From contig CP079955.1 in assembly GCA_019357535.2 (NCBI GenBank), forward strand, positions 186,001-250,000: a stretch of DNA of 64,000 nt. Reading direction: 5' to 3'. This document shows positions 1 through 64,000 of the stretch, in pieces. This DNA comes from Macrococcus sp. 19Msa1099 (GTDB lineage: Bacteria; Bacillota; Bacilli; Staphylococcales; Staphylococcaceae). Position 1 is the first letter of the stretch; each line of letters begins with the position of its first letter. Position numbers and translations under genes: made by a program. The notes beneath the pieces were generated by a model, which did no database searches, was not told where the DNA came from, and was given only the letters and a program-made list of their open reading frames with translations.

Positions 1-8
1 GCGCCGCT

Positions 9-1659
<1,651 letters not shown>

Positions 1660-1750
1660 AAATTCTCCTTTATCCTTTTATTATTAATTACCCTGTTGAT
1701 GTTTCAGAAAACATATGCTTTTGAAACTTGATTTGTAGATATACACAAAG

Positions 1751-1788
1751 AGACCCTTAAATAATGGCGGAACATTATTTAAGGGTCT
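1751..1788 (-). terminator. Long hairpin terminator after the GNAT gene
   Basis: A perfect 16-bp stem (1751-1766 with 1773-1788) with a 6-base loop. It lies between the minus-strand GNAT gene ending at 1793 and the glcU start. T runs are short on both sides, but the stem is strong and it probably terminates the GNAT transcript. Confidence 0.75.
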
Positions 1789-1792
1789 TTAA

Positions 1793-2644
1793 TTATTCTA
1801 TAGTATATTTAAAATGATTCATTTCATTTATTTTTTTGAATCCAAGTTTCTCGTAGAATGCTATATCTTTTTCCCGCTTACTTTTCACGGAAAGCTGTAC
1901 ACTCGTCGCGTGATGTTTTTTAAATGCATGGTCTACAGCGAAAGTTACAAGGTCGTGGCCAATGCCTTTATGACGGTATTGTAAATGCGTATAGACGAAT
2001 CGAATGTCGCAGCTATCGTCATCATTGATCTGCATCCAGATGAAGCCTTTAGCAATACCTTCATTCAAATAGAGGTACAGTTCATGACTATTCCCGATAG
2101 AATTCAATATTTTATCACGCATTGGTTTATAGTCTATATACATATCTTTCATAATTTCTGTAAAGCTCTTTTTATATACAGGTTTATATTTAATAACTTG
2201 AGGTACGAGAGATGTCGTTTTATTTTGATGGGTTGTCATGGTATATGTCGTTCCAAGATATTGCGTTCGTAAATTTTTCATAACAGTCTGGCCAAAACGA
2301 TGATCTTCATGCAGGCTGAAGTAATAGGTCTTCAAGCTAGGGTGTGTTATAAGGAAATCTTGCCACATCACTTTGATCATATTCAATGTTATTTTGTCTG
2401 TATGTTTCGTAATTGGACCAAGAATGTGCGCCTCTTTATCGTTAATAGGCTCTATACCAAATGCAGCGATGATTTCCTCTTCATCTTTAATGAGCAGCAT
2501 ATCTTCTTTTTTGATGTGATGAAGTTGTTCTTCTATACCTTGTAATGTCAAAAGTATATATCCGACGTGATGTTCGTTATGCTGATTGAGGTCATATAAG
2601 AACTTTGCTGTCTTGTGTATATCTTCCATTTGTGTGATTTTCAA
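1793..2644 (-). CDS. GNAT family N-acetyltransferase, two-domain
   Basis: About 283 residues. The C-terminal half carries a clear GNAT acetyl-CoA site (YRHKGIGHDLV) followed by a FYEKLGFKK strand; the N-terminal half looks like a second, degenerate GNAT domain. The substrate is unknown. The start chosen is TTG at 2644, because AAGGAGTGA sits at ideal spacing upstream, whereas the upstream in-frame ATG at 2680 has no ribosome binding site. Monocistronic with its own terminator. Confidence 0.75.
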   Translation of the reverse strand: MKITQMEDIHKTAKFLYDLNQHNEHHVGYILLTLQGIEEQLHHIKKEDMLLIKDEEEIIAAFGIEPINDKEAHILGPITKHTDKITLNMIKVMWQDFLITHPSLKTYYFSLHEDHRFGQTVMKNLRTQYLGTTYTMTTHQNKTTSLVPQVIKYKPVYKKSFTEIMKDMYIDYKPMRDKILNSIGNSHELYLYLNEGIAKGFIWMQINDDDSCDIRFVYTHLQYRHKGIGHDLVTFAVDHAFKKHHATSVQLSVKSKREKDIAFYEKLGFKKINEMNHFKYTIE

Positions 2645-2880
2645 GTGATCACTCCTTAAAGTGTGCTGACAATACTTCATGTGTTATATTGATTTGATGT
2701 TATATGTGGATGTAAACTTTTTGCGTCTTCAAGTGCATGAATATTATCTGGGAAATGTAACGATTTAATACGCCATCCTCCTTAAGTAAAGCATACAAGA
2801 TAGTACCTAAAATCTCAATTTAATCATATGAAATATATTCTGTTATAATAAAGATTATTAAAGAATAGAGGACGGATATT

Positions 2881-5007
2881 ATGAAATCAGTAGTGTTAGC
2901 AGAGAAACCTTCAGTCGCACGTGATATTGCACGTGTACTTAAATGTAATCAAAAGAAAAATGGATATATGGAAAATGACAAATATATCGTCACTTGGGCA
3001 TTAGGACATTTAGTTACAAATGCTGATCCCGAGCAGTATGATGCAAAGTTTAAACAGTGGGATTTAAATATGCTGCCCATTATACCAGAGCGTATGAAGA
3101 CGGTTGTTATTGGTAAGACCCGTAAACAATTTAATACAGTGAAAGCACAGATTGAACGTCAAGATGTGAATGAGATTATTATTGCGACTGACGCAGGACG
3201 TGAAGGAGAACTTGTTGCGCGCCTTATTATCGAGAAATGTAAAGGAAACAAACCGATGAAACGTCTCTGGATATCCTCAGTTACAGACAAAGCAATACTG
3301 GACGGCTTTAAACATTTGAAACCAGCGCAGGCGTATCAAGGATTATATGAAGCAGCTATGGCACGAAGCGAGGCGGATTGGATTGTTGGGATTAATGCAA
3401 CAAGAGCACTAACAACGAAATATGATGCACAACTTTCTACAGGTCGTGTACAGACGCCGACGCTTCAGATGGTCAAAATACGCCAAGATGCAGTGCAGAA
3501 ATTTCAGCCGAAAACATATTATAGTATTGAGCTTATAAGTAGAAGTGATAAGTTCAAGTGGCAAAGCGGGAATCAAATCTTTGATGAATCAAAAGTAGAT
3601 GGACTATTGAAAGACATACAAGGAAAGCAAGCCATTGTTCAAGATGTAGTCTCTAAAGAAAAGAAACGCTATCCTGGAAAACTCTATGATTTAACGAGTT
3701 TGCAGCAGGACGCTTATAAGCGCTTCAAATATTCAGCGAAAGAAACATTGAACGCGATGCAAAGTCTATACGAGACCCATAAATATGTAACATATCCAAG
3801 AACAGATTCAAATTACTTAACGACAGATATGGAAAGCTCACTTAAAGAACGTGTCGCATCCCTTGGTGCTACGCCGTATAAAGAGCAAGTCGTGAAATTA
3901 CTAAAGACACAAATTAAAGGTGCCAGTCACTTTGTTAATAATGCGAAAGTATCAGATCACCATGCCATTGTTCCGACTGAGATTAGAGCGAATTTAGAGA
4001 CACTTGGAGCAAGAGAAAAGAATATATATTTACTTATTGCGGAACGTTTCTTAAGCAATTTAATGGAACCCCATATATATAAAGAAGAAACCATTACTGT
4101 ACAGATTGGAAAAGAAATATTTACGCTTAAAACCGAGACGACTGTGAAAGCTGGATTTAAAGCATTGTATGAACAGTCATCCCTTGAGCGTTATAACGCG
4201 TACCGTAAAGGAGAAACATTAAGTTCTGTCAGCCTGAAGAAGACAACCGGTGAAACACAGCCCCCAGCTTATTTAAATGAGGGGACATTACTTAAAGCGA
4301 TGGAGAACCCGGCATCTATCTTTAATATCGATAAGGAGAGTACGTCGACATTAAAGTCTGCAGGTGGTATTGGAACAGTAGCGACACGAGCAGATATTAT
4401 TGAGAAGCTTTATAACTTAAATGCGATAGAAAACAATAACGGCAATATTAAAGTGACGAACAAAGGACGTCAGTTATTAGAACTTGCACCTGATGCACTC
4501 AAGTCACCCGAACTTACAGCAGACTGGGAATATAAATTAACACGCATTGAAAAAAATAAGTATGGAAGAAAACAATTTATGCATGAGATGATAGATTTCA
4601 CAAAAGAAATCATTGCTGAAATTAAATCGAGTGATGAGAAATTTAAACACGATAACTTAACGAGTACAGAATGCCCGACTTGCGGTAAGTTTATGTTAGA
4701 GAAAAAAACGCGTAACGGCAAGATGCTTGTCTGCCAAGATCCAACGTGCGGCACGAAGAAGAATGTTCAGCGTAAAACGAATGCGCGTTGCCCAGAATGT
4801 AAGAAGAAGCTGACGCTACATGGTAAAGGGCCAAAAGCAATGTACAGTTGTGTATGTGGATTTAGAGAAACGCAAGAACAGATGGATAAACGCTTCAATT
4901 CAAAGAAGACAGGAAAAGTATCGAAAAAAGAAATCAATAAATATATGAAGAAAGAAGAGCCAATCAATAATCCTTTTGCCGATGCACTCAAAAACTTAAA
5001 TTTATAA
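2881..5007 (+). CDS. topB: DNA topoisomerase III
   Basis: A 708-residue type IA topoisomerase that relaxes and decatenates DNA through a transient 5'-phosphotyrosine. The N-terminal TOPRIM domain has the AEKPSVARDIA start and the DAGREGE metal-binding motif. The active-site tyrosine is Tyr305 in TYPRTDS. Two C-terminal CxxC zinc ribbons (CPTCGKF...CQDPTCG and CPECKKK...CVCGF) follow at about residues 600-660. Start ATG 2881 is preceded by GAGGACGG, and a TATAAT lies at 2844-2849. The length fits firmicute TopB. Confidence 0.95.
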   Translation: MKSVVLAEKPSVARDIARVLKCNQKKNGYMENDKYIVTWALGHLVTNADPEQYDAKFKQWDLNMLPIIPERMKTVVIGKTRKQFNTVKAQIERQDVNEIIIATDAGREGELVARLIIEKCKGNKPMKRLWISSVTDKAILDGFKHLKPAQAYQGLYEAAMARSEADWIVGINATRALTTKYDAQLSTGRVQTPTLQMVKIRQDAVQKFQPKTYYSIELISRSDKFKWQSGNQIFDESKVDGLLKDIQGKQAIVQDVVSKEKKRYPGKLYDLTSLQQDAYKRFKYSAKETLNAMQSLYETHKYVTYPRTDSNYLTTDMESSLKERVASLGATPYKEQVVKLLKTQIKGASHFVNNAKVSDHHAIVPTEIRANLETLGAREKNIYLLIAERFLSNLMEPHIYKEETITVQIGKEIFTLKTETTVKAGFKALYEQSSLERYNAYRKGETLSSVSLKKTTGETQPPAYLNEGTLLKAMENPASIFNIDKESTSTLKSAGGIGTVATRADIIEKLYNLNAIENNNGNIKVTNKGRQLLELAPDALKSPELTADWEYKLTRIEKNKYGRKQFMHEMIDFTKEIIAEIKSSDEKFKHDNLTSTECPTCGKFMLEKKTRNGKMLVCQDPTCGTKKNVQRKTNARCPECKKKLTLHGKGPKAMYSCVCGFRETQEQMDKRFNSKKTGKVSKKEINKYMKKEEPINNPFADALKNLNL

Positions 5008-5080
5008 GTAAATTAAATACTTATTGTTCAACACTTCACAAATTGTTAAAATAGAAGTGAATAAAATAGGGGGTGTATCT

Positions 5081-6598
5081 ATGGAAAACGTAAAACAAAA
5101 GAAGAATCTTAAACCAATTTGGATTGTCTTGAGCTTTCTTGTATTGATTACGATCGTATTACTACCGACACCTGCTTCTTTACCAGTGATGGGTAAGATG
5201 GCACTTGCAATCCTTGCTTTCGCTGTTATTATGTGGGTGACTGAAGCGGTGAGTTATCCTGTTTCAAGTACGATGATCGTTGCTTTAATCCTCCTGCTAA
5301 TTGGATTTAGTCCGATTGAGAAACTTGGGCCATCGATGGGTAATCCGATGGCTGCAGGTAAACCGTTAACTGAGGATGCCTTGTTCGGTACACAGAATGC
5401 ATTAAAGATTGCATTTAGTGGATTTTCAAGTTCAGCAGTAGCGCTCGTTGCAGCTGCACTGTTCTTAGCGACAGCCATGCAAGTGACAAACTTGCATAAA
5501 CGTCTTGCGCTTTTAGTGCTCTCAGTAGTAGGGAATAAAACGAATGCAGTTGTCGCAGGTTCTATCATTGTTTCCATCATTCTTGCATTTTTCGTTCCTT
5601 CAGCAACTGCACGTGCAGGTGCTGTCGTACCGATTCTGCTTGGTATGGTTACAGCGTTTGGTGCTAAGAAAGAATCCCGCCTGGCAGCATTGCTTGTGAT
5701 TACCGCTGTTCAAGCTGTGTCTATATGGAATATCGGTATTAAGACGGGAGCCGCTCAAAATATGGTTGCTATGGGCTTTATCAATAAAACCTTTAACGAA
5801 GATATCTCTTGGGGTCAGTGGTTTATGTATGCGGCACCGTGGTCCATTATTATGTCGATTGTCTTATACTTTGTTATGATCAATTTGATTAAACCTGAAA
5901 CGAAAGAAATTGAAGGTGGAAAGGAACTTGTAAAGGCACAGCTAGCGGAACTTGGACCGGTAACTCCGAAAGAATGGCGATTAATTGCAATCTCAGTAGC
6001 ATTGCTCTTGTTCTGGGCAACTGAAGGTAAGTTTCATCCAATTGATTCTTCATCGATTACTTTAATTGCGTTAGCTATTATGCTCACTCCGAAGATTGGT
6101 ATCTTCTCGTGGAGCGATGTAGAAAAATTGATTCCATGGGGAACAATTATAGTATTTGCGATTGGGATATCCTTAGGGAATTTATTACTGCAAACGACTG
6201 GGGCGCAGTGGCTCAGTGATAAGACTTTTGGATTGATGGGGTTAGAGCATTTGCCATTACTTGCTACAATTGCTTTAATTACGATATTTAATATTCTGAT
6301 TCATTTAGGATTCGCAAGTGCAACAAGCTTATCAAGTGCACTTATACCAGTGTTTATTGCACTTACAAGTACATTAGGATTAAAGGATAATGCGGTTGGA
6401 TTCGTATTAATACAACAATTTGTTATTAGTTTTGGGTTCCTGTTACCGGTATCAGCGCCACAGAATATGCTTGCATACGGTACAGGTACATTCACGGTTA
6501 AAGATTTCTTGAAGTCAGGGATACCTTTAACCATTATTGGCTATTTACTTATCCTGCTCTTTAGCGCAACTTATTGGAAATGGATTGGATTAATATAA
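5081..6598 (+). CDS. DASS-family sodium/dicarboxylate (or sulfate) symporter
   Basis: About 505 residues with 11-13 hydrophobic helices. It belongs to the divalent anion:sodium symporter family (SLC13-like; close in type to staphylococcal SdcS), which imports succinate, malate, fumarate or sulfate with sodium. The C-terminal section with SAPQNMLAYGTGTF corresponds to the conserved DASS second anion/sodium-binding loop. The start is set at ATG 5081 because AGGGGGTGT precedes it; the open frame extends upstream to 5024 without a ribosome binding site. Followed by a strong terminator. The substrate cannot be told from sequence. Confidence 0.85.
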   Translation: MENVKQKKNLKPIWIVLSFLVLITIVLLPTPASLPVMGKMALAILAFAVIMWVTEAVSYPVSSTMIVALILLLIGFSPIEKLGPSMGNPMAAGKPLTEDALFGTQNALKIAFSGFSSSAVALVAAALFLATAMQVTNLHKRLALLVLSVVGNKTNAVVAGSIIVSIILAFFVPSATARAGAVVPILLGMVTAFGAKKESRLAALLVITAVQAVSIWNIGIKTGAAQNMVAMGFINKTFNEDISWGQWFMYAAPWSIIMSIVLYFVMINLIKPETKEIEGGKELVKAQLAELGPVTPKEWRLIAISVALLLFWATEGKFHPIDSSSITLIALAIMLTPKIGIFSWSDVEKLIPWGTIIVFAIGISLGNLLLQTTGAQWLSDKTFGLMGLEHLPLLATIALITIFNILIHLGFASATSLSSALIPVFIALTSTLGLKDNAVGFVLIQQFVISFGFLLPVSAPQNMLAYGTGTFTVKDFLKSGIPLTIIGYLLILLFSATYWKWIGLI

Positions 6599-6611
6599 TC
6601 AATGAAAAGAA

Positions 6612-6644
6612 AGATGCTGAGACGAATGTCTCAGCATCTTTTTT
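6612..6644. terminator. Bidirectional Rho-independent terminator
   Basis: A 12-bp stem (AGATGCTGAGAC and its complement) with a GAAT loop, followed by six T on the plus strand and preceded by an A-rich run. It serves the symporter gene and the convergent PepSY lipoprotein gene. Confidence 0.9.
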
Positions 6645-7359
6645 ATGCATCTTGAGATAAGATTTTCATATCTTTAGCATCAAGTTCAAACTCTTTCGTT
6701 TTGCCATCTTGTCCTTTTAACTCAACATTATATTTAAATTTTCCATCATCATGATCAAGTGACCATTCTTTAATCTCACCATTGTAAACTTTTTGTGCTG
6801 CTTTAATAATTTTATCAGCAGGCACAAACTCACCGTAATCAAATGTTTTTTCGTTATCTTTATCATCTTCTACTTCAGAAGAGATAATTTTGTTTTGTTC
6901 AGCGTTTACTTTGATTTCATGAGTCTTTTTGTTTGTATCGATTAAGGAAATTTTGTAAACCCATTGGCCCATATCATGGTCGAATGAAATGCTTTCTAAA
7001 TCACCATCAACTTTCTTCTGTGCTGTTTTAATTGCTTCTTCTGGTGAAAGTTTAATGTCATCTAGTTTAATAGAAGCTTCATCTTTGTCATTATCATCAT
7101 CTGCTTCAGTCGCTTCATCTTTATTATCCACGTCATCTGAATCTTCTGTACTGCTTTCGCCTTCTTGTTTTGCATCATTATCTTCATCGTTGTTATCATC
7201 TTTATCATTTGTATCTGTCGCTTTAGTATCAGTAGTTTCTGATTGCTGTTCCTGTTTAGTTTCATCCTTTGGAGATTTTTCAACATCATTTGTGTCATTA
7301 TTACATGCAGCAAGTGCTAAAGCTGAAGATAGGATTAAACTTAATATTTTAAATTTCAT
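6643..7359 (-). CDS. PepSY-domain lipoprotein
   Basis: 238 residues. A signal peptide ends in a lipobox (LALAAC, Cys19), so it should be anchored to the outer face of the membrane. Residues about 25-95 are a very acidic, low-complexity Asp/Glu/Lys/Thr linker. Two PepSY-like repeats follow (about 100-165 and 178-238), each beginning with an AIKTAQK / IIKAAQK helix and containing a conserved FDHD / LDHD stretch. PepSY domains are thought to modulate peptidases or act as spacers; the precise role is unknown. RBS AAAGGAGG precedes the ATG. Confidence 0.85.
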   Translation of the reverse strand: MKFKILSLILSSALALAACNNDTNDVEKSPKDETKQEQQSETTDTKATDTNDKDDNNDEDNDAKQEGESSTEDSDDVDNKDEATEADDDNDKDEASIKLDDIKLSPEEAIKTAQKKVDGDLESISFDHDMGQWVYKISLIDTNKKTHEIKVNAEQNKIISSEVEDDKDNEKTFDYGEFVPADKIIKAAQKVYNGEIKEWSLDHDDGKFKYNVELKGQDGKTKEFELDAKDMKILSQDA

Positions 7360-7516
7360 AATTATAATTCCTCCTTTAATTATTTATATAATTTATTCCC
7401 TGAATATATACCGAAAAAACATTCTAATGATCTATATGCAATTTTTATATGATTAAGACATAATAACTATAAAAAGTTTAAAGGATAGGACTTTACGATA
7501 AGAAAAATGATTAAAA

Positions 7517-7579
7517 TACGAATATTAAAATTAATATTCGTAAAAATGTATTGATTTTTCCGAACATTGAGATTAGACT
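7517..7579 (+). promoter_or_regulatory. PurR-box-like operator and promoter of the purine permease
   Basis: A 26-bp palindrome (7517-7542) carries two inverted CGAATATT half-sites, and a third site, CCGAACATT, lies at 7560-7568. These match the firmicute PurR box core CGAACATT. A promoter (TTGATT at 7551-7556, 17-base spacer, TAGACT at 7574-7579) surrounds the third site, which favours repression by PurR at high purine. No purine riboswitch aptamer was recognised. Confidence 0.6.
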
Positions 7580-7614
7580 ATACAAGTATAAAAATTAAAA
7601 AAGGGAAGTGCACA

Positions 7615-8949
7615 ATGAGAAATTATTTTAAGTTTGATGAATTAGGCACAAACTATAAGAGAGAGATACTTGGTGGATTAACGACATTTCTATCAATGGC
7701 ATATATATTAGCGGTCAATCCTGCAATGCTATCGCTTGCTGGTATTGAAGGTATTCCGGATAGTATGCGTATGGATGCTGGTGCGGTCTTTGTTGCGACA
7801 ATCCTTGCATCAATAGTAGGTTGTTTATTTATGGGACTGATTGCAAAGTATCCGATTGCGTTAGCCCCTGGTATGGGATTGAATGCGTTCTTTGCATTCA
7901 CAGTCGTATTACAGTACAACATTCCGTGGCAGACAGGTTTAACGGGTGTACTATTCTCAGGATTATTCTTTGCATTACTGACGATGACAGGTTTACGTGA
8001 AACGATTATCAACGCAATTCCTTTCGAACTGAAGATGGCGGTATCAGCGGGGATAGGTCTTTTTATTACCTTTGTAGGTTTAAAAGGTGCAGGCATTGTA
8101 AAAGGGAATGAAGCGACTTTAGTATCATTAGGTAATGTCCATGACCCGCATGTATTATTAGCGGTTGGTGGCATTGCATTGACAATTATTCTTATGGCAA
8201 AGCGCGTTCCGGGAAGCATCTTTATCGGGATGGTATTAACAGCGATATTTGGTATGCTCTTCGGACTTATTGATGCACCAAAGCAAATTGTCGGTTCAGT
8301 ACCAAGTATCGAACCAACGTTCGGAAAAGCATTCGATGCATTTGCACATCCAGAACAAATCTTTAACCTGCAATTTCTAGTGATCGTATTAACATTCTTA
8401 TTTATTGACTTCTTTGATACAGCGGGTACACTCGTTGCTGTTGCAACGCAGGCGAATCTAGTGAAGGATAACAAATTGCCGCGCGCAGGACGTTCTTTAT
8501 TTGCTGATTCATTAGCGACAATCGTAGGTGCCATTTTCGGTACGTCTACGACAACTTCATATATCGAATCTTCAGCAGGGGTTGCAGTAGGTGCCAGAAC
8601 CGGATTTGCAAGTGTGATTACGGCATTGTGTTTCGCGTTAGCACTTTTCTTCTCGCCTCTTATGTCGGTTGTAACGAGTGCTGTGACTGCACCTGCTCTA
8701 GTAATCGTAGGTGTATTAATGGTAGCGAACTTAAATAAAATAGAGTGGCACAAGTTTGAAATTGCAGTTCCTGCATTTCTAACGATTATTATGATGCCAC
8801 TTACGTATTCGATTGCTACGGGTATTGCATGTGGATTTATTTTCTATCCGATAACGATGCTGATGGCAAATCGCAGAAAAGAGATTCACCCAATAATGTA
8901 TTTCATGGCAGCAGTATTTATTTTATACTTTATGTTTATACAGCATTAA
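7615..8949 (+). CDS. pbuG: NCS2 family purine (hypoxanthine/guanine) permease
   Basis: About 444 residues, 12 or more transmembrane segments, AzgA/PbuG subfamily of NCS2 nucleobase:cation symporters. Typical motifs are the N-terminal GGLTTFLSMAYILAVNP, the APGMGLNAFFA loop, FIDFFDTAGTL, and TTSYIESSAGVAVGARTG. It should import hypoxanthine and guanine (or adenine). Start ATG 7615 is chosen because AAGGGAAGTG precedes it; the frame upstream lacks a binding site and would place the start within the operator. PurR-box-like sites upstream fit purine control. Confidence 0.9.
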   Translation: MRNYFKFDELGTNYKREILGGLTTFLSMAYILAVNPAMLSLAGIEGIPDSMRMDAGAVFVATILASIVGCLFMGLIAKYPIALAPGMGLNAFFAFTVVLQYNIPWQTGLTGVLFSGLFFALLTMTGLRETIINAIPFELKMAVSAGIGLFITFVGLKGAGIVKGNEATLVSLGNVHDPHVLLAVGGIALTIILMAKRVPGSIFIGMVLTAIFGMLFGLIDAPKQIVGSVPSIEPTFGKAFDAFAHPEQIFNLQFLVIVLTFLFIDFFDTAGTLVAVATQANLVKDNKLPRAGRSLFADSLATIVGAIFGTSTTTSYIESSAGVAVGARTGFASVITALCFALALFFSPLMSVVTSAVTAPALVIVGVLMVANLNKIEWHKFEIAVPAFLTIIMMPLTYSIATGIACGFIFYPITMLMANRRKEIHPIMYFMAAVFILYFMFIQH

Positions 8950-8950
8950 A

Positions 8951-8990
8951 AATAAGGCGCTCAGACATATGTCTGAGCGCCTTATTTTAA
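8951..8990. terminator. Bidirectional terminator
   Basis: A perfect 16-bp stem (8951-8966 with 8971-8986), loop ATAT, then TTAATTTT. It ends the permease gene and overlaps the stop codon of the convergent membrane protein gene. Confidence 0.9.
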
Positions 8991-9391
8991 TTTTCTTTAT
9001 TATAATCTCTCACAGTCTCACCACTGCGGTATGGATCATAGTGAGTCGTATTTCCGCGATATTCTCTCGTATTAATGACGATAAAGATATACGCAATCAT
9101 TAAGAACGCCATTAACCAATGCATGAACATTCCGAGTATCGGGAAGAATGCGAAAGCGTTCGCTAACAACCCTGTAAGTGCAATAACGGATAATGAAAAT
9201 CTAGCTTCATTAGAGCGGTCGAGTGCAGATAACAAAAACATAATAAAGTACAGCGTAATATTCGTACCAAGTGGTGCCCATGCCAAGCTTAAAATATATG
9301 CACCCCCAATACCAGGGATTCCTAGAAATATTTCTTTCAATAACATAATGATGCCGAGCGTTAACAAAGTCATTTTCATCATTCGCTTCAT
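8987..9391 (-). CDS. Small integral membrane protein of unknown function
   Basis: 134 residues with four predicted transmembrane helices and a polar, charged C-terminal tail (about residues 108-134). No enzymatic motif was recognised. GGAGG precedes ATG 9391. It is transcribed divergently from the S10 ribosomal operon. Hypothetical. Confidence 0.7.
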   Translation of the reverse strand: MKRMMKMTLLTLGIIMLLKEIFLGIPGIGGAYILSLAWAPLGTNITLYFIMFLLSALDRSNEARFSLSVIALTGLLANAFAFFPILGMFMHWLMAFLMIAYIFIVINTREYRGNTTHYDPYRSGETVRDYNKEN

Positions 9392-9625
9392 ATATATGAG
9401 CCTCCATTAGTAATATACTTGTAACAAAAATACTTTTGTTACATTAATTATATCATGTTATAATAAACTATTGAATTGTACTGCTTAGTGTATTAGAAGT
9501 TACCTAAAGATATAATATCTTCTATATAATATGTAGAATTCTTTTTTTAATAGTTGATAGAATTCCCCCAGACGAACTTATTTTAACACTCTCCAAAAAA
9601 CTTTTTATAAATATCTAGTTATCTA

Positions 9626-9654
9626 TTGCTAAATGACTAATATTCGTGTATTAT
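9626..9654 (+). promoter_or_regulatory. Promoter of the S10 ribosomal operon
   Basis: TTGCTA at 9626-9631 and TATTAT at 9649-9654 with a 17-base spacer, about 140 bases upstream of rpsJ. It fits a sigma-A promoter for the superoperon. Confidence 0.7.
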
Positions 9655-9660
9655 ATCTAC

Positions 9661-10100
<440 letters not shown>

Positions 10101-10125
10101 TAAAAAGTAGGAGGTGCGACTTTCG

Positions 10126-10788
10126 ATGACCAAAGGAATCTTAGGAAGAAAAGTAGGAATGACTCAAGTTTTCGGTGAAAACGGAGAATTAATTCCAGTA
10201 ACAGTAGTAGAAGCAGCACAAAACGTAGTATTACAAAAGAAAACTGAAGAAGTTGATGGTTATTCATCAATCCAAATCGGTTTTGAAGACAAACAAGCTT
10301 ATAAAGCAGACCGCAAATCAAACAAATTTGCAACGAAACCAGCTGAAGGCCATGCTAAAAAAGCAGGCACAGCACCTAAGCGCTTCATTCGTGAATTCAG
10401 AAACGTAGATACTGAAGCTTACGAAGTAGGTCAAGAAGTCACTGTGGATACATTCCAAATTGGTGACATTGTTGACGTGACAGGAGTTTCTAAAGGTAAA
10501 GGTTTCCAAGGTGCAATTAAGCGCCACGGACAGTCACGTGGACCAATGAGTCACGGTTCTCGTTACCACAGACGCCCAGGTTCAATGGGTATGGCATCTG
10601 ACGCTTCTAAAGTATTTAAAGGTAAAGCATTACCAGGCCGTATGGGTGGTAATACTGTTACTATGCAAAACTTAGAAATCGTTAAAGTAGACGCTGAAAA
10701 CAACGTTGTCTTAGTAAAAGGTAATGTTCCTGGACCTAAAAAAGGTTTAGTTAAAATTCAAACTTCAATTAAAAAAGGTAATAAATAG
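10126..10788 (+). CDS. rplC: 50S ribosomal protein L3
   Basis: 220 residues beginning [16 protein letters not shown], the L3 signature. An early assembly protein of the large subunit near the peptidyl transferase centre. ATG 10126 is chosen over the in-frame GTG at 10114, which lies inside the AGGAGGTGCG binding site. Confidence 0.97.
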
Positions 10789-10814
10789 TATCTGCGAAAG
10801 GAGGAAATAACATA

Positions 10815-11438
10815 ATGGCTAATTATGATGTATTAAAAGTAGATGGAACAAAAGCGGGTTCAATCGAATTAAACGATAACGTATTCGGAATCGAACCTAA
10901 TCAACATGTATTATTCGAAGCGATCAACTTACAAAGAGCTTCAATGCGTCAAGGTACTCACGCAGTCAAAAATCGTTCAGCAGTGAGCGGTGGTGGACGT
11001 AAACCTTGGAAACAAAAAGGTACAGGTCGTGCACGTCAAGGTACAATCCGTGCGCCACAATGGCGTGGTGGTGGTATCGTATTCGGACCAACACCAAGAA
11101 GTTATTCATACAAAATGCCTAAGAAAATGCGTCGTTTAGCTTTACGTTCTGCTTTATCAGCGAAAGTACAAGAAAACGCATTTACAGTTTTAGAATCATT
11201 AACATTTGATGCTCCTAAAACAAAAGAATTCAAAAACATGACAACAACTTTAGAATTACCTAAAAAGGTATTGTTTGTCGTTGAAGCTGAAGATGTAAAC
11301 GTAGCTTTATCAGCACGTAACATTCCTGGCGTAACTGTTATTACTACTACTGGCTTAAACGTATTAGATATCGTTCATGCGAACCAAGTAGTAATGACTA
11401 AAGGTGCAGTTGAAAAAGTAGAGGAGGTGCTTGGTTAA
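10815..11438 (+). CDS. rplD: 50S ribosomal protein L4
   Basis: 207 residues. The central loop [18 protein letters not shown], which lines the peptide exit tunnel, is intact. In several bacteria L4 represses its own S10 operon. Its stop codon overlaps the rplW start, suggesting translational coupling. Confidence 0.97.
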
Positions 11439-11713
11439 TGGAAAATCGCGATATTATTAAGCGCCCCGTTATCACTGAACGTTCATCTGAACAAATGGCA
11501 CAAGATAAATACACTTTTGATGTAGATACACGTGCTAACAAAACACAAATCAAAATTGCAATTGAAGATATCTTCAATGTAAAAGTTGATAAAGTAAACG
11601 TTATGAACTACAAAGCTAAGAAAAAACGTGTTGGCCGTTACAACGGTTACACAAACAAAAGAAGAAAAGCGATCGTAACTTTAAAAGAAGGTTCAATCGA
11701 CTTCTTCAACTAA
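11438..11713 (+). CDS. rplW: 50S ribosomal protein L23
   Basis: 91 residues; [13 protein letters not shown] is the L23 signature. It sits at the tunnel exit and docks trigger factor and SRP. ATG overlaps the last base of the rplD stop (TAATG), with a GAGGAGG inside the end of rplD. Confidence 0.97.
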
Positions 11714-11747
11714 AATAAACATTTACCATTAAGGAGGTAAAACGACA

Positions 11748-12578
11748 ATGGCAATTAAACATTATAAGCCAATAACAAACGGTCGTCGTAATATGACAGG
11801 TTCAGATTTCGCTGAAATTACGTCAACGTCACCTGAAAAGTCATTACTTGCTCCCCTTCCGAGAAAAGCGGGACGTAATAACCAAGGTAAGTTAACTGTA
11901 CGTCACAGAGGTGGCGGTCATAAGCGTCAATACCGTATTATTGATTTCAAACGTAATAAAGATGGTATCCCTGCGAAAGTGGCAACGATCGAGTACGATC
12001 CAAACCGTTCAGCAAATATCGCATTATTACATTACTTAGATGGTGAGAAACGTTACATCATCGCACCTAAAGGTTTAACTGTAGGAACTCAAGTAGTTAA
12101 CGGACCAGAAGCAGATATTAAAGTAGGTAACTGTTTACCACTTCAAAATATCCCAGTTGGTACAGTTATCCACAATATCGAGTTAAAACCTGGTAAAGGT
12201 GGACAATTAGTACGTTCTGCTGGAGCAAGTGCTCAAGTACTTGGTAAAGAAGGTAAATACGTATTAGTTCGCTTAAAATCTGGTGAAGTTCGTATGATTC
12301 TATCAAGTTGCCGTGCTACAATCGGTCAAGTTGGTAATGAACAACATGAATTAATCAACATCGGTAAAGCCGGACGTTCAAGATGGAAAGGTATCCGTCC
12401 TACAGTTCGTGGTTCTGTAATGAACCCTAACGATCACCCACACGGTGGTGGTGAAGGTCGTACTTCAATCGGTCGTCCATCTCCAATGTCACCATGGGGT
12501 AAACCAACTCTTGGTAAGAAAACTCGTAAGAAGAAAAACCGTTCTAACAAACTTATCGTTCGTGGACGTAAAAAATAA
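11748..12578 (+). CDS. rplB: 50S ribosomal protein L2
   Basis: 276 residues with the expected N-terminal [16 protein letters not shown] and the C-terminal [13 protein letters not shown] loop containing the conserved histidine near the peptidyl transferase centre. RBS AAGGAGG. Confidence 0.98.
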
Positions 12579-12593
12579 TAATAACTTACTCAA

Positions 12594-12614
12594 GTTAGCG
12601 GCCTAGCCGCTAAC
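12594..12614 (+). other. Intra-operon hairpin between rplB and rpsS
   Basis: A perfect GC-rich 9-bp stem, GTTAGCGGC pairing with GCCGCTAAC, loop CTA. There is no T run after it, so it is unlikely to terminate. It could be a processing or stabilising element in the mRNA. Confidence 0.55.
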
Positions 12615-12643
12615 GTAGCAGTAAGAATGAGGGAGGCGCCATA

Positions 12644-12922
12644 ATGGCTCGTAGTCTTAAAAAAGGACCTTTCATCGATGATCACTTAATGAAAAAAGTT
12701 GAAGCATTAGAGGAAGGCGGCAAAAAAACAGTAATCAAAACTTGGTCACGTCGCTCTACAATTTTCCCAAACTTTATTGGACACACTATCGCAGTATACG
12801 ATGGTCGTAAACACGTACCTGTATACGTAACTGAAGATATGGTTGGACATAAATTAGGAGAATTCGCACCTACACGTACTTACAAAGGTCACGGTGCAGA
12901 CGACAAGAAAACTAAACGCTAA
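12644..12922 (+). CDS. rpsS: 30S ribosomal protein S19
   Basis: 92 residues, beginning [18 protein letters not shown], diagnostic of S19 in the small-subunit head. Preceded by GGGAGGCG. Confidence 0.98.
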
Positions 12923-12944
12923 TTTCAGATAAGGAGGAATAACC

Positions 12945-13319
12945 ATGGAAGCAAAAGCGGTTGCAAGAACAATCAGAATCGCACCTCGTAAAGTGAGATT
13001 AGTTTTAGATCTTATCAGAGGTAAAGAAGTAGCGGAAGCTATTGCTATTTTAAAATTAACAAATAAAGCATCATCACCAGTAGTTGAAAAGTTATTAATG
13101 TCAGCATTAGCAAATGCAGAACATAACTATGATATGAATATCGATACTTTAGTTGTTAAAGAAGCTTATGCAAACGAAGGACCAACTTTAAAACGTTTCC
13201 GTCCACGTGCACAAGGTCGTGCAAGTGCCATCAATAAACGTACAAGCCACATCACTATCGTTGTAGCTGATAAAGAAGTTAAAACTTCAAACACTGAAGC
13301 TCAAGAAGAAGCAAAATAA
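12945..13319 (+). CDS. rplV: 50S ribosomal protein L22
   Basis: 124 residues. The conserved [18 protein letters not shown] beta-hairpin reaches into the exit tunnel near the macrolide site and is intact. RBS AAGGAGG. Confidence 0.97.
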
Positions 13320-13344
13320 TATATCTCATTAAGGAGGGAATACA

Positions 13345-13998
13345 GTGGGTCAAAAAATTAATCCAATCGGACTTCGTGTCGGAATTATTCGTGACTGGGA
13401 TGCGAAATGGTTTGCAGAAAAAGATTTCGCAACTTTATTACATGAAGACTTAAAAGTTCGTAAATATATCGAAGAAAACTTAAAAGACGCTTCTGTTTCT
13501 CGTGTAGAAATCGAACGCGCAGCAAATCGCGTAAACATCGCTATCCACACTGGTAAACCTGGTATGGTTATCGGTAAAGGCGGTTCAGAAATTGAAAAAT
13601 TACGTAACAACTTAAACAGCTTAACTGGTAAACGTGTTCACATTAACGTTGTAGAAGTTAAGAAAGTTGATATGGATGCAAGATTAGTAGCGGAAAACAT
13701 TGCACGTCAATTAGAAAACCGTGTATCATTCCGTCGTGCTCAAAAACAAGCGATCCAACGTGCTATGAAGTTAGGTGCTAAAGGTATCAAGACTCAAGTA
13801 TCAGGACGTTTAGGCGGCGCAGACATCGCGCGTGCTGAACAATATTCAGAAGGAACTGTTCCACTTCATACATTACGTGCTGACATCGATTATGCACATG
13901 CTGAAGCAGACACTACTTACGGTAAACTTGGTGTTAAAGTATGGATCTATCGTGGAGAAGTTCTTCCTACAAAGAAGTCTAGTGAAGGAGGAAAATAA
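13345..13998 (+). CDS. rpsC: 30S ribosomal protein S3
   Basis: 217 residues starting at GTG ([12 protein letters not shown]). KH domain with [14 protein letters not shown], plus the C-terminal S3 domain ([11 protein letters not shown]). RBS AAGGAGGG. Confidence 0.97.
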
Positions 13999-14000
13999 TA

Positions 14001-14637
<637 letters not shown>

Positions 14638-14659
14638 TTTTTGATAGGAGGGTACTCTT

Positions 14660-14923
14660 GTGAGCGAAAGAAACAATCGTAAAGTCTACACAGGTAAAGT
14701 TGTATCTGACAAAATGGATAAAACAATCACAGTTGTAGTAGAAACTTACAAAACACATTCTTTATACGGCAAACGTGTAAAGTATTCTAAAAAATACAAA
14801 GCACATGATGAAAACAATACAGCTAAAATGGGCGATATCGTTAAGATTATGGAAACACGTCCTTTATCAGCTACAAAACGCTTCCGTTTAGTAGAAGTTG
14901 TTGAAGAATCAGTAATCATTTAA
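14660..14923 (+). CDS. rpsQ: 30S ribosomal protein S17
   Basis: 87 residues from [23 protein letters not shown], the S17 OB-fold. RBS TAGGAGGG. Confidence 0.97.
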
Positions 14924-14934
14924 TAAGAAATTAG

Positions 14935-15321
<387 letters not shown>

Positions 15322-15352
15322 TAAACACTAATTAAGAGGAGGTGTCTACGAC

Positions 15353-15661
15353 ATGCATATTAAAAAAGGCGACAAAGTTATCGTTATCACAGGTAAAGAT
15401 AAAGGTAAAACAGGAACTGTAATTGAAGCACTTCCTAAAAGAGATCGCGTAGTTGTTGAAGGTGTTAACATCGTAAAAAAACACCAAAAACCTACTCAAA
15501 TGAATCCTGAAGGCGGCATCACAGAATTCGAAGCTGCAATTCATGTTTCAAATGTTATGTTATTAGATCCAAAGACAAACAAACCAACACGTGTTGGTAC
15601 AAAGATAGAAGACGGTAAAAAAGTACGTGTAGCAAAGAAATCTGGAGAAATCATTAAATAA
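15353..15661 (+). CDS. rplX: 50S ribosomal protein L24
   Basis: 102 residues with an N-terminal KOW motif ([21 protein letters not shown]). Initiator of large-subunit assembly. RBS GAGGAGGTG. Confidence 0.97.
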
Positions 15662-15684
15662 TTATCTGGAAGGAGGTTCTCACA

Positions 15685-16224
15685 TTGACACGTTTAAAAG
15701 AAAAATTCTTAAATGAAATCACTCCTGAAATGATGAAAAAGTTTGAATACTCATCAATCATGGAAGTGCCAAAAATTGAAAAAATCGTAGTAAACATGGG
15801 TATCGGTGATGCAGTTCAAAACTCTAAAGTTTTAGACTCAGCAGTTGAAGAACTACAAGCAATCACAGGTCAAAAACCAATGGTTACTAAAGCAAAAAAA
15901 TCAATCGCAACATTCCGTTTACGTGAAGGTATGCCTATCGGGGCTAAAGTTACTTTACGTGGCGAAAGAATGTATGAATTCTTTGATAAATTAGTTAACG
16001 TTTCATTACCTCGTGTACGTGACTTCCGTGGTATTTCAAACAAAGCGTTTGATGGTCGCGGTAACTACACATTAGGTGTAAAAGAACAATTAATTTTCCC
16101 TGAAATCGATTATGATAAAGTAAGTAAAACACGTGGAATGGATATTGTTATCGTAACGACTGCTAACACTGACGAGGAAGCTCGTGAATTGTTAACACAA
16201 TTCGGTATGCCATTTCAAAAGTAA
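15685..16224 (+). CDS. rplE: 50S ribosomal protein L5
   Basis: 179 residues from a TTG start (TRLKEKF), with AAGGAGG upstream. Contains the [15 protein letters not shown] and [10 protein letters not shown] motifs; binds 5S rRNA. Confidence 0.97.
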
Positions 16225-16231
16225 TCTCTAA

Positions 16232-16438
<207 letters not shown>

Positions 16439-16467
16439 AATTCAAACCTGAAAGGAGGATATTTTAA

Positions 16468-16866
16468 ATGACTATGTCAGATCCAATCGCAGATATGCTA
16501 ACTCGCGTACGTAACGCAAACATGGTACGTCACGAGAAATTAGAATTACCTGCATCAAACATCAAAAAAGAAATTGCTGAAATCCTTAAACGTGAAGGAT
16601 TCGTAAAAAGTGTTGAATATATCGAAGATGACAAACAAGGTGTTATCCGTATGTTCTTAAAATACGGTGCTAACAACGAACGTGTTATCACTGGTTTAAA
16701 ACGTATTTCAAAACCTGGTTTACGTGTTTACGCTAAAGCTGATGAATTACCAAAAGTCTTAAATGGTTTAGGTATTGCATTAGTTTCAACTTCTGAAGGT
16801 GTATTAACTGATAAAGAAGCGCGTCAACGTAATATTGGTGGAGAAGTATTAGCTTACATCTGGTAA
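16468..16866 (+). CDS. rpsH: 30S ribosomal protein S8
   Basis: 132 residues, [17 protein letters not shown] start and [15 protein letters not shown] end, complete S8. Confidence 0.98.
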
Positions 16867-16895
16867 GAATTAATTAAAGAAGGAGGTGCCGACAA

Positions 16896-17432
16896 ATGAG
16901 TCGTGTTGGTAAAAAGATTATTGACATCCCAAGTGGTGTTGAAATTAAAATCGACGGTAATACTGTTACAGTTAAAGGACCTAAAGGTGAATTAACGCGT
17001 ACATTTAACGAAGAAATGACATATAAATTAGAAGACAATACTTTAGAAGTAGTTCGTCCATCTGATTCTAAAGCTCATAAAACAATCCACGGAACTACTC
17101 GTGCTTTAATCGCAAACATGGTTGAAGGTGTTTCTAAAGGATTCGAAAAGAACTTAGAATTAATCGGGGTTGGTTACCGTGCACAAATGCAAGGTAAAAA
17201 CTTAATCCTTAACGTTGGATACTCTCATCCTATCGAAATCGTGGCTGAAGAAGGCATTACTTTATCAGTAGATAAAAACACGAAAGTAAAAGTTGAAGGT
17301 ATTTCTAAAGAGCGTGTTGGAGCAATTGCTTCAAACATCCGTGCTACTCGTCCACCAGAGCCTTACAAAGGTAAAGGGGTTCGTTACGAAGGCGAATATG
17401 TTCGTCGTAAAGAAGGTAAAACTGGTAAGTAA
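16896..17432 (+). CDS. rplF: 50S ribosomal protein L6
   Basis: 178 residues, two L6 domains, with the C-terminal [16 protein letters not shown] signature. RBS GAAGGAGG. Confidence 0.98.
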
Positions 17433-17459
17433 TCTCTAAAATAGGAAAGGAGAATATTC

Positions 17460-17822
17460 ATGATCACTAAAATCGATAAGAATAAAGTGCGTATGAAAAG
17501 ACACGCTCGTGTACGTAGCAGATTAGCTGGAACTACTGAGCGTCCACGTTTAAACGTATATCGTTCAAACAAACACATTTATGCACAAGTGATTGATGAC
17601 GTTAAAGGTGTAACTTTAGCTCAAGCATCAACACAAGATAAAAACTTAGGACTTGAAACAACTTCTAACGTAGAAGCTGCAGCTAAAGTTGGCGAAGCAG
17701 TAGCAAAGTTAGCAGTTGAAAAAGGCGTTAAAGCAGTTGTATTTGACCGTGGAGGATACTTATTCCATGGACGTGTGAAAGCATTAGCTGATGCAGCTCG
17801 TGAAAACGGTCTAGAATTTTAA
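17460..17822 (+). CDS. rplR: 50S ribosomal protein L18
   Basis: 120 residues ending in the conserved [20 protein letters not shown] region; 5S rRNA binding. Confidence 0.97.
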
Positions 17823-17840
17823 TAAAAGGAGGAACTCTTA

Positions 17841-18338
17841 ATGCGTCGTGAAAAAGAAGTTAAAGAATTTGAAGAACGCGTAGTAACGATCAACCGTGTA
17901 TCTAAAGTTGTTAAGGGTGGACGTCGTATGCGTTTCACTGCTTTAGTTGTTGTCGGTGACAAAAATGGTCGCGTTGGTTTCGGTACTGGTAAAGCTCAAG
18001 AAGTACCAGAAGCAATTAAGAAAGCAATTGAAGATGCTAAGAAAAACTTAATCACTGTTCCTCGTGTGAAAGGTACTACACCTCACGAAGTTACAGGAAG
18101 ATTTGGTGCAGGAAGCGTATTAATTAAGCCGGCAGCACCTGGTACAGGAGTTATCGCTGGTGGACCAGTCCGTGCCGTGTTAGAATTAGCAGGTATTACT
18201 GACATTCTTTCTAAATCTTTAGGATCTAACACACCAATCAACATGGTTCGCGCTACTGTTGAAGGTTTAAAAGAACTTAAAGTTGCTGAAGATGTTGCAA
18301 AATTACGTGGTAAATCAGTCGAAGAATTATACAATTAA
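17841..18338 (+). CDS. rpsE: 30S ribosomal protein S5
   Basis: 165 residues with [14 protein letters not shown] and [14 protein letters not shown] motifs (site of spectinomycin-resistance changes in other species; the usual VVKGGRR appears intact). Confidence 0.97.
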
Positions 18339-18352
18339 GGAGGGCATTCAAA

Positions 18353-18532
18353 ATGGCTAAAATTCAAATCACCCTCACTCGTAGTATCATCGGTCGTCCT
18401 GAGACACAACGTAAAACTGTTAAAGCTCTTGGTTTAACTAAGATGCATTCATCAGTAGAAGTTGAAGACAACCCTGCGATTCGTGGGCAAATTAACAAAG
18501 TAAGTCACTTAGTGACAGTTAAAGAATTATAA
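18353..18532 (+). CDS. rpmD: 50S ribosomal protein L30
   Basis: A 59-residue gene read directly from the sequence: [20 protein letters not shown] at the start and [10 protein letters not shown] at the end, with AAGGAGGG before the ATG. It fills the gap between rpsE and rplO as expected. Confidence 0.97.
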
Positions 18533-18561
18533 TATAATTATCAATAAAAGGAGGTGCCGAA

Positions 18562-19001
18562 ATGAAATTACATGAAATGAAACCAGTTGAAGGTGCTCGT
18601 AAAGAACGCAACCGCGTTGGTCGTGGTATGGCTTCAGGTAATGGTAAAACAAGTGGTCGTGGACACAAAGGGCAAAAGGCTCGTTCAGGTGGAGGCGTAC
18701 GCTTAGGTTTCGAAGGTGGACAATTACCTTTATTCCGTCGTTTACCAAAACGTGGATTTACTAACATCAACCGTAAAGACTATGCGATTGTTAACTTAGA
18801 TCAATTAAATCGTTTCGAAGATGGTACAGAGATTACTCCAGCATTATTAATTGAAACAGGTGTTGTTTCTAACGAAAAATCTGGAATCAAAGTATTAGGA
18901 AACGGTGAATTATCTAAGAAATTAACAGTAAAAGCTCACAAATTCTCAGCTTCTGCTAAAGAAGCAATCGAAGGTAAGGGCGGAACAACTGAGGTGATCT
19001 A

Positions 19002-19002
<1 letters not shown>
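18562..19002 (+). CDS. rplO: 50S ribosomal protein L15
   Basis: 146 residues; [22 protein letters not shown] and the glycine-rich [14 protein letters not shown] segment are diagnostic. Its stop overlaps the secY ATG by one base. Confidence 0.97.
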
Positions 19003-20956
<1,954 letters not shown>

Positions 20957-20995
20957 TCGTTTACCTAGAATTCACCTCTTTGGTGAGATACAAGC

Positions 20996-21292
20996 GTGGA
21001 TGTGATCAGTTTGAATCAAGCGAACATTGGTCAAATTGTCACGATAACTCGTGGCAAAGATAAAGGACTATATGGAGTAATTATTTCTATTATTGATCAA
21101 CGATTTGTACTTGTTGCAGATGGAGATAAACGGAAGATGAAACATCCTAAGAAAAAGAACCTGTCGCATTTAATACTAAGTGATGTTATCTCACCTGAAA
21201 TTAAATCGAGTATTTCTGAAACAGGTTTTGTAACAGACGCTAAATTACGTTACGTTTTGCAAAAATATACCGCTCGAATTTCGGAATCTTGA
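20996..21292 (+). CDS. KOW-domain RNA-binding protein
   Basis: 98 residues. An N-terminal KOW-like motif ([19 protein letters not shown]) resembles ribosomal L14e/L27e-type proteins; such a small gene is commonly found just upstream of infA in Firmicutes (YbzG-like in Bacillus). The start is GTG 20996; a second GTG two codons later is an alternative. No map gene lies between adk and infA, unlike Bacillus. Role unknown, presumably ribosome-related. Confidence 0.75.
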
Positions 21293-21312
21293 TAAAAAGG
21301 GGGAATTTGATA

Positions 21313-21531
21313 ATGGCTAAACAAGATGTAATTGAATTAGAAGGTACTGTACTTGATACTTTACCAAATGCAATGTTTAAAGTAGAATTAGAAAATGGTC
21401 ATGAGATCTTAGCGCATGTTAGCGGTAAAATTCGTATGAACTATATCCGTATTCTACCTGGCGACAAAGTAACAGTAGAAATGAGTCCCTACGATTTAAC
21501 TCGTGGACGCATTACGTATCGTTATAAATAA
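21313..21531 (+). CDS. infA: Translation initiation factor IF-1
   Basis: 72 residues, S1-like OB fold: [20 protein letters not shown], ending ITYRYK. It blocks the A site during initiation. ATG 21313 follows a GGGGGAA binding site. Confidence 0.98.
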
Positions 21532-21554
21532 TAAGAACTCCAATATTAAATTAG

Positions 21555-21680
<126 letters not shown>

Positions 21681-21699
21681 GAAAATGGAGGTGTAATAA

Positions 21700-22065
21700 A
21701 TGGCACGTATCGCAGGTGTAGACGTACCACGTGAGAAACGCGTAGTTATCGCATTAACTTACATTTATGGTATTGGTAGAACTTCGGCACAAAAAATTCT
21801 AGCAGAAGCTAACGTTTCTGAAGATACTCGTGTGCGCGATTTAACAGAAGACGAGTTAGGTAGAATCCGTGAAAGCGTTGATGGATACAAAGTAGAAGGG
21901 GATCTTCGTCGTGAAGTGAACTTAAACATCAAACGTTTAATGGAGATTGCATCATATAGAGGTATTCGTCACCGTCGTGGTTTACCAACACGTGGACAAA
22001 ATACTAAAAACAATGCACGTACTCGTAAAGGTCCAGTTAAGACTGTGGCTAACAAGAAGAAATAA
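21700..22065 (+). CDS. rpsM: 30S ribosomal protein S13
   Basis: 121 residues; [16 protein letters not shown] and the C-terminal [19 protein letters not shown] are typical. Confidence 0.98.
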
Positions 22066-22085
22066 AAAGTAAAGGAGTGAGCTAA

Positions 22086-22475
22086 ATGGCACGTAAACAA
22101 GTATCACGTAAGCGTAGAGTGAAAAAGAATATTGAAAACGGTGTTGCACACATCCGTTCAACATTCAACAATACAATCGTAACAATTACTGATGAATTCG
22201 GTAATGCTTTATCATGGTCATCTGCTGGTGCATTAGGTTTCAGAGGTTCTCGTAAATCTACACCATTCGCAGCTCAAATGGCTTCAGAAACTGCTTCTAA
22301 AGCAGCAATGGAACATGGCTTAAAAACTGTAGAAGTAACTGTTAAAGGACCTGGTCAAGGTCGTGAAGCAGCAATTCGTGCGTTACAATCAGCTGGTTTA
22401 GAAATTACAGCAATTAAAGACGTTACTCCAGTTCCACATAACGGTTGTCGTCCACCGAAACGTCGTCGCGTATAA
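22086..22475 (+). CDS. rpsK: 30S ribosomal protein S11
   Basis: 129 residues, ending [17 protein letters not shown]-like ([18 protein letters not shown]), diagnostic of S11. RBS AAAGGAGTG. Confidence 0.98.
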
Positions 22476-22555
22476 TTTTCAATTAGTATCAAGGACACTT
22501 ATAATAGTATATAGGACTAAAAAAATTATTCGACGTTGTTGAAGGAGGATATATA

Positions 22556-23500
22556 ATGATTGAAATCGAAAAGCCTAGAATTGAGACAGTAGAAATTAGT
22601 GAAGATTCTAAATTCGGTAAATTCGTAGTTGAACCGTTAGAACGTGGTTATGGTACAACATTAGGAAACTCCTTACGTCGTATCTTATTATCTTCATTAC
22701 CAGGTGCGGCTGTTAAGAACATTGAAATCGAAGGCGTATTACATGAATTTTCAGCGGTTGAAAACGTTGTTGAAGATGTTACATCAATTATCATGAACAT
22801 TAAGAAGCTAGCGCTTAAAATCTATTCTGATGAAGATAAAACGTTAGAAATCGATGTTAAAGATGAAGGTGTCGTTACTGCTAAAGATATCATGCACGAC
22901 AGCGATGTTGAAATTTTAAATCCAGATTTAAAAATCGCAACAGTATCTAAAGGTGGACACTTAAAAATGCGTTTAATTGCAAATGCAGGACGCGGTTACA
23001 CTTTAGCTGAAGAAAATAACACAAGTGATTTACCAATTGGGGTTATTCCAGTTGATTCAATCTACACACCAGTTGAACGTGTAAACTACCAGGTAGAGAA
23101 TACACGTGTGGGTCAAAGTACGAACTTTGACAAATTAACATTAGATGTATGGACTGACGGATCAATCACACCACAAGAAGCAATTTCTTTAGGTGCCAAG
23201 ATTATGACAGAACATTTAAATATCTTCGTTGATTTAACTGATGAAGCACAAAATGCTGAAATCATGATTGAAAAAGAAGAAGATCACAAAGAAAAAGTTC
23301 TAGAGATGTCTATAGAAGAACTTGATTTATCAGTTCGTTCTTATAACTGTCTGAAACGTGCAGGTATTAATTCTGTTCAGGAATTAGCTGACAAATCAGA
23401 AGCTGATATGATGAAAGTTCGTAACTTAGGACGCAAGTCTTTAGAAGAAGTTAAGTTCAAATTAGAAGACTTAGGTCTTGGATTAAGAAAAGAAGACTGA
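22556..23500 (+). CDS. rpoA: RNA polymerase alpha subunit
   Basis: 314 residues. The N-terminal assembly domain has [18 protein letters not shown]; the C-terminal domain (about 245-314) has the DNA-binding [12 protein letters not shown] and [12 protein letters not shown] helices. RBS GAAGGAGG. Confidence 0.98.
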
Positions 23501-23518
23501 TAAAGGAGGTTACGATTC

Positions 23519-23887
23519 ATGGGTTACAGAAAATTAGGACGTACGTCTGATCAACGTAAAGCAATGTTACGCGACTTAGCAACTTCTTTAATCGTTAACG
23601 AGCGTATCGAAACGACTGAAGCGCGTGCAAAAGAATTACGTAAAATCGTAGAAAAATTAATTACTTTAGGTAAACGTGGAGATTTACATGCGCGTCGTCA
23701 AGCAGCTACTGTATTACGTCGTGTTGAAATTTTAAACGAAGATGAAACTACGCAATTCGCAATTCAAAAATTATTCACTGATATCGCGCCACGTTACACT
23801 GAGCGTCAAGGTGGATACACTAGAACTATGAAAGTTGGACCACGTCGTGGAGACGGTTCAGAGATGGTAATCATCGAATTAGTTTAA
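23519..23887 (+). CDS. rplQ: 50S ribosomal protein L17
   Basis: 122 residues: [20 protein letters not shown] at the start. Last gene of the superoperon. Confidence 0.98.
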
Positions 23888-23938
23888 TCAGTAAATTATC
23901 AAGAATATGGATTCACTTATCTTACACATACACACACT

Positions 23939-24060
23939 TTAAGCAAATGAGTGCAACGATAATGTTTGCCACACACAGATATTGTCTAGCTCAGAGTAGC
24001 CTGCCAAATTGAATAACCACTTGCGTGAACTCAACTGGCAGGGTGCGCGCTTTTTTTCAT
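23939..24060 (+). other. Structured intergenic segment after rplQ
   Basis: Contains a 7-bp CCTGCCA/TGGCAGG stem (24000-24006 with 24036-24042), followed by GCGCGC and a seven-T run at 24051-24057. It is either a first terminator of the ribosomal transcript or the 3' part of a small RNA. No gene is visible here. Confidence 0.4.
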
Positions 24061-24062
24061 TA

Positions 24063-24085
24063 AACCTGGCATCCCGGGTTTTTTG
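24063..24085 (+). terminator. Rho-independent terminator downstream of rplQ
   Basis: A 7-bp stem with one G-T pair (AACCTGG with CCGGGTT), a four-base loop, then a T run. Ends the alpha operon. Confidence 0.75.
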
Positions 24086-24178
24086 TTTTATATAGCTATT
24101 TTTTGTGTTAAATGTCTGATGGATGTTTAACAGAGAATATAGCATGTTATACTAATGAAAAAGATTCGAGGTGATAAT

Positions 24179-24976
24179 ATGCAGTCTGCTGTCGTAGTAA
24201 ATCATTTATCTTATCGTTATGAAGATGGCCCATATGTACTGAACGATGTGTCCTTTACAATTGAACATGGAGAATGGATATCCATCGTAGGACATAATGG
24301 ATCTGGAAAGTCGACGTTACTTAAACTTATGGGTGCAATCATGCCAATCACTGAAGGTGAAGTCTATATAAATGGTATCAATGTGACTGAAGATACATTT
24401 AGCGATGTTCATGAAAAGGTTGGAATCGTGTTTCAAAATCCAGATAATCAATTCGTTGGTGCAACTGTTGAAGATGACGTTGCGTTTGGACTGGAGAACT
24501 ATGGTATTCCTTACGATGAAATGCATAAAAGCGTTTTGAATGCACTGAATGATGTCGATATGGGTGCATATTTAACACACGAACCCCATCACTTATCTGG
24601 CGGGCAGAAACAACGTGTTGCAATTGCAGGTGTCATTGCATTGAGTCCAAATATTATTATATTAGATGAAGCGACAAGTATGCTAGATCCTGAAGGCAGA
24701 ATAGAAATATTAGAAGTGATTCGTAAATTACAACGTGAGAAGAACTTAACAGTTATACATATTACGCATCACCTAGAAGAAACGCTTCAGAGTGATCGTA
24801 TATTGGTGATGAATAAAGGTTCACTTGTTTTATGTGGGACACCTGAAGAAATATATACCCATAGTGAGGCTTTAATCGATATAGGGCTTGACCTGCCATT
24901 TGAGATGAAACTGAATCGGTTGATTTTTAACGAAGATGCGTTTGTTACAGAAATGGAGCTGCTGAACAAATTATGA
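24179..24976 (+). CDS. ecfA1: ECF transporter ATPase EcfA1
   Basis: About 265 residues. ABC ATPase with Walker A GHNGSGKST, signature LSGGQKQR and Walker B IIILDEATSMLDP. With EcfA2 and EcfT it forms the energising module shared by vitamin-binding S components encoded elsewhere. ATG 24179 follows CGAGGTGATAAT; the ATG at 24155 has no binding site. A TATACT at 24148-24153 may be the -10. The next gene overlaps by four bases. Confidence 0.95.
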   Translation: MQSAVVVNHLSYRYEDGPYVLNDVSFTIEHGEWISIVGHNGSGKSTLLKLMGAIMPITEGEVYINGINVTEDTFSDVHEKVGIVFQNPDNQFVGATVEDDVAFGLENYGIPYDEMHKSVLNALNDVDMGAYLTHEPHHLSGGQKQRVAIAGVIALSPNIIILDEATSMLDPEGRIEILEVIRKLQREKNLTVIHITHHLEETLQSDRILVMNKGSLVLCGTPEEIYTHSEALIDIGLDLPFEMKLNRLIFNEDAFVTEMELLNKL

Positions 24977-25827
24977 CGATTACATTAAATAACTTAGGCT
25001 ATTATTATTCAAAAGGGACTCCATTTGAAGTGCGTGCCCTCTATAATATCGATATGCATATTGAAGCACATATGTTTTATGGCATAATCGGCCACACAGG
25101 CTCTGGAAAGTCGACTGTTATTCAGCATTTCAATGCGCTCGTTAAGCCAACTGAAGGTAGTATTGCGATAGATGGACTAACCATTACAGGTAAGACAAAG
25201 AATAAATACTTAAAACCAATCCGTAAGAAAGTTGGCATGGTCTTTCAATTTGCTGAACAGCAATTATTTGAAGAAACTGTGCTAAAGGATATTATGTTCG
25301 GACCGCTCAATTACGGAGTAGCACCAGAAGACGCTAAAGCACGTGCATACGAGCTTGTAAAACAATTTGGTATGGAAGAGTCCATATTAAATAAGAGTCC
25401 GTTTGAGCTCTCAGGAGGGCAAATGAGACGTATTGCGATAATGGGCGTACTTGCAATGAATCCGGACGTGCTGATTCTTGATGAACCTACTGCGGGGCTC
25501 GACCCGAAAGGACAGCAGGAAATTATGGAGATGTTTCATCAATTACAGCGTGAATTAAACATTACTGTTATCCTTGTGACCCACCAGATGGAGCAGGCAG
25601 CCCGCTGTGATTATCTTTATGTTATGCATCAAGGCACTGTTGTTGAGGAAGGGACACCTGAAGCAATATTCAGCAAAGATCTATCATATTATGATATCCA
25701 TCCACCACATATTGTTACTTTGCAACGACAAGTTGAAGCGAAACACAATATAAAGTTTCCGAAGCTTGCACTCAATATAGAAACGTTTGCAGATATGTAT
25801 AAGGACTGGAGGGAATCCAATGCTTGA
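24973..25827 (+). CDS. ecfA2: ECF transporter ATPase EcfA2
   Basis: 284 residues, ABC ATPase with Walker A GHTGSGKST, signature ELSGGQMRR, Walker B VLILDEPTAGLDP. The ATG overlaps the ecfA1 stop (ATGA), and its own end overlaps the ecfT start, so the three genes are translationally coupled. Confidence 0.95.
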   Translation: MTITLNNLGYYYSKGTPFEVRALYNIDMHIEAHMFYGIIGHTGSGKSTVIQHFNALVKPTEGSIAIDGLTITGKTKNKYLKPIRKKVGMVFQFAEQQLFEETVLKDIMFGPLNYGVAPEDAKARAYELVKQFGMEESILNKSPFELSGGQMRRIAIMGVLAMNPDVLILDEPTAGLDPKGQQEIMEMFHQLQRELNITVILVTHQMEQAARCDYLYVMHQGTVVEEGTPEAIFSKDLSYYDIHPPHIVTLQRQVEAKHNIKFPKLALNIETFADMYKDWRESNA

Positions 25828-26617
25828 TAAGATGATTCTCGGACGCTTTGTGCCTTTGCAGAGCTTTGTGCATCGTTTGGACCCGCGCATGAAGATGATC
25901 TTCGTCTTTATAATGATGATCTTAATTTTCTTGATGAATAACTGGCAGTCCTATGCAGTAGGCATTATCCTGATATTCATCATACTGAAGGCATCTAACT
26001 TATCGTTTATGTTTTTGTTCAACGGATTAAAACCAATACTATTCTTACTCATCTTTACATTGCTCATGCACGTCTTCTTAACAAAAGGAGGTGCGACACT
26101 CGTTGATTACGGCATCATTAACATTCAGTCACAAGGGGTAATAATGGGGATTATGATCAGTTTACGCTTTATACTCATTGTCTTCTTAACGACGATTATG
26201 ACACTGACAACGAGCCCGATTGCACTCACAGATGCAATAGAATCTATACTTAAACCGTTTAAGAAGCTGAAACTCCCGGTTCATGAACTGGCACTGATGA
26301 TGAGTATTGCGCTGCGTTTTATACCGACACTTATGGATGAAACACAAAAAGTGATGAAAGCACAAATGTCACGTGGTAGTGATATGACAGCAGGAACGCT
26401 TAAAGAGCGTATCAAAGCGGTAATACCATTACTTGTACCACTCTTCGTGTCCGCATTCAAACGCGCAGAAGATTTAGCCATCGCAATGGAAGTGAGAGGG
26501 TATAAAGGGGATGTCGGTCGTACGAAATATCGTAAACTCGACTGGCATACATATGACACCTTGTCACTCTTAACACTCATACCGATAACATTACTCATCC
26601 TTTATTTAAAAAATTAG
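25820..26617 (+). CDS. ecfT: ECF transporter transmembrane subunit EcfT
   Basis: About 265 residues with five to six membrane helices. The two coupling motifs of EcfT are visible (MSRGSD and EVRGYKG). ATG 25820 has CTGGAGGG upstream and overlaps the ecfA2 stop. Common energy-coupling scaffold for micronutrient uptake. Confidence 0.94.
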   Translation: MLDKMILGRFVPLQSFVHRLDPRMKMIFVFIMMILIFLMNNWQSYAVGIILIFIILKASNLSFMFLFNGLKPILFLLIFTLLMHVFLTKGGATLVDYGIINIQSQGVIMGIMISLRFILIVFLTTIMTLTTSPIALTDAIESILKPFKKLKLPVHELALMMSIALRFIPTLMDETQKVMKAQMSRGSDMTAGTLKERIKAVIPLLVPLFVSAFKRAEDLAIAMEVRGYKGDVGRTKYRKLDWHTYDTLSLLTLIPITLLILYLKN

Positions 26618-26626
26618 GAGCATATT

Positions 26627-27448
26627 ATGGAACGCATATTATTACAACTACAATATAATGGTGCGAACTTTCAAGGATTTCAGATACAAAACGAAGGACG
26701 CACCGTACAATATGAGTTAGAACGCATATTAAAACGCATGCACAAACAATTTGTACGAATACACCCGTCATCACGTACGGACAAAGGTGTGCATGCGCGC
26801 ATGCAATACGTCCACTTTGATACACCACTCTCAATCCCAGAACCAAAGTGGCAGCATGCCTTTAATTCCGCATTACCTGACGACATATACATTACACAAG
26901 TAACGAAGATCAGTGAACATTTCCATTCACGATACGACTGTATCGGCAAAGCATACCGCTATAAAGTATACGTATCAGAACACCGTAACGTGATGTATAC
27001 AGGACAGATGACATACATTAAAACAAAGCTGGACGTTAACAAAATGAACGACGCAGCACAACATTTTCTTGGGACACATGACTTTACCTCATTCTGTTCA
27101 GCAAAGACAGAAATAGAGAATAAAGAACGCACACTTTACCGCTTTGAAGTAACTGAAACACATGAAGGCTATGATTTCTTAGTTATCGGAAGCGGCTTCC
27201 TCTACAACATGGTACGCATCATGGTGCAGTATTTAATCGACGTCGGCACAGGACAAAAAGATGGCGATAGTATACCTGCAATCATTCAGGCACAAGACCG
27301 AACAAAAGCAGGCAAGACCGCACCGGCAGAAGGGCTCTACCTGGAGAAAATCTATCTCGACACTGAAACATTAAAGCAAGATATACCACAAGGCACAGCC
27401 ACTATCTTTAAAAACCAGAAACATACGATGAACGACGAACAACTTTAA
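26627..27448 (+). CDS. truA: tRNA pseudouridine(38-40) synthase TruA
   Basis: 273 residues. The catalytic aspartate is Asp52 in SSRTDKGVHA. Further TruA motifs are GTHDFTSFC and GFLYNMVRIMV. It modifies the tRNA anticodon stem. RBS TTAGGAGC. It follows ecfT by nine bases, as is usual in Firmicutes. Confidence 0.95.
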   Translation: MERILLQLQYNGANFQGFQIQNEGRTVQYELERILKRMHKQFVRIHPSSRTDKGVHARMQYVHFDTPLSIPEPKWQHAFNSALPDDIYITQVTKISEHFHSRYDCIGKAYRYKVYVSEHRNVMYTGQMTYIKTKLDVNKMNDAAQHFLGTHDFTSFCSAKTEIENKERTLYRFEVTETHEGYDFLVIGSGFLYNMVRIMVQYLIDVGTGQKDGDSIPAIIQAQDRTKAGKTAPAEGLYLEKIYLDTETLKQDIPQGTATIFKNQKHTMNDEQL

Positions 27449-27488
27449 CGAAAAATGAAAAATAAACACATAAATTATAGGAATACCA

Positions 27489-27516
27489 TTGACAAACACT
27501 ACCAAAATGTTATAAG
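27489..27516 (+). promoter_or_regulatory. Promoter of rplM-rpsI
   Basis: TTGACA at 27489-27494 and TATAAG at 27511-27516 with a 16-base spacer, in a 180-base gap before rplM. Confidence 0.7.
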
Positions 27517-27519
27517 ATA

Positions 27520-27622
27520 AACAACGGTATTGTTTAATATCAACCACGACAATAAGCCCCGGAAACTTATTGTGTTACAGATATATAGACAGGATTTAGA
27601 GGGAACTTTTTTTATTTTAGGA
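27520..27622 (+). ncRNA. Probable L13 autoregulatory leader
   Basis: About 100 bases of leader between the promoter and the rplM binding site, with a CACGACAATAAG/CTTATTGTG pairing (about 27545-27575). Firmicute rplM genes usually carry an L13-binding leader here. The assignment is by position and this stem; the full consensus was not checked. Confidence 0.5.
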
Positions 27623-27632
27623 GGAAAATATT

Positions 27633-28070
27633 ATGCGTCAAACATTCATGGCAAACGAATCAAACATTGACCGCAAATGGTACGTAATTGATGCTGAAGG
27701 TAAGACTATGGGTCGCCTTTCATCTGAAGTTGCATCAATCTTACGCGGTAAACATAAACCAACATTCACACCACACGTTGACTGTGGAGATCACGTGATC
27801 TTAATCAACGCTGAGAAAATTTACTTATCAGGTAACAAACCAGAAGACAAAATTTACTACCGTCACTCAAATCACCCAGGCGGAATTAAATCAATCTCTG
27901 CTGGTGAATTACGCGAGAAAAACCCAGTGCGTTTAATGGAAACTTCAATCAAAGGTATGTTACCTAAAGGTTCTTTAGGAGACAAAATGTTCAAGAAGTT
28001 ACACGTATATGCTGGAGCTGAGCATCCACATACAGCACAACAACCTGAAAACTACGAGTTACGTGGTTAA
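27633..28070 (+). CDS. rplM: 50S ribosomal protein L13
   Basis: 145 residues beginning [20 protein letters not shown], full length, with [31 protein letters not shown]. Operon with rpsI. Confidence 0.98.
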
Positions 28071-28089
28071 TTAAGAGGAGGACAATACA

Positions 28090-28482
28090 TTGGCACAAGT
28101 TGAATATAAAGGCACAGGCCGTCGTAAACATTCAGTAGCACGTGTTCGTTTAATTCCTGGTGAAGGAAACATCACTATCAATGGACGTGACGTACGTGAC
28201 TACCTACCATTTGAATCATTAATTTTAGACTTAAACCAACCATTCGATATCACTGAAACTAAAGGTAACTACGATGTTTTAGTAAACGTTAATGGTGGAG
28301 GATTAACTGGTCAAGCACAAGCTATCCGTCATGGTATCTCACGTGCTTTATTAGAAGCAGATCCAGAATACCGTGGTTCATTAAAACGTGCGGGTATGTT
28401 AACACGTGACCCACGTATGAAAGAACGTAAAAAGCCAGGTCTTAAAGGCGCTCGTCGTTCACCACAGTTCTCAAAACGTTAG
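28090..28482 (+). CDS. rpsI: 30S ribosomal protein S9
   Basis: 130 residues from a TTG start ([20 protein letters not shown]). The C-terminal tail [13 protein letters not shown], whose last residues touch the P-site tRNA, is intact. The final codons are the attachment core of the inserted element, which therefore keeps the gene whole. RBS AGAGGAGG. Confidence 0.98.
28468..28481 (+). other. attL core inside rpsI
   Basis: TTCTCAAAACGTTA, covering the last codons of rpsI and most of the stop. Identical to 39016-39029; with one mismatch the match extends to 18 bases. Left attachment site of the element. Confidence 0.88.
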
Positions 28483-28569
28483 TATCTTTTCAGATATATT
28501 ACTATTTAAAACATATTTATGGAGCTAATTGGTGTAGACTGTATCTTTAGATCACTATAATATGTAAAA

Positions 28570-28597
28570 ACATCAGCTATAACGCTGGTGTTTTTTT
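28570..28597 (+). terminator. Terminator just inside attL
   Basis: ACATCAGC/GCTGGTGT stem with one G-T pair around TATAAC, followed by seven T. It lies 90 bases inside the element and would end the rplM-rpsI transcript in place of the original terminator, now beyond attR. Confidence 0.75.
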
Positions 28598-28634
28598 ATA
28601 TAAATTTTAATAAAGGAGTAGTGTAATTGAAAAT

Positions 28635-29222
28635 ATGAACAAGGTTAAAAATCCATTTCAGAGTATTAAAAATATATTTAAGAATGAAATATCTTGGAAA
28701 AAAGTAAGACTAAATGCACTATTTACTCTAATCTTTCCTTTAATAATTTTTACAATACCTATAACAATAGGTAATAATATCAGTATGAGAGAAAGTATAT
28801 GTGAAAAGCTAAGTAAAGGTATTTTGTTTACTACATCGTTCAGTATACTTGCAACTATATTTTCAACATACTTAGATAATAGTAGAAAGAAGATAGACGA
28901 AAATTCTTATACAATTAAAAATTTAGAAAAAGCTAATAATGGAATATTTATTTGTGTTGTTTTTGTAATTATTAGTGCTTCTTATTATGGACAGTCTCTT
29001 ACAGATAACTTAAACAAAATAGGTATTATAATAGAACTAATTCTTTATGTAGCCGTGTTATTATTATATGGATATTTAGATATACAAATTTCAAATGCTG
29101 AAGAAATAACATTTAATGATGCAGACAATTATAACATTAATGAAAATACAGAAATTAACGACCAATCAACTAAAATTGAGAATGAAAATATTCAAGACGA
29201 TATTAATGATAAAGATATTTAA
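28635..29222 (+). CDS. Four-helix membrane protein of the DGQHR cassette
   Basis: 195 residues of unknown family. Four hydrophobic helices are visible (about 28-48, 60-80, 97-114 and 128-148), then an acidic, Asn-rich cytoplasmic tail of about 45 residues. No catalytic motif. AAAGGAG (28612-28618) is 16 bases before ATG 28635. It sits better before a tiny TTG-AAA-ATA-TGA frame that overlaps the ATG, or before an in-frame ATT at 28626, so the start is uncertain. The DGQHR gene follows after about 20 bases, suggesting an operon. Confidence 0.65.
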   Translation: MNKVKNPFQSIKNIFKNEISWKKVRLNALFTLIFPLIIFTIPITIGNNISMRESICEKLSKGILFTTSFSILATIFSTYLDNSRKKIDENSYTIKNLEKANNGIFICVVFVIISASYYGQSLTDNLNKIGIIIELILYVAVLLLYGYLDIQISNAEEITFNDADNYNINENTEINDQSTKIENENIQDDINDKDI

Positions 29223-29244
29223 TATATAAGAAAGGATGAAAGTT

Positions 29245-30357
29245 TTGGAATTAAAGAATGTATTTCGTATAAACCAAACAACAAATGAAAATTATGTTTC
29301 TTATTATACAAAAATAAATGTAAAAGACTTAATTAAAATATCAGAAACACTCAGACTTTCTGACTCACGAAAAGGTATACAAAGACATTTAGATTTAGAT
29401 AGAGTAAATAATATAGCTTTGTATTGTGAAAGAGAAGATGCTATATTTCCGACACCAATAGTACTAACGCTAAATAAAGATTTTGTAACTAATGATTTAG
29501 AACGCGACAGTTTTATTGAACTAGATCTAAATATGATTGATTTGTTAGGTAAACCATTTTCTATAATTGATGGTCAACATAGAATAGAGGGTATTAAAAA
29601 ATATATTGAAAGAAATTATGAATCTAAAGATTTTGAATTACCTATAATTATATTTATGGATGCCGATTTAACTATGTCTGCCAATATTTTTGTAACGATT
29701 AATTCTAATCAAAAACCAGTAGATAAATCTATTATTTACGAGTTATTTGGAATAATGTATGAAAATAATGAGGTATACACTGTAGAGTCTTTTGCGAATA
29801 GAGTAGTAAAAATATTAAATGAAACTAAATCATCACCATTTTACAATTCAATAAGAATTTTAGGTAGGAAGACAAACTCTAAACAGTTCATCTCACAAGG
29901 AACAGTAGCAAAAAAAATTGTGGAGAGAGTCAGTAGTCCACAAAATATTATTATTGACAATAATAATATAAAAAAGGGTTTAAAAATAGAAGAAGATCAA
30001 AGAAGAATTTATAGACACTATTTTGCTAACAACCGTCCAGAAATTGTTGCTAAAATCATGATTAATTTCTTTAAAGCATTTTCGGAAGTATTTGATGAAT
30101 TTTGGAAAAATACATATATTACGAAGAAAGCAGTAGGATTTAGTGGTCTAATGAAATTACTTGATACTATATATAAAAATGAAAAAAATTTAAAATATGA
30201 AAATTTCTTGGAAATTTTTAGTGAAATGAAAGCAGAACATTATGAAGATATAGAGAAAACATTATTAATTAGTGGATCGAGTGAGAGTGTAGCAAATTCC
30301 ATTGGCAATAAACTTTCAGATATTTACTTAACTACAAGTAAAAGCACCAAAAATTAG
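29245..30357 (+). CDS. DGQHR-motif protein (DndB-related)
   Basis: About 370 residues. The defining motif IDGQHRIEG lies at about residues 108-116, followed by FVTINSNQKPVDKS, the second conserved block of the DGQHR/DndB family. DndB regulates DNA phosphorothioation; other DGQHR proteins occur in mobile elements and defence loci with unknown roles. No dndC, dndD or dndE is nearby. TTG 29245 is preferred because AAAGGATG is well spaced from it; an ATG at 29236 overlaps that binding site. It probably acts with the membrane protein encoded just upstream. Confidence 0.75.
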   Translation: MELKNVFRINQTTNENYVSYYTKINVKDLIKISETLRLSDSRKGIQRHLDLDRVNNIALYCEREDAIFPTPIVLTLNKDFVTNDLERDSFIELDLNMIDLLGKPFSIIDGQHRIEGIKKYIERNYESKDFELPIIIFMDADLTMSANIFVTINSNQKPVDKSIIYELFGIMYENNEVYTVESFANRVVKILNETKSSPFYNSIRILGRKTNSKQFISQGTVAKKIVERVSSPQNIIIDNNNIKKGLKIEEDQRRIYRHYFANNRPEIVAKIMINFFKAFSEVFDEFWKNTYITKKAVGFSGLMKLLDTIYKNEKNLKYENFLEIFSEMKAEHYEDIEKTLLISGSSESVANSIGNKLSDIYLTTSKSTKN

Positions 30358-30372
30358 TTTGGTGCTTCTTAC
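30342..30372. terminator. Terminator after the DGQHR gene
   Basis: AAGCACCA/TGGTGCTT stem (30342-30349 with 30360-30367) overlapping the stop codon, followed by a weak pyrimidine run. Confidence 0.6.
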
Positions 30373-30435
30373 TTTCCATATAAATGGGATTATTAAAAAT
30401 AGTCTATCATGTATTAATCTATTCAGTAGAATTTT

Positions 30436-30801
30436 TTATTGCTTAGTTAAATAAAAGTTATTTCGAACTAATTCAATTTGTGGCAAGGTCAGTGGTGTAA
30501 TATACAATATATTATTTTCTAATTCTCTAAAGTTAAAGAAAAAAATATACATTCCTTTGAACTCAATAACTTGTTCATTAATAATTAAAGATTTGTTCCA
30601 AGACCGATTGGGCTCTAGTTTTGTTGCAGGAACAATCAAAATATTATCTTGAAAGTAATAGTCAAATTTACTTAAAAAATATTCATCAATTAAAATTTTG
30701 AAGCTTTCTTGTGAAATTGACATCTGTTCAAATTTCATTTTATCAGCATTAATGCAATTGATAATCTTATTTATACCAAAAGCAAATATTTTAATATTCA
30801 T
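30436..30801 (-). CDS. Unknown protein downstream of the integrase
   Basis: About 121 residues, mixed hydrophobic and aromatic, no motif recognised, no signal peptide. ATG 30801 follows GTGAGG at good spacing; a GTG at 30813 is part of that site. It starts 28 bases after the integrase stop on the same strand and converges on the DGQHR gene. Hypothetical cargo or recombination-associated protein. Confidence 0.55.
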   Translation of the reverse strand: MNIKIFAFGINKIINCINADKMKFEQMSISQESFKILIDEYFLSKFDYYFQDNILIVPATKLEPNRSWNKSLIINEQVIEFKGMYIFFFNFRELENNILYITPLTLPQIELVRNNFYLTKQ

Positions 30802-30828
30802 ATATAACCTCACAAAAATTTGATATGA

Positions 30829-31296
30829 TTACTTTAGTGAATTGAGTAAATCTAAAGCATCAGCATCTTGCTGGTGTTTTTTTTCGGGCATTAGTTCCAA
30901 GTAATAATTCTGTGTGGTTAATATTGAACTATGACCTAAACGTTTTGAAATATAATCTAACCTTAAATTATCATTTGAAAATAAGAATGAGGCATGTGTA
31001 TCTCGTAATCCATGAAAGGTAGTTCGTTCAATTTCAAGTTCATCCAACATTTTAGCTAATATTTCAGATTGCTTGAAACCATCTCTTCCAAATATATAGC
31101 CATTACTTTTCTCTTTAACAGTTACTAAAAGATCATAGACTTCTTTATTGATACTAACATCACGTTTAGAGTGCTTTGTTTTTAATAGTATATCATCACT
31201 ATGAGGACTAATTGAACGTTTTATACGAATACCATATTCGTAAATATCCTCTTTTTTAATTCCTAGTAATTCGCCTCGACGTGCACCTGTTGTCAA
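30829..31296 (-). pseudogene. int: Tyrosine integrase, C-terminal fragment
   Basis: About 151 native residues carrying the rest of the catalytic domain: the ARRGEL arginine box, HGLRDTHASFLF (box II His-x-x-Arg), LGHSSILTT and the nucleophile tyrosine in TTQNYY. It is cut off from its N-terminus by the IS21-family insertion. Joining it to the fragment at 33468-34082 after removal of the IS and one copy of CCTGT gives a continuous frame (ALETGARRGELLG) of about 348 residues. As it stands it should not make active integrase. Confidence 0.88.
31286..31290. repeat. Target-site duplication, left copy (CCTGT)
   Basis: CCTGT immediately outside the left end of the IS, matched by 33493-33497. Five bases fits IS21-family insertion. 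Confidence 0.85.
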
Positions 31297-31351
31297 TAGC
31301 GGTTTAAAAATGTTGTTTTATGGCGGTTTGAAAATGTCGTTTTTTAGCGGT

Positions 31352-32119
31352 TTAAGTTTGTCGCATGCTTAAGGATTTTTCATTTTTATAATCTTTTAAT
31401 CGATATGATTCTCCAGTAATTTTAAATACTTTAGAATGGTGAATTAACCTATCTATTATAGCTGCTGATGCAATTGTATTACTAAATGACTCTCCCCAAT
31501 TAGAAAATGGAATGTTAGTTGTAATTATTGTTGATTTCATTTCATATCTTAGTGACATTAACTGATAGAATAAATCGGCTTGTTCTTTAGTGATGGGAGT
31601 ATAACCAATTTCATCAATGATAAGTAATTCTATTCTGCTTAATTGTCTTAATGTTTTATTGATGATTCCTTTGGAATCTGAGTCAGTTAGTAAGTCTATT
31701 AAATCTTTGAAGGTGTAGAATTTGGTCTTTATATTTTGTTTACAAGCTTCTATTCCTAATGAGATTGCCAAGTGTGTTTTACCAACACCACTGTTACCCA
31801 GGAAACAAATATTAATACTATCTTCTAAGAAATGCATAGATTTTAAAGTAAGTATTTCTTGTTGATTTATACTTGGTTGAAACATAAAATCAAAATCATG
31901 TAAATATTTTATTTTAGGGAAACGTGCTGAATTCACAGCACGTTTAAATTTTAATTCTGATTGATATTCTATCTCTTTTTCGGTTAAATCAATTAATATT
32001 TCAGTTAAAGATTTCTCATTTTTAGAAAGTAATTCAATGTAATTTGGATAGTAAGCTTTGAATTTTTTAAGTTTTAATATTTCAAAATTATTGAGCAATT
32101 TTTGATGATTCGTATTCAT
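31352..32119 (-). CDS. istB: IS21-family transposition helper ATPase IstB
   Basis: 255 residues, AAA+ ATPase related to DnaC. Walker A FLGNSGVGKTHLA and Walker B LLIIDEIGYT are visible. IstB remodels target DNA and activates IstA. ATG follows CGAGGAGG; it lies 15 bases after istA. Apparently intact. Confidence 0.93.
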   Translation of the reverse strand: MNTNHQKLLNNFEILKLKKFKAYYPNYIELLSKNEKSLTEILIDLTEKEIEYQSELKFKRAVNSARFPKIKYLHDFDFMFQPSINQQEILTLKSMHFLEDSINICFLGNSGVGKTHLAISLGIEACKQNIKTKFYTFKDLIDLLTDSDSKGIINKTLRQLSRIELLIIDEIGYTPITKEQADLFYQLMSLRYEMKSTIITTNIPFSNWGESFSNTIASAAIIDRLIHHSKVFKITGESYRLKDYKNEKSLSMRQT

Positions 32120-32134
32120 CTTAAGTCCTCCTCG

Positions 32135-33370
32135 CTATATTTCGTCATACAGTAATAATGAATTTTCTATATATGTAAGTATCTCTTCATCATCCTTGTG
32201 TTTAAATACATCTGATTTTAATATCTCACTCATATCTTCAACGAAATAATTAAATTTTCTTTCAGATAGATTATGTCGTCTTATTAACTCACCATCAAAA
32301 TAAATAAGCAATTCATCTGTTGAGTCATTGAATATCACCTGTACTTCTTCACCAATGTATTTAGTAGGAACAGAGTATTTACCTTTTCTAAAGTTAACCA
32401 TCGATTCTTTAGAAACGATTCTAATACATTCATCTTCGATGTAAGTATTTAATAAACTGTCATTAAAAGAATTTAAATGCTCTTTTTCTTCGTAATTGAA
32501 AACATCTATAGGTCGTTGATCTGTTGCCTGCGAAATTTCTTCATAATTTAATTCCTGGCATAGATTATTAACCAGCCCAATAAGTTCGACAGCATCATAA
32601 AATTCATAATCATAAGGTCTTAAACGTTGTTCAACAAATTTAGCCAATGATTCGACGGATCCTTTGGTTTGAGGACGATAAGGCCTACAAGCAATAGGTT
32701 CAAAGTTGGCATCCTTACTAAATTGATAAAACAAATTATTGAAGACGACTTTTTTATATTGTGTTCTCGGTCTATCAACTACGGTTCTCATATTATCGAA
32801 CCATATTTCTCTTGGAACACCTTCGGTGTATTCAAAAGCATCTTTCAGACATTCAAATAACGTATCTTGTTTTTTATCCCAAGTTAATGTGATATACTTC
32901 ATTTTTGAATAGTGTAGAACGTAAAGAAAGATATTGAATTGATAAGTTCTGCCAAACTTATCATGCATTATCATATCTTCTTTCCAGTCTACTTGAGCAG
33001 CTATACCGGGATTTGTTTCTACGCGTATAGTTGCTTTTTTAGTCTCGTTTAGTTTTTTGTTTTTACAGTATTCTCGCAAAATTGTATAGCGACCTTTATA
33101 TCCTTTCTTCTCAATGTATTTGAATATTGCCATGGCAGTACATCCTAATTCAATTTTTTCATCAATTATTTCTTTAAACGGATCTAGTTTTGATGTTTTC
33201 TTAGTTTGTTTTCTTTTCTTCAGTCCTTCTAATTCATTTTCTTTACCGGCTTCATAATATTTTTTAACTGTTCTTGGATCACAATTATACTGTCGACCCA
33301 GCTCGGCATAATTTGGTTTAATACCTTTCATAATATAAAATAGCACTCCTTCATAAATGTCATGTCTCAA
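32135..33370 (-). CDS. istA: IS21-family transposase IstA
   Basis: 411 residues. The N-terminal helix-turn-helix (about residues 20-40, ELGRQYNCDPRTVKKYYE) binds the terminal repeats. The DDE catalytic core is seen as QVDWKE, WFDNMRT and KGSVESLAKF. Start ATG 33370 has GGAGGTTA 15 bases upstream. Apparently intact, so the IS could still be active. Confidence 0.92.
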   Translation of the reverse strand: MRHDIYEGVLFYIMKGIKPNYAELGRQYNCDPRTVKKYYEAGKENELEGLKKRKQTKKTSKLDPFKEIIDEKIELGCTAMAIFKYIEKKGYKGRYTILREYCKNKKLNETKKATIRVETNPGIAAQVDWKEDMIMHDKFGRTYQFNIFLYVLHYSKMKYITLTWDKKQDTLFECLKDAFEYTEGVPREIWFDNMRTVVDRPRTQYKKVVFNNLFYQFSKDANFEPIACRPYRPQTKGSVESLAKFVEQRLRPYDYEFYDAVELIGLVNNLCQELNYEEISQATDQRPIDVFNYEEKEHLNSFNDSLLNTYIEDECIRIVSKESMVNFRKGKYSVPTKYIGEEVQVIFNDSTDELLIYFDGELIRRHNLSERKFNYFVEDMSEILKSDVFKHKDDEEILTYIENSLLLYDEI

Positions 33371-33467
33371 TCAAATAACCTCCAATCGAAGATTGAGTTA
33401 AGACATGATTATATAATTTTGAAAAGAAAAAATGTAGGAAAAACAGCATTTTCATTCCGCCATTTTC

Positions 33468-34082
33468 CTACATTTTATAACCGCCATTTACACCTGTTTC
33501 CAGTGCTAGAAGTACTAAAATATGAAAATCATTTTTCGGATTGTTAAGTAAGTAAGATCTTAGCTTCTTGAAATCTGTTATAGATAATGCTTTATTTCTT
33601 TTATCTAATTCTTTTCCTCTAGTTTTAACAAGTCCGGCAAAATCAGAGGATAGCAATCCACGACCATAGGCATAACGTAAGGAGGTTCTAATTTTTAATA
33701 ATACTTCTGTAGTAGTTTTTCTGGAATGCGTTTTACCATATTCATCTATCTTCATTTGTACAACAATATCATTTAAATCGCTTAGCTTCGTATCTCCAAA
33801 CAGTTGCTTAACGATAGGTATTGTCCTTGTATAGTTGATAAATGTGGCAGGTCTAACATCATTTTTTTTAACTAAATGAACCCAGTTTTCAAAAAATATA
33901 GAGAATGATTCATTTCTACTAGCAAGATCTACACCGTTTCCCTTAGCAATTTCATTCTGCATTGCCCAACGTTTAGCTTCTGTAAGTGTTTTAAATGTCT
34001 TTGAAATACGGTTATTAACACCATTCTTATAATTAGATATTTGTACTCTGTATGATTTGCCACGTTTTGTTATTGTCGCCAT
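33468..34082 (-). pseudogene. int: Tyrosine integrase, N-terminal fragment
   Basis: 197 native residues, then seven residues read out of the IS end before a stop. It contains the arm-binding start (MATITKRGKSYRVQIS) and the SAM-like core-binding domain (about 60-140), and stops at LALETG, directly in front of the catalytic arginine box. The frame resumes at 31290. The element's integrase of Tn916/ICE type should insert the island at rpsI but is now split. Confidence 0.88.
33493..33497. repeat. Target-site duplication, right copy (CCTGT)
   Basis: Second copy of CCTGT adjoining the right end of the IS. Confidence 0.85.
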
Positions 34083-34098
34083 AATAATACCTCTATTC

Positions 34099-34287
34099 TC
34101 AATTTATTGACTGTTCAAGAATGAAGTTCTCCAATTCTTTTATCGTGTAACGTTCATGTTTACCAACCATAAATCTTTTAAGTTTATCAGAACTTCTTAT
34201 ATATCTATCAAATGATTTTGGATCTACTCCTAAGAATTTTGATGCTTGCTCTCTTGTTAATAAAAAAGGTAATTTTAAATCTTCCAT
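34099..34287 (-). CDS. xis: Excisionase (Tn916-Xis-like)
   Basis: 62 residues. The sequence LTREQASKFLGVDPKSFDRYIR is a MerR/Xis-type winged helix start, as in Tn916 Xis and helix_turn_helix_17 proteins. It should direct the integrase toward excision. It lies 16 bases upstream of int. RBS AAAGGAGTG. Confidence 0.8.
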   Translation of the reverse strand: MEDLKLPFLLTREQASKFLGVDPKSFDRYIRSSDKLKRFMVGKHERYTIKELENFILEQSIN

Positions 34288-34316
34288 AAAAAATCACTCC
34301 TTTAATTTTATCAATA

Positions 34317-35075
34317 CTATATTTTGATTTTTTTATATCGAACTTTGTTATTAATTAGCTTACCGTTTTTATATACTTTAGAATTGTAACTTGATTCATA
34401 TACAACTTGCTGATCTTTAAAAAGTTTTTCATCAGATAATACTTTAATTTCTTCAGCTTTTTTTAAATTTCTAGAAGAATAGTATGATTTTTTCCCCATA
34501 CTTTCTAATAACTCTTGTGACATACCTTTTTTCATATATTTTGCTACGTATCTACCAGCATTTGAAGCATCATCTAAGTCATGAATTTTATTAATTCTAA
34601 CACCACCATGTCCCCATATTTTTAATAATTTACTGTGAGGAACATAAGGAAAACTAAATAATATCAGATGCACATGCCATGCACCTCGTTTTTGTTTTTC
34701 TAAAACTGCCACATATTTTATTAATCTTTTTTTGGTGCCTAATACATGATAATTTAAGCGTGTTACAAATTTATCAAACATATTATTAAATAATAATCGG
34801 TCTCTTATATTTTCTTTAGTAGTAAGTGTTAAAAAACTAGTTTTATTATCAAAATTTACGTCTACCAAGCGAATAAGATCCCATTTAGCTTGTTCACGTG
34901 TTCTTGCTAATCTTTTTAACTTTAATTCTTTTTCATCTTTATCTAAGTCATCAAATTCTTTAACACGTTCTTTCTTTACACGATTAGTTATTTCAAAATC
35001 TGAAACAATAGGAAATTCATACTCGTAAACTTCAATATATGAATCTGTACGGATTATTTTTTGATTATATGTCAT
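34317..35075 (-). CDS. rep: HUH-type replication initiator/relaxase-like Rep
   Basis: 252 residues. Motif I is FLTLT (81-85), motif II is the HUH pair His134-Val-His136 in GAWHVHLILF, and motif III contains Tyr176/Tyr180 in RYVAKYMKK. This layout is that of single-strand-nicking rolling-circle initiators, which in mobile elements serve replication and sometimes mobilisation. ATG 35075 follows TTGGAGGG; the longer frame to 35147 runs into a hairpin and lacks a binding site. A long inverted repeat lies just upstream and may be its origin. Confidence 0.82.
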   Translation of the reverse strand: MTYNQKIIRTDSYIEVYEYEFPIVSDFEITNRVKKERVKEFDDLDKDEKELKLKRLARTREQAKWDLIRLVDVNFDNKTSFLTLTTKENIRDRLLFNNMFDKFVTRLNYHVLGTKKRLIKYVAVLEKQKRGAWHVHLILFSFPYVPHSKLLKIWGHGGVRINKIHDLDDASNAGRYVAKYMKKGMSQELLESMGKKSYYSSRNLKKAEEIKVLSDEKLFKDQQVVYESSYNSKVYKNGKLINNKVRYKKIKI

Positions 35076-35129
35076 AAAAATAACCCTCCAATTTTCTAGA
35101 AACGTTTGCCTATATAATAAATAAACTAG

Positions 35130-35146
35130 GAGGGCAAAGCCCTCCA
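35130..35146. repeat. Small inverted repeat upstream of rep
   Basis: GGAGGGC-AAA-GCCCTCC, a perfect 7-bp stem adjoining the long inverted repeat at 35147-35245. Possible control hairpin in the rep leader or part of the origin. Confidence 0.6.
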
Positions 35147-35245
35147 TACTTCTAAATCATGTTTACCTATGCAACGCTCCGCTAACACGCTTCCAGCTTG
35201 CCGGCTGGAGCCGTCAGTTTGCATAGGGTTACATGATAAGAAGTA
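35147..35245. repeat. Long imperfect inverted repeat, candidate dso/oriT
   Basis: Arms of about 28 bases (35147-35174 and 35219-35245) pair with few mismatches. They enclose a GC-rich core with a second stem TCCAGC/GCTGGA around TTGCCG (about 35192-35209). It lies between rep and the small upstream gene. HUH initiators usually nick such structures, so this is the best candidate for the double-strand origin or oriT. Functional assignment is inferred. Confidence 0.55.
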
Positions 35246-35246
35246 T

Positions 35247-35564
35247 TTATTTTGTTTTAGGTAATACATCAGTACAACTAAACCACAAATTTCCATTGAA
35301 TTGACCGATTTGAAGATCTCTTAATACAACTGGGGTAGTCTTGTTATTTTTTAAATCGTTAAAAGATAGGGTAGGGTTTAAGTTTTTTACTTTAACTTGT
35401 ATTTTTTCCAAAAAGAATGGACTATCATCATCTTGGATAGATATATCTAACTTATACGCGTCAAGTTCTCCAGTTTCATGATGAAGTGCTTCGGTGTAAC
35501 TTTTTACTGCGACAAAGTTATTACCTAATATTTCTGCATTTAAAAAGTCATTTAGTTTAATCAT
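35247..35564 (-). CDS. Small unknown protein upstream of rep
   Basis: 105 residues, no signal peptide or membrane helix. Its position between the FtsK-like gene and rep matches small accessory (DUF961-like) genes in Tn916-type elements, but no convincing motif was recognised. RBS AAAGAGG before the ATG. Confidence 0.6.
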   Translation of the reverse strand: MIKLNDFLNAEILGNNFVAVKSYTEALHHETGELDAYKLDISIQDDDSPFFLEKIQVKVKNLNPTLSFNDLKNNKTTPVVLRDLQIGQFNGNLWFSCTDVLPKTK

Positions 35565-35598
35565 AATATTCCTCTTTTCTTAGTCAATTTGTATTTTT

Positions 35599-35697
35599 CA
35601 GCTTTTCAAGCTGACTGCCCTTGTCACTCGGCAGACTCCGTGAAGATCTACTTTTTTATTCATTCGATAAACCGTTGAATGAATAAAAAGAGTAGAT
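35599..35697. repeat. Cluster of three hairpins between the FtsK-like gene and the small gene
   Basis: CAGCTT/AAGCTG (35599-35613), CTGCC/GGCAG (35615-35634) and a 20-bp near-perfect stem (35646-35665 with 35677-35697) with loop GATAAACCGTT. The last abuts the stop of the FtsK-like gene and could act as a terminator on either strand. The group could also be a single-strand origin or oriT. Confidence 0.5.
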
Positions 35698-37026
35698 TTA
35701 ATTGTTTTGTACCTCTGGAATATATTTCTTCAATTCCTCTATAAAATCATATTGCGTTGTATCAATATATGGGCTTTCATAATATTGTGCTTGTTCTTTG
35801 CCACTGCCATGTAAATATAGGAGTCCAGCACCTTTTACCTCAATAGGGATGGAAACATCTGGAGTAGCAGAACCAAACATCATACGCAATCCTTCTGAAC
35901 TGTTAAAACCAAGTGAAACTCTTAGCGAAAAATTATCTCGTAATTCTGTACTTAGATTATTAGCATTGATTTGTTGTCCAGCTATAAGAATGAAACATCC
36001 AGCTTGGCGACCTAATAAAATGATTTGCTTGATTCCGTCCATAACTTCGCTGATAAGCTCTTTAGATTTTTTATCAGTACCATAAGCTTGAAATGCTCCG
36101 ATTTCGTCAAATAATATCCATACTGGTTTAAATCCATGGGTTTCAAAATTAGCACCATATATAAAGTTTTCATTCATGTAGTCATATCTACTTTTCATTT
36201 CATCTACTGCTAGTCTTATAACACGAGCAATATTATTTGGAGTGGTTGCTACATATTTTTCGCCGAGATAGTTTGATAAAGATCCAAGGTCACTGTTCTT
36301 ACAATCACATAAGAAAATAGTAGATTTTTGCTTTAAGAACTCGATTAACAAGAAACTCATAAACATGCTCTTACCACTACCAGTGCCACCCGAAATTAGT
36401 ATGTGAGGTGATTTAGTGGGATTATATGTCACACCATAACCAAGATTGATATCATTAGAGTTATTGTATGAAGTATCTTGAGTAGGTATGTTTAATCTTT
36501 GTGGCTTATTAATTCTAAAGTGATATTCAGTTGCATTATGACGTATTATTTTTTCGTATATTGGTAAATCTAATAAACCTTGTAATTGAATGTCTAAATT
36601 TAGTATTTTGTTATCAAAATAATTTCCTGACATTAAAGCGTAAATAACTATTTCATCATTTGTAATAGAATAAGAAAATCTTGATGAAGTAATAATCCCA
36701 TTAGCATCCTCATTAAATAACTTATTGTTTATAATGAACTCTAATAATTCATGATGCATAAAATACTTGTCATTATACTTATCTTTGATAGAACTAATAA
36801 ATTTAAATTGTTTTACAAATAAAATAATTCCTATAATCCATATTGCAAAAGTAAATATAGCTTTATCTACCATAAATGAAAAAATAAATATGCCAAGAAT
36901 GAGATATAGAATTATTAACCTAAGGTATTTGATAAATTTAGGTAGAGATAAAAATATGAGATCATTTTCATACATACTGATTATTGGCAATTCATCTTTT
37001 TTAAAAAAATAAATTAATTTATTCAT
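35698..37026 (-). CDS. FtsK/SpoIIIE (TcpA)-like DNA translocase
   Basis: 442 residues. Two N-terminal membrane helices (about 34-51 and 55-72), then a motor domain with Walker A ISGGTGSGKS (211-220) and Walker B PVWILFDEIG (301-310). The length and layout match coupling-protein-like ATPases (Tn916 Orf21/TcpA) of Gram-positive ICEs and IMEs, which bring the Rep/relaxase-DNA complex to a transfer channel. No lone-channel or VirB-like genes are present. Confidence 0.85.
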   Translation of the reverse strand: MNKLIYFFKKDELPIISMYENDLIFLSLPKFIKYLRLIILYLILGIFIFSFMVDKAIFTFAIWIIGIILFVKQFKFISSIKDKYNDKYFMHHELLEFIINNKLFNEDANGIITSSRFSYSITNDEIVIYALMSGNYFDNKILNLDIQLQGLLDLPIYEKIIRHNATEYHFRINKPQRLNIPTQDTSYNNSNDINLGYGVTYNPTKSPHILISGGTGSGKSMFMSFLLIEFLKQKSTIFLCDCKNSDLGSLSNYLGEKYVATTPNNIARVIRLAVDEMKSRYDYMNENFIYGANFETHGFKPVWILFDEIGAFQAYGTDKKSKELISEVMDGIKQIILLGRQAGCFILIAGQQINANNLSTELRDNFSLRVSLGFNSSEGLRMMFGSATPDVSIPIEVKGAGLLYLHGSGKEQAQYYESPYIDTTQYDFIEELKKYIPEVQNN

Positions 37027-37031
37027 AGTGA

Positions 37032-37214
37032 TTACCTAGTAAATCGATTTTTAATTTTTATTAATTCGATTTTAAAGAAGTAATATAAAGTCACTATTAA
37101 TGAAATTGATGTAACAGTATAGATAAATATATTATTTGTAATAACTGATGCTGATACATAGCAGAGTAGTGTAGTAATTACTAATGAAATCCAAAATTTA
37201 ATATTTATATTCAT
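37032..37214 (-). CDS. Small two-helix membrane protein
   Basis: 60 residues with two hydrophobic helices (about 7-25 and 29-47) and a basic C-terminus. It starts behind AAAGAGGA and ends five bases before the FtsK-like gene, so the two are probably coupled. It may help anchor the translocase; function unknown. Confidence 0.6.
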   Translation of the reverse strand: MNINIKFWISLVITTLLCYVSASVITNNIFIYTVTSISLIVTLYYFFKIELIKIKNRFTR

Positions 37215-37298
37215 AATATTTTATCCTCTTTAGTTTTTATTTTATTGCCTGACTTGTGATGGGGAACCTCTAACAGTGATCAAATTAAATTACCTATC

Positions 37299-38015
37299 CT
37301 ATACTTCAAACTCTACTAATAGAGCTTTATGATCACTTATGTTATTCGATAATGGATCTGATTTTTCATATTTTAAATTTTTTGTAACAAAAATATGATC
37401 TAACTTTTGATTATTCCAAGTAGGAATATCATTTGTTGCTGAATCAAGATGATTCTCTAAAATATCTAAATTGTGAGAGAGAACTGTTTCATTCCCAATT
37501 TTAGATTCGTTGAAATCACCTGCTAAAATTAAATAGTCATACTTACGGAAATTTTTCCCTAGCCTTAGTGTTAGATCCCACATATTAATTTTGTCTTGTC
37601 TATTATCTTGATTTTGGCTTTGATAGAGAGGAAAGTGTAAGGAAAAGATACACATTTTTTTACCATTTATCTCAAAAATTGCACCAGTTTGTCTATTAAC
37701 GAAAGAATGTACGTAATATGCTGGCATCATTTTTTTATAATTCACTTTTTCTTTTAAATAAAGTATGCGTGTATTAATAGGTTTGATACCATCTTTTAAG
37801 GGTTCTACAACTGCATATCCATATTGATTTAATTTATTTAACAATTCCAAACCATCAATATCACCAGTTATAGATTTTTCACCAAATTCTTGTAAGGTAA
37901 CAAAAGTTGGATGATTATTTATGATGAATTCTGCCACATCTTCTGTAGTACGTTTAATATTTGATTCAGGGTTGTAAAAGTTTAAGTTTAAACTCATTAA
38001 GCTATATTTGGTCAT
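37299..38015 (-). CDS. Endonuclease/exonuclease/phosphatase-fold protein
   Basis: 238 residues with the full EEP active-site set: LQEF (Glu43), SLHFPL, GDFNES (Asp167, Asn169), KLDHIF (Asp206, His207) and SDHKALLVEFE (Asp228, His229). The family includes Mg-dependent nucleases and phosphodiesterases. No signal peptide, so probably cytoplasmic. RBS AAAGGAG. An unusual cargo for such an element; it might act in DNA processing or in conflict with other elements. Confidence 0.8.
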   Translation of the reverse strand: MTKYSLMSLNLNFYNPESNIKRTTEDVAEFIINNHPTFVTLQEFGEKSITGDIDGLELLNKLNQYGYAVVEPLKDGIKPINTRILYLKEKVNYKKMMPAYYVHSFVNRQTGAIFEINGKKMCIFSLHFPLYQSQNQDNRQDKINMWDLTLRLGKNFRKYDYLILAGDFNESKIGNETVLSHNLDILENHLDSATNDIPTWNNQKLDHIFVTKNLKYEKSDPLSNNISDHKALLVEFEV

Positions 38016-38057
38016 ATCCTTTTCTCCTTTGTTATAATGGGGAATTCCTATCTATAT

Positions 38058-38231
38058 TTATACTCTGTTTGCAAAATAGCAGTAGTACGAACCACGCACT
38101 GGAACTCTGTGTTTATAAATTACTTTGTCCAAGGTTTCTTTAGGTGTTAATCCATTAGGAAGTAGCTTGTTGTAGAAATCATTTCTATCACTAACATATG
38201 GTTTTAAAGATTGAATAATTGTGTTTATCAT
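38058..38231 (-). CDS. Small unknown protein
   Basis: 57 residues; no motif recognised. ATG 38231 follows a strong AAGGAGGTG. The 21-bp palindrome at 38262-38282 lies just upstream, so it may head a regulated unit including the EEP-fold gene 42 bases downstream. Confidence 0.5.
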   Translation of the reverse strand: MINTIIQSLKPYVSDRNDFYNKLLPNGLTPKETLDKVIYKHRVPVRGSYYCYFANRV

Positions 38232-38261
38232 AGTAATCACCTCCTTTTATATGTTGTTTTT

Positions 38262-38282
38262 TTGTCGTTCTTAATGCGACAA
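38262..38282. promoter_or_regulatory. Palindromic operator-like site 1
   Basis: TTGTCG-N9-CGACAA, the same half-sites and spacing as at 38820-38840. Lies 31 bases upstream of the 57-residue gene start. Candidate operator of an element-encoded or host regulator. Confidence 0.55.
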
Positions 38283-38305
38283 TCTATTTAAAAAATATTG
38301 AGAGT

Positions 38306-38803
38306 TTAACTCTCAATATGAAAAATATATTTATAATAAGCAAAAACAACAATGCTTATTACATATGATAATCTTACAACTCTAATCATGGATTCTTTCA
38401 TAAAGTCTTTTTGATATTGATTTAATCCAGAAATTACATCTTTTTCTAAATATAATTTAGGTGTGAGTGATCCAACTTCAATATTTTTATCAATTCTAAA
38501 AGCATTCATTTCATTTTCTATTTTTATCCATTCATCTAATGAAAAGTTTTTAGAGTATTTAAATGCTCCTTCTATGACACTGGAAGACGAAACCTTTAAA
38601 ATAGTAGTAATTGAAATAGCATCAATAGTTTTTGGATCAAATCCTTTTAGTTCATTATTTATAAAAGATTTTATGCTTTTTTCAATTAATGGCATTTCGC
38701 TTTCGGATATGGATTTTTGTAATGATTCTTGAAGTTGGGTTTGAATAGATTCTATAAAATATTTTGCTTCATAAGATAATCTAATATTTAAATAATCTCT
38801 CAT
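38306..38803 (-). CDS. Tail-anchored unknown protein
   Basis: 165 residues, largely helical and charged, with one hydrophobic C-terminal helix (about 144-161) suggesting tail anchoring. First gene of the minus-strand block. RBS AGGAAGG. Preceded by a good promoter (38852-38880) overlapped downstream by a 21-bp palindrome. No family recognised. Confidence 0.6.
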   Translation of the reverse strand: MRDYLNIRLSYEAKYFIESIQTQLQESLQKSISESEMPLIEKSIKSFINNELKGFDPKTIDAISITTILKVSSSSVIEGAFKYSKNFSLDEWIKIENEMNAFRIDKNIEVGSLTPKLYLEKDVISGLNQYQKDFMKESMIRVVRLSYVISIVVFAYYKYIFHIES

Positions 38804-38819
38804 AATTAAATCCTTCCTG

Positions 38820-38840
38820 TTGTCGTTTTGAGTACGACAA
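38820..38840. promoter_or_regulatory. Palindromic operator-like site 2
   Basis: TTGTCG-N9-CGACAA located between the promoter and start codon of the 165-residue gene, near the expected transcription start. Repeats the site at 38262-38282. Confidence 0.55.
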
Positions 38841-38851
38841 TTTATATTAGT

Positions 38852-38880
38852 AATATATCACATTGATTTTAATGAAACAA
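38852..38880 (-). promoter_or_regulatory. Promoter of the element's minus-strand gene block
   Basis: On the minus strand TTGTTT (38880-38875), a 17-base spacer, and TATATT (38857-38852), just upstream of operator-like site 2. Confidence 0.6.
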
Positions 38881-39015
38881 GTATTTTGTGTGAAATGGTG
38901 TAAATAATATGAATTAACATCCATTTATATCATTTTATATCACTGAGAAAATATAAACATTATTCATAAATCTGCATTTCGTATGATATGATTTTGTTAA
39001 ATTTTTAGAGGTTAT

Positions 39016-39029
39016 TTCTCAAAACGTTA
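39016..39029 (+). other. attR core
   Basis: TTCTCAAAACGTTA, identical to the end of rpsI; the next bases (ATAT against GTAT) continue the match with one change. Confidence 0.88.
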
Positions 39030-39121
39030 ATATTGCCAGAGCTGTTGCGAACTTGTTCGCTTACAGATTTGGTACGCAAATTGCGTCAGCAATTTGTGTT
39101 CAATTGAATCAACGTTTAAAA
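39030..39121 (+). other. Hairpin-rich original downstream region of rpsI
   Basis: No gene. Contains GCGAAC-TT-GTTCGC (39048-39061) and an 11-bp stem CAAATTGC-GTCA-GCAATTTG with flanks (39074-39099). Before insertion this lay directly after rpsI. Confidence 0.55.
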
Positions 39122-39153
39122 CACTTTCCAACATAAGTTGGGAAGTGCTTTTT
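39122..39153 (+). terminator. Displaced rplM-rpsI terminator
   Basis: An 11-bp stem (39122-39132 with 39137-39147, one G-T pair), loop ATAA, then a T run. It lies about 90 bases beyond attR and is probably the ancestral terminator of the rpsI transcript. Confidence 0.75.
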
Positions 39154-39281
39154 TATTTCAATATAAATTTAGCGTTACCATTGAATAAACAATAAAATAA
39201 TCTAATCTATTAAGAGATAAGTAAAGAAGATGCATAGTTAAGAGACTGACAATATTGAAGATGAAAATATCGGTTTCTTAT

Positions 39282-39659
39282 TTAATATTTAAAACTTTTT
39301 TGATGATGATTAACGAGTAAATGGGGATATTTATTTTTAATTAACTTATAGACAGCTTTATCGAATGATTCATCACGATTACCTTCACTTGAATCGATTG
39401 TAATAAATTCAAAAAGTTGAGTAGATCCTTTCTCTACAACAAGATGGTGTGCAAGTCTTTCGATATCTGAAATTAAGTCTTCATTTTTAAAAAATGCCTT
39501 TTCAAGTATATCAGTAATCGTTAATATATATATCATATCTTCTTCCCAAATAAAGACTTCAAGCGACGTATTGTCGTATGCAGGTTCTGGATATATTGAT
39601 CCTGGGAACATATACCAATGCTCAAGGTTAGGTAATCTTAAGTTTCTAGTTAATGTCAT
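39282..39659 (-). CDS. Unknown protein outside attR
   Basis: 125 residues, acidic, soluble; no motif recognised. AAGGAGATTCC precedes the ATG. Divergent from the next gene with a gap of about 55 bases. Confidence 0.6.
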   Translation of the reverse strand: MTLTRNLRLPNLEHWYMFPGSIYPEPAYDNTSLEVFIWEEDMIYILTITDILEKAFFKNEDLISDIERLAHHLVVEKGSTQLFEFITIDSSEGNRDESFDKAVYKLIKNKYPHLLVNHHQKSFKY

Positions 39660-39714
39660 TGGAATCTCCTTGTGGTAGTCGTTAATGGTAATTATATATG
39701 AAAGAGGTGAAAAT

Positions 39715-40206
39715 ATGAACTTATCTTATAATCCTGAAGGTTTAAGACCGTACTTTCAAGTTGATGATAGTAAAAGAATTAGGTTCTTGATTGAAAGCTT
39801 ATCTATCTTAGAACTTAAAGATATCATATCTCGTAGTTTCAAAAATCATTCTACAGTGCAATGTAAGGTTTTGATTGGGTATCGTTATAAAGGGATTCGT
39901 CGGAAGGAGAAAACAAATATCGGTAAGTTCTTTACCATAAATAACTGGTATGAAGAACAATTAATAGGTGAGGATGGCACTGCATATACATTTGCAAATA
40001 TTAAGAGTATTGATGTTGATGAATTAGTAAGGTACTGCGTTAAATTAAAGAATGGCTTTAGAAGTGCATATATATTCTTTTATAAAGAAGATAAAACGTT
40101 ATATGTTAATAACGATGTATTTGATATTGTGTCTAGTGATGAAAAATTTATAAATCATATAAAAAGAAATTATATTAATAAGTATGATCGTTTGCATGAG
40201 AAATAG
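39715..40206 (+). CDS. Unknown protein
   Basis: 163 residues, rich in Lys, Tyr and Phe, no signal peptide and no recognised motif. ATG 39715 follows GAAAGAGGTG; the frame extends further upstream without a binding site. Confidence 0.6.
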   Translation: MNLSYNPEGLRPYFQVDDSKRIRFLIESLSILELKDIISRSFKNHSTVQCKVLIGYRYKGIRRKEKTNIGKFFTINNWYEEQLIGEDGTAYTFANIKSIDVDELVRYCVKLKNGFRSAYIFFYKEDKTLYVNNDVFDIVSSDEKFINHIKRNYINKYDRLHEK

Positions 40207-40331
40207 AAGTCTATTTATTTCAAGTTGAGATGACGTTATGACTTTAGGTGTTATTATCAAGAAAGTAATGTTAACTGAATATCAATAATCATGGGTAAAA
40301 TGAGTTAGTAAAGTTAAAGAAGGAATGTAAG

Positions 40332-40394
40332 GTGTTACTTCTCTTAGTCCTGACAGTATTTAGCATATTGGCGGTTTATGAATTTAAGGATTGA
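40332..40394 (+). CDS. Possible 20-residue hydrophobic peptide
   Basis: From GTG: MLLLLVLTVFSILAVYEFKD, a single hydrophobic helix with a charged tail, preceded by AAGAAGG. It sits in a 354-base gap (40207-40560) with no other gene. It resembles type I toxin or regulatory peptides in shape only; it may be chance. Confidence 0.25.
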   Translation: MLLLLVLTVFSILAVYEFKD

Positions 40395-40566
40395 TAATAA
40401 AGCCTATTATTGATGTCGAGATTAGTGCCAGAGGCTTGAAGATAGAACTAATTATACAGTTGCGAAAGAAGCATTCGTGAGATCGATTATTAATATTAGA
40501 TAATGTTTTGCCAGTAATGCGTTAAGATATCATTGCTTGTAATTAAATGAGAGAGGTGCGGTGTAT

Positions 40567-41052
40567 ATGAAGGTGGATATTGATGGTTTCAAGAATGAGG
40601 ATGCCAAGGAGATAGTAGCACTTATTCATCGTGCCATGTTTGAGACGAATATCACAGATTACTCAAAAGAGGATTTAATTGAAGATGCAAAAGCGATTAC
40701 TGAGGTTTCCATCACGGAGCGTGCATCATGGACACACTTTTATGTATTTAGAGCCGATGATAAGATTGTCGGTACTGGTGCAATTGGTCCATATTGGGGT
40801 AGCGAAATAGAAAGCAGTTTTTTTACGATTTTTGTGTTGCCTGAATATCAGGGACAGGGTATAGGACATCTTATTATACACACACTAGAGAGCGATGAAT
40901 ACTACAAGCGTGCTCATCGTATAGAAATTCCTGCTTCCATAACAGCTTTTCCTTTTTATGAGCGTTACGGTTATGTATGTAAATGTGATAATAAGCAACC
41001 CGACGATGAGGGGATTGTTAGAATGGAGAAATATAGAAGTGGTAATGTATAG
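40567..41052 (+). CDS. GNAT family N-acetyltransferase
   Basis: 161 residues with the acetyl-CoA loop LPEYQGQGIGHLII and FPFYERYGY. Substrate unknown. ATG 40567 is preferred over the GTG at 40561, which is too near the GAGAGGTG binding site. Confidence 0.8.
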   Translation: MKVDIDGFKNEDAKEIVALIHRAMFETNITDYSKEDLIEDAKAITEVSITERASWTHFYVFRADDKIVGTGAIGPYWGSEIESSFFTIFVLPEYQGQGIGHLIIHTLESDEYYKRAHRIEIPASITAFPFYERYGYVCKCDNKQPDDEGIVRMEKYRSGNV

Positions 41053-41282
41053 ATCTTGAGGTGGGTACTACTTTGTATAGTATTATAATGTCCTCTATAT
41101 TTATTGCTTAAAAGAGTGGGGACTTAGATTGTTTAATAATGATTTTAGTTATATAGGGGTTTTATAGATGGTTAGCTATCGAGTGTTAATAGAGCCGTGA
41201 TAGTTATTATGAGACATATAAATGTTTTTAAACGTGAATAATTGGATATAGTAATAATAATAACTTAAAGGAGAGGTTTAGT

Positions 41283-41633
41283 ATGTTTAACTATATGAAC
41301 AACTTGTATATTGCCAAGGAAATGTATAATGCAGGTAAAGGGAAACTTCAAGGGAACGAAGATTTAGCTAAATTATTTGATGAGTTCGGTTATTCGGAAG
41401 AAATGATGAAAGTTGTCGGTGGTGTTGAGACAGCCGGTGCAGCGTTACTTGCGCTATCTATCTTCAGCAAGAAGTTTAATCAGGCGGGGGCATTACTTGT
41501 AGAAGGTGTAATGCTTGGTGCAATCTATTCCCATCTAAAGGCGGGACATGGTTATGATGCAACAAAGAATGCACGTAACATTCTAGCTTTAAATACAACT
41601 TCATTGCTTACAAGCTTCAAAAAAGATAAATAA
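41283..41633 (+). CDS. DoxX-like small membrane protein
   Basis: 116 residues; the pattern of a loop ending in GGVETAGAALLAL and a later GAIYSHL matches DoxX-like membrane proteins of four helices. Function uncertain; the family is linked to redox and detoxification in some bacteria. RBS AAAGGAGAGG. Confidence 0.7.
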   Translation: MFNYMNNLYIAKEMYNAGKGKLQGNEDLAKLFDEFGYSEEMMKVVGGVETAGAALLALSIFSKKFNQAGALLVEGVMLGAIYSHLKAGHGYDATKNARNILALNTTSLLTSFKKDK

Positions 41634-41643
41634 GCTTCAACTG

Positions 41644-41676
41644 ACACCTCCTGAATCATTCAGGAGGTGTTTCTTT
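41644..41676 (+). terminator. Terminator after the DoxX-like gene
   Basis: A perfect 12-bp stem (ACACCTCCTGAA), loop TCA, then TTCTTTAT. Confidence 0.9.
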
Positions 41677-41750
41677 ATGATTAATATGGTGCATTGAGGG
41701 AAAATACAAAGTATGAAATGTTTTAAATTTGAAGTGAAGGAGTAAATGAT

Positions 41751-42962
41751 ATGACAGTAGAGAAATTATTTGAACCGCTTGAATTAAGCAATGGTGTAAC
41801 AATAAAGAATAGATTATATAAAGGGGCGATGAGTGAAGGTATGGCAGACGATAACCATCGCCCGACAGAAGCACTCGTTAATGCCTATCAGCATTGGGCA
41901 GATGGAGGTATCGGTATGGCGCTTACCGGCAATGTTATGGTCGATCGTCGTTATCTTGGTGAGCCGGGGAATGTGGTTGTAGAAGATGAGCGAGATCTAG
42001 ATATACTTAAGCGCTGGGCTGAAGCGGGTAAACGTAATAACAGCCATATCTGGATGCAGATTAATCATCCCGGTAAACAAAGTCCAAAGTCGGTATCTCA
42101 ACAGCCTGTAGCTCCTAGTGCCATTCCCATTAATGGGGATGCCGGCAGTGGATTTAACCCACCACGTGAGATGACATTGAATGAGATTAAAGAGACGATA
42201 GAACGCTTTGTAACTACTGCAGTAATCGCTAAGAAAGCAGGATTTACAGGTGTTCAGATACATGGGGCTCACGGTTATTTAGTGAGTCAGTTCTTATCAG
42301 CAAGGGATAACCGTCGCTTTGATGAATACGGGGGGACACTAGATAAACGAATGAAGTTCTTAGTGGAAATCTATACGGGTATGCGCAAGGCGTTAGGTGA
42401 AGAGTTTCCGATCAGCTTAAAGATCAATTCAACGGACTTTAGTGACAAAGGGTTCTCCCTAGAAGATTCTATCACTGTAATCAAGAAGATGGATGAACTC
42501 GGAATCGATCATATCGAAATTTCAGGTGGAGATTATGAGAAGCCGGAAATGATGGGTGACGGAGAAGTATACTTCCTGGACTATGCAAAGAAAGTAAGTG
42601 ATATGGTAGAGGTGCCGATTTCTGTGATTGGAGGGTTCCGTAAGCAGCAAAGCATGATCGATGCCATCACAGAGACGAACGTATCAATGATCGGTATTGG
42701 ACGTCCGCTTGTACTGAATCCTGAGCTTCCAAATCAGCTGCGTGAAGGAACGTATGAGGATGTTACTTTACCAAGACTGACGACCAAGGTTAAAGCCCTG
42801 GATAAAATGATTGGAGGCTTTGTTGGCTTAGCGTACTACGAACAGCAGATCAGAAGATTAGGCAATAACCAGGCGCCTGTAGTGCATACGAATGCATGGA
42901 GTCCACTATTTGAGCTCGCTAAGACACATGGTGCGAAGGCGTTTTCGAAAAGAAGAAGATAG
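41751..42962 (+). CDS. NADH:flavin oxidoreductase (Old Yellow Enzyme family)
   Basis: 403 residues forming an FMN-binding TIM barrel. Visible motifs: QINHPGKQSPKS, GVQIHGAHGYLVSQFLS, DNRRFDEYGG, and the C-terminal phosphate-binding IGIGRPLVLNP. Such enzymes reduce activated alkenes; the substrate is unknown. RBS AAGGAG. Followed closely by an SDR-type gene on the same strand. Confidence 0.88.
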   Translation: MTVEKLFEPLELSNGVTIKNRLYKGAMSEGMADDNHRPTEALVNAYQHWADGGIGMALTGNVMVDRRYLGEPGNVVVEDERDLDILKRWAEAGKRNNSHIWMQINHPGKQSPKSVSQQPVAPSAIPINGDAGSGFNPPREMTLNEIKETIERFVTTAVIAKKAGFTGVQIHGAHGYLVSQFLSARDNRRFDEYGGTLDKRMKFLVEIYTGMRKALGEEFPISLKINSTDFSDKGFSLEDSITVIKKMDELGIDHIEISGGDYEKPEMMGDGEVYFLDYAKKVSDMVEVPISVIGGFRKQQSMIDAITETNVSMIGIGRPLVLNPELPNQLREGTYEDVTLPRLTTKVKALDKMIGGFVGLAYYEQQIRRLGNNQAPVVHTNAWSPLFELAKTHGAKAFSKRRR

Positions 42963-43045
42963 ATAAAGAAGATTAAATTCATTATACCGGTTATAGATGG
43001 ATCAGATGGGGTATGGACTAATACTATAGAATAGGAGGACGTTTA

Positions 43046-44479
43046 ATGAAGGTACTATTAACAGGCGCTTCAGGTTATATCGGCGGAAATTTATTGGAAC
43101 AATTGAAAGAAGACTATGACATTGTAGCTGCTTCAAGAAGTACAGATAATAAAGAAGATGAAAAGAACGTAACATGGAAGAAAGTGGATCTCTATGCACT
43201 TGAGGATATTGAAGAAGCTATGGAAGGCGTGCATACAGCAATTTATCTCGTGCACTCTATGATACCCTCTGCGAAATTAACTCAAGGTTCATTTATGGAT
43301 ATGGATGCAATATTAGCAGATAACTTTGGCCGTGCGGCGAAGAACAAAGGTGTGAAACATATCATCTTTATGAGTGGAATTATGCCGGACGAAGAGGATG
43401 AGAACTTATCAAATCACTTACATAGTCGTAAAGAATGTGAGAAGATTCTGGGCTCTTACGGTGTTCCTGTATCGACATTACGTGCAGGGCTGATTATTGG
43501 ACCAAAGGGTTCTTCATTCCCGATTCTGAAGAAATTGACAAAACGATTGCCTGCGCTCGTGCTTCCGAAGTGGGCATATAGTAAAACAGCACCTGTTGCC
43601 TTAAAAGATGTAGTTAAAGGATTAGCAACATTAGTTAAGCGCGAACCGAAACAAAATGAACAGATTGATATCTATCATGAAGTAACGGATTACAAAGGAA
43701 TGTTTGAAGCCACTGCATCAGCTATGAAGAAGAAATTACCTATGCTTGATGTACCGTTCATTCCAGTATGGATTACAAAGTTACCTGTCGCATTAATCGC
43801 TGGTGAATCTAAGGAACTTGTTTATCCATTAATTGATAGTCTCGTGCATGATATGACACCTTCTAAGAAGAATTATGTAGAAGGCATATCCAATGCACCG
43901 ACACCGTTAAAAGAAAGTATTGAGACTGCTTTAAAAGATAGTGATGATGAGAAGAAAGGTAAGAAAAAAGCACCTTCTATTGCGAAACAGCTTCAAAAGA
44001 ATGACGTTAAGTCTGTTCAACGTATTACGATCCCTTCAAGCTGGACGATTGAGCAAACGGCAAACTATTATGTTAACTGGTTATCACGTATCGGTTACTC
44101 ATTTATCAATACTTCGATTGAAAATGAAGTATTGAATATTTCATTACCAATTTTCAAAGACCCTATCCTTATCCTGGAAAAATCACAAAAGAAATCATCA
44201 GAAGATAGGGTGTTGTTCTATATAAAAGGCGGTAAGTTTGCTAAGGTAAACGAAAGCAGCAGAGCACGACTTGAATTCAGACGTATCCTTGATACGAATG
44301 AGTGTATAATTGCAATCCACGAATATGAACCATCGCTACCTTGGTTTGTATACACAATTACTCAAGCACGTGTGCATTTGTTAGTGATGAAACTCTTTGG
44401 GCTTGAGACTAAGATTTTAGCGAAAACCTTGGATTCTAAGTATCTCGAAGATAAAACAATGACATTACAAGATAACTAA
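43046..44479 (+). CDS. NAD(P)-binding SDR-like protein with C-terminal domain
   Basis: 477 residues. The N-terminal atypical SDR domain has GASGYIGG at residues 7-14, and lacks a clear YxxxK. After a Lys-rich linker (about 305-325), the C-terminal third (about 335-477) looks like a DUF2867-type domain, a common fusion in YfcH/NmrA-like proteins. Reaction unknown. RBS TAGGAGG. Confidence 0.8.
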   Translation: MKVLLTGASGYIGGNLLEQLKEDYDIVAASRSTDNKEDEKNVTWKKVDLYALEDIEEAMEGVHTAIYLVHSMIPSAKLTQGSFMDMDAILADNFGRAAKNKGVKHIIFMSGIMPDEEDENLSNHLHSRKECEKILGSYGVPVSTLRAGLIIGPKGSSFPILKKLTKRLPALVLPKWAYSKTAPVALKDVVKGLATLVKREPKQNEQIDIYHEVTDYKGMFEATASAMKKKLPMLDVPFIPVWITKLPVALIAGESKELVYPLIDSLVHDMTPSKKNYVEGISNAPTPLKESIETALKDSDDEKKGKKKAPSIAKQLQKNDVKSVQRITIPSSWTIEQTANYYVNWLSRIGYSFINTSIENEVLNISLPIFKDPILILEKSQKKSSEDRVLFYIKGGKFAKVNESSRARLEFRRILDTNECIIAIHEYEPSLPWFVYTITQARVHLLVMKLFGLETKILAKTLDSKYLEDKTMTLQDN

Positions 44480-44484
44480 GATTT

Positions 44485-44514
44485 ACACTCACCTTAAAGG
44501 TGAGTGTTTTTTTA
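44485..44514 (+). terminator. Terminator
   Basis: ACACTCACC/GGTGAGTGT stem, loop TTAAA, then seven T. Confidence 0.9.
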
Positions 44515-44583
44515 TTCTTTTTTATTCATATCGTTAATTTAATAGGGTATATAATAACTAATAAACTTACTAGGAGGGAAACA

Positions 44584-45762
44584 ATGAAGAAATATCAAGT
44601 AGTGATTCTCGGAGCAGGTGCAGGTGGGTTATCAAGTGCAAGCAGATTATTGAAGTCTGGTATAAAGGATATCGCTATCATCGATCATGCAGATCAACAT
44701 GCTTATCAGCCAGCTTGGCCTCTCGTTGGTTCAGGTGAAGAGAAGAAGACACGTACAGTAAAAAGCATGTCACGTGTAATCCCTAAAACAATTGACCACA
44801 TCCAGCAACGTGTTACTCGTATTCAGCCTGTAGAGCGTAAAGTGTATTTAGATAATGATGATTTTATTATGTACGAATATCTCGTCGTCGCACTTGGCAT
44901 ACAATTAGACTTTCAGGAGATAGAGGGACTTGAAGCGACGCTAGGCAGAAATGGTGTTACGACAAACTACCTCTATGATTATACAGATTATACCTATGAA
45001 TTATTAAAGCAGACCAAGACAGGTAATGTAATAATAACGAAACCGAAATCAGTAATTAAAGGCGGAGTTGCTCCTGAAAATACATTGTTTACCTTTGATG
45101 AATTTATTCGTGATCAGAAAGATAATAAGGCACATCTTATTTTTAAATCAGGGAAAGACACATTATTTCCTGTGGAAAAATATAGACGATATATGGAGGA
45201 ACATTTAAATAATAAGCATATTGAATATCAACTCAATCAAGAATTGATTAAGGTAGACGGTGACAAGAAAGAAGCGACATTTAAAGAATGGGCTACAGGA
45301 GAAACATATACATTACCTTTCTCTATGATTGTTGTAACACCACCTATGAGTGCGCCAGATGTTGTGAAAAATTCGACCTTAAGCGATGAACAAGGGTGGC
45401 TGGATGTTAATCCATTTACGCTACAACATGTTCGTCATCAAAATGTATTCGGTATCGGAGACTGTACGAATTTACCAACCATAAAGATGGGAGCGGCAGT
45501 AAGAAAACAGATGCCCGTACTTGTCAGTAATCTACTTTCACAGATAAAAGGCAAACAGTTAAAAGCGCATTATGATGGCTCTACAGCTTGTCCAATAGCA
45601 ACAGAATATGGTCAGGCGTTTATGGCGGAATTTGGATATGATATGAAACCGAAGGAGTCTATGCCGATAGATCAAGGGAAGACGAATCCGTTATTATATC
45701 AAGTGAAGAAACGTGGGATACCATTGATGTACTGGAATGCCCTGTTGAAAGGCAAAGCATAG
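44584..45762 (+). CDS. SQR-like FAD-dependent oxidoreductase
   Basis: 392 residues. N-terminal FAD fold VVILGAGAGGLSSA and the C-terminal NVFGIGDCTNLP flavin motif. The overall pattern, including HAYQPAWPLVGSGE and STACPIATEYG, is that of sulfide:quinone oxidoreductases. However, the segment that normally contains the catalytic Cys (IKCAG-like) reads IKGGVAPEN, and only two cysteines are present in the whole protein. It may therefore use another substrate. ATG 44584 follows AGGAGGG. Confidence 0.8.
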   Translation: MKKYQVVILGAGAGGLSSASRLLKSGIKDIAIIDHADQHAYQPAWPLVGSGEEKKTRTVKSMSRVIPKTIDHIQQRVTRIQPVERKVYLDNDDFIMYEYLVVALGIQLDFQEIEGLEATLGRNGVTTNYLYDYTDYTYELLKQTKTGNVIITKPKSVIKGGVAPENTLFTFDEFIRDQKDNKAHLIFKSGKDTLFPVEKYRRYMEEHLNNKHIEYQLNQELIKVDGDKKEATFKEWATGETYTLPFSMIVVTPPMSAPDVVKNSTLSDEQGWLDVNPFTLQHVRHQNVFGIGDCTNLPTIKMGAAVRKQMPVLVSNLLSQIKGKQLKAHYDGSTACPIATEYGQAFMAEFGYDMKPKESMPIDQGKTNPLLYQVKKRGIPLMYWNALLKGKA

Positions 45763-45787
45763 TATTGAACCGAAAGATGACATTGAG

Positions 45788-45818
45788 AACCGATTCTGCG
45801 AGACAGAGTTGGTTTTTA
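45788..45818 (+). terminator. Terminator
   Basis: An 11-bp stem with two G-T pairs (45788-45798 with 45804-45814), loop CGAGA, then TTT. Confidence 0.7.
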
Positions 45819-45990
45819 ATTTTGTATATAATTGTAAATTGATATTCATTGTTATCAGAAAATTAAGTATAATATGTATAAGAAGTGGCTACGAGACTAT
45901 TAGAAATTATTAAAACGAATGAACCAGAGTTTTTTAATAATCTCGTGCATATGTTTTAGATGTGATTTAGAAAATTAACGGAGGTTCAGC

Positions 45991-47616
45991 ATGCAGAGTT
46001 TCTGGGTTTATGTATTAATAACAATCGTGTTAATTGGTATAGGTATTGGTTATAGTGTCTATGACAGTATTCAACTGAAGCGTAAAATAAAAACATTGTT
46101 TAACAAGCAGGCGACACTTTTCAAACAAAAAGGTAATCATATTATGTTTGATCATTATTATAAGCATATTAGTAAAGAAGAGGCGCGATGTATTGATGAT
46201 ATTACATGGAATGATCTAAGTATGGATCAGTTATTTCATCGTATAAACTATCACTTTACATCTGTTGGTGAGGAATATACATATACGTTACTGCGTAATT
46301 TCCCGGGACATCATGTTGATGAAACAATGTTGAATAGGATTACTGAGGATGTAAGATATCGTGAGAAATTGTCATTTATATTAGCGAAGCTTGGTAGAAA
46401 TGCGAATAATGATGCAAGCCGGTTTACAGTGCATTATCAGAAAAAAGAGCACTACAACAAGCTGATGATACTCGTAAGTTTCTTACCTATACTGAGTTTA
46501 GCTATGTTCTACTTCGGTGTTTCTATTGGTATATTCAGTGTAATCCTTGCAATGGGTGTCGTTATGGGGCTATCAGTAAAGTTTCAGTCGCAAAGTGATC
46601 TCGTTTATAACGATTTATTCTATGCAATTAAGATTATTGATACGGCAAACGAAATAATGAAGTTGAACGGCCGTAAATTAAATGATAGTAAGATGAAGTC
46701 CGTTAAGTGGATGAGCTATTTTATGTTAAATGATAATAAGAATGAAGGGAACATTGCGCTTACAATGATTAATGCGATTAAGCAGATGTTTTTAATTGAT
46801 TATCATTTGTATCATCGCGCGCTTGCGATACTTCATAAGCATCAAGAAGATTTCGCTTCATATTTCAAAGTAGTAGGACAAGCAGATGCAAGTTATAGTA
46901 CTGCTTTATGGCGAACAACATTACCATATTACGCTATTCCTGAAGCGGCTGAAGAAAAAGTGCTTGAAGCGGAGGAAGTGTATCACCCGTTACTTGATCG
47001 TGCTGTAGCGAATGATTTTAAGTATAAGCATTCTGTACTGTTAACAGGATCTAATGCCTCGGGGAAATCTACGTTTATGAAAACGATGGCGATAAATTTA
47101 GTAATGGCTCAAGGTCTGAATACATCGACAAGTGAAAGATTTGTGTATCAACCAGGAATCATAGCCACTTCAATGAATTTAGAAGATAGTTTAGCGAAAG
47201 GTGATAGTTACTTTATCGCAGAAATTAAATCTGTGAAGCGCCTCTTAGAAGTGCTTAAATTGACATTACCGACGTATATATTCATTGATGAAATATTGCG
47301 CGGAACGAATACGAAAGAACGCATTGCTTCAGCAACTGCAATACTAGACTATTTGAATTTACATCAAAACAGTTTGCTATTTGCAGCAACACATGATATT
47401 GAATTAACTGAAATATTGACACACTTTGATTTTTATTACTTTAAAGAAACACTGACTGAAGATAATGATATAACATTTGATTATACAATCAGAAAAGGTG
47501 TTACAACGACTTCGAATGCAATAGAACTCATGCGTATTCACAATTATCCGGAAAGTATATATGATCACGCAAAAACGCAGCTCAAGCAATTAGAACAACT
47601 GAATGTGGGGAAATAA
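45991..47616 (+). CDS. Membrane-anchored MutS-like ATPase
   Basis: 541 residues. An N-terminal membrane helix (about 5-23) and a central pair (about 160-195) precede a MutS-type C-terminal ATPase domain with Walker A LLTGSNASGKSTFMK and the YIFIDEILRGTNTKERIA Walker B/D-loop. The mismatch-recognition and connector domains of MutS are absent. Such proteins are common in Firmicutes but their role is unknown. RBS CGGAGG. Confidence 0.82.
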   Translation: MQSFWVYVLITIVLIGIGIGYSVYDSIQLKRKIKTLFNKQATLFKQKGNHIMFDHYYKHISKEEARCIDDITWNDLSMDQLFHRINYHFTSVGEEYTYTLLRNFPGHHVDETMLNRITEDVRYREKLSFILAKLGRNANNDASRFTVHYQKKEHYNKLMILVSFLPILSLAMFYFGVSIGIFSVILAMGVVMGLSVKFQSQSDLVYNDLFYAIKIIDTANEIMKLNGRKLNDSKMKSVKWMSYFMLNDNKNEGNIALTMINAIKQMFLIDYHLYHRALAILHKHQEDFASYFKVVGQADASYSTALWRTTLPYYAIPEAAEEKVLEAEEVYHPLLDRAVANDFKYKHSVLLTGSNASGKSTFMKTMAINLVMAQGLNTSTSERFVYQPGIIATSMNLEDSLAKGDSYFIAEIKSVKRLLEVLKLTLPTYIFIDEILRGTNTKERIASATAILDYLNLHQNSLLFAATHDIELTEILTHFDFYYFKETLTEDNDITFDYTIRKGVTTTSNAIELMRIHNYPESIYDHAKTQLKQLEQLNVGK

Positions 47617-47706
47617 GCACCGGATACGCGGTGCTTTTTATTATATATGTTAAAAATACTTTACATAATGTTAAGTATATTGTACATTTATGATGAGGTG
47701 AACAAC

Positions 47707-47916
47707 ATGCTAAAGTCTCATTTAAAGGAGTACCGTGCTAAATTTAATATGAATCAAAGTGAGTTAGCGAAAAGAGTTGGTGTCACAAGACAGACGATTG
47801 GTTTTATCGAAAAAGGTACGATTTCACCGTCTATCACGTTAGTGTTAAAGATTTGTCGTGTATTTCAATGTAAAGTTGAAGATCTTTTTGAATTGGAGGA
47901 TATTGAAGATGAATGA
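47707..47916 (+). CDS. XRE/Cro-type helix-turn-helix regulator
   Basis: 69 residues of the short YvaO/YgzD type. The helix-turn-helix MNQSELAKRVGVTRQTIGFIEKG is intact. ATG 47707 follows GATGAGGTG. Overlaps the start of the membrane gene that follows, a common pair where the regulator and membrane protein act together. Confidence 0.85.
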   Translation: MLKSHLKEYRAKFNMNQSELAKRVGVTRQTIGFIEKGTISPSITLVLKICRVFQCKVEDLFELEDIEDE

Positions 47917-48406
47917 ACAACAATTTAAAAGAATTTATCCGTTATTTAATCTAGTCTGTATTGTGTGTATTGGATTACTGATCATCCCACTGAGTATGGT
48001 TATGCGTTATACGATTAATGAAGGTGATGTATTGTTTTCTGTTCATATCAACCCATACAAGTATGGTGATATGTTTTTGTACTTTATCATTGCGACAGTG
48101 ATAATTAATATGATATTGATGGCTGTAAGTACAATATTTCTCGTATGGGCAAAGAAAAAGTTTAGAAAAATTAATTTAGTTCCTGAGATTAATGATCACG
48201 ATGAAGGAATGAGTTTTGTAACATATGAATCGATGAAACGTTCTTATACTTGGTTGAGCGTGCTGTTACCGTTATTTACAGCTGTTATATTTTTAGTTCC
48301 AGATAATTTTGTGACCAAACCCACTGTACTAGGTATATTACTGTTTATGTCTGTAATTATGTATTTAACGTATTATGTTGAAAATAGAAAGTTATTAAAG
48401 GATTAA
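47909..48406 (+). CDS. Membrane protein paired with the HTH regulator
   Basis: 165 residues with four hydrophobic segments (about 11-31, 49-72, 107-123 and 130-148). Family not recognised with certainty; resembles DUF3169-like partners of short HTH regulators. ATG 47909 follows TTGGAGG and overlaps the regulator gene by eight bases. Confidence 0.7.
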   Translation: MNEQQFKRIYPLFNLVCIVCIGLLIIPLSMVMRYTINEGDVLFSVHINPYKYGDMFLYFIIATVIINMILMAVSTIFLVWAKKKFRKINLVPEINDHDEGMSFVTYESMKRSYTWLSVLLPLFTAVIFLVPDNFVTKPTVLGILLFMSVIMYLTYYVENRKLLKD

Positions 48407-48428
48407 AATAGAATTTTCAAAATATTCA

Positions 48429-48457
48429 TTGACATCATTAAGATGTTTAATTATGAT
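48429..48457 (+). promoter_or_regulatory. Promoter of the SAM-riboswitch operon
   Basis: TTGACA at 48429-48434, 17-base spacer, TATGAT at 48452-48457. Confidence 0.75.
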
Positions 48458-48488
48458 AGTAATCAATAAATAAAACAAAATATTTTAA

Positions 48489-48596
48489 CTCTTATCCAGA
48501 GAGGTGGAGGGACAGGCCCTATGAAACCTCGGCAGCAGATTCTTAATGAACACTGTGCCAATTCCTGCAACGTAAGTTGTAAAGATGAGACGAGAC
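48489..48596 (+). ncRNA. SAM-I riboswitch (S-box)
   Basis: The S-box core is clear: CTCTTATCCAGAGAGGTGGA, GGGAC...GGCCCTATGAAACCTCGGCA, GTGCCAATTCCTGCA and GATGAGA near the end. Binding of S-adenosylmethionine favours the terminator that follows, shutting off metQ and the dehydrogenase gene when methionine is plentiful. Confidence 0.95.
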
Positions 48597-48609
48597 TATA
48601 CAGCGATTT

Positions 48610-48646
48610 ATCCTGTGGACTTGTTCTTGTCCACGGGATTTTTTAT
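48610..48646 (+). terminator. Riboswitch-controlled terminator
   Basis: An 11-bp stem with one G-T pair (ATCCTGTGGAC with GTCCACGGGAT), then six T; the expression platform of the SAM riboswitch. Confidence 0.9.
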
Positions 48647-48676
48647 TTGAGTTAAAAAATTAGGAGGAAACTATGT

Positions 48677-49495
48677 ATGAGAAAAGTATTAGGTTTAATT
48701 AGTGCAGTCATATTATCTGCATCTTTAGCAGGCTGTAGTTCAACTGAAAAAGAAGAGGATAAGAAGATTGTTGTTGCAGCTTCCCCTGCACCGCATGGAG
48801 AAGTTGTTAAACATGCAGCGGTTGCGATGAAGAAAAAAGGATATGACGTAGAAGTTAAGATTGTCAATGACTATAAAGTACCGAATAAGTTACTGCAAGA
48901 AGGCGATGTTGATGCTAACTTATTCCAGCATGTGCCATACTTGAAAGCTGAGAAAAAGACGCATCATTATGATATTGAAGAAGTAGGGAAAGTGTTCACT
49001 ACGCCTATGGGGGTTTATAGTAAGAAGTATAAGAACTTAGATGAAATTCCATCTGGCTCTGAAATCTTCGTATCAAGTAATCCGGCTGAAGAAGGGCGTT
49101 TCTTATCATTCTTTGTCAATAAAGGTGTGATTAAGCTGAAAAAAGGCGTAAAGATTGAAGATGCATACTTTACTGATATCGTTGAAAATAAAAAGAATCT
49201 AAAGTTTAATAACAAACAAAGCGCAGAATTCTTACCGAAGACGTATCGTAATGGTGAAGGGGCTGCAGTAATTATGAATTCTAACTACGCAATTGATAAT
49301 GGGATTACACCGCATAAAGATGCCATCGCGTTAGAGGATGAATCTTCACCATTTGCAAATATTCTTGCTGTTAAAAAAGGCCATAAGAATGACAAGAAGT
49401 TTCAGGATTTGATTGAAGTACTTCAGTCTCAAGATATGAAAGATTATATTAATAAGGAATTCAACAAAGACGTCATTCCATATGGAGGGAAGTAG
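48677..49495 (+). CDS. metQ: MetQ/NlpA-family methionine-binding lipoprotein
   Basis: 272 residues. Lipoprotein signal with lipobox SLAGC (Cys at about 20). NlpA family: AASPAPHGEVVKHAA at the start of the mature protein and DANLFQHVPYLKAE. It should bind D/L-methionine or related compounds for a MetNI permease. metN and metI are not adjacent, so it is an orphan binding protein or serves a permease elsewhere. Controlled by the SAM riboswitch. Confidence 0.9.
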   Translation: MRKVLGLISAVILSASLAGCSSTEKEEDKKIVVAASPAPHGEVVKHAAVAMKKKGYDVEVKIVNDYKVPNKLLQEGDVDANLFQHVPYLKAEKKTHHYDIEEVGKVFTTPMGVYSKKYKNLDEIPSGSEIFVSSNPAEEGRFLSFFVNKGVIKLKKGVKIEDAYFTDIVENKKNLKFNNKQSAEFLPKTYRNGEGAAVIMNSNYAIDNGITPHKDAIALEDESSPFANILAVKKGHKNDKKFQDLIEVLQSQDMKDYINKEFNKDVIPYGGK

Positions 49496-50407
49496 ATGAA
49501 GCTAGGAATCATTGGTGTTGGACGTGTGGGCAGTCAAGTGCTGACTGACGTACAGTATTTGAACGTATTTAACGAGATTGTCTTGATTGATAGTGACGAA
49601 AATGTTGCGACTGGAGAGGCAATGGATCATTTGCACAGTCAAGGTATTGGTGTCACGAATCATATCAATATTTATGCGGGAACATATAAGGATTTAAAGG
49701 ATGCGGATGTTATCGTTATAGCGGCCAGTACAAAGACAGATACATCAATTCCAGATCGCACTGCGCTAGCAAAGGCGAATACAGTGATTATTAAAGAAAT
49801 CACTACACGTATCGGTGAAGTAACGACCGATGCCTTGCTTGTTATTATTTCCAATCCTGTCGATGCGATGACGTACATCGCTTCAAAGTATTATCCGGAG
49901 AGTAAAGTGATAGGTACTGGTACGTTATTAGAAACTTCACGTTTTAAAACTTTAATTGCAAATCATTACAACATTGACCCTAAAAGTGTTGAAGGGTTTG
50001 TGATAGGAGAGCATGGAGCACATGCTGTACCGCTCTGGAGTAAAACGCGTATTCATGGTATAGCGTTGGAGGAATATGAACAGCTTAGTGGTAACCATAA
50101 GATAGATAAAAAGGAGATAACTGAGGCGATTGATAGCGTGTCATTTGATGTATTCCATCAAAAAGGCTGGACCAATGCAGCGATATCAAAAATCACTGTA
50201 TTGCTTATCAAATCGCTTGTGCTCAATGAGCGTTCAATTTTCCCATTATCAACGAGAAATGAGGATATAGCATATAGCTTACCAGTACTTGTAGGAAAGG
50301 AAGGCATCATCCAGAGATTAGATATTTCAATAGATAATCAAGAAGCACAGGATTTAACAACAGCTAAACAATTTATTAGAAATACAATAGAACAGCATTA
50401 TAATTAA
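49496..50407 (+). CDS. L-2-hydroxyacid dehydrogenase (HicDH/LDH-like)
   Basis: 303 residues, LDH/MDH superfamily. NAD fold GVGRVGSQV at 7-15, substrate-loop Arg88 in PDRTAL, NPVD at 120-123, Arg149 and catalytic His173 in GEHG. The substrate loop is closer to L-2-hydroxyisocaproate dehydrogenase than to lactate dehydrogenase. The catalytic Asp is replaced by Glu146 (LLETSRF). The ATG directly follows the metQ stop, with GGAGGGAAG inside the end of metQ, so it shares the SAM riboswitch. A link to methionine hydroxy/keto analogues is inferred. Confidence 0.82.
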   Translation: MKLGIIGVGRVGSQVLTDVQYLNVFNEIVLIDSDENVATGEAMDHLHSQGIGVTNHINIYAGTYKDLKDADVIVIAASTKTDTSIPDRTALAKANTVIIKEITTRIGEVTTDALLVIISNPVDAMTYIASKYYPESKVIGTGTLLETSRFKTLIANHYNIDPKSVEGFVIGEHGAHAVPLWSKTRIHGIALEEYEQLSGNHKIDKKEITEAIDSVSFDVFHQKGWTNAAISKITVLLIKSLVLNERSIFPLSTRNEDIAYSLPVLVGKEGIIQRLDISIDNQEAQDLTTAKQFIRNTIEQHYN

Positions 50408-50436
50408 GACCTTGTAAAATTACAGGGTCTTTTTGT
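50406..50436 (+). terminator. Terminator of the SAM-riboswitch operon
   Basis: AAGACCTTGTAA pairs with TTACAGGGTCTT (one G-T pair), followed by a T run. The next 280 bases (50437-50714) hold no gene that I can support. Confidence 0.85.
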
Positions 50437-50714
50437 ATGCATGTGGCTTCTAAGGATATTGGAAAAGGGATACGTAGTCATGATGCTAAACTGCTGATGA
50501 GAGCTGGCTTTATGTGAACGGCATAAAAGGTTAAAAGAATATTACATCTAATTAAAGAAAGAATTCCCAAGTCATTAGTCCATCAGAATGAAAGGATTTT
50601 TATTTTATTTAGTTTTAACTAATGATTAAAAATGTTTTGTGAGCACCATTCAGGGTAAATAATTAATGTAGAAAATGATGAGAATAATGAAATTATATTT
50701 TAGGAGTGGTGGAA

Positions 50715-51266
50715 ATGAAATTTGTAAAAGTACTAGGCGCAACAACTTTAGCGGCTGCCATATCGTTAGGTGCAGTGCAGGGCGAAGATGCCCTTGCTAA
50801 GCATTCAACAGCTGAAGTTCAGAAGCCTTACTATAAGTACTCTGGTTATACGAGCGGAAATGCCAAGTTTGTGCTGGATAAAGATTTCGTGCGTGCAGTT
50901 AAAGTAAATAACGTAACTGTAAGTGGTTATAAAGTAGATCTTAAGCGTATGACTTCAGGAGTTTCAGGCACAGGTTATACTAAGAAAGTTTATGATCAGA
51001 ACTATACATTTTTTAAAGGGACTGATAAAAACCCATATACAGCGACTTTAGATGTGAATAACAATGAACTTAAATTCGATGATGTGAAGAAAGTGTACGG
51101 CAATGAATACCTTTTCAAAGGTAAGATGATATCTGGTAGTAATAAAGCGGTGCCTTCTAAAGTTGAGGGTGTTTACATTTACAACTTGAATGGTAACAGT
51201 ATACAGTTCCTCGTGGAAAAAGGTTATGTGCAAAAAGTAATATTGGGACATGTTGGCATGGCATAA
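50715..51266 (+). CDS. isaB: IsaB-like secreted immunodominant antigen
   Basis: About 183 residues. A signal peptide (hydrophobic stretch about 5-20, cleavage probably near ALAKH) precedes a mature region. The segment KPYYKYSGYTSGNAKFVLDK closely resembles the N-terminal mature part of staphylococcal IsaB, a secreted nucleic-acid-binding antigen. ATG 50715 has AGGAGTGG upstream; the GTG codons before it are part of that site. Confidence 0.8.
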   Translation: MKFVKVLGATTLAAAISLGAVQGEDALAKHSTAEVQKPYYKYSGYTSGNAKFVLDKDFVRAVKVNNVTVSGYKVDLKRMTSGVSGTGYTKKVYDQNYTFFKGTDKNPYTATLDVNNNELKFDDVKKVYGNEYLFKGKMISGSNKAVPSKVEGVYIYNLNGNSIQFLVEKGYVQKVILGHVGMA

Positions 51267-51311
51267 AAAATTTGCGCTTCAGTTATGAAGCGCAAATTTT
51301 TTATGCCATGA
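51258..51311 (+). terminator. Very long terminator overlapping the isaB stop
   Basis: A perfect 25-bp stem (51258-51282 with 51287-51311), loop GTTA, with A and T runs inside the arms. It begins within the last codons of isaB. Confidence 0.85.
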
Positions 51312-51380
51312 ATTGGTTCTACAGTTGTGTAAAAATAATTATGTTATACTGTCAAAGTATCTTTTTTGTAGGAGGAATTT

Positions 51381-52535
51381 ATGATAGACACATTAAAACG
51401 TGAATGGCTTACACAGCCTTTACAAAATATATTAGCGGGTATCGTAGTTTCACTCGCACTGATACCTGAAGTGATTGCATTTAGCGTCATTGCAGGAGTA
51501 AATCCAATGGTGGGACTGTATGCTTCATTTGTTATAGCGGTAGTCATCGCCTTTACAGGTGGAAGAAGTGCGATGATTTCTGCAGCAGCAGGTGCAATTG
51601 CACTGCTCGTGTTCTCTTTAGTGAAAGAACATGGCGTAGATTATTTATTTGCAGCGACCATCCTGATGGGAATATTACAAGTCATCTTTGGAATATTTAA
51701 AGTAGGTAACTTACTCAAATACATACCGAATACAGTGATGATTGGATTCGTAGATTCCCTTGCAATACTCATCTTTACATCACAATTACAGCACATCTTT
51801 AATATTAGTGGTGTGACTTATATATTTACTGTGGCAACAATTGTGATTGTATACGTCCTACCCAAATTTTTTACGAAAGTACCAGCACCACTCATTGCAG
51901 TCGTACTACTTACAGCAATTTCAATTATGATGCATGCTGATGTTAGGACAGTAGGTGATATCGGAGAAATTAAACGTACATTACCGCATTTGTTTATACC
52001 TGATGTGCCCTTCAATTTCGAAACGTTTAAGATTATCTTTCCGTACAGTTTATCGATGGCGGTCGTAGGTCTTGTAGAAAGTCTGCTAACGGCACGTATT
52101 GTAGATGATACATTGAAGAGTGACAGTGATAAGAATAAGGAATCACGTGGACAGGGCGTTGCTAACATCATTACAGGATTCTTCGGTGGTATCGGTGGAT
52201 GTGCAATGATTGCACAAACTGTATTGAATTTGAAATCGGGTGGAACGACGAGATTATCATCGATTGCAGCGGGATCATCTCTTATGTTTTTAATAATTGT
52301 TCTTGGTGATTACGTCGTTCAGATCCCAATGAGTATTCTTGCAGGGATTATGGTTGTGGCTGCAATAAGTACATTTGATTTTGGGACATTCAAATTTTTG
52401 AAAAATGCAAGATGGATTGACATAATAGTAGTGTTAGTGACTATTACTTTAGTACTTATGACCCACAATTTAGCCATTGGTGTTATTGCCGGCAGTGTGC
52501 TGAACTTTGTATTTAACAGAAAAGAGGTGGCTTAA
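51381..52535 (+). CDS. SulP-family anion permease
   Basis: 384 residues with about ten membrane segments. LKREWLTQPLQNILAGIVVSLALIPEVIAF is typical of short bacterial SulP transporters, and the protein lacks a C-terminal STAS domain. It may import sulfate, bicarbonate or another anion. RBS TAGGAGG. The UspA gene starts immediately after its stop. Confidence 0.85.
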   Translation: MIDTLKREWLTQPLQNILAGIVVSLALIPEVIAFSVIAGVNPMVGLYASFVIAVVIAFTGGRSAMISAAAGAIALLVFSLVKEHGVDYLFAATILMGILQVIFGIFKVGNLLKYIPNTVMIGFVDSLAILIFTSQLQHIFNISGVTYIFTVATIVIVYVLPKFFTKVPAPLIAVVLLTAISIMMHADVRTVGDIGEIKRTLPHLFIPDVPFNFETFKIIFPYSLSMAVVGLVESLLTARIVDDTLKSDSDKNKESRGQGVANIITGFFGGIGGCAMIAQTVLNLKSGGTTRLSSIAAGSSLMFLIIVLGDYVVQIPMSILAGIMVVAAISTFDFGTFKFLKNARWIDIIVVLVTITLVLMTHNLAIGVIAGSVLNFVFNRKEVA

Positions 52536-52931
52536 ATGTATCAATCCGTTCTTATTGCGGTAGATGGATCACATAATAGTATGCGTGCAGCAGAAGAAGC
52601 GATAAAGCTCGATTCTAAGCATTATACGATTCTTTCCGTTATTACAGCAGAAGACTCAAAAGAAAGTGTATTGCATGGTACAGGAGATAGTGAATCAGAT
52701 TGTAAAGAGGAACTGGAGGATATTATTGCAAAATTCTCTGGACATCACTTTAATGTGCTATTTGAACATGGTTATCCGAAAGAGAAGATTGTGGAGGTTG
52801 CGAATCATCATAATCATGATTTACTCGTTATCGGAACGCGAGGATTAAGTGGATTAAAAGAAGTCGTTATGGGTAGCGTAAGTCGTCATGTTGTTAAACA
52901 TTCTGATATTAATGTACTTGTCGTAAAATAA
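52536..52931 (+). CDS. Universal stress protein, UspA family
   Basis: 131 residues; YQSVLIAVDGSHNSMRAAEEA at the start and the ATP-binding GTRGLSGLKEVVMGSVSRHV near the end. It directly abuts the SulP gene, a pairing seen elsewhere where the Usp may replace the missing STAS domain as regulator. Confidence 0.92.
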   Translation: MYQSVLIAVDGSHNSMRAAEEAIKLDSKHYTILSVITAEDSKESVLHGTGDSESDCKEELEDIIAKFSGHHFNVLFEHGYPKEKIVEVANHHNHDLLVIGTRGLSGLKEVVMGSVSRHVVKHSDINVLVVK

Positions 52932-52968
52932 AACAGGCGATTCCACTTGGAATCGCCTGTTTTATTTT
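52930..52968. terminator. Bidirectional terminator
   Basis: A 15-bp stem (AAAACAGGCGATTCC and its complement) with T and A runs on both sides, between convergent genes. Confidence 0.9.
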
Positions 52969-54025
52969 AGTCTTTCAAGTTAAAGTGTTTAAACCCTTTA
53001 TAAATTACAGGGAAAAATAAGAGTAAACCGACGATTCCCATAATAGGGAAGACTGTTGCGACAAGTTTTGAGAAACTGATAAACGTCATTAAAAATGTAA
53101 TTATTGCAATAACAACAATTATGATATAGTAATTTCTGCTGTAGGGTTTCGTGATTCTCGAGATAAATGCATAGTTTAAACCAACGACCGTATTATAGAT
53201 TACAGCAATCATTATTACCGAGAAGACAATTCCGATGGCTGGATGAATTTCCTGTGCAAGCAGTAAAGTGGGTAAGTCAACTTTTACGATATGTTGATAC
53301 TCTGTAATAAGCCCTAAGTTAATTAACATTAATAATGCCATGATGATACTTCCACCCAATAAACCGCCATAGATTGCATGCGTTCCTTTTTTTAGCTGAC
53401 CACCCATGACTGATAAGAAACTGAATGCTGCAGCAATCTGTAAACTAGAATAGTTAATTGCGTCAAACCACCATGGGTAGAGTCCTTTATTATCGGGGAT
53501 GCTAATAATACCGTCAGAGATATTGAAGTCATGTTTCATCATATAAAAAATTGAAATAATCAATACAATCGCAATTAAGAATGGGGTTACCATACTGAGG
53601 ACACGAATAATTTTATTGAACTGCATACATAACGTTAAGCTCACAAGTGCTATAAAGATTAAACCACTTAACCAAAATGGAATATTGAAACTTTCATTGA
53701 TTGTACTTGCACCCCCGACACTCATTACGAGTGCCAGACCGAGCAAGAAGGCAGTAAGAATAAAATCAAAGATCAACGAAATTTGTTTTGGTAAAAAATA
53801 TTTAATACTTGTAGCATGATTTTCACTTTTAACAACATGACCACCCTTCATGACAAACATACCACCTAAAGTAACAAGAAGGCCTGTCAATAGAATGCCC
53901 CATATACTATTGCTGCCATGTGACGTAAAAAATTGCAGTACTTCTTGTCCGGTAGCAAATCCTGCACCCACGACAACCCCTACAAATGCAAAAGCAACGA
54001 CCAGTATTTCTTTAAAATCTTTCAT
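52967..54025 (-). CDS. YkvI-family membrane transporter
   Basis: 352 residues with about ten membrane helices. FVGVVVGAGFATGQEVLQFF at the N-terminus is the hallmark of YkvI-like proteins in the APC superfamily, probably an amino acid or small-solute transporter. RBS GGAAGGGG. Confidence 0.8.
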   Translation of the reverse strand: MKDFKEILVVAFAFVGVVVGAGFATGQEVLQFFTSHGSNSIWGILLTGLLVTLGGMFVMKGGHVVKSENHATSIKYFLPKQISLIFDFILTAFLLGLALVMSVGGASTINESFNIPFWLSGLIFIALVSLTLCMQFNKIIRVLSMVTPFLIAIVLIISIFYMMKHDFNISDGIISIPDNKGLYPWWFDAINYSSLQIAAAFSFLSVMGGQLKKGTHAIYGGLLGGSIIMALLMLINLGLITEYQHIVKVDLPTLLLAQEIHPAIGIVFSVIMIAVIYNTVVGLNYAFISRITKPYSRNYYIIIVVIAIITFLMTFISFSKLVATVFPIMGIVGLLLFFPVIYKGFKHFNLKD

Positions 54026-54114
54026 AATAACCCCTTCCAGGATAAAAGCAAAATTTATCTATATAAAATTTTATGATAGCGTTCTTAAAAGGCGATATCC
54101 ATGAGTTCATATTG

Positions 54115-54150
54115 TTTAAAGCGATTCCTTTAAACAGGAATCGCTTTAAA
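54115..54150. terminator. Terminator of the aminotransferase gene
   Basis: A perfect 15-bp stem (54115-54129 with 54136-54150), loop TTAAAC, just after the stop codon of the minus-strand aminotransferase. Confidence 0.8.
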
Positions 54151-54152
54151 TA

Positions 54153-55403
54153 TTATTGATTTTCATATAATTTATTTAATGTGACATAGTTTATAACGAC
54201 ACATAGAATATCCATCGCTTCTTTCAGCTCTTCCACATTTAAAAATGATGGTGCAATACGGATAACGCTATCGTTAGGGTCTTTGCCATAAGGATGTGTC
54301 GCACCGGCTGGTGTAACTTTTAAACCGAGTACACTACACTTCTCTACAATTTCACTTGCACAATGATCCAATACCTCTATCGTGATAAAATAACCACCTT
54401 GAGGTTTGTTCCATTTACAAATTTCTGGTGAATACAGTTTCTCAGATAAGTATGTATCCACAACATCGAATTTCGGAGCCATAATTTCTTTATGTTTACG
54501 CATATGTTCAATCAAACCATCTTTGTCTCCGAAAAACTTGACATGACGCAGCTGATTTAACTTATCATGTCCGATTGTTTGAACACCGAATAACGATAAT
54601 AAGTACTTAATGTTTGTTTCACTTGTAGCAAGTGCTGAAATACCTGCACCAGGGAAAGTCATCTTAGAAGTAGACATAACCATTAAAGCACGCTCAGGAT
54701 TACCGGCACTTTGACACGCATGAAGTAAGTTTTTCACTTTGATTACTTCTTCACCTAAGTGATGGTATCCGTAAGCATTGTCCCATATAATTCTAAAGTC
54801 ATCAGCAGCTGTGTGCATGTTTGCCAGGCGCTCTACAGTTTCGTCAGAATAGTTATACCCTTGGGGGTTCGAATAGAGCGGGACACACCACATACCTTTT
54901 ATTGCAGGATCATCTTTTACTAGAGATTCAACCTGATCCATATCAGGGCCGTGATCTGTCATTGTTACAGGTATCATTTCGATGCCATATGACTCACAAA
55001 TTGTAAAGTGACGATCATATCCTGGCACTGGACACAAAAATTTTACCTGTTGATCCTTCCAAGGTAGCGCATCTTCAGAAACTCCGTAGAACATGAACTT
55101 ATTAACCATATCATGCATGAGATTCAAACTTGAATTGCCGCCAATATAAATCTCATTTTGAGACACATCGAATAAATCTGCAAATAATGCCTTTGCTTCT
55201 GGGATACCACCGGGAATACCATAGTTGAAGTATGATAAGTACGTATCAGCATCCTTGCTCTTTAATACATCGAGCATCTCGAATGATAAAGCCAGCTGTT
55301 CTCCTGATGGTTTTCCGCGCGTCATATCAATGTTGATATCCTCTTTCATCAATTGATCATATTGCGCACTATAACTTTGTAATGCTTCTTGAATGTTCGT
55401 CAT
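54153..55403 (-). CDS. Class I (type Ic aspartate-like) aminotransferase
   Basis: 416 residues, PLP-dependent. The PLP lysine lies in STSKMTFPGAG, with WDNAYGYH (Asp binding the pyridine nitrogen) and SNPQGYNYSDET. The MTRGKPSGEQL start and these motifs match the MocR-independent Asp_aminotransf (PF12897-type) group. Aspartate or a related amino acid is the likely donor. GGAAGTG upstream of the ATG. Confidence 0.85.
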   Translation of the reverse strand: MTNIQEALQSYSAQYDQLMKEDINIDMTRGKPSGEQLALSFEMLDVLKSKDADTYLSYFNYGIPGGIPEAKALFADLFDVSQNEIYIGGNSSLNLMHDMVNKFMFYGVSEDALPWKDQQVKFLCPVPGYDRHFTICESYGIEMIPVTMTDHGPDMDQVESLVKDDPAIKGMWCVPLYSNPQGYNYSDETVERLANMHTAADDFRIIWDNAYGYHHLGEEVIKVKNLLHACQSAGNPERALMVMSTSKMTFPGAGISALATSETNIKYLLSLFGVQTIGHDKLNQLRHVKFFGDKDGLIEHMRKHKEIMAPKFDVVDTYLSEKLYSPEICKWNKPQGGYFITIEVLDHCASEIVEKCSVLGLKVTPAGATHPYGKDPNDSVIRIAPSFLNVEELKEAMDILCVVINYVTLNKLYENQ

Positions 55404-55479
55404 GAATTAAACACTTCCAATCTGTATTATTACTGTCATTATAGAATATTTGACTGTTGATTTACAGTAAGATAAAAAT

Positions 55480-55600
55480 AAAAATCCACCCCCAACAGAT
55501 AGGGTGGATTTTTATCAAAAATTAACTCCAACAGAAAAAGTTAATTTTCTCTTTATATCAAAAGGAAATATGAAGAGCAATCGTCTTAGATTGCTTCTTT
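55480..55600. repeat. Three tandem stem-loops upstream of the T-box
   Basis: Stem 1: AAAAATCCACCC with GGGTGGATTTTT (55480-55513). Stem 2: AATTAACT/AGTTAATT type (about 55519-55547). Stem 3: AGAGCAATC/GATTGCTTCT (about 55572-55600). The loops of the first two share CCAACAGA. The first resembles a terminator, but no gene ends here on either strand. No coding sequence is visible in 55404-56122 apart from these and the T-box leader. Confidence 0.55.
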
Positions 55601-55690
55601 ATATTAACATATTTTTAAATGTGTTTTATACATAAATACAAAGTGAGAAAATAAATTTTTATTAAATTAATGAAATATTCAGAAAAATAG

Positions 55691-55719
55691 TTGACAACAT
55701 AAATAGTGATGTGTATAAT
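55691..55719 (+). promoter_or_regulatory. Consensus sigma-A promoter of the T-box operon
   Basis: TTGACA at 55691-55696, 17-base spacer, TATAAT at 55714-55719; a perfect consensus promoter. Confidence 0.9.
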
Positions 55720-55739
55720 TTCTAGTAATTCAATATTAC

Positions 55740-56045
55740 AAAGCGATAAAAAGGAAAAGTAGATATCATCGGAATTTACACAGAGAGCTTCAGTTTGGTG
55801 AAATGAAGTTAAAGGAAAGTATTGAAAAATGGCCTTTTTTGCTACATGCTGAACGATAATTCTAGTAGGTTCTGTCGAGAGTAGGCACTCGTTATCATTG
55901 CCTGAGTATTACACATAATTAATGAAAATTTCTATAAATGTGCGTACTTGCTGAGGTATAGTTAGCGATAGCTATACGAATAAAGGTGGTACCGTGGGAG
56001 ACCCCTCACCCTTTACTAAATTGTAAAGGAGTGAGGGGTTTTTTG
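55740..56045 (+). ncRNA. T-box leader, probably methionine-specific
   Basis: T-box sequence AAAGGTGGTACCGTGGGA at 55982-55999, preceded by a Stem I region with the AGAGAG bulge (about 55780) and followed by a terminator (56001-56016 with 56023-56039, T run). TAGATATC near 55761 can pair with GATAATTCTA near 55855, placing ATG 55846-55848 in or near the specifier loop. This agrees with control of a methionine-synthase-like gene by uncharged tRNA-Met, though the specifier was not modelled fully. Confidence 0.85.
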
Positions 56046-56122
56046 GATTCTGATATGTATGACATGATACATAAGCCTTGGCAAATACAATATATAAACC
56101 ACACATTTAGGAGGAATTTATT

Positions 56123-57280
56123 ATGACAACTTTAAATACAGTACAACAACCATTATTTGATCACGTAGGGAGCTTTTTAAGACCGCAAACATTAAAGAAG
56201 GCACGTGAGCAATACTTAAATCAAGAAATTACATATGATGCATTGAAACAATTAGAAGATCAAGAAATTAAAAAGCTGATCGATAAACTCGTATCATTAG
56301 GATATGAAACTGTAACAGATGGTGAATTTAGAAGAAGTTACTGGCATCTTGACTTTTTCTTTGGATTTAATGGAATAGAACAGCAATTACTCGGTCAAGG
56401 GTACGTCTTTAATAAATATGAAACAAGAAGTGATAGTGTGAAGTTTATCGGTAAGATTTCTGGAGAACACCATCCTTTTGTAGAACACTATAAATTTGTC
56501 AGGGACTATGCACCGAAACATGTGACGGTAAAACAGACAATCCCAGCTCCGGCACAGTTCTTAGTAGAACTGACACGCCCCGGTGTAAAAGAAACAGTAG
56601 ATGAATATTATGTATCACGTGAAGCAGTCAAAGATGATATCGTTAAGGCATATACTACAGTAATACAAGAACTGTATGATGAAGGATTACGCGTGCTTCA
56701 ACTAGATGACTGTTCTTGGGGCATTCATGTCTCTGAGGGCACATCAGAGAAGATACACGGTGACGGTAACAGCGAGAATCTGGATGTGGAAGCACTCAAA
56801 GAAGAGCTATTAGACATTAATAACCGTGTAATACACAATGCACCGAATGACCTTATCATCAATACACATGTATGCAGAGGGAATTACCGCTCAGACTTTG
56901 CGAGCGCTGGTCCATACGATAAAGTTGCAGATCAACTCTTTGCGAAAGAAGACGTTGATGCGTATTATCTTGAATATGATACGGAACGCGCCGGAGGATT
57001 TGAACCACTTGCGAAAGTTTCTGGAGAAAAACACGTCGTACTCGGTCTGATTACTTCTAAGTTCCCAGAGTTAGAAGATAAAGCGGAAGTAATTGCACGT
57101 ATTAAAGAGGCAAGTAAATATATTCCTTTAGAGCGACTAAGTCTAAGTACACAATGTGGATTTGCTTCTACAGAAGAAGGCAATGAACTCACAGAAAGTG
57201 ACCAGTGGGCGAAACTTGAACTTGTGAAAGAAATTGCGCTACAAGTTTGGGGCGATGGAGAAAATGAATTGCCAGCATAA
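56123..57280 (+). CDS. MetE-like (YxjG type) methyltransferase
   Basis: 385 residues, C-terminal domain of cobalamin-independent methionine synthase only. Zinc ligands are seen as His249 and Cys251 (THVCRGN) and Cys345 (TQCGFAS). FDHVGSFLRP and TDGEFRRSYWHLDFF are typical of the YxjG/YxjH group. It probably transfers a methyl group to homocysteine from a donor other than the usual polyglutamate folate. RBS AGGAGG. Under the T-box. Confidence 0.85.
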   Translation: MTTLNTVQQPLFDHVGSFLRPQTLKKAREQYLNQEITYDALKQLEDQEIKKLIDKLVSLGYETVTDGEFRRSYWHLDFFFGFNGIEQQLLGQGYVFNKYETRSDSVKFIGKISGEHHPFVEHYKFVRDYAPKHVTVKQTIPAPAQFLVELTRPGVKETVDEYYVSREAVKDDIVKAYTTVIQELYDEGLRVLQLDDCSWGIHVSEGTSEKIHGDGNSENLDVEALKEELLDINNRVIHNAPNDLIINTHVCRGNYRSDFASAGPYDKVADQLFAKEDVDAYYLEYDTERAGGFEPLAKVSGEKHVVLGLITSKFPELEDKAEVIARIKEASKYIPLERLSLSTQCGFASTEEGNELTESDQWAKLELVKEIALQVWGDGENELPA

Positions 57281-57354
57281 CATATAAAAATAAAATGTTT
57301 AAATAGGAAATATGTGGGTAAAATATAGTATTACATGAAAGAAAGGTGATAATA

Positions 57355-57537
57355 ATGACTAATGAAGGTAAATTTGAACAATTAAAAGGCAACGTACAAG
57401 AAACAGTTGGTAATGCGACTGGGAATAGAGAACTAGAGCAAGAAGGTAAAGAGAGTAAGATTTCTGGTAAAGTGAAAGAAGTATCAGAGAACGTACAGGA
57501 TAAAGTCAACGAAGCAGTAGATAAATTCAAAAAGTAA
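57355..57537 (+). CDS. CsbD-family stress protein
   Basis: 60 residues, hydrophilic: [19 protein letters not shown] and [20 protein letters not shown], the CsbD repeat pattern. Usually part of the general stress (sigma-B) response. ATG 57355 follows GAAAGGTG. Confidence 0.88.
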
Positions 57538-57545
57538 TCTCTAGC

Positions 57546-57586
57546 ATTGAGGTAAATGTAGTCATACATTTACCTCAATTTTTTTG
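57546..57586 (+). terminator. Terminator
   Basis: A perfect 15-bp stem (57546-57560 with 57565-57579), loop GTCA, then seven T. Confidence 0.92.
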
Positions 57587-57627
57587 TGTATAATGATAAT
57601 TAATACGAATCAGAGAGGTGAACGAAA

Positions 57628-58095
57628 TTGTATACAATATATTTGGCTGGAGGATGCCTCTGGGGTGTACAGGCATTTTTAAAGACGGTACCTGGTGTAG
57701 CTGGAACTGAAGCGGGTAGAGTGAACGGCGAGACAGCAACATTAGACGGACCCTATGATGGCTATGCTGAATGTGTGAAGACGATATGTGAAGATACACT
57801 GGCACTACATGAGCTGCTAGATGATTTCTTTCAGATTATGGATCCGTATAGCGTGAACAAGCAAGGGGTCGATGAAGGTCCGAAATATAGAACAGGAATC
57901 TATAGTGAAGATGAAGCGTTATTACAAGCAGTAAGACGCTATATAAATTCACGAGAAGATAAAGAGAAGGTTGTTGTAGAAGTGCTGTCACTAAATAATT
58001 ATATCCGTAGTGCAGACGAACATCAGGATTATCTGGACAGACATCCAGGTGACTATTGTCATGTACCGCTTGAGATGATGAGGAAATATAGATAA
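57628..58095 (+). CDS. msrA: Peptide methionine sulfoxide reductase MsrA
   Basis: 155 residues from TTG. The catalytic Cys10 lies in GGCLWG (GGCFWG in most). No MsrB domain is fused. It reduces methionine-S-sulfoxide with thioredoxin. RBS AGAGAGGTG. Confidence 0.85.
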   Translation: MYTIYLAGGCLWGVQAFLKTVPGVAGTEAGRVNGETATLDGPYDGYAECVKTICEDTLALHELLDDFFQIMDPYSVNKQGVDEGPKYRTGIYSEDEALLQAVRRYINSREDKEKVVVEVLSLNNYIRSADEHQDYLDRHPGDYCHVPLEMMRKYR

Positions 58096-58109
58096 TATAA
58101 GGAAGTTTA

Positions 58110-58146
58110 AAAGCTTGTTTAATGTCCAGATTAAACAAGCTTTACC
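58110..58146. terminator. Terminator between msrA and the convergent DUF4097 gene
   Basis: A 14-bp stem (AAAGCTTGTTTAAT and its complement) around GTCCAG, with short T runs. Confidence 0.8.
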
Positions 58147-58175
58147 TATTACAATATTAAGTTGTTTGTATCTAA

Positions 58176-58982
58176 TTATTCATAATCAAATTCTACTGTA
58201 CCAGTACCAATAGTCATTTTAACAAGAGATTTAGCATTGCTTTGTGGTAGATTGATTAAATCATTCAATTCAATGTCACCATTTTTTGTAGAGACATCAA
58301 AGTGAGTACTTTGCGGCTCGGTTGTATATTCAAAAGTACCATCACCCATGCCGATGTGTCCGTTAATATTGATATCTGAATTTAGTCCATACAATTCAAT
58401 TGTTCCAGTTTTAATATTGATATCTGCTTGTTGTGAGTTAAAATTATTAAAACTAATATCGCCCATGCCGACTTTTATATTAGATTGATCACTTTTAAGT
58501 ATATCTCCTTCTATCAAACCGATATCTGCATTCAATTCCAAATTTTTAGTTGAAAGATAATCTACATCAATCGTGCCCGCAAATGTTTTTGCCTTAAACG
58601 ATTTTAACTTTTCTTTTGGTATTAATAATTTAATTTCTATTTCATCGAGATTTTTGTGATTACCAAATACAAAATTTTTCTTTCGATTTTTAGAATCGTT
58701 TTTTGTACTAAAATATAGAGTATTGTTATCTATTTTATATTGGTAATCCTCTTTTTTGCTGATGTTTTTGATTTTTAGTGATGCACGATGGTTTTTAGAT
58801 TGTTCGACGGCAACAGTACCTTGACCTATATCTAAATCAATTGAATTAAAAGGTTGATTCAATGTTATTTGCTCACTATAGCCGTTTTGTTTTTTGGTAA
58901 CGATTTCATCTTTCGTTAAAAACATCCCGGTTATTCCTATTATCAAGAGAAATATACCTAAAATTATCAGAAATTTTTTCAT
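58176..58982 (-). CDS. DUF4097-type membrane-anchored beta-helix protein
   Basis: About 268 residues. An N-terminal membrane helix (about 3-23), then repeated strands such as LNADIGLIEGDIL and IKVGMGDISFNNF, typical of the DUF4097/adhesin-like right-handed beta-helix (as in LiaX-like proteins). Probably exposed outside the membrane. ATG 58982 follows AAAGGAGC. Last gene of a PadR operon. Confidence 0.82.
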   Translation of the reverse strand: MKKFLIILGIFLLIIGITGMFLTKDEIVTKKQNGYSEQITLNQPFNSIDLDIGQGTVAVEQSKNHRASLKIKNISKKEDYQYKIDNNTLYFSTKNDSKNRKKNFVFGNHKNLDEIEIKLLIPKEKLKSFKAKTFAGTIDVDYLSTKNLELNADIGLIEGDILKSDQSNIKVGMGDISFNNFNSQQADINIKTGTIELYGLNSDININGHIGMGDGTFEYTTEPQSTHFDVSTKNGDIELNDLINLPQSNAKSLVKMTIGTGTVEFDYE

Positions 58983-58984
58983 GA

Positions 58985-59536
58985 TTAAGCTCCTTTTACC
59001 GTATTGATATTCCATTTTGCGTACTTCACAATTAATCTATTAGCATAGTGTGCAAAATAGTAAAGCCCAAGCGATAACAGAATACCGCAACCAACCATAG
59101 TTATTGTCATGGATATATCAAACAAAGTTACAGCATCAGCACCATTGATTAAATAATCTGCAACTAAAAATAACGGAGAAATGAGAAAGATAAATGCAAG
59201 AACAATCATACTAATCAAAAATGATAAATAAGTGAATAACGGCACTGACATAAAAAATATATTTAAAATTCCTAGTCCAATCGTAGCCATTACTGCGTTC
59301 ATAACATTTGAAGTTGATGGATTTTGGGTTGCACGATCAACAATATATGTGGATTTTAATTCCTTTGCGATACGTTTTGGATCACCGAGCTCAGATGATA
59401 TTGACTGCTCATCCTTCCCATCTAATAAACCATCTTCAAAATGTGCTTCATATTCAAACATTATTGATTGTTTTTCATTTTCGTCCAAACCATTTAAGTT
59501 ACGATACAACGTATTTAAAAATTCCCTTCTATTCAT
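58985..59536 (-). CDS. DUF1700 family membrane protein
   Basis: 183 residues. N-terminal MNRREFLNTLYRNLNGLDENEK and HFEDGLLDGKDEQSISSELGDPKRIAKEL are the DUF1700 signature, followed by about four membrane helices. Often paired with PadR regulators and DUF4097 proteins in envelope stress modules. Overlaps the padR-like gene. Confidence 0.85.
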   Translation of the reverse strand: MNRREFLNTLYRNLNGLDENEKQSIMFEYEAHFEDGLLDGKDEQSISSELGDPKRIAKELKSTYIVDRATQNPSTSNVMNAVMATIGLGILNIFFMSVPLFTYLSFLISMIVLAFIFLISPLFLVADYLINGADAVTLFDISMTITMVGCGILLSLGLYYFAHYANRLIVKYAKWNINTVKGA

Positions 59537-59852
59537 TGTTGTCAGCTCCTTCTAATAATTGATTAACAGATGATTTTAACTCCATCCATTCTTCTGTTAA
59601 ATGTTGTAAATGTAATCTTCCTGTTGAGGTGATAGTGTAATATTTACGCGCAGGTCCAGCAGATGTTTTTCCCATATAAGTGTCTAGCATTCCTTCATTT
59701 ACAAGCCTTCGAAGCATTGGGTAAAGCGTCCCGTCAGCAATAGATAGATGTTTAGAAATTGTTTGTGAAAGCTCATAGCCATATTGGTCACCCCTGCTAA
59801 TTTCGTTCATAACAACGAGTTCTAACACACCTTTTTTTAGTTGAATATTCAT
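59529..59852 (-). CDS. PadR-family transcriptional regulator
   Basis: 107 residues; the winged helix contains YGYELSQTISKHLSIADGTLYPMLRRLVNEG, diagnostic of PadR. It probably represses its own operon. RBS TTAGGAGTTGG. It overlaps the DUF1700 gene by eight bases. Confidence 0.92.
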   Translation of the reverse strand: MNIQLKKGVLELVVMNEISRGDQYGYELSQTISKHLSIADGTLYPMLRRLVNEGMLDTYMGKTSAGPARKYYTITSTGRLHLQHLTEEWMELKSSVNQLLEGADNNE

Positions 59853-59875
59853 ATTCCAACTCCTAACTAATGAAT

Positions 59876-59907
59876 ATACCGATATAATTATTATAACTAT
59901 ATCGTAT
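59876..59907. promoter_or_regulatory. Palindromic PadR-type operator
   Basis: A near-palindrome with ATAC(C)GATATA-NTTAT arms and ATAA-NTATATC(G)GTAT, 24 bases upstream of the padR-like start. Its form resembles ATAC/GTAT PadR operators. Inferred autoregulatory site. Confidence 0.6.
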
Positions 59908-60006
59908 CATCTACTAGTGAATAATTCAATATAGTTCAGTGAAAAAAATCTAATATTATTATAAAATATATGAAAGGATAAAATATTAATTAATGTGGTG
60001 AATTAT

Positions 60007-60408
60007 ATGTGTATATTTTGTGAAGGTATAAGTGAAAATCAGAAACTATTGGAAACTCAATATTTTTATGTGGTTTATGATATTGATCCAATTCAGTATG
60101 GACATTTATTGATCATATCAAATAATCATTTTGAAGATATTCGTGATTTGGAAGAAGACGTTTGCTTAGAATTGTTTAAAATTGAGAAATACTTAATTTC
60201 AATTTTAGAAGATGTATTTAAAGTGGATGGTGTTACAATTGTAAGAAATAATGGAAATATTATGGATGAAGGATTACATTTTCATCAGCACATGATTCCT
60301 CGTTATGAGCGGGATGGATTTTGGGATAACGTTAAAACCAGTGGACGCAAGATTGACACAAGAAGTCTGAAAAATAAAATTCAAGAATATAAAAAGGTAA
60401 TGAAATGA
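60007..60408 (+). CDS. HIT-family protein
   Basis: 133 residues starting MCIFC. The histidine triad is seen as HFHQHMIPRY near residue 95. Members hydrolyse or transfer nucleotides. ATG 60007 is preferred over the upstream GTG codons, which overlap the GGTG binding site. Its stop overlaps the next start. Confidence 0.82.
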   Translation: MCIFCEGISENQKLLETQYFYVVYDIDPIQYGHLLIISNNHFEDIRDLEEDVCLELFKIEKYLISILEDVFKVDGVTIVRNNGNIMDEGLHFHQHMIPRYERDGFWDNVKTSGRKIDTRSLKNKIQEYKKVMK

Positions 60409-60905
60409 TTGAATTTAGAAAGTTAACAATCAAAGATAAAATTGTTTTTGAAGAATATATGAGAGAGTGGAGCGATCTAGAAGAAATTATACCAACTGCT
60501 ACAAACTATAAGCGTTATAATAGCTTTGAAGATATGATTGAAATATTTGAAATGAGAGAATCTGGTCAAGAATGGGTGAAGAATACTACATTTTTTTACT
60601 TTATAGATGGTGTTATTATTGGTGCTGCTAATATTAGACATACTCTTACAAAGGACTTATTGAACACCGGTGGACATATCGGGTATGGTGTAGGCCGAAG
60701 TTATAGAGGGCAAGGCTATGCCACTAAAATTCTTCAGAAATCCCTTGCTTTTGCACGTTCTATTGGAATTGAGAAAGCTTTAATTACTTGTGATGAAGAC
60801 AATATTGCTTCAAGCAGAGTAATCATAAAGAACGGAGGGTTAGAGGATAAACCATATTATCAGTCTAATGGTGTTAAAAGTAGACGATTTTGGATTGACG
60901 TATAA
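60405..60905 (+). CDS. GNAT acetyltransferase (RimJ/RimL-like)
   Basis: 166 residues; acetyl-CoA motif VGRSYRGQGYATKIL and TCDEDNIASSRVIIKNGG, typical of RimL-type GNATs. Translationally coupled (ATGA) to the HIT gene. Substrate unknown. Confidence 0.85.
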   Translation: MIEFRKLTIKDKIVFEEYMREWSDLEEIIPTATNYKRYNSFEDMIEIFEMRESGQEWVKNTTFFYFIDGVIIGAANIRHTLTKDLLNTGGHIGYGVGRSYRGQGYATKILQKSLAFARSIGIEKALITCDEDNIASSRVIIKNGGLEDKPYYQSNGVKSRRFWIDV

Positions 60906-60938
60906 GGTATCATGTTGACAATGCATGATACCTTTTTT
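60904..60938 (+). terminator. Terminator after the HIT-GNAT pair
   Basis: AAGGTATCATG pairs with CATGATACCTT across a 9-base loop, then T. Confidence 0.88.
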
Positions 60939-60944
60939 AATGAT

Positions 60945-61002
60945 TTGACATATACCATATAGGGGTATAAAATGAGGATGAAATGAAAGATACCCCCATA
61001 CA
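60945..61002 (+). promoter_or_regulatory. Promoter and CsoR operators of the copper operon
   Basis: TTGACA at 60945-60950, 17-base spacer, TAAAAT at 60968-60973. Between them lies TATACC-N7-GGTATA (60951-60969), and a second ATACCCCCATAC site is at about 60990-61001. These fit CsoR operators; copper would relieve repression. Confidence 0.75.
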
Positions 61003-61019
61003 GTATAGGAGATGATGAT

Positions 61020-61316
61020 ATGTCGGAGCACCAGCATATTGCGACACCGAGAGATCATGAAGAGAAAGAAAGGTTAATCAAGCGTTTAAAGCGTGTTGAA
61101 GGTCAAGTGCGCGGTATTCAGAAGATGATAGAAGAAGATCGTTATTGTATCGATATCCTCGTTCAGATAAGTGCGATTGAGTCAGCGATGAAACAGGTAG
61201 GTTATGCGATCACAGAGCGTCATATGAAGCATTGTGTGAGTGACGCGATTAAAGCAGGTGATGGGAACGATTCAATCGAAGAGTTGATGAAGGTATTGAA
61301 GCAGTTCAATAAATAA
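61020..61316 (+). CDS. csoR: Copper-sensing repressor CsoR
   Basis: 98 residues, four-helix DUF156 repressor. The Cu(I) ligands Cys43, His68 and Cys72 are in place (RYCIDIL, RHMKHC). RBS TAGGAG. It should repress the csoR-copA-copZ operon. Confidence 0.92.
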
Positions 61317-61329
61317 GGAGTGGATATGT

Positions 61330-63705
61330 ATGGCGAAACAAGAAGTTACTTTACCGATAGAAGGGATGACGTGTGCAGCTTGTTCGAATCGTATTGAGAA
61401 AGTGCTGAATAAGATAGATGGTGTCGAAGCTCAGGTAAATTTAACGACAGAGCGAGCAACCGTTCATTATGATGAAGATAAATTGAGTTTGAGTGATATT
61501 TCTGAACGTATAGATAAGCTAGGATATCAAGTCCGTCCAGCACATGCAGAATTTGATATTACTGGTATGACGTGCGCGTCTTGTTCGAATCGTATTGAGA
61601 AGGTATTGAATAAACAGCCTGCTATACAGAATGCTACGGTGAACCTTTCTACTGAGGTTGCAACGGTCGATTATTATCCGGGAAATATGGATGAGTCTGA
61701 TATTATTGAACGTATTAAGAAACTAGGATATGATGCAACGCTTAAGAGTGAGGAGCAGTCAGATCGTAAAGAAAATGAACTGCGACGTAAAAAGTATAAA
61801 TTGATATTAGCAGCGGTACTGTCTCTGCCTCTACTACTTACGATGTTGACGCATCTGTTCGGAATTCATTTGCCGCATATCTTTATGAATCCGTGGTTTC
61901 AGTTTGCATTTGCGTTTCCAGTGCAATTTATTATTGGATGGCAGTTCTATACTGGTGCTTATAAAAGCTTGCGCAGTGGATCAGCAAATATGGATGTACT
62001 CGTGGCACTTGGAACAAGTGCAGCATTCTTCTATAGTTTATACGAGAGTATTAAATGGATGAGAGGTTTAACGAATGATCCGCACCTTTACTTCGAAACA
62101 AGTGCAGTATTGATTACATTAATATTGTTCGGTAAGTATCTGGAAGCACGTGCGAAATCACAGACAACAAATGCATTATCGAGTCTATTAAACTTACAGG
62201 CGAAAGATGCACGTGTTATGAGAGATGGCAAAGAGCAGATGGTAAGCATCGATGCATTGCAAGTAGGAGACCAAATCATTGTAAAGCCTGGCGAGAAAGT
62301 GCCGGTAGATGGTGTTATTATTAAAGGTAACTCTTCTGTTGATGAATCTATGTTAACTGGTGAATCGATTCCTGTTGAGAAGCATATGGGTGATAAGGTT
62401 ATCGGTGCTACGATGAATAAGAATGGTAGTTTCACAATGGAAGCTACGAAAGTTGGTAAGGATACTGCTTTGCAGTCAATCGTCAAGATAGTAGAATCAG
62501 CACAAGGTTCTAAAGCACCGATACAACGTATGGCAGATATTATATCTGGATATTTCGTCCCGATTGTTGTAGGTATCGCGATACTCACGTTTATCGTATG
62601 GATGTTATTTGTTAAGCAAGGGTTTGAAGCATCACTTGTTGCCGCGATATCAGTACTTGTTATTGCTTGCCCATGTGCATTAGGGCTCGCAACGCCGACA
62701 TCTATTATGGTAGGAACAGGTCGAGCAGCAGAACGCGGCATTCTCTTTAAAGGTGGAGAACATCTGGAACGTACACACGAAATCGATACTATTGTCTTGG
62801 ATAAGACTGGAACGATAACAAAAGGTGAACCTGAAGTAACAGATTTCACAGGAGACGATCGTGCACTTCAATATTTAGCAAGTAGTGAGCAGTCTTCAGA
62901 ACATCCGCTAGCAAGTGCGATTGTAAAGTATGCTGAAGAACAAGCAGTATCGTTGAAAGAAGTATCACACTTTGAAGCGGTGCCAGGACACGGAATTCAT
63001 ACACAAATTGATGATGAAGATATATATGTTGGTAACCGCAAGCTGATGCAGCAGTATAATATTGAAATAGCAACATTTGAGCCCAATATGCAATTATTTG
63101 AAGCGCAAGGTAAAACTGCGATGATGATAGCTTATGAAGGTAAAGTGCAAGGTGTCGTTGCAGTCCAGGACACGGTGAAACCAAGTGCGAAGGATGCCAT
63201 TGATGAACTGAAAGTGATGGGCATAGAAGTGATTATGTTAACCGGTGACAATACACGTACTGCTCAAGCAATTGCAAGTGAAGTTGGCATTGATGAAGTA
63301 ATCGCTGAAGTCTTGCCGGAAGATAAAGCAGAGAAAGTTAAAGCATTGCAGGCACAAGGCAGAAAAGTAGCCATGGTGGGAGACGGAGTAAACGATGCGC
63401 CAGCGCTTGCATTAAGTGATATCGGAATTGCTATCGGTACGGGGACAGAAGTCGCGATAGAAGCGGCTGATGTGACGATACTAGGCGGGGAACTGACACT
63501 GATTCCAGAAGCCATTAAACTTAGCCATGCAACAATTCGAAATGTAAAACAAAACTTAGGATTTGCGTTTGGTTATAATGTTATCGGTATTCCATTTGCA
63601 GCATTAGGCTTATTAGCACCGTGGATTGCTGGTCTTGCTATGGCATTATCATCAGTAAGTGTTGTCAGTAACGCTCTAAGACTCAAATCTGTTAAAATTA
63701 AATAA
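61330..63705 (+). CDS. copA: Copper-exporting P1B-type ATPase CopA
   Basis: 791 residues. Two N-terminal heavy-metal domains (Cys15/Cys18 and Cys82/Cys85), eight membrane helices with the Cys447-Pro-Cys449 ion motif, TGES actuator motif, phosphorylated Asp491 in DKTGT, HP motif (SSEHPLA) and [10 protein letters not shown]. It exports Cu(I) and protects the cell from copper. RBS AAGGAG. Confidence 0.97.
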
Positions 63706-63729
63706 AATAGAAGTAAAGGGGAGTCTATT

Positions 63730-63930
63730 ATGGAAACAGTATTAAAAGTAAGTGGTATGACATGTGGACATTGTAAATCGGCTGTAGAAGGTGCAGCGAA
63801 AGAAGTCGCAGGCGTAAGTGGCGCAGCAGCAGATATTGAACAAGGACTTGCAACAATTACGCATGACGAATCAGTAAATATTGCTGATGTAAAACAATCC
63901 ATTGAAGATCAAGGTTATGATGTGAAATAG
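63730..63930 (+). CDS. copZ: Copper chaperone CopZ
   Basis: 66 residues, single HMA domain with MTCGHCKSAVEG; delivers Cu(I) to CopA and CsoR. Starts 24 bases after copA behind AAGGGGAG. Confidence 0.95.
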   Translation: METVLKVSGMTCGHCKSAVEGAAKEVAGVSGAAADIEQGLATITHDESVNIADVKQSIEDQGYDVK

Positions 63931-63934
63931 GATG

Positions 63935-63963
63935 AACGGGTATCGATTGATACCCGTTTTTTT
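63935..63963 (+). terminator. Terminator of the copper operon
   Basis: AACGGGTATC pairs with GATACCCGTT, loop GATT, followed by a T run. Confidence 0.92.
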
Positions 63964-64000
63964 AATTTTGATTTTTTGTGAAAGTGATATATAATTTTAA

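What the first reader, a model, noticed from the sequence alone, without database searches (positions are those of the whole stretch)
28626..30357. Two-gene cassette: four-helix membrane protein plus DGQHR (DndB-like) protein
It sits at the attL edge, opposite in direction to the other island genes, with its own terminator, which is the usual cargo position. DGQHR proteins are known from DNA phosphorothioation (DndB) and defence islands, yet no dnd partners are present. A membrane partner with an acidic tail suggests a stand-alone system, perhaps anti-phage or exclusion. This is the best candidate for an undescribed system here.
Basis: partly seen in the sequence, partly recalled or inferred. 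Interest (0 to 1): 0.7.

Follow-up and report, generated by a model that had tools for sequence, protein, structure and literature searches.

The report
Membrane–DGQHR pair linked to DNA modification
A small mobile element in a Macrococcus-type bacterium carries two adjacent genes, a four-helix membrane protein and a DndB-like (DGQHR) nucleotide-binding protein; relatives of this pair occur side by side across many bacterial phyla and in prophages, usually next to DNA-methylating or other DNA-modifying genes, so it is a good candidate for an undescribed defence or exclusion system, although no function has been tested.

Summary
The two genes are real and intact. ORF1 (28635-29222) is a 195-aa protein with four predicted membrane helices. 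ORF2 (29236-30357) is a 373-aa DGQHR protein that passes the TIGR03187 and PF14072 cut-offs but fails the DndB, DpdB and DGQHR_dnd_1 cut-offs. They lie at the attL edge of a 10.55-kb element in the 3' end of rpsI, whose ends are supported by empty sites in other Macrococcoides genomes. In a sister element, the same slot carries a restriction-modification pair.

In 80 of 80 nearest genomic relatives, from many phyla, a 2-5-helix membrane gene directly precedes the DGQHR gene, usually overlapping it. At least 26 viral contigs show the same.

The module is usually not stand-alone. A D12-family adenine methyltransferase lies within 5 kb in 47/80 genomic loci and 26/28 viral contigs. Others sit beside dnd, DpnII, HsdR or other methylase genes. 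The window copy is in the minority without such a partner.

Best reading: a membrane-tethered ParB-like NTPase that checks or intercepts incoming DNA, in organisation like Kiwa but unrelated by sequence. I found no published description of the pair; function is inferred only from context.

The parts
28090..28482 (+). rpsI (30S ribosomal protein S9), integration target; its 3' end contains attL
   Evidence: ORF and translation; att core at 28468-28481
28468..28481 (.). attL core TTCTCAAAACGTTA
   Evidence: Direct repeat with 39016-39029; empty sites in L238 and L239
28635..29222 (+). ORF1: 195-aa membrane protein with four predicted helices, cytoplasmic N terminus and acidic C-terminal tail (inferred topology)
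   Evidence: helices; homologous to upstream partners of other DGQHR genes; no Pfam, NCBIfam, PADLOC or PHROG family above cut-off
29236..30357 (+). ORF2: 373-aa DGQHR-domain protein (ParB/Srx-like NTPase fold); Q49-R50, D112-GQHR-116 and F152xxxN156 motifs intact
   Evidence: AlphaFold pLDDT 90; Foldseek best hits are ParB N-terminal domains
30342..30367 (+). Intrinsic terminator-like hairpin closing the cassette
30436..30813 (-). 125-aa hypothetical backbone gene, present in sister elements L228 and L230
30829..31296 (-). C-terminal part of the tyrosine integrase, split by an insertion sequence
   Evidence: PF00589 2.5e-10; intact 348-aa homologue in L228 and L230
31352..33370 (-). IstB- and IstA-type ORFs of an IS21-like insertion that splits the integrase
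   Evidence: ORF positions and translations; family assignment by reading of the sequence
33468..34082 (-). N-terminal part of the integrase
   Evidence: PF14659
34317..35147 (-). Rolling-circle-type replication initiator (Rep) of the element
   Evidence: PF23343 2.9e-21; PHROG 3419
35698..37026 (-). FtsK/TraB-like DNA translocase of the element
   Evidence: PF01580 1e-9
39016..39029 (.). attR core TTCTCAAAACGTTA

Best explanation
The cassette is one copy of a widespread two-protein module: an integral membrane protein (called 4TM here) plus a DGQHR protein. It most likely works as an invader-control (anti-phage or exclusion) device held at the cell membrane. Shown here: the genes occur as a tightly linked, usually overlapping unit; the DGQHR protein keeps its superfamily motifs and a ParB-type nucleotide-binding fold; the unit occurs in viral (mostly prophage-like) contigs, plasmids and genomic islands, and mostly sits next to DNA-modification genes. 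Inferred: the 4TM protein anchors the DGQHR protein through its cytoplasmic C-terminal tail. The DGQHR protein binds NTP and DNA and responds to the state of the DNA (unmodified or entering DNA against modified self DNA). Activation at the entry site then blocks the incoming DNA by binding or nicking it. The window copy has no adjacent modification enzyme, so it would need either a cue other than modification or a modification enzyme elsewhere in the genome.
For: Pairing: in the 80 best genomic relatives a gene with 2-5 predicted membrane helices directly precedes the DGQHR gene in all 80, with overlap in most (62 of 82 pairs including plasmid and window copies overlap, 31 by exactly 4 bases). 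The membrane proteins are essentially one family: 76 of 84 in one phmmer cluster that includes the window protein. Distances of the two proteins correlate across loci (Mantel r=0.57, P=5e-4). Mobility: 26 of 28 pair-bearing viral contigs carry a D12-type methyltransferase, and CI repressor, integrase and tail genes are found among the neighbours. Modification link: D12 methyltransferase in 47/80 genomic loci, DpnII in 11/80, dnd-type genes in about 11/80, HsdR next to the M. goetzii pair, dptH and dndE around pairs in Aliivibrio and E. coli. Slot: a sister rpsI element has an N6_Mtase plus specificity-subunit pair at the same edge, and a type III R-M system is reported at rpsI in M. caseolyticus JCSC5402 (PMC5341023). 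Fold and motifs. Related ParB-fold proteins: a DndB-like protein binds ATP and GTP (PMC12704722), and the DGQQR arginine of DndI is needed for ATPase and phage resistance (PMC11662687).
Against: No experiment shows defence, membrane localisation or interaction. No nuclease domain was found, so the effector step is unknown. Sixteen of 80 loci, like the window, have none of the modification genes looked for within 5 kb (one of the sixteen, M. goetzii, does adjoin hsdR), and this genome has no D12 methyltransferase at all, so modification sensing cannot explain every copy in the simplest way. Linkage to methyltransferases could instead mean a regulatory or helper role. Foldseek support for ParB is weak in absolute terms (E 0.011, TM 0.27-0.38). 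The 80 loci are the nearest clade to the query, found with patterns derived from 4TM-linked proteins, so 80/80 does not describe all DGQHR proteins.
Confidence: 0.45

Rival explanations
1. Abortive-infection effector: the DGQHR protein is a nucleotide/DNA sensor that normally holds the 4TM protein silent, and on infection the 4TM protein opens or disrupts the membrane and stops the cell.
For: The 4TM protein diverges fast (mean identity 15% against 38% for DGQHR) and its commonest conserved polar position is a G-[E/Q/S/D]-[L/F] at the start of helix 2, compatible with a lipid-facing effector. Distant DGQHR clades swap partners (2-helix proteins with a soluble N-terminal domain in L002, L004, L011; a RelA/SpoT-type protein in L005), as effectors are often swapped.
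Against: No clear resemblance to known pore effectors in PADLOC (only scattered E 0.001-0.07 hits) or in solved structures. Methyltransferase linkage is not typical of abortive-infection pairs (own knowledge).
Confidence: 0.25
2. Helper or regulator of DNA modification: the DGQHR protein supports or restrains the adjacent methyltransferase or phosphorothioation enzymes, as DpdB and DndB are proposed to do, and the 4TM protein places this at the membrane.
For: Relatives DpdB and DndB act in modification systems (PMC12839542, PMC10853773). A D12 methyltransferase lies within 5 kb in 47/80 genomic and 26/28 viral loci.
Against: D12 methyltransferases work without such partners (own knowledge: Dam). 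The same pair occurs with chemically unrelated modifications (methylation, phosphorothioation, type I R-M) and in about 16/80 loci with none found. The window genome has no D12 enzyme.
Confidence: 0.15
3. Element upkeep: a ParB-like protein tethered to the membrane helps the element to be partitioned, replicated or to exclude a second copy, without any role against phage.
For: The ParB-like fold and location on an integrative element, plasmids and viral contigs. A ParB/Srx protein acts in conflict between conjugative plasmids (Maindola et al. 2014, cited in PMC12839542).
Against: Many copies lie inside dnd or R-M clusters. Sister rpsI elements with the same Rep and FtsK backbone lack the pair (L228, L230), so the backbone does not need it.
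Confidence: 0.12

Closest known systems
Kiwa (KwaA + KwaB)
   Same: Two genes; a membrane protein with a DNA-binding partner that intercepts phage DNA at the membrane (described in PMC12904381).
   Different: No sequence match: the window proteins do not match KwaA or KwaB, and 1 of 80 relatives of the membrane protein hits KwaA at E 0.012, i.e. noise. The partner here is a DGQHR/ParB-fold protein.
DndB / DGQHR_dnd_1 (TIGR03233, TIGR04172) of phosphorothioation systems
   Same: Same DGQHR superfamily; some members of this very pair lie in dnd clusters.
   Different: Window protein far below both curated cut-offs (25.9 of 328 and 141.5 of 450 bits); no dnd genes in the window; I found no membrane partner in the account of the Dnd machinery that I read (PMC10853773).
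DpdB of the 7-deazaguanine Dpd system
   Same: Clear family match (PADLOC DpdB 3e-27; NF041060 7.8e-25).
   Different: 87.5 bits against a cut-off of 300; no dpd genes recognised in the window.
GmrSD / DndI / SspE (DUF262 ParB-like NTPase plus HNH nuclease)
   Same: Shared QR, DGQ[H/Q]R and FxxxN motifs in a ParB/Srx-type NTPase (PMC4619093, PMC11662687); used in modification-linked defence.
   Different: No HNH nuclease domain here; a separate membrane protein instead.
rpsI-integrated islands of Macrococcus (McRI type)
   Same: Same integration site and a tyrosine integrase; R-M cargo reported in one (PMC5341023).
   Different: This element has a Rep-FtsK backbone and a 4TM-DGQHR cargo, no mecD.

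Membership tests
DGQHR domain (TIGR03187) / DndB superfamily (PF14072) | Score above curated cut-off; DGQHR pentapeptide, QR pair, FxxxN | tested here: met
   156.9 vs 58.85 and 71.5 vs 29.1 bits; motifs at 49-50, 112-116, 152-156, invariant or nearly so in 60 relatives
ParB/Srx fold | Structural match to ParB-type nucleotide-binding domain | tested here: met
   Top Foldseek hits are ParB N-domains, probability 0.95-0.97 but E 0.011 and low TM; PHROG ParB-like partition protein 3e-6. Met, but weakly.
Dnd (DndB) | Equivalog score and dndCDE neighbours | tested here: not met
   25.9 of 328 bits; no dnd genes among window ORFs
DGQHR_dnd_1 (TIGR04172) | Score above 450 bits and phosphorothioation context | tested here: not met
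   141.5 bits; no such context in the window
Dpd (DpdB) | Equivalog score and dpdA/dpdC neighbours | tested here: not met
   87.5 of 300 bits; none among the element genes scanned
Kiwa | KwaA- and KwaB-family proteins | tested here: not met
   no KwaA structure named among the fold hits
GmrSD / DndI / SspE | HNH nuclease domain attached to the ParB-like domain | tested here: not met
   No HNH family matched
Anti-phage defence system | Reduces phage plating or phage DNA entry | not testable with these tools
   Needs experiment
Conserved 4TM-DGQHR module (proposed here) | Homologous membrane gene directly upstream of the DGQHR gene | tested here: met
   80/80 nearest loci; one homologous cluster of 76/84 including the window

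The most novel reading that the evidence does not exclude
An undescribed, widespread defence or exclusion system made of a DNA adenine methyltransferase (often), a membrane protein and a ParB-like NTPase. The 'restriction' half is not a soluble nuclease but a membrane-held switch that reads the modification state of DNA as it enters. The window copy is a slimmed form without its own methyltransferase.
Probability: 0.25. Interest if true: 0.88.

Novelty: new variant of a known kind. Interest (0 to 1): 0.68.

Why it matters
The same two genes recur side by side in Bacillota, Pseudomonadota, Bacteroidota, Chloroflexota, Planctomycetota and other phyla and in viral (mostly prophage-like) contigs. 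In the annotated records looked at, the DGQHR half is named only by domain and the membrane half as 'hypothetical protein'. If the pair is immune in function, it would be a common and overlooked system that couples DNA-modification context to the membrane, and it would give a role to a large group of DGQHR proteins found outside dnd and dpd clusters. Small cassettes (about 1.7 kb, or about 2.6 kb with the methyltransferase) make it directly testable.

Tried and rejected
1) Canonical DndB or DpdB: rejected by curated cut-offs and absence of partner genes. 2) KwaA homology of the membrane protein: rejected. 3) Na+/H+ exchanger, MFS and similar Pfam hits of the membrane protein: scattered and weak, taken as hydrophobic background. 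4) Solved-structure homologues of the DGQHR profile by sequence: none; of the membrane model by fold: none significant. 5) Close relatives in viral contigs with the single window sequences: none; the profile built from five DGQHR proteins worked. 6) Profile search for the membrane family in 398 Bacillota genomes gave mostly unspecific membrane-protein matches, so I could not count how often that family occurs alone; at least one clear homologue is alone (L191). 7) A conserved acidic tail: not general. 8) A first alignment with eight divergent DGQHR proteins was too diverse for a collection scan. 9) Papers: 'DGQHR' occurs in six held papers; I read passages of one of these and the abstract starts of the rest, and none mentions this pair there; further searches. 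The Kiwa paper itself is not held, so Kiwa is cited from a review.

Full report
What is there. ORF1 (28635-29222, 195 aa) and ORF2 (29236-30357, 373 aa) are intact, on the + strand, 13 bases apart, and closed by a hairpin at 30342-30367. ORF1 has four membrane helices by hydropathy and in an AlphaFold model of moderate confidence. ORF2 is a DGQHR-domain protein: TIGR03187 156.9 bits against a cut-off of 58.85, PF14072 71.5 against 29.1. It fails the equivalog cut-offs of DndB (25.9 of 328), DpdB (87.5 of 300) and DGQHR_dnd_1 (141.5 of 450). Its model is confident (pLDDT 90) and its best solved-structure matches are ParB N-terminal domains (probability up to 0.97, but E 0.011 and low TM). The QR, DGQHR and FxxxN motifs shared with GmrS-type NTPases (PMC4619093) are present and nearly invariant in relatives.

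Where it sits. The cassette lies at the attL edge of an element in the 3' end of rpsI. The 14-bp repeat TTCTCAAAACGTTA occurs at 28468-28481 and 39016-39029. In two other Macrococcoides genomes, one of them M. goetzii CCM 4927, the rpsI end runs directly into the sequence that follows attR here. The element is therefore about 10.55 kb long. It carries a tyrosine integrase split by an IS21-like insertion, an excisionase-like HTH protein, a rolling-circle Rep and an FtsK-like translocase. GC is 28% for the element and 23-26% for the cassette, against 36-38% for the flanking chromosome. Two sister elements at rpsI in other Staphylococcaceae share this backbone. One (L230) has an N6-methylase plus a specificity subunit in the same slot; the other (L228) has no such pair. 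rpsI islands of Macrococcus are known, and one carries a type III R-M system (PMC5341023). So 'cargo position' holds, and defence genes are one kind of cargo there.

Is the pair conserved? A scan of one genome for each of 84,980 species with a profile of five DGQHR proteins gave 263 relatives, and the 80 best were fetched. In all 80 a gene with 2-5 predicted membrane helices (mostly 3-4, median length 183 aa) ends within about 90 bases of the DGQHR start on the same strand, usually overlapping it. The membrane proteins form essentially one homologous cluster (76 of 84, window included), and their distances track those of the DGQHR proteins (Mantel r 0.57, P 5e-4). Same-genus M. goetzii has a 35%-identical DGQHR with a 202-aa four-helix partner beside hsdR. 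Caveat: these are the nearest clade to the query, found with patterns taken from 4TM-linked proteins. More distant DGQHR clades have other partners: a 2-helix protein with a soluble N-terminal domain, a RelA/SpoT-type protein, or a ~320-aa downstream protein, or no obvious partner (L012-L020). In an even sample of 398 Bacillota genomes only two hold this clade. Conversely, the membrane family also exists without DGQHR (L191, 25% identity over 146 aa, pairwise E 6e-19).

What surrounds the relatives. Pfam on flanking genes of the 80 genomic loci found D12 adenine methyltransferases (26 proteins), DpnII (7), other DNA methylases and DndE. With profiles built from these neighbours, a D12 methyltransferase lies within 5 kb in 47/80 genomic loci and 26/28 pair-bearing viral contigs, DpnII in 11/80 and dnd-type genes in about 11/80; 16/80 had none of these nor a methylase motif, though one of the sixteen (M. 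goetzii, L037) adjoins hsdR. In viral contigs the other neighbours include CI repressors, integrases and tail genes, so many of these are prophages. In Aliivibrio and E. coli the pair lies between dptH and the convergent dndE. In Salmonella Cerro 87, the phosphorothioate-sensing factor DndI is also encoded next to dndBCDE and co-transcribed with dndFGH (PMC11662687). The window copy has no modification gene in its element, and the genome has no D12 methyltransferase, though N6_Mtase matches, most of them weak, exist elsewhere.

How it most likely works. Shown: a linked, mostly overlapping membrane/DGQHR unit with an intact nucleotide-binding-type motif set, mobile, enriched next to DNA modification. 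Established for relatives: a DndB-like protein binds ATP and GTP (PMC12704722), and the arginine of DGQQR in DndI is needed for ATPase and phage resistance (PMC11662687). Inferred: the 4TM protein tethers the DGQHR protein to the membrane, where it tests or captures incoming DNA. The organisation recalls Kiwa, whose membrane KwaA and DNA-binding KwaB act together at the injection site (PMC12904381), but neither protein is a Kiwa protein by sequence. Rivals are an abortive membrane effector, a helper of modification, and an element-upkeep function. The conservation of the pair is near certain; an immune or exclusion role of some kind I put at about 0.65, and the specific membrane-interception mechanism at 0.45.

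Novelty. The DGQHR domain is known and the dnd-linked form has an NCBI name; the membrane partner is annotated as hypothetical protein (or, in E. coli, apparently as 'accessory gene regulator B family'). The held papers that mention DGQHR gave no description of the pair in what I read, and PADLOC (2023) has no model that recognises it as a pair. Subscription papers and preprints could not be searched. I therefore call it a new variant of a known kind: a two-gene membrane plus DNA-binding module built on a DGQHR protein.

Noticed in passing
window 30829-34082: The element's tyrosine integrase is split by an IS21-like IstA/IstB insertion, so this copy is probably unable to excise on its own.
   Followed up: partly
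L230 10181-13356 (genome G062): Sister rpsI element with the same backbone carries an N6_Mtase + specificity-subunit R-M pair in exactly the slot occupied by the 4TM-DGQHR pair in the window.
   Followed up: yes
L003, L008, L144-L158 (Pf phage PfAC19, Providencia plasmids, viral contigs): A more distant, shorter DGQHR clade (~326-349 aa) is paired instead with a downstream ~290-330-aa protein of unknown family, often overlapping by 4 bases: a second DGQHR two-gene module carried by a filamentous phage and other elements.
   Followed up: partly
L005 2731-4918 (Lactococcus plasmid): DGQHR gene preceded by a RelA/SpoT-domain protein, near two cytosine methyltransferases: another partner swap.
   Followed up: no
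L002, L004, L011: DGQHR genes of a sister clade preceded by a ~260-275-aa protein with a soluble N-terminal domain and one or two C-terminal membrane helices.
   Followed up: no
C-termini of the 4TM proteins in L030-L032, L039, L044, L046, L047, L052, L059, L060, L073: Some membrane partners end in a G-x(1-2)-polar-[ILVF]-COOH tail such as VDGIKL (11 of 82 against 0.65 in shuffled tails), nearly all in loci without a D12 methyltransferase; possible docking peptide for the DGQHR protein. The pattern was chosen after looking at the tails.
   Followed up: partly
L231 3344-5023; E. coli genomes such as NC_011748.1: In E. coli dnd/dpt clusters (109 of 5426 genomes cover most of the query) the DGQHR gene appears split into two ORFs and the 4TM gene is apparently labelled 'accessory gene regulator B family', probably a misannotation.
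   Followed up: no
L191 1267-1953; L190 1483-3025: Homologues or look-alikes of the 4TM protein without DGQHR: one in what looks like a housekeeping cluster (between thioesterase-like and HAD-like genes), one beside a DNA methylase with a different ~300-aa partner.
   Followed up: partly
window 37299-38803: Endonuclease/exonuclease/phosphatase-like protein (238 aa) and a 165-aa protein near attR; similar ORFs in the sister element L230, possibly a second cargo or backbone.
   Followed up: no
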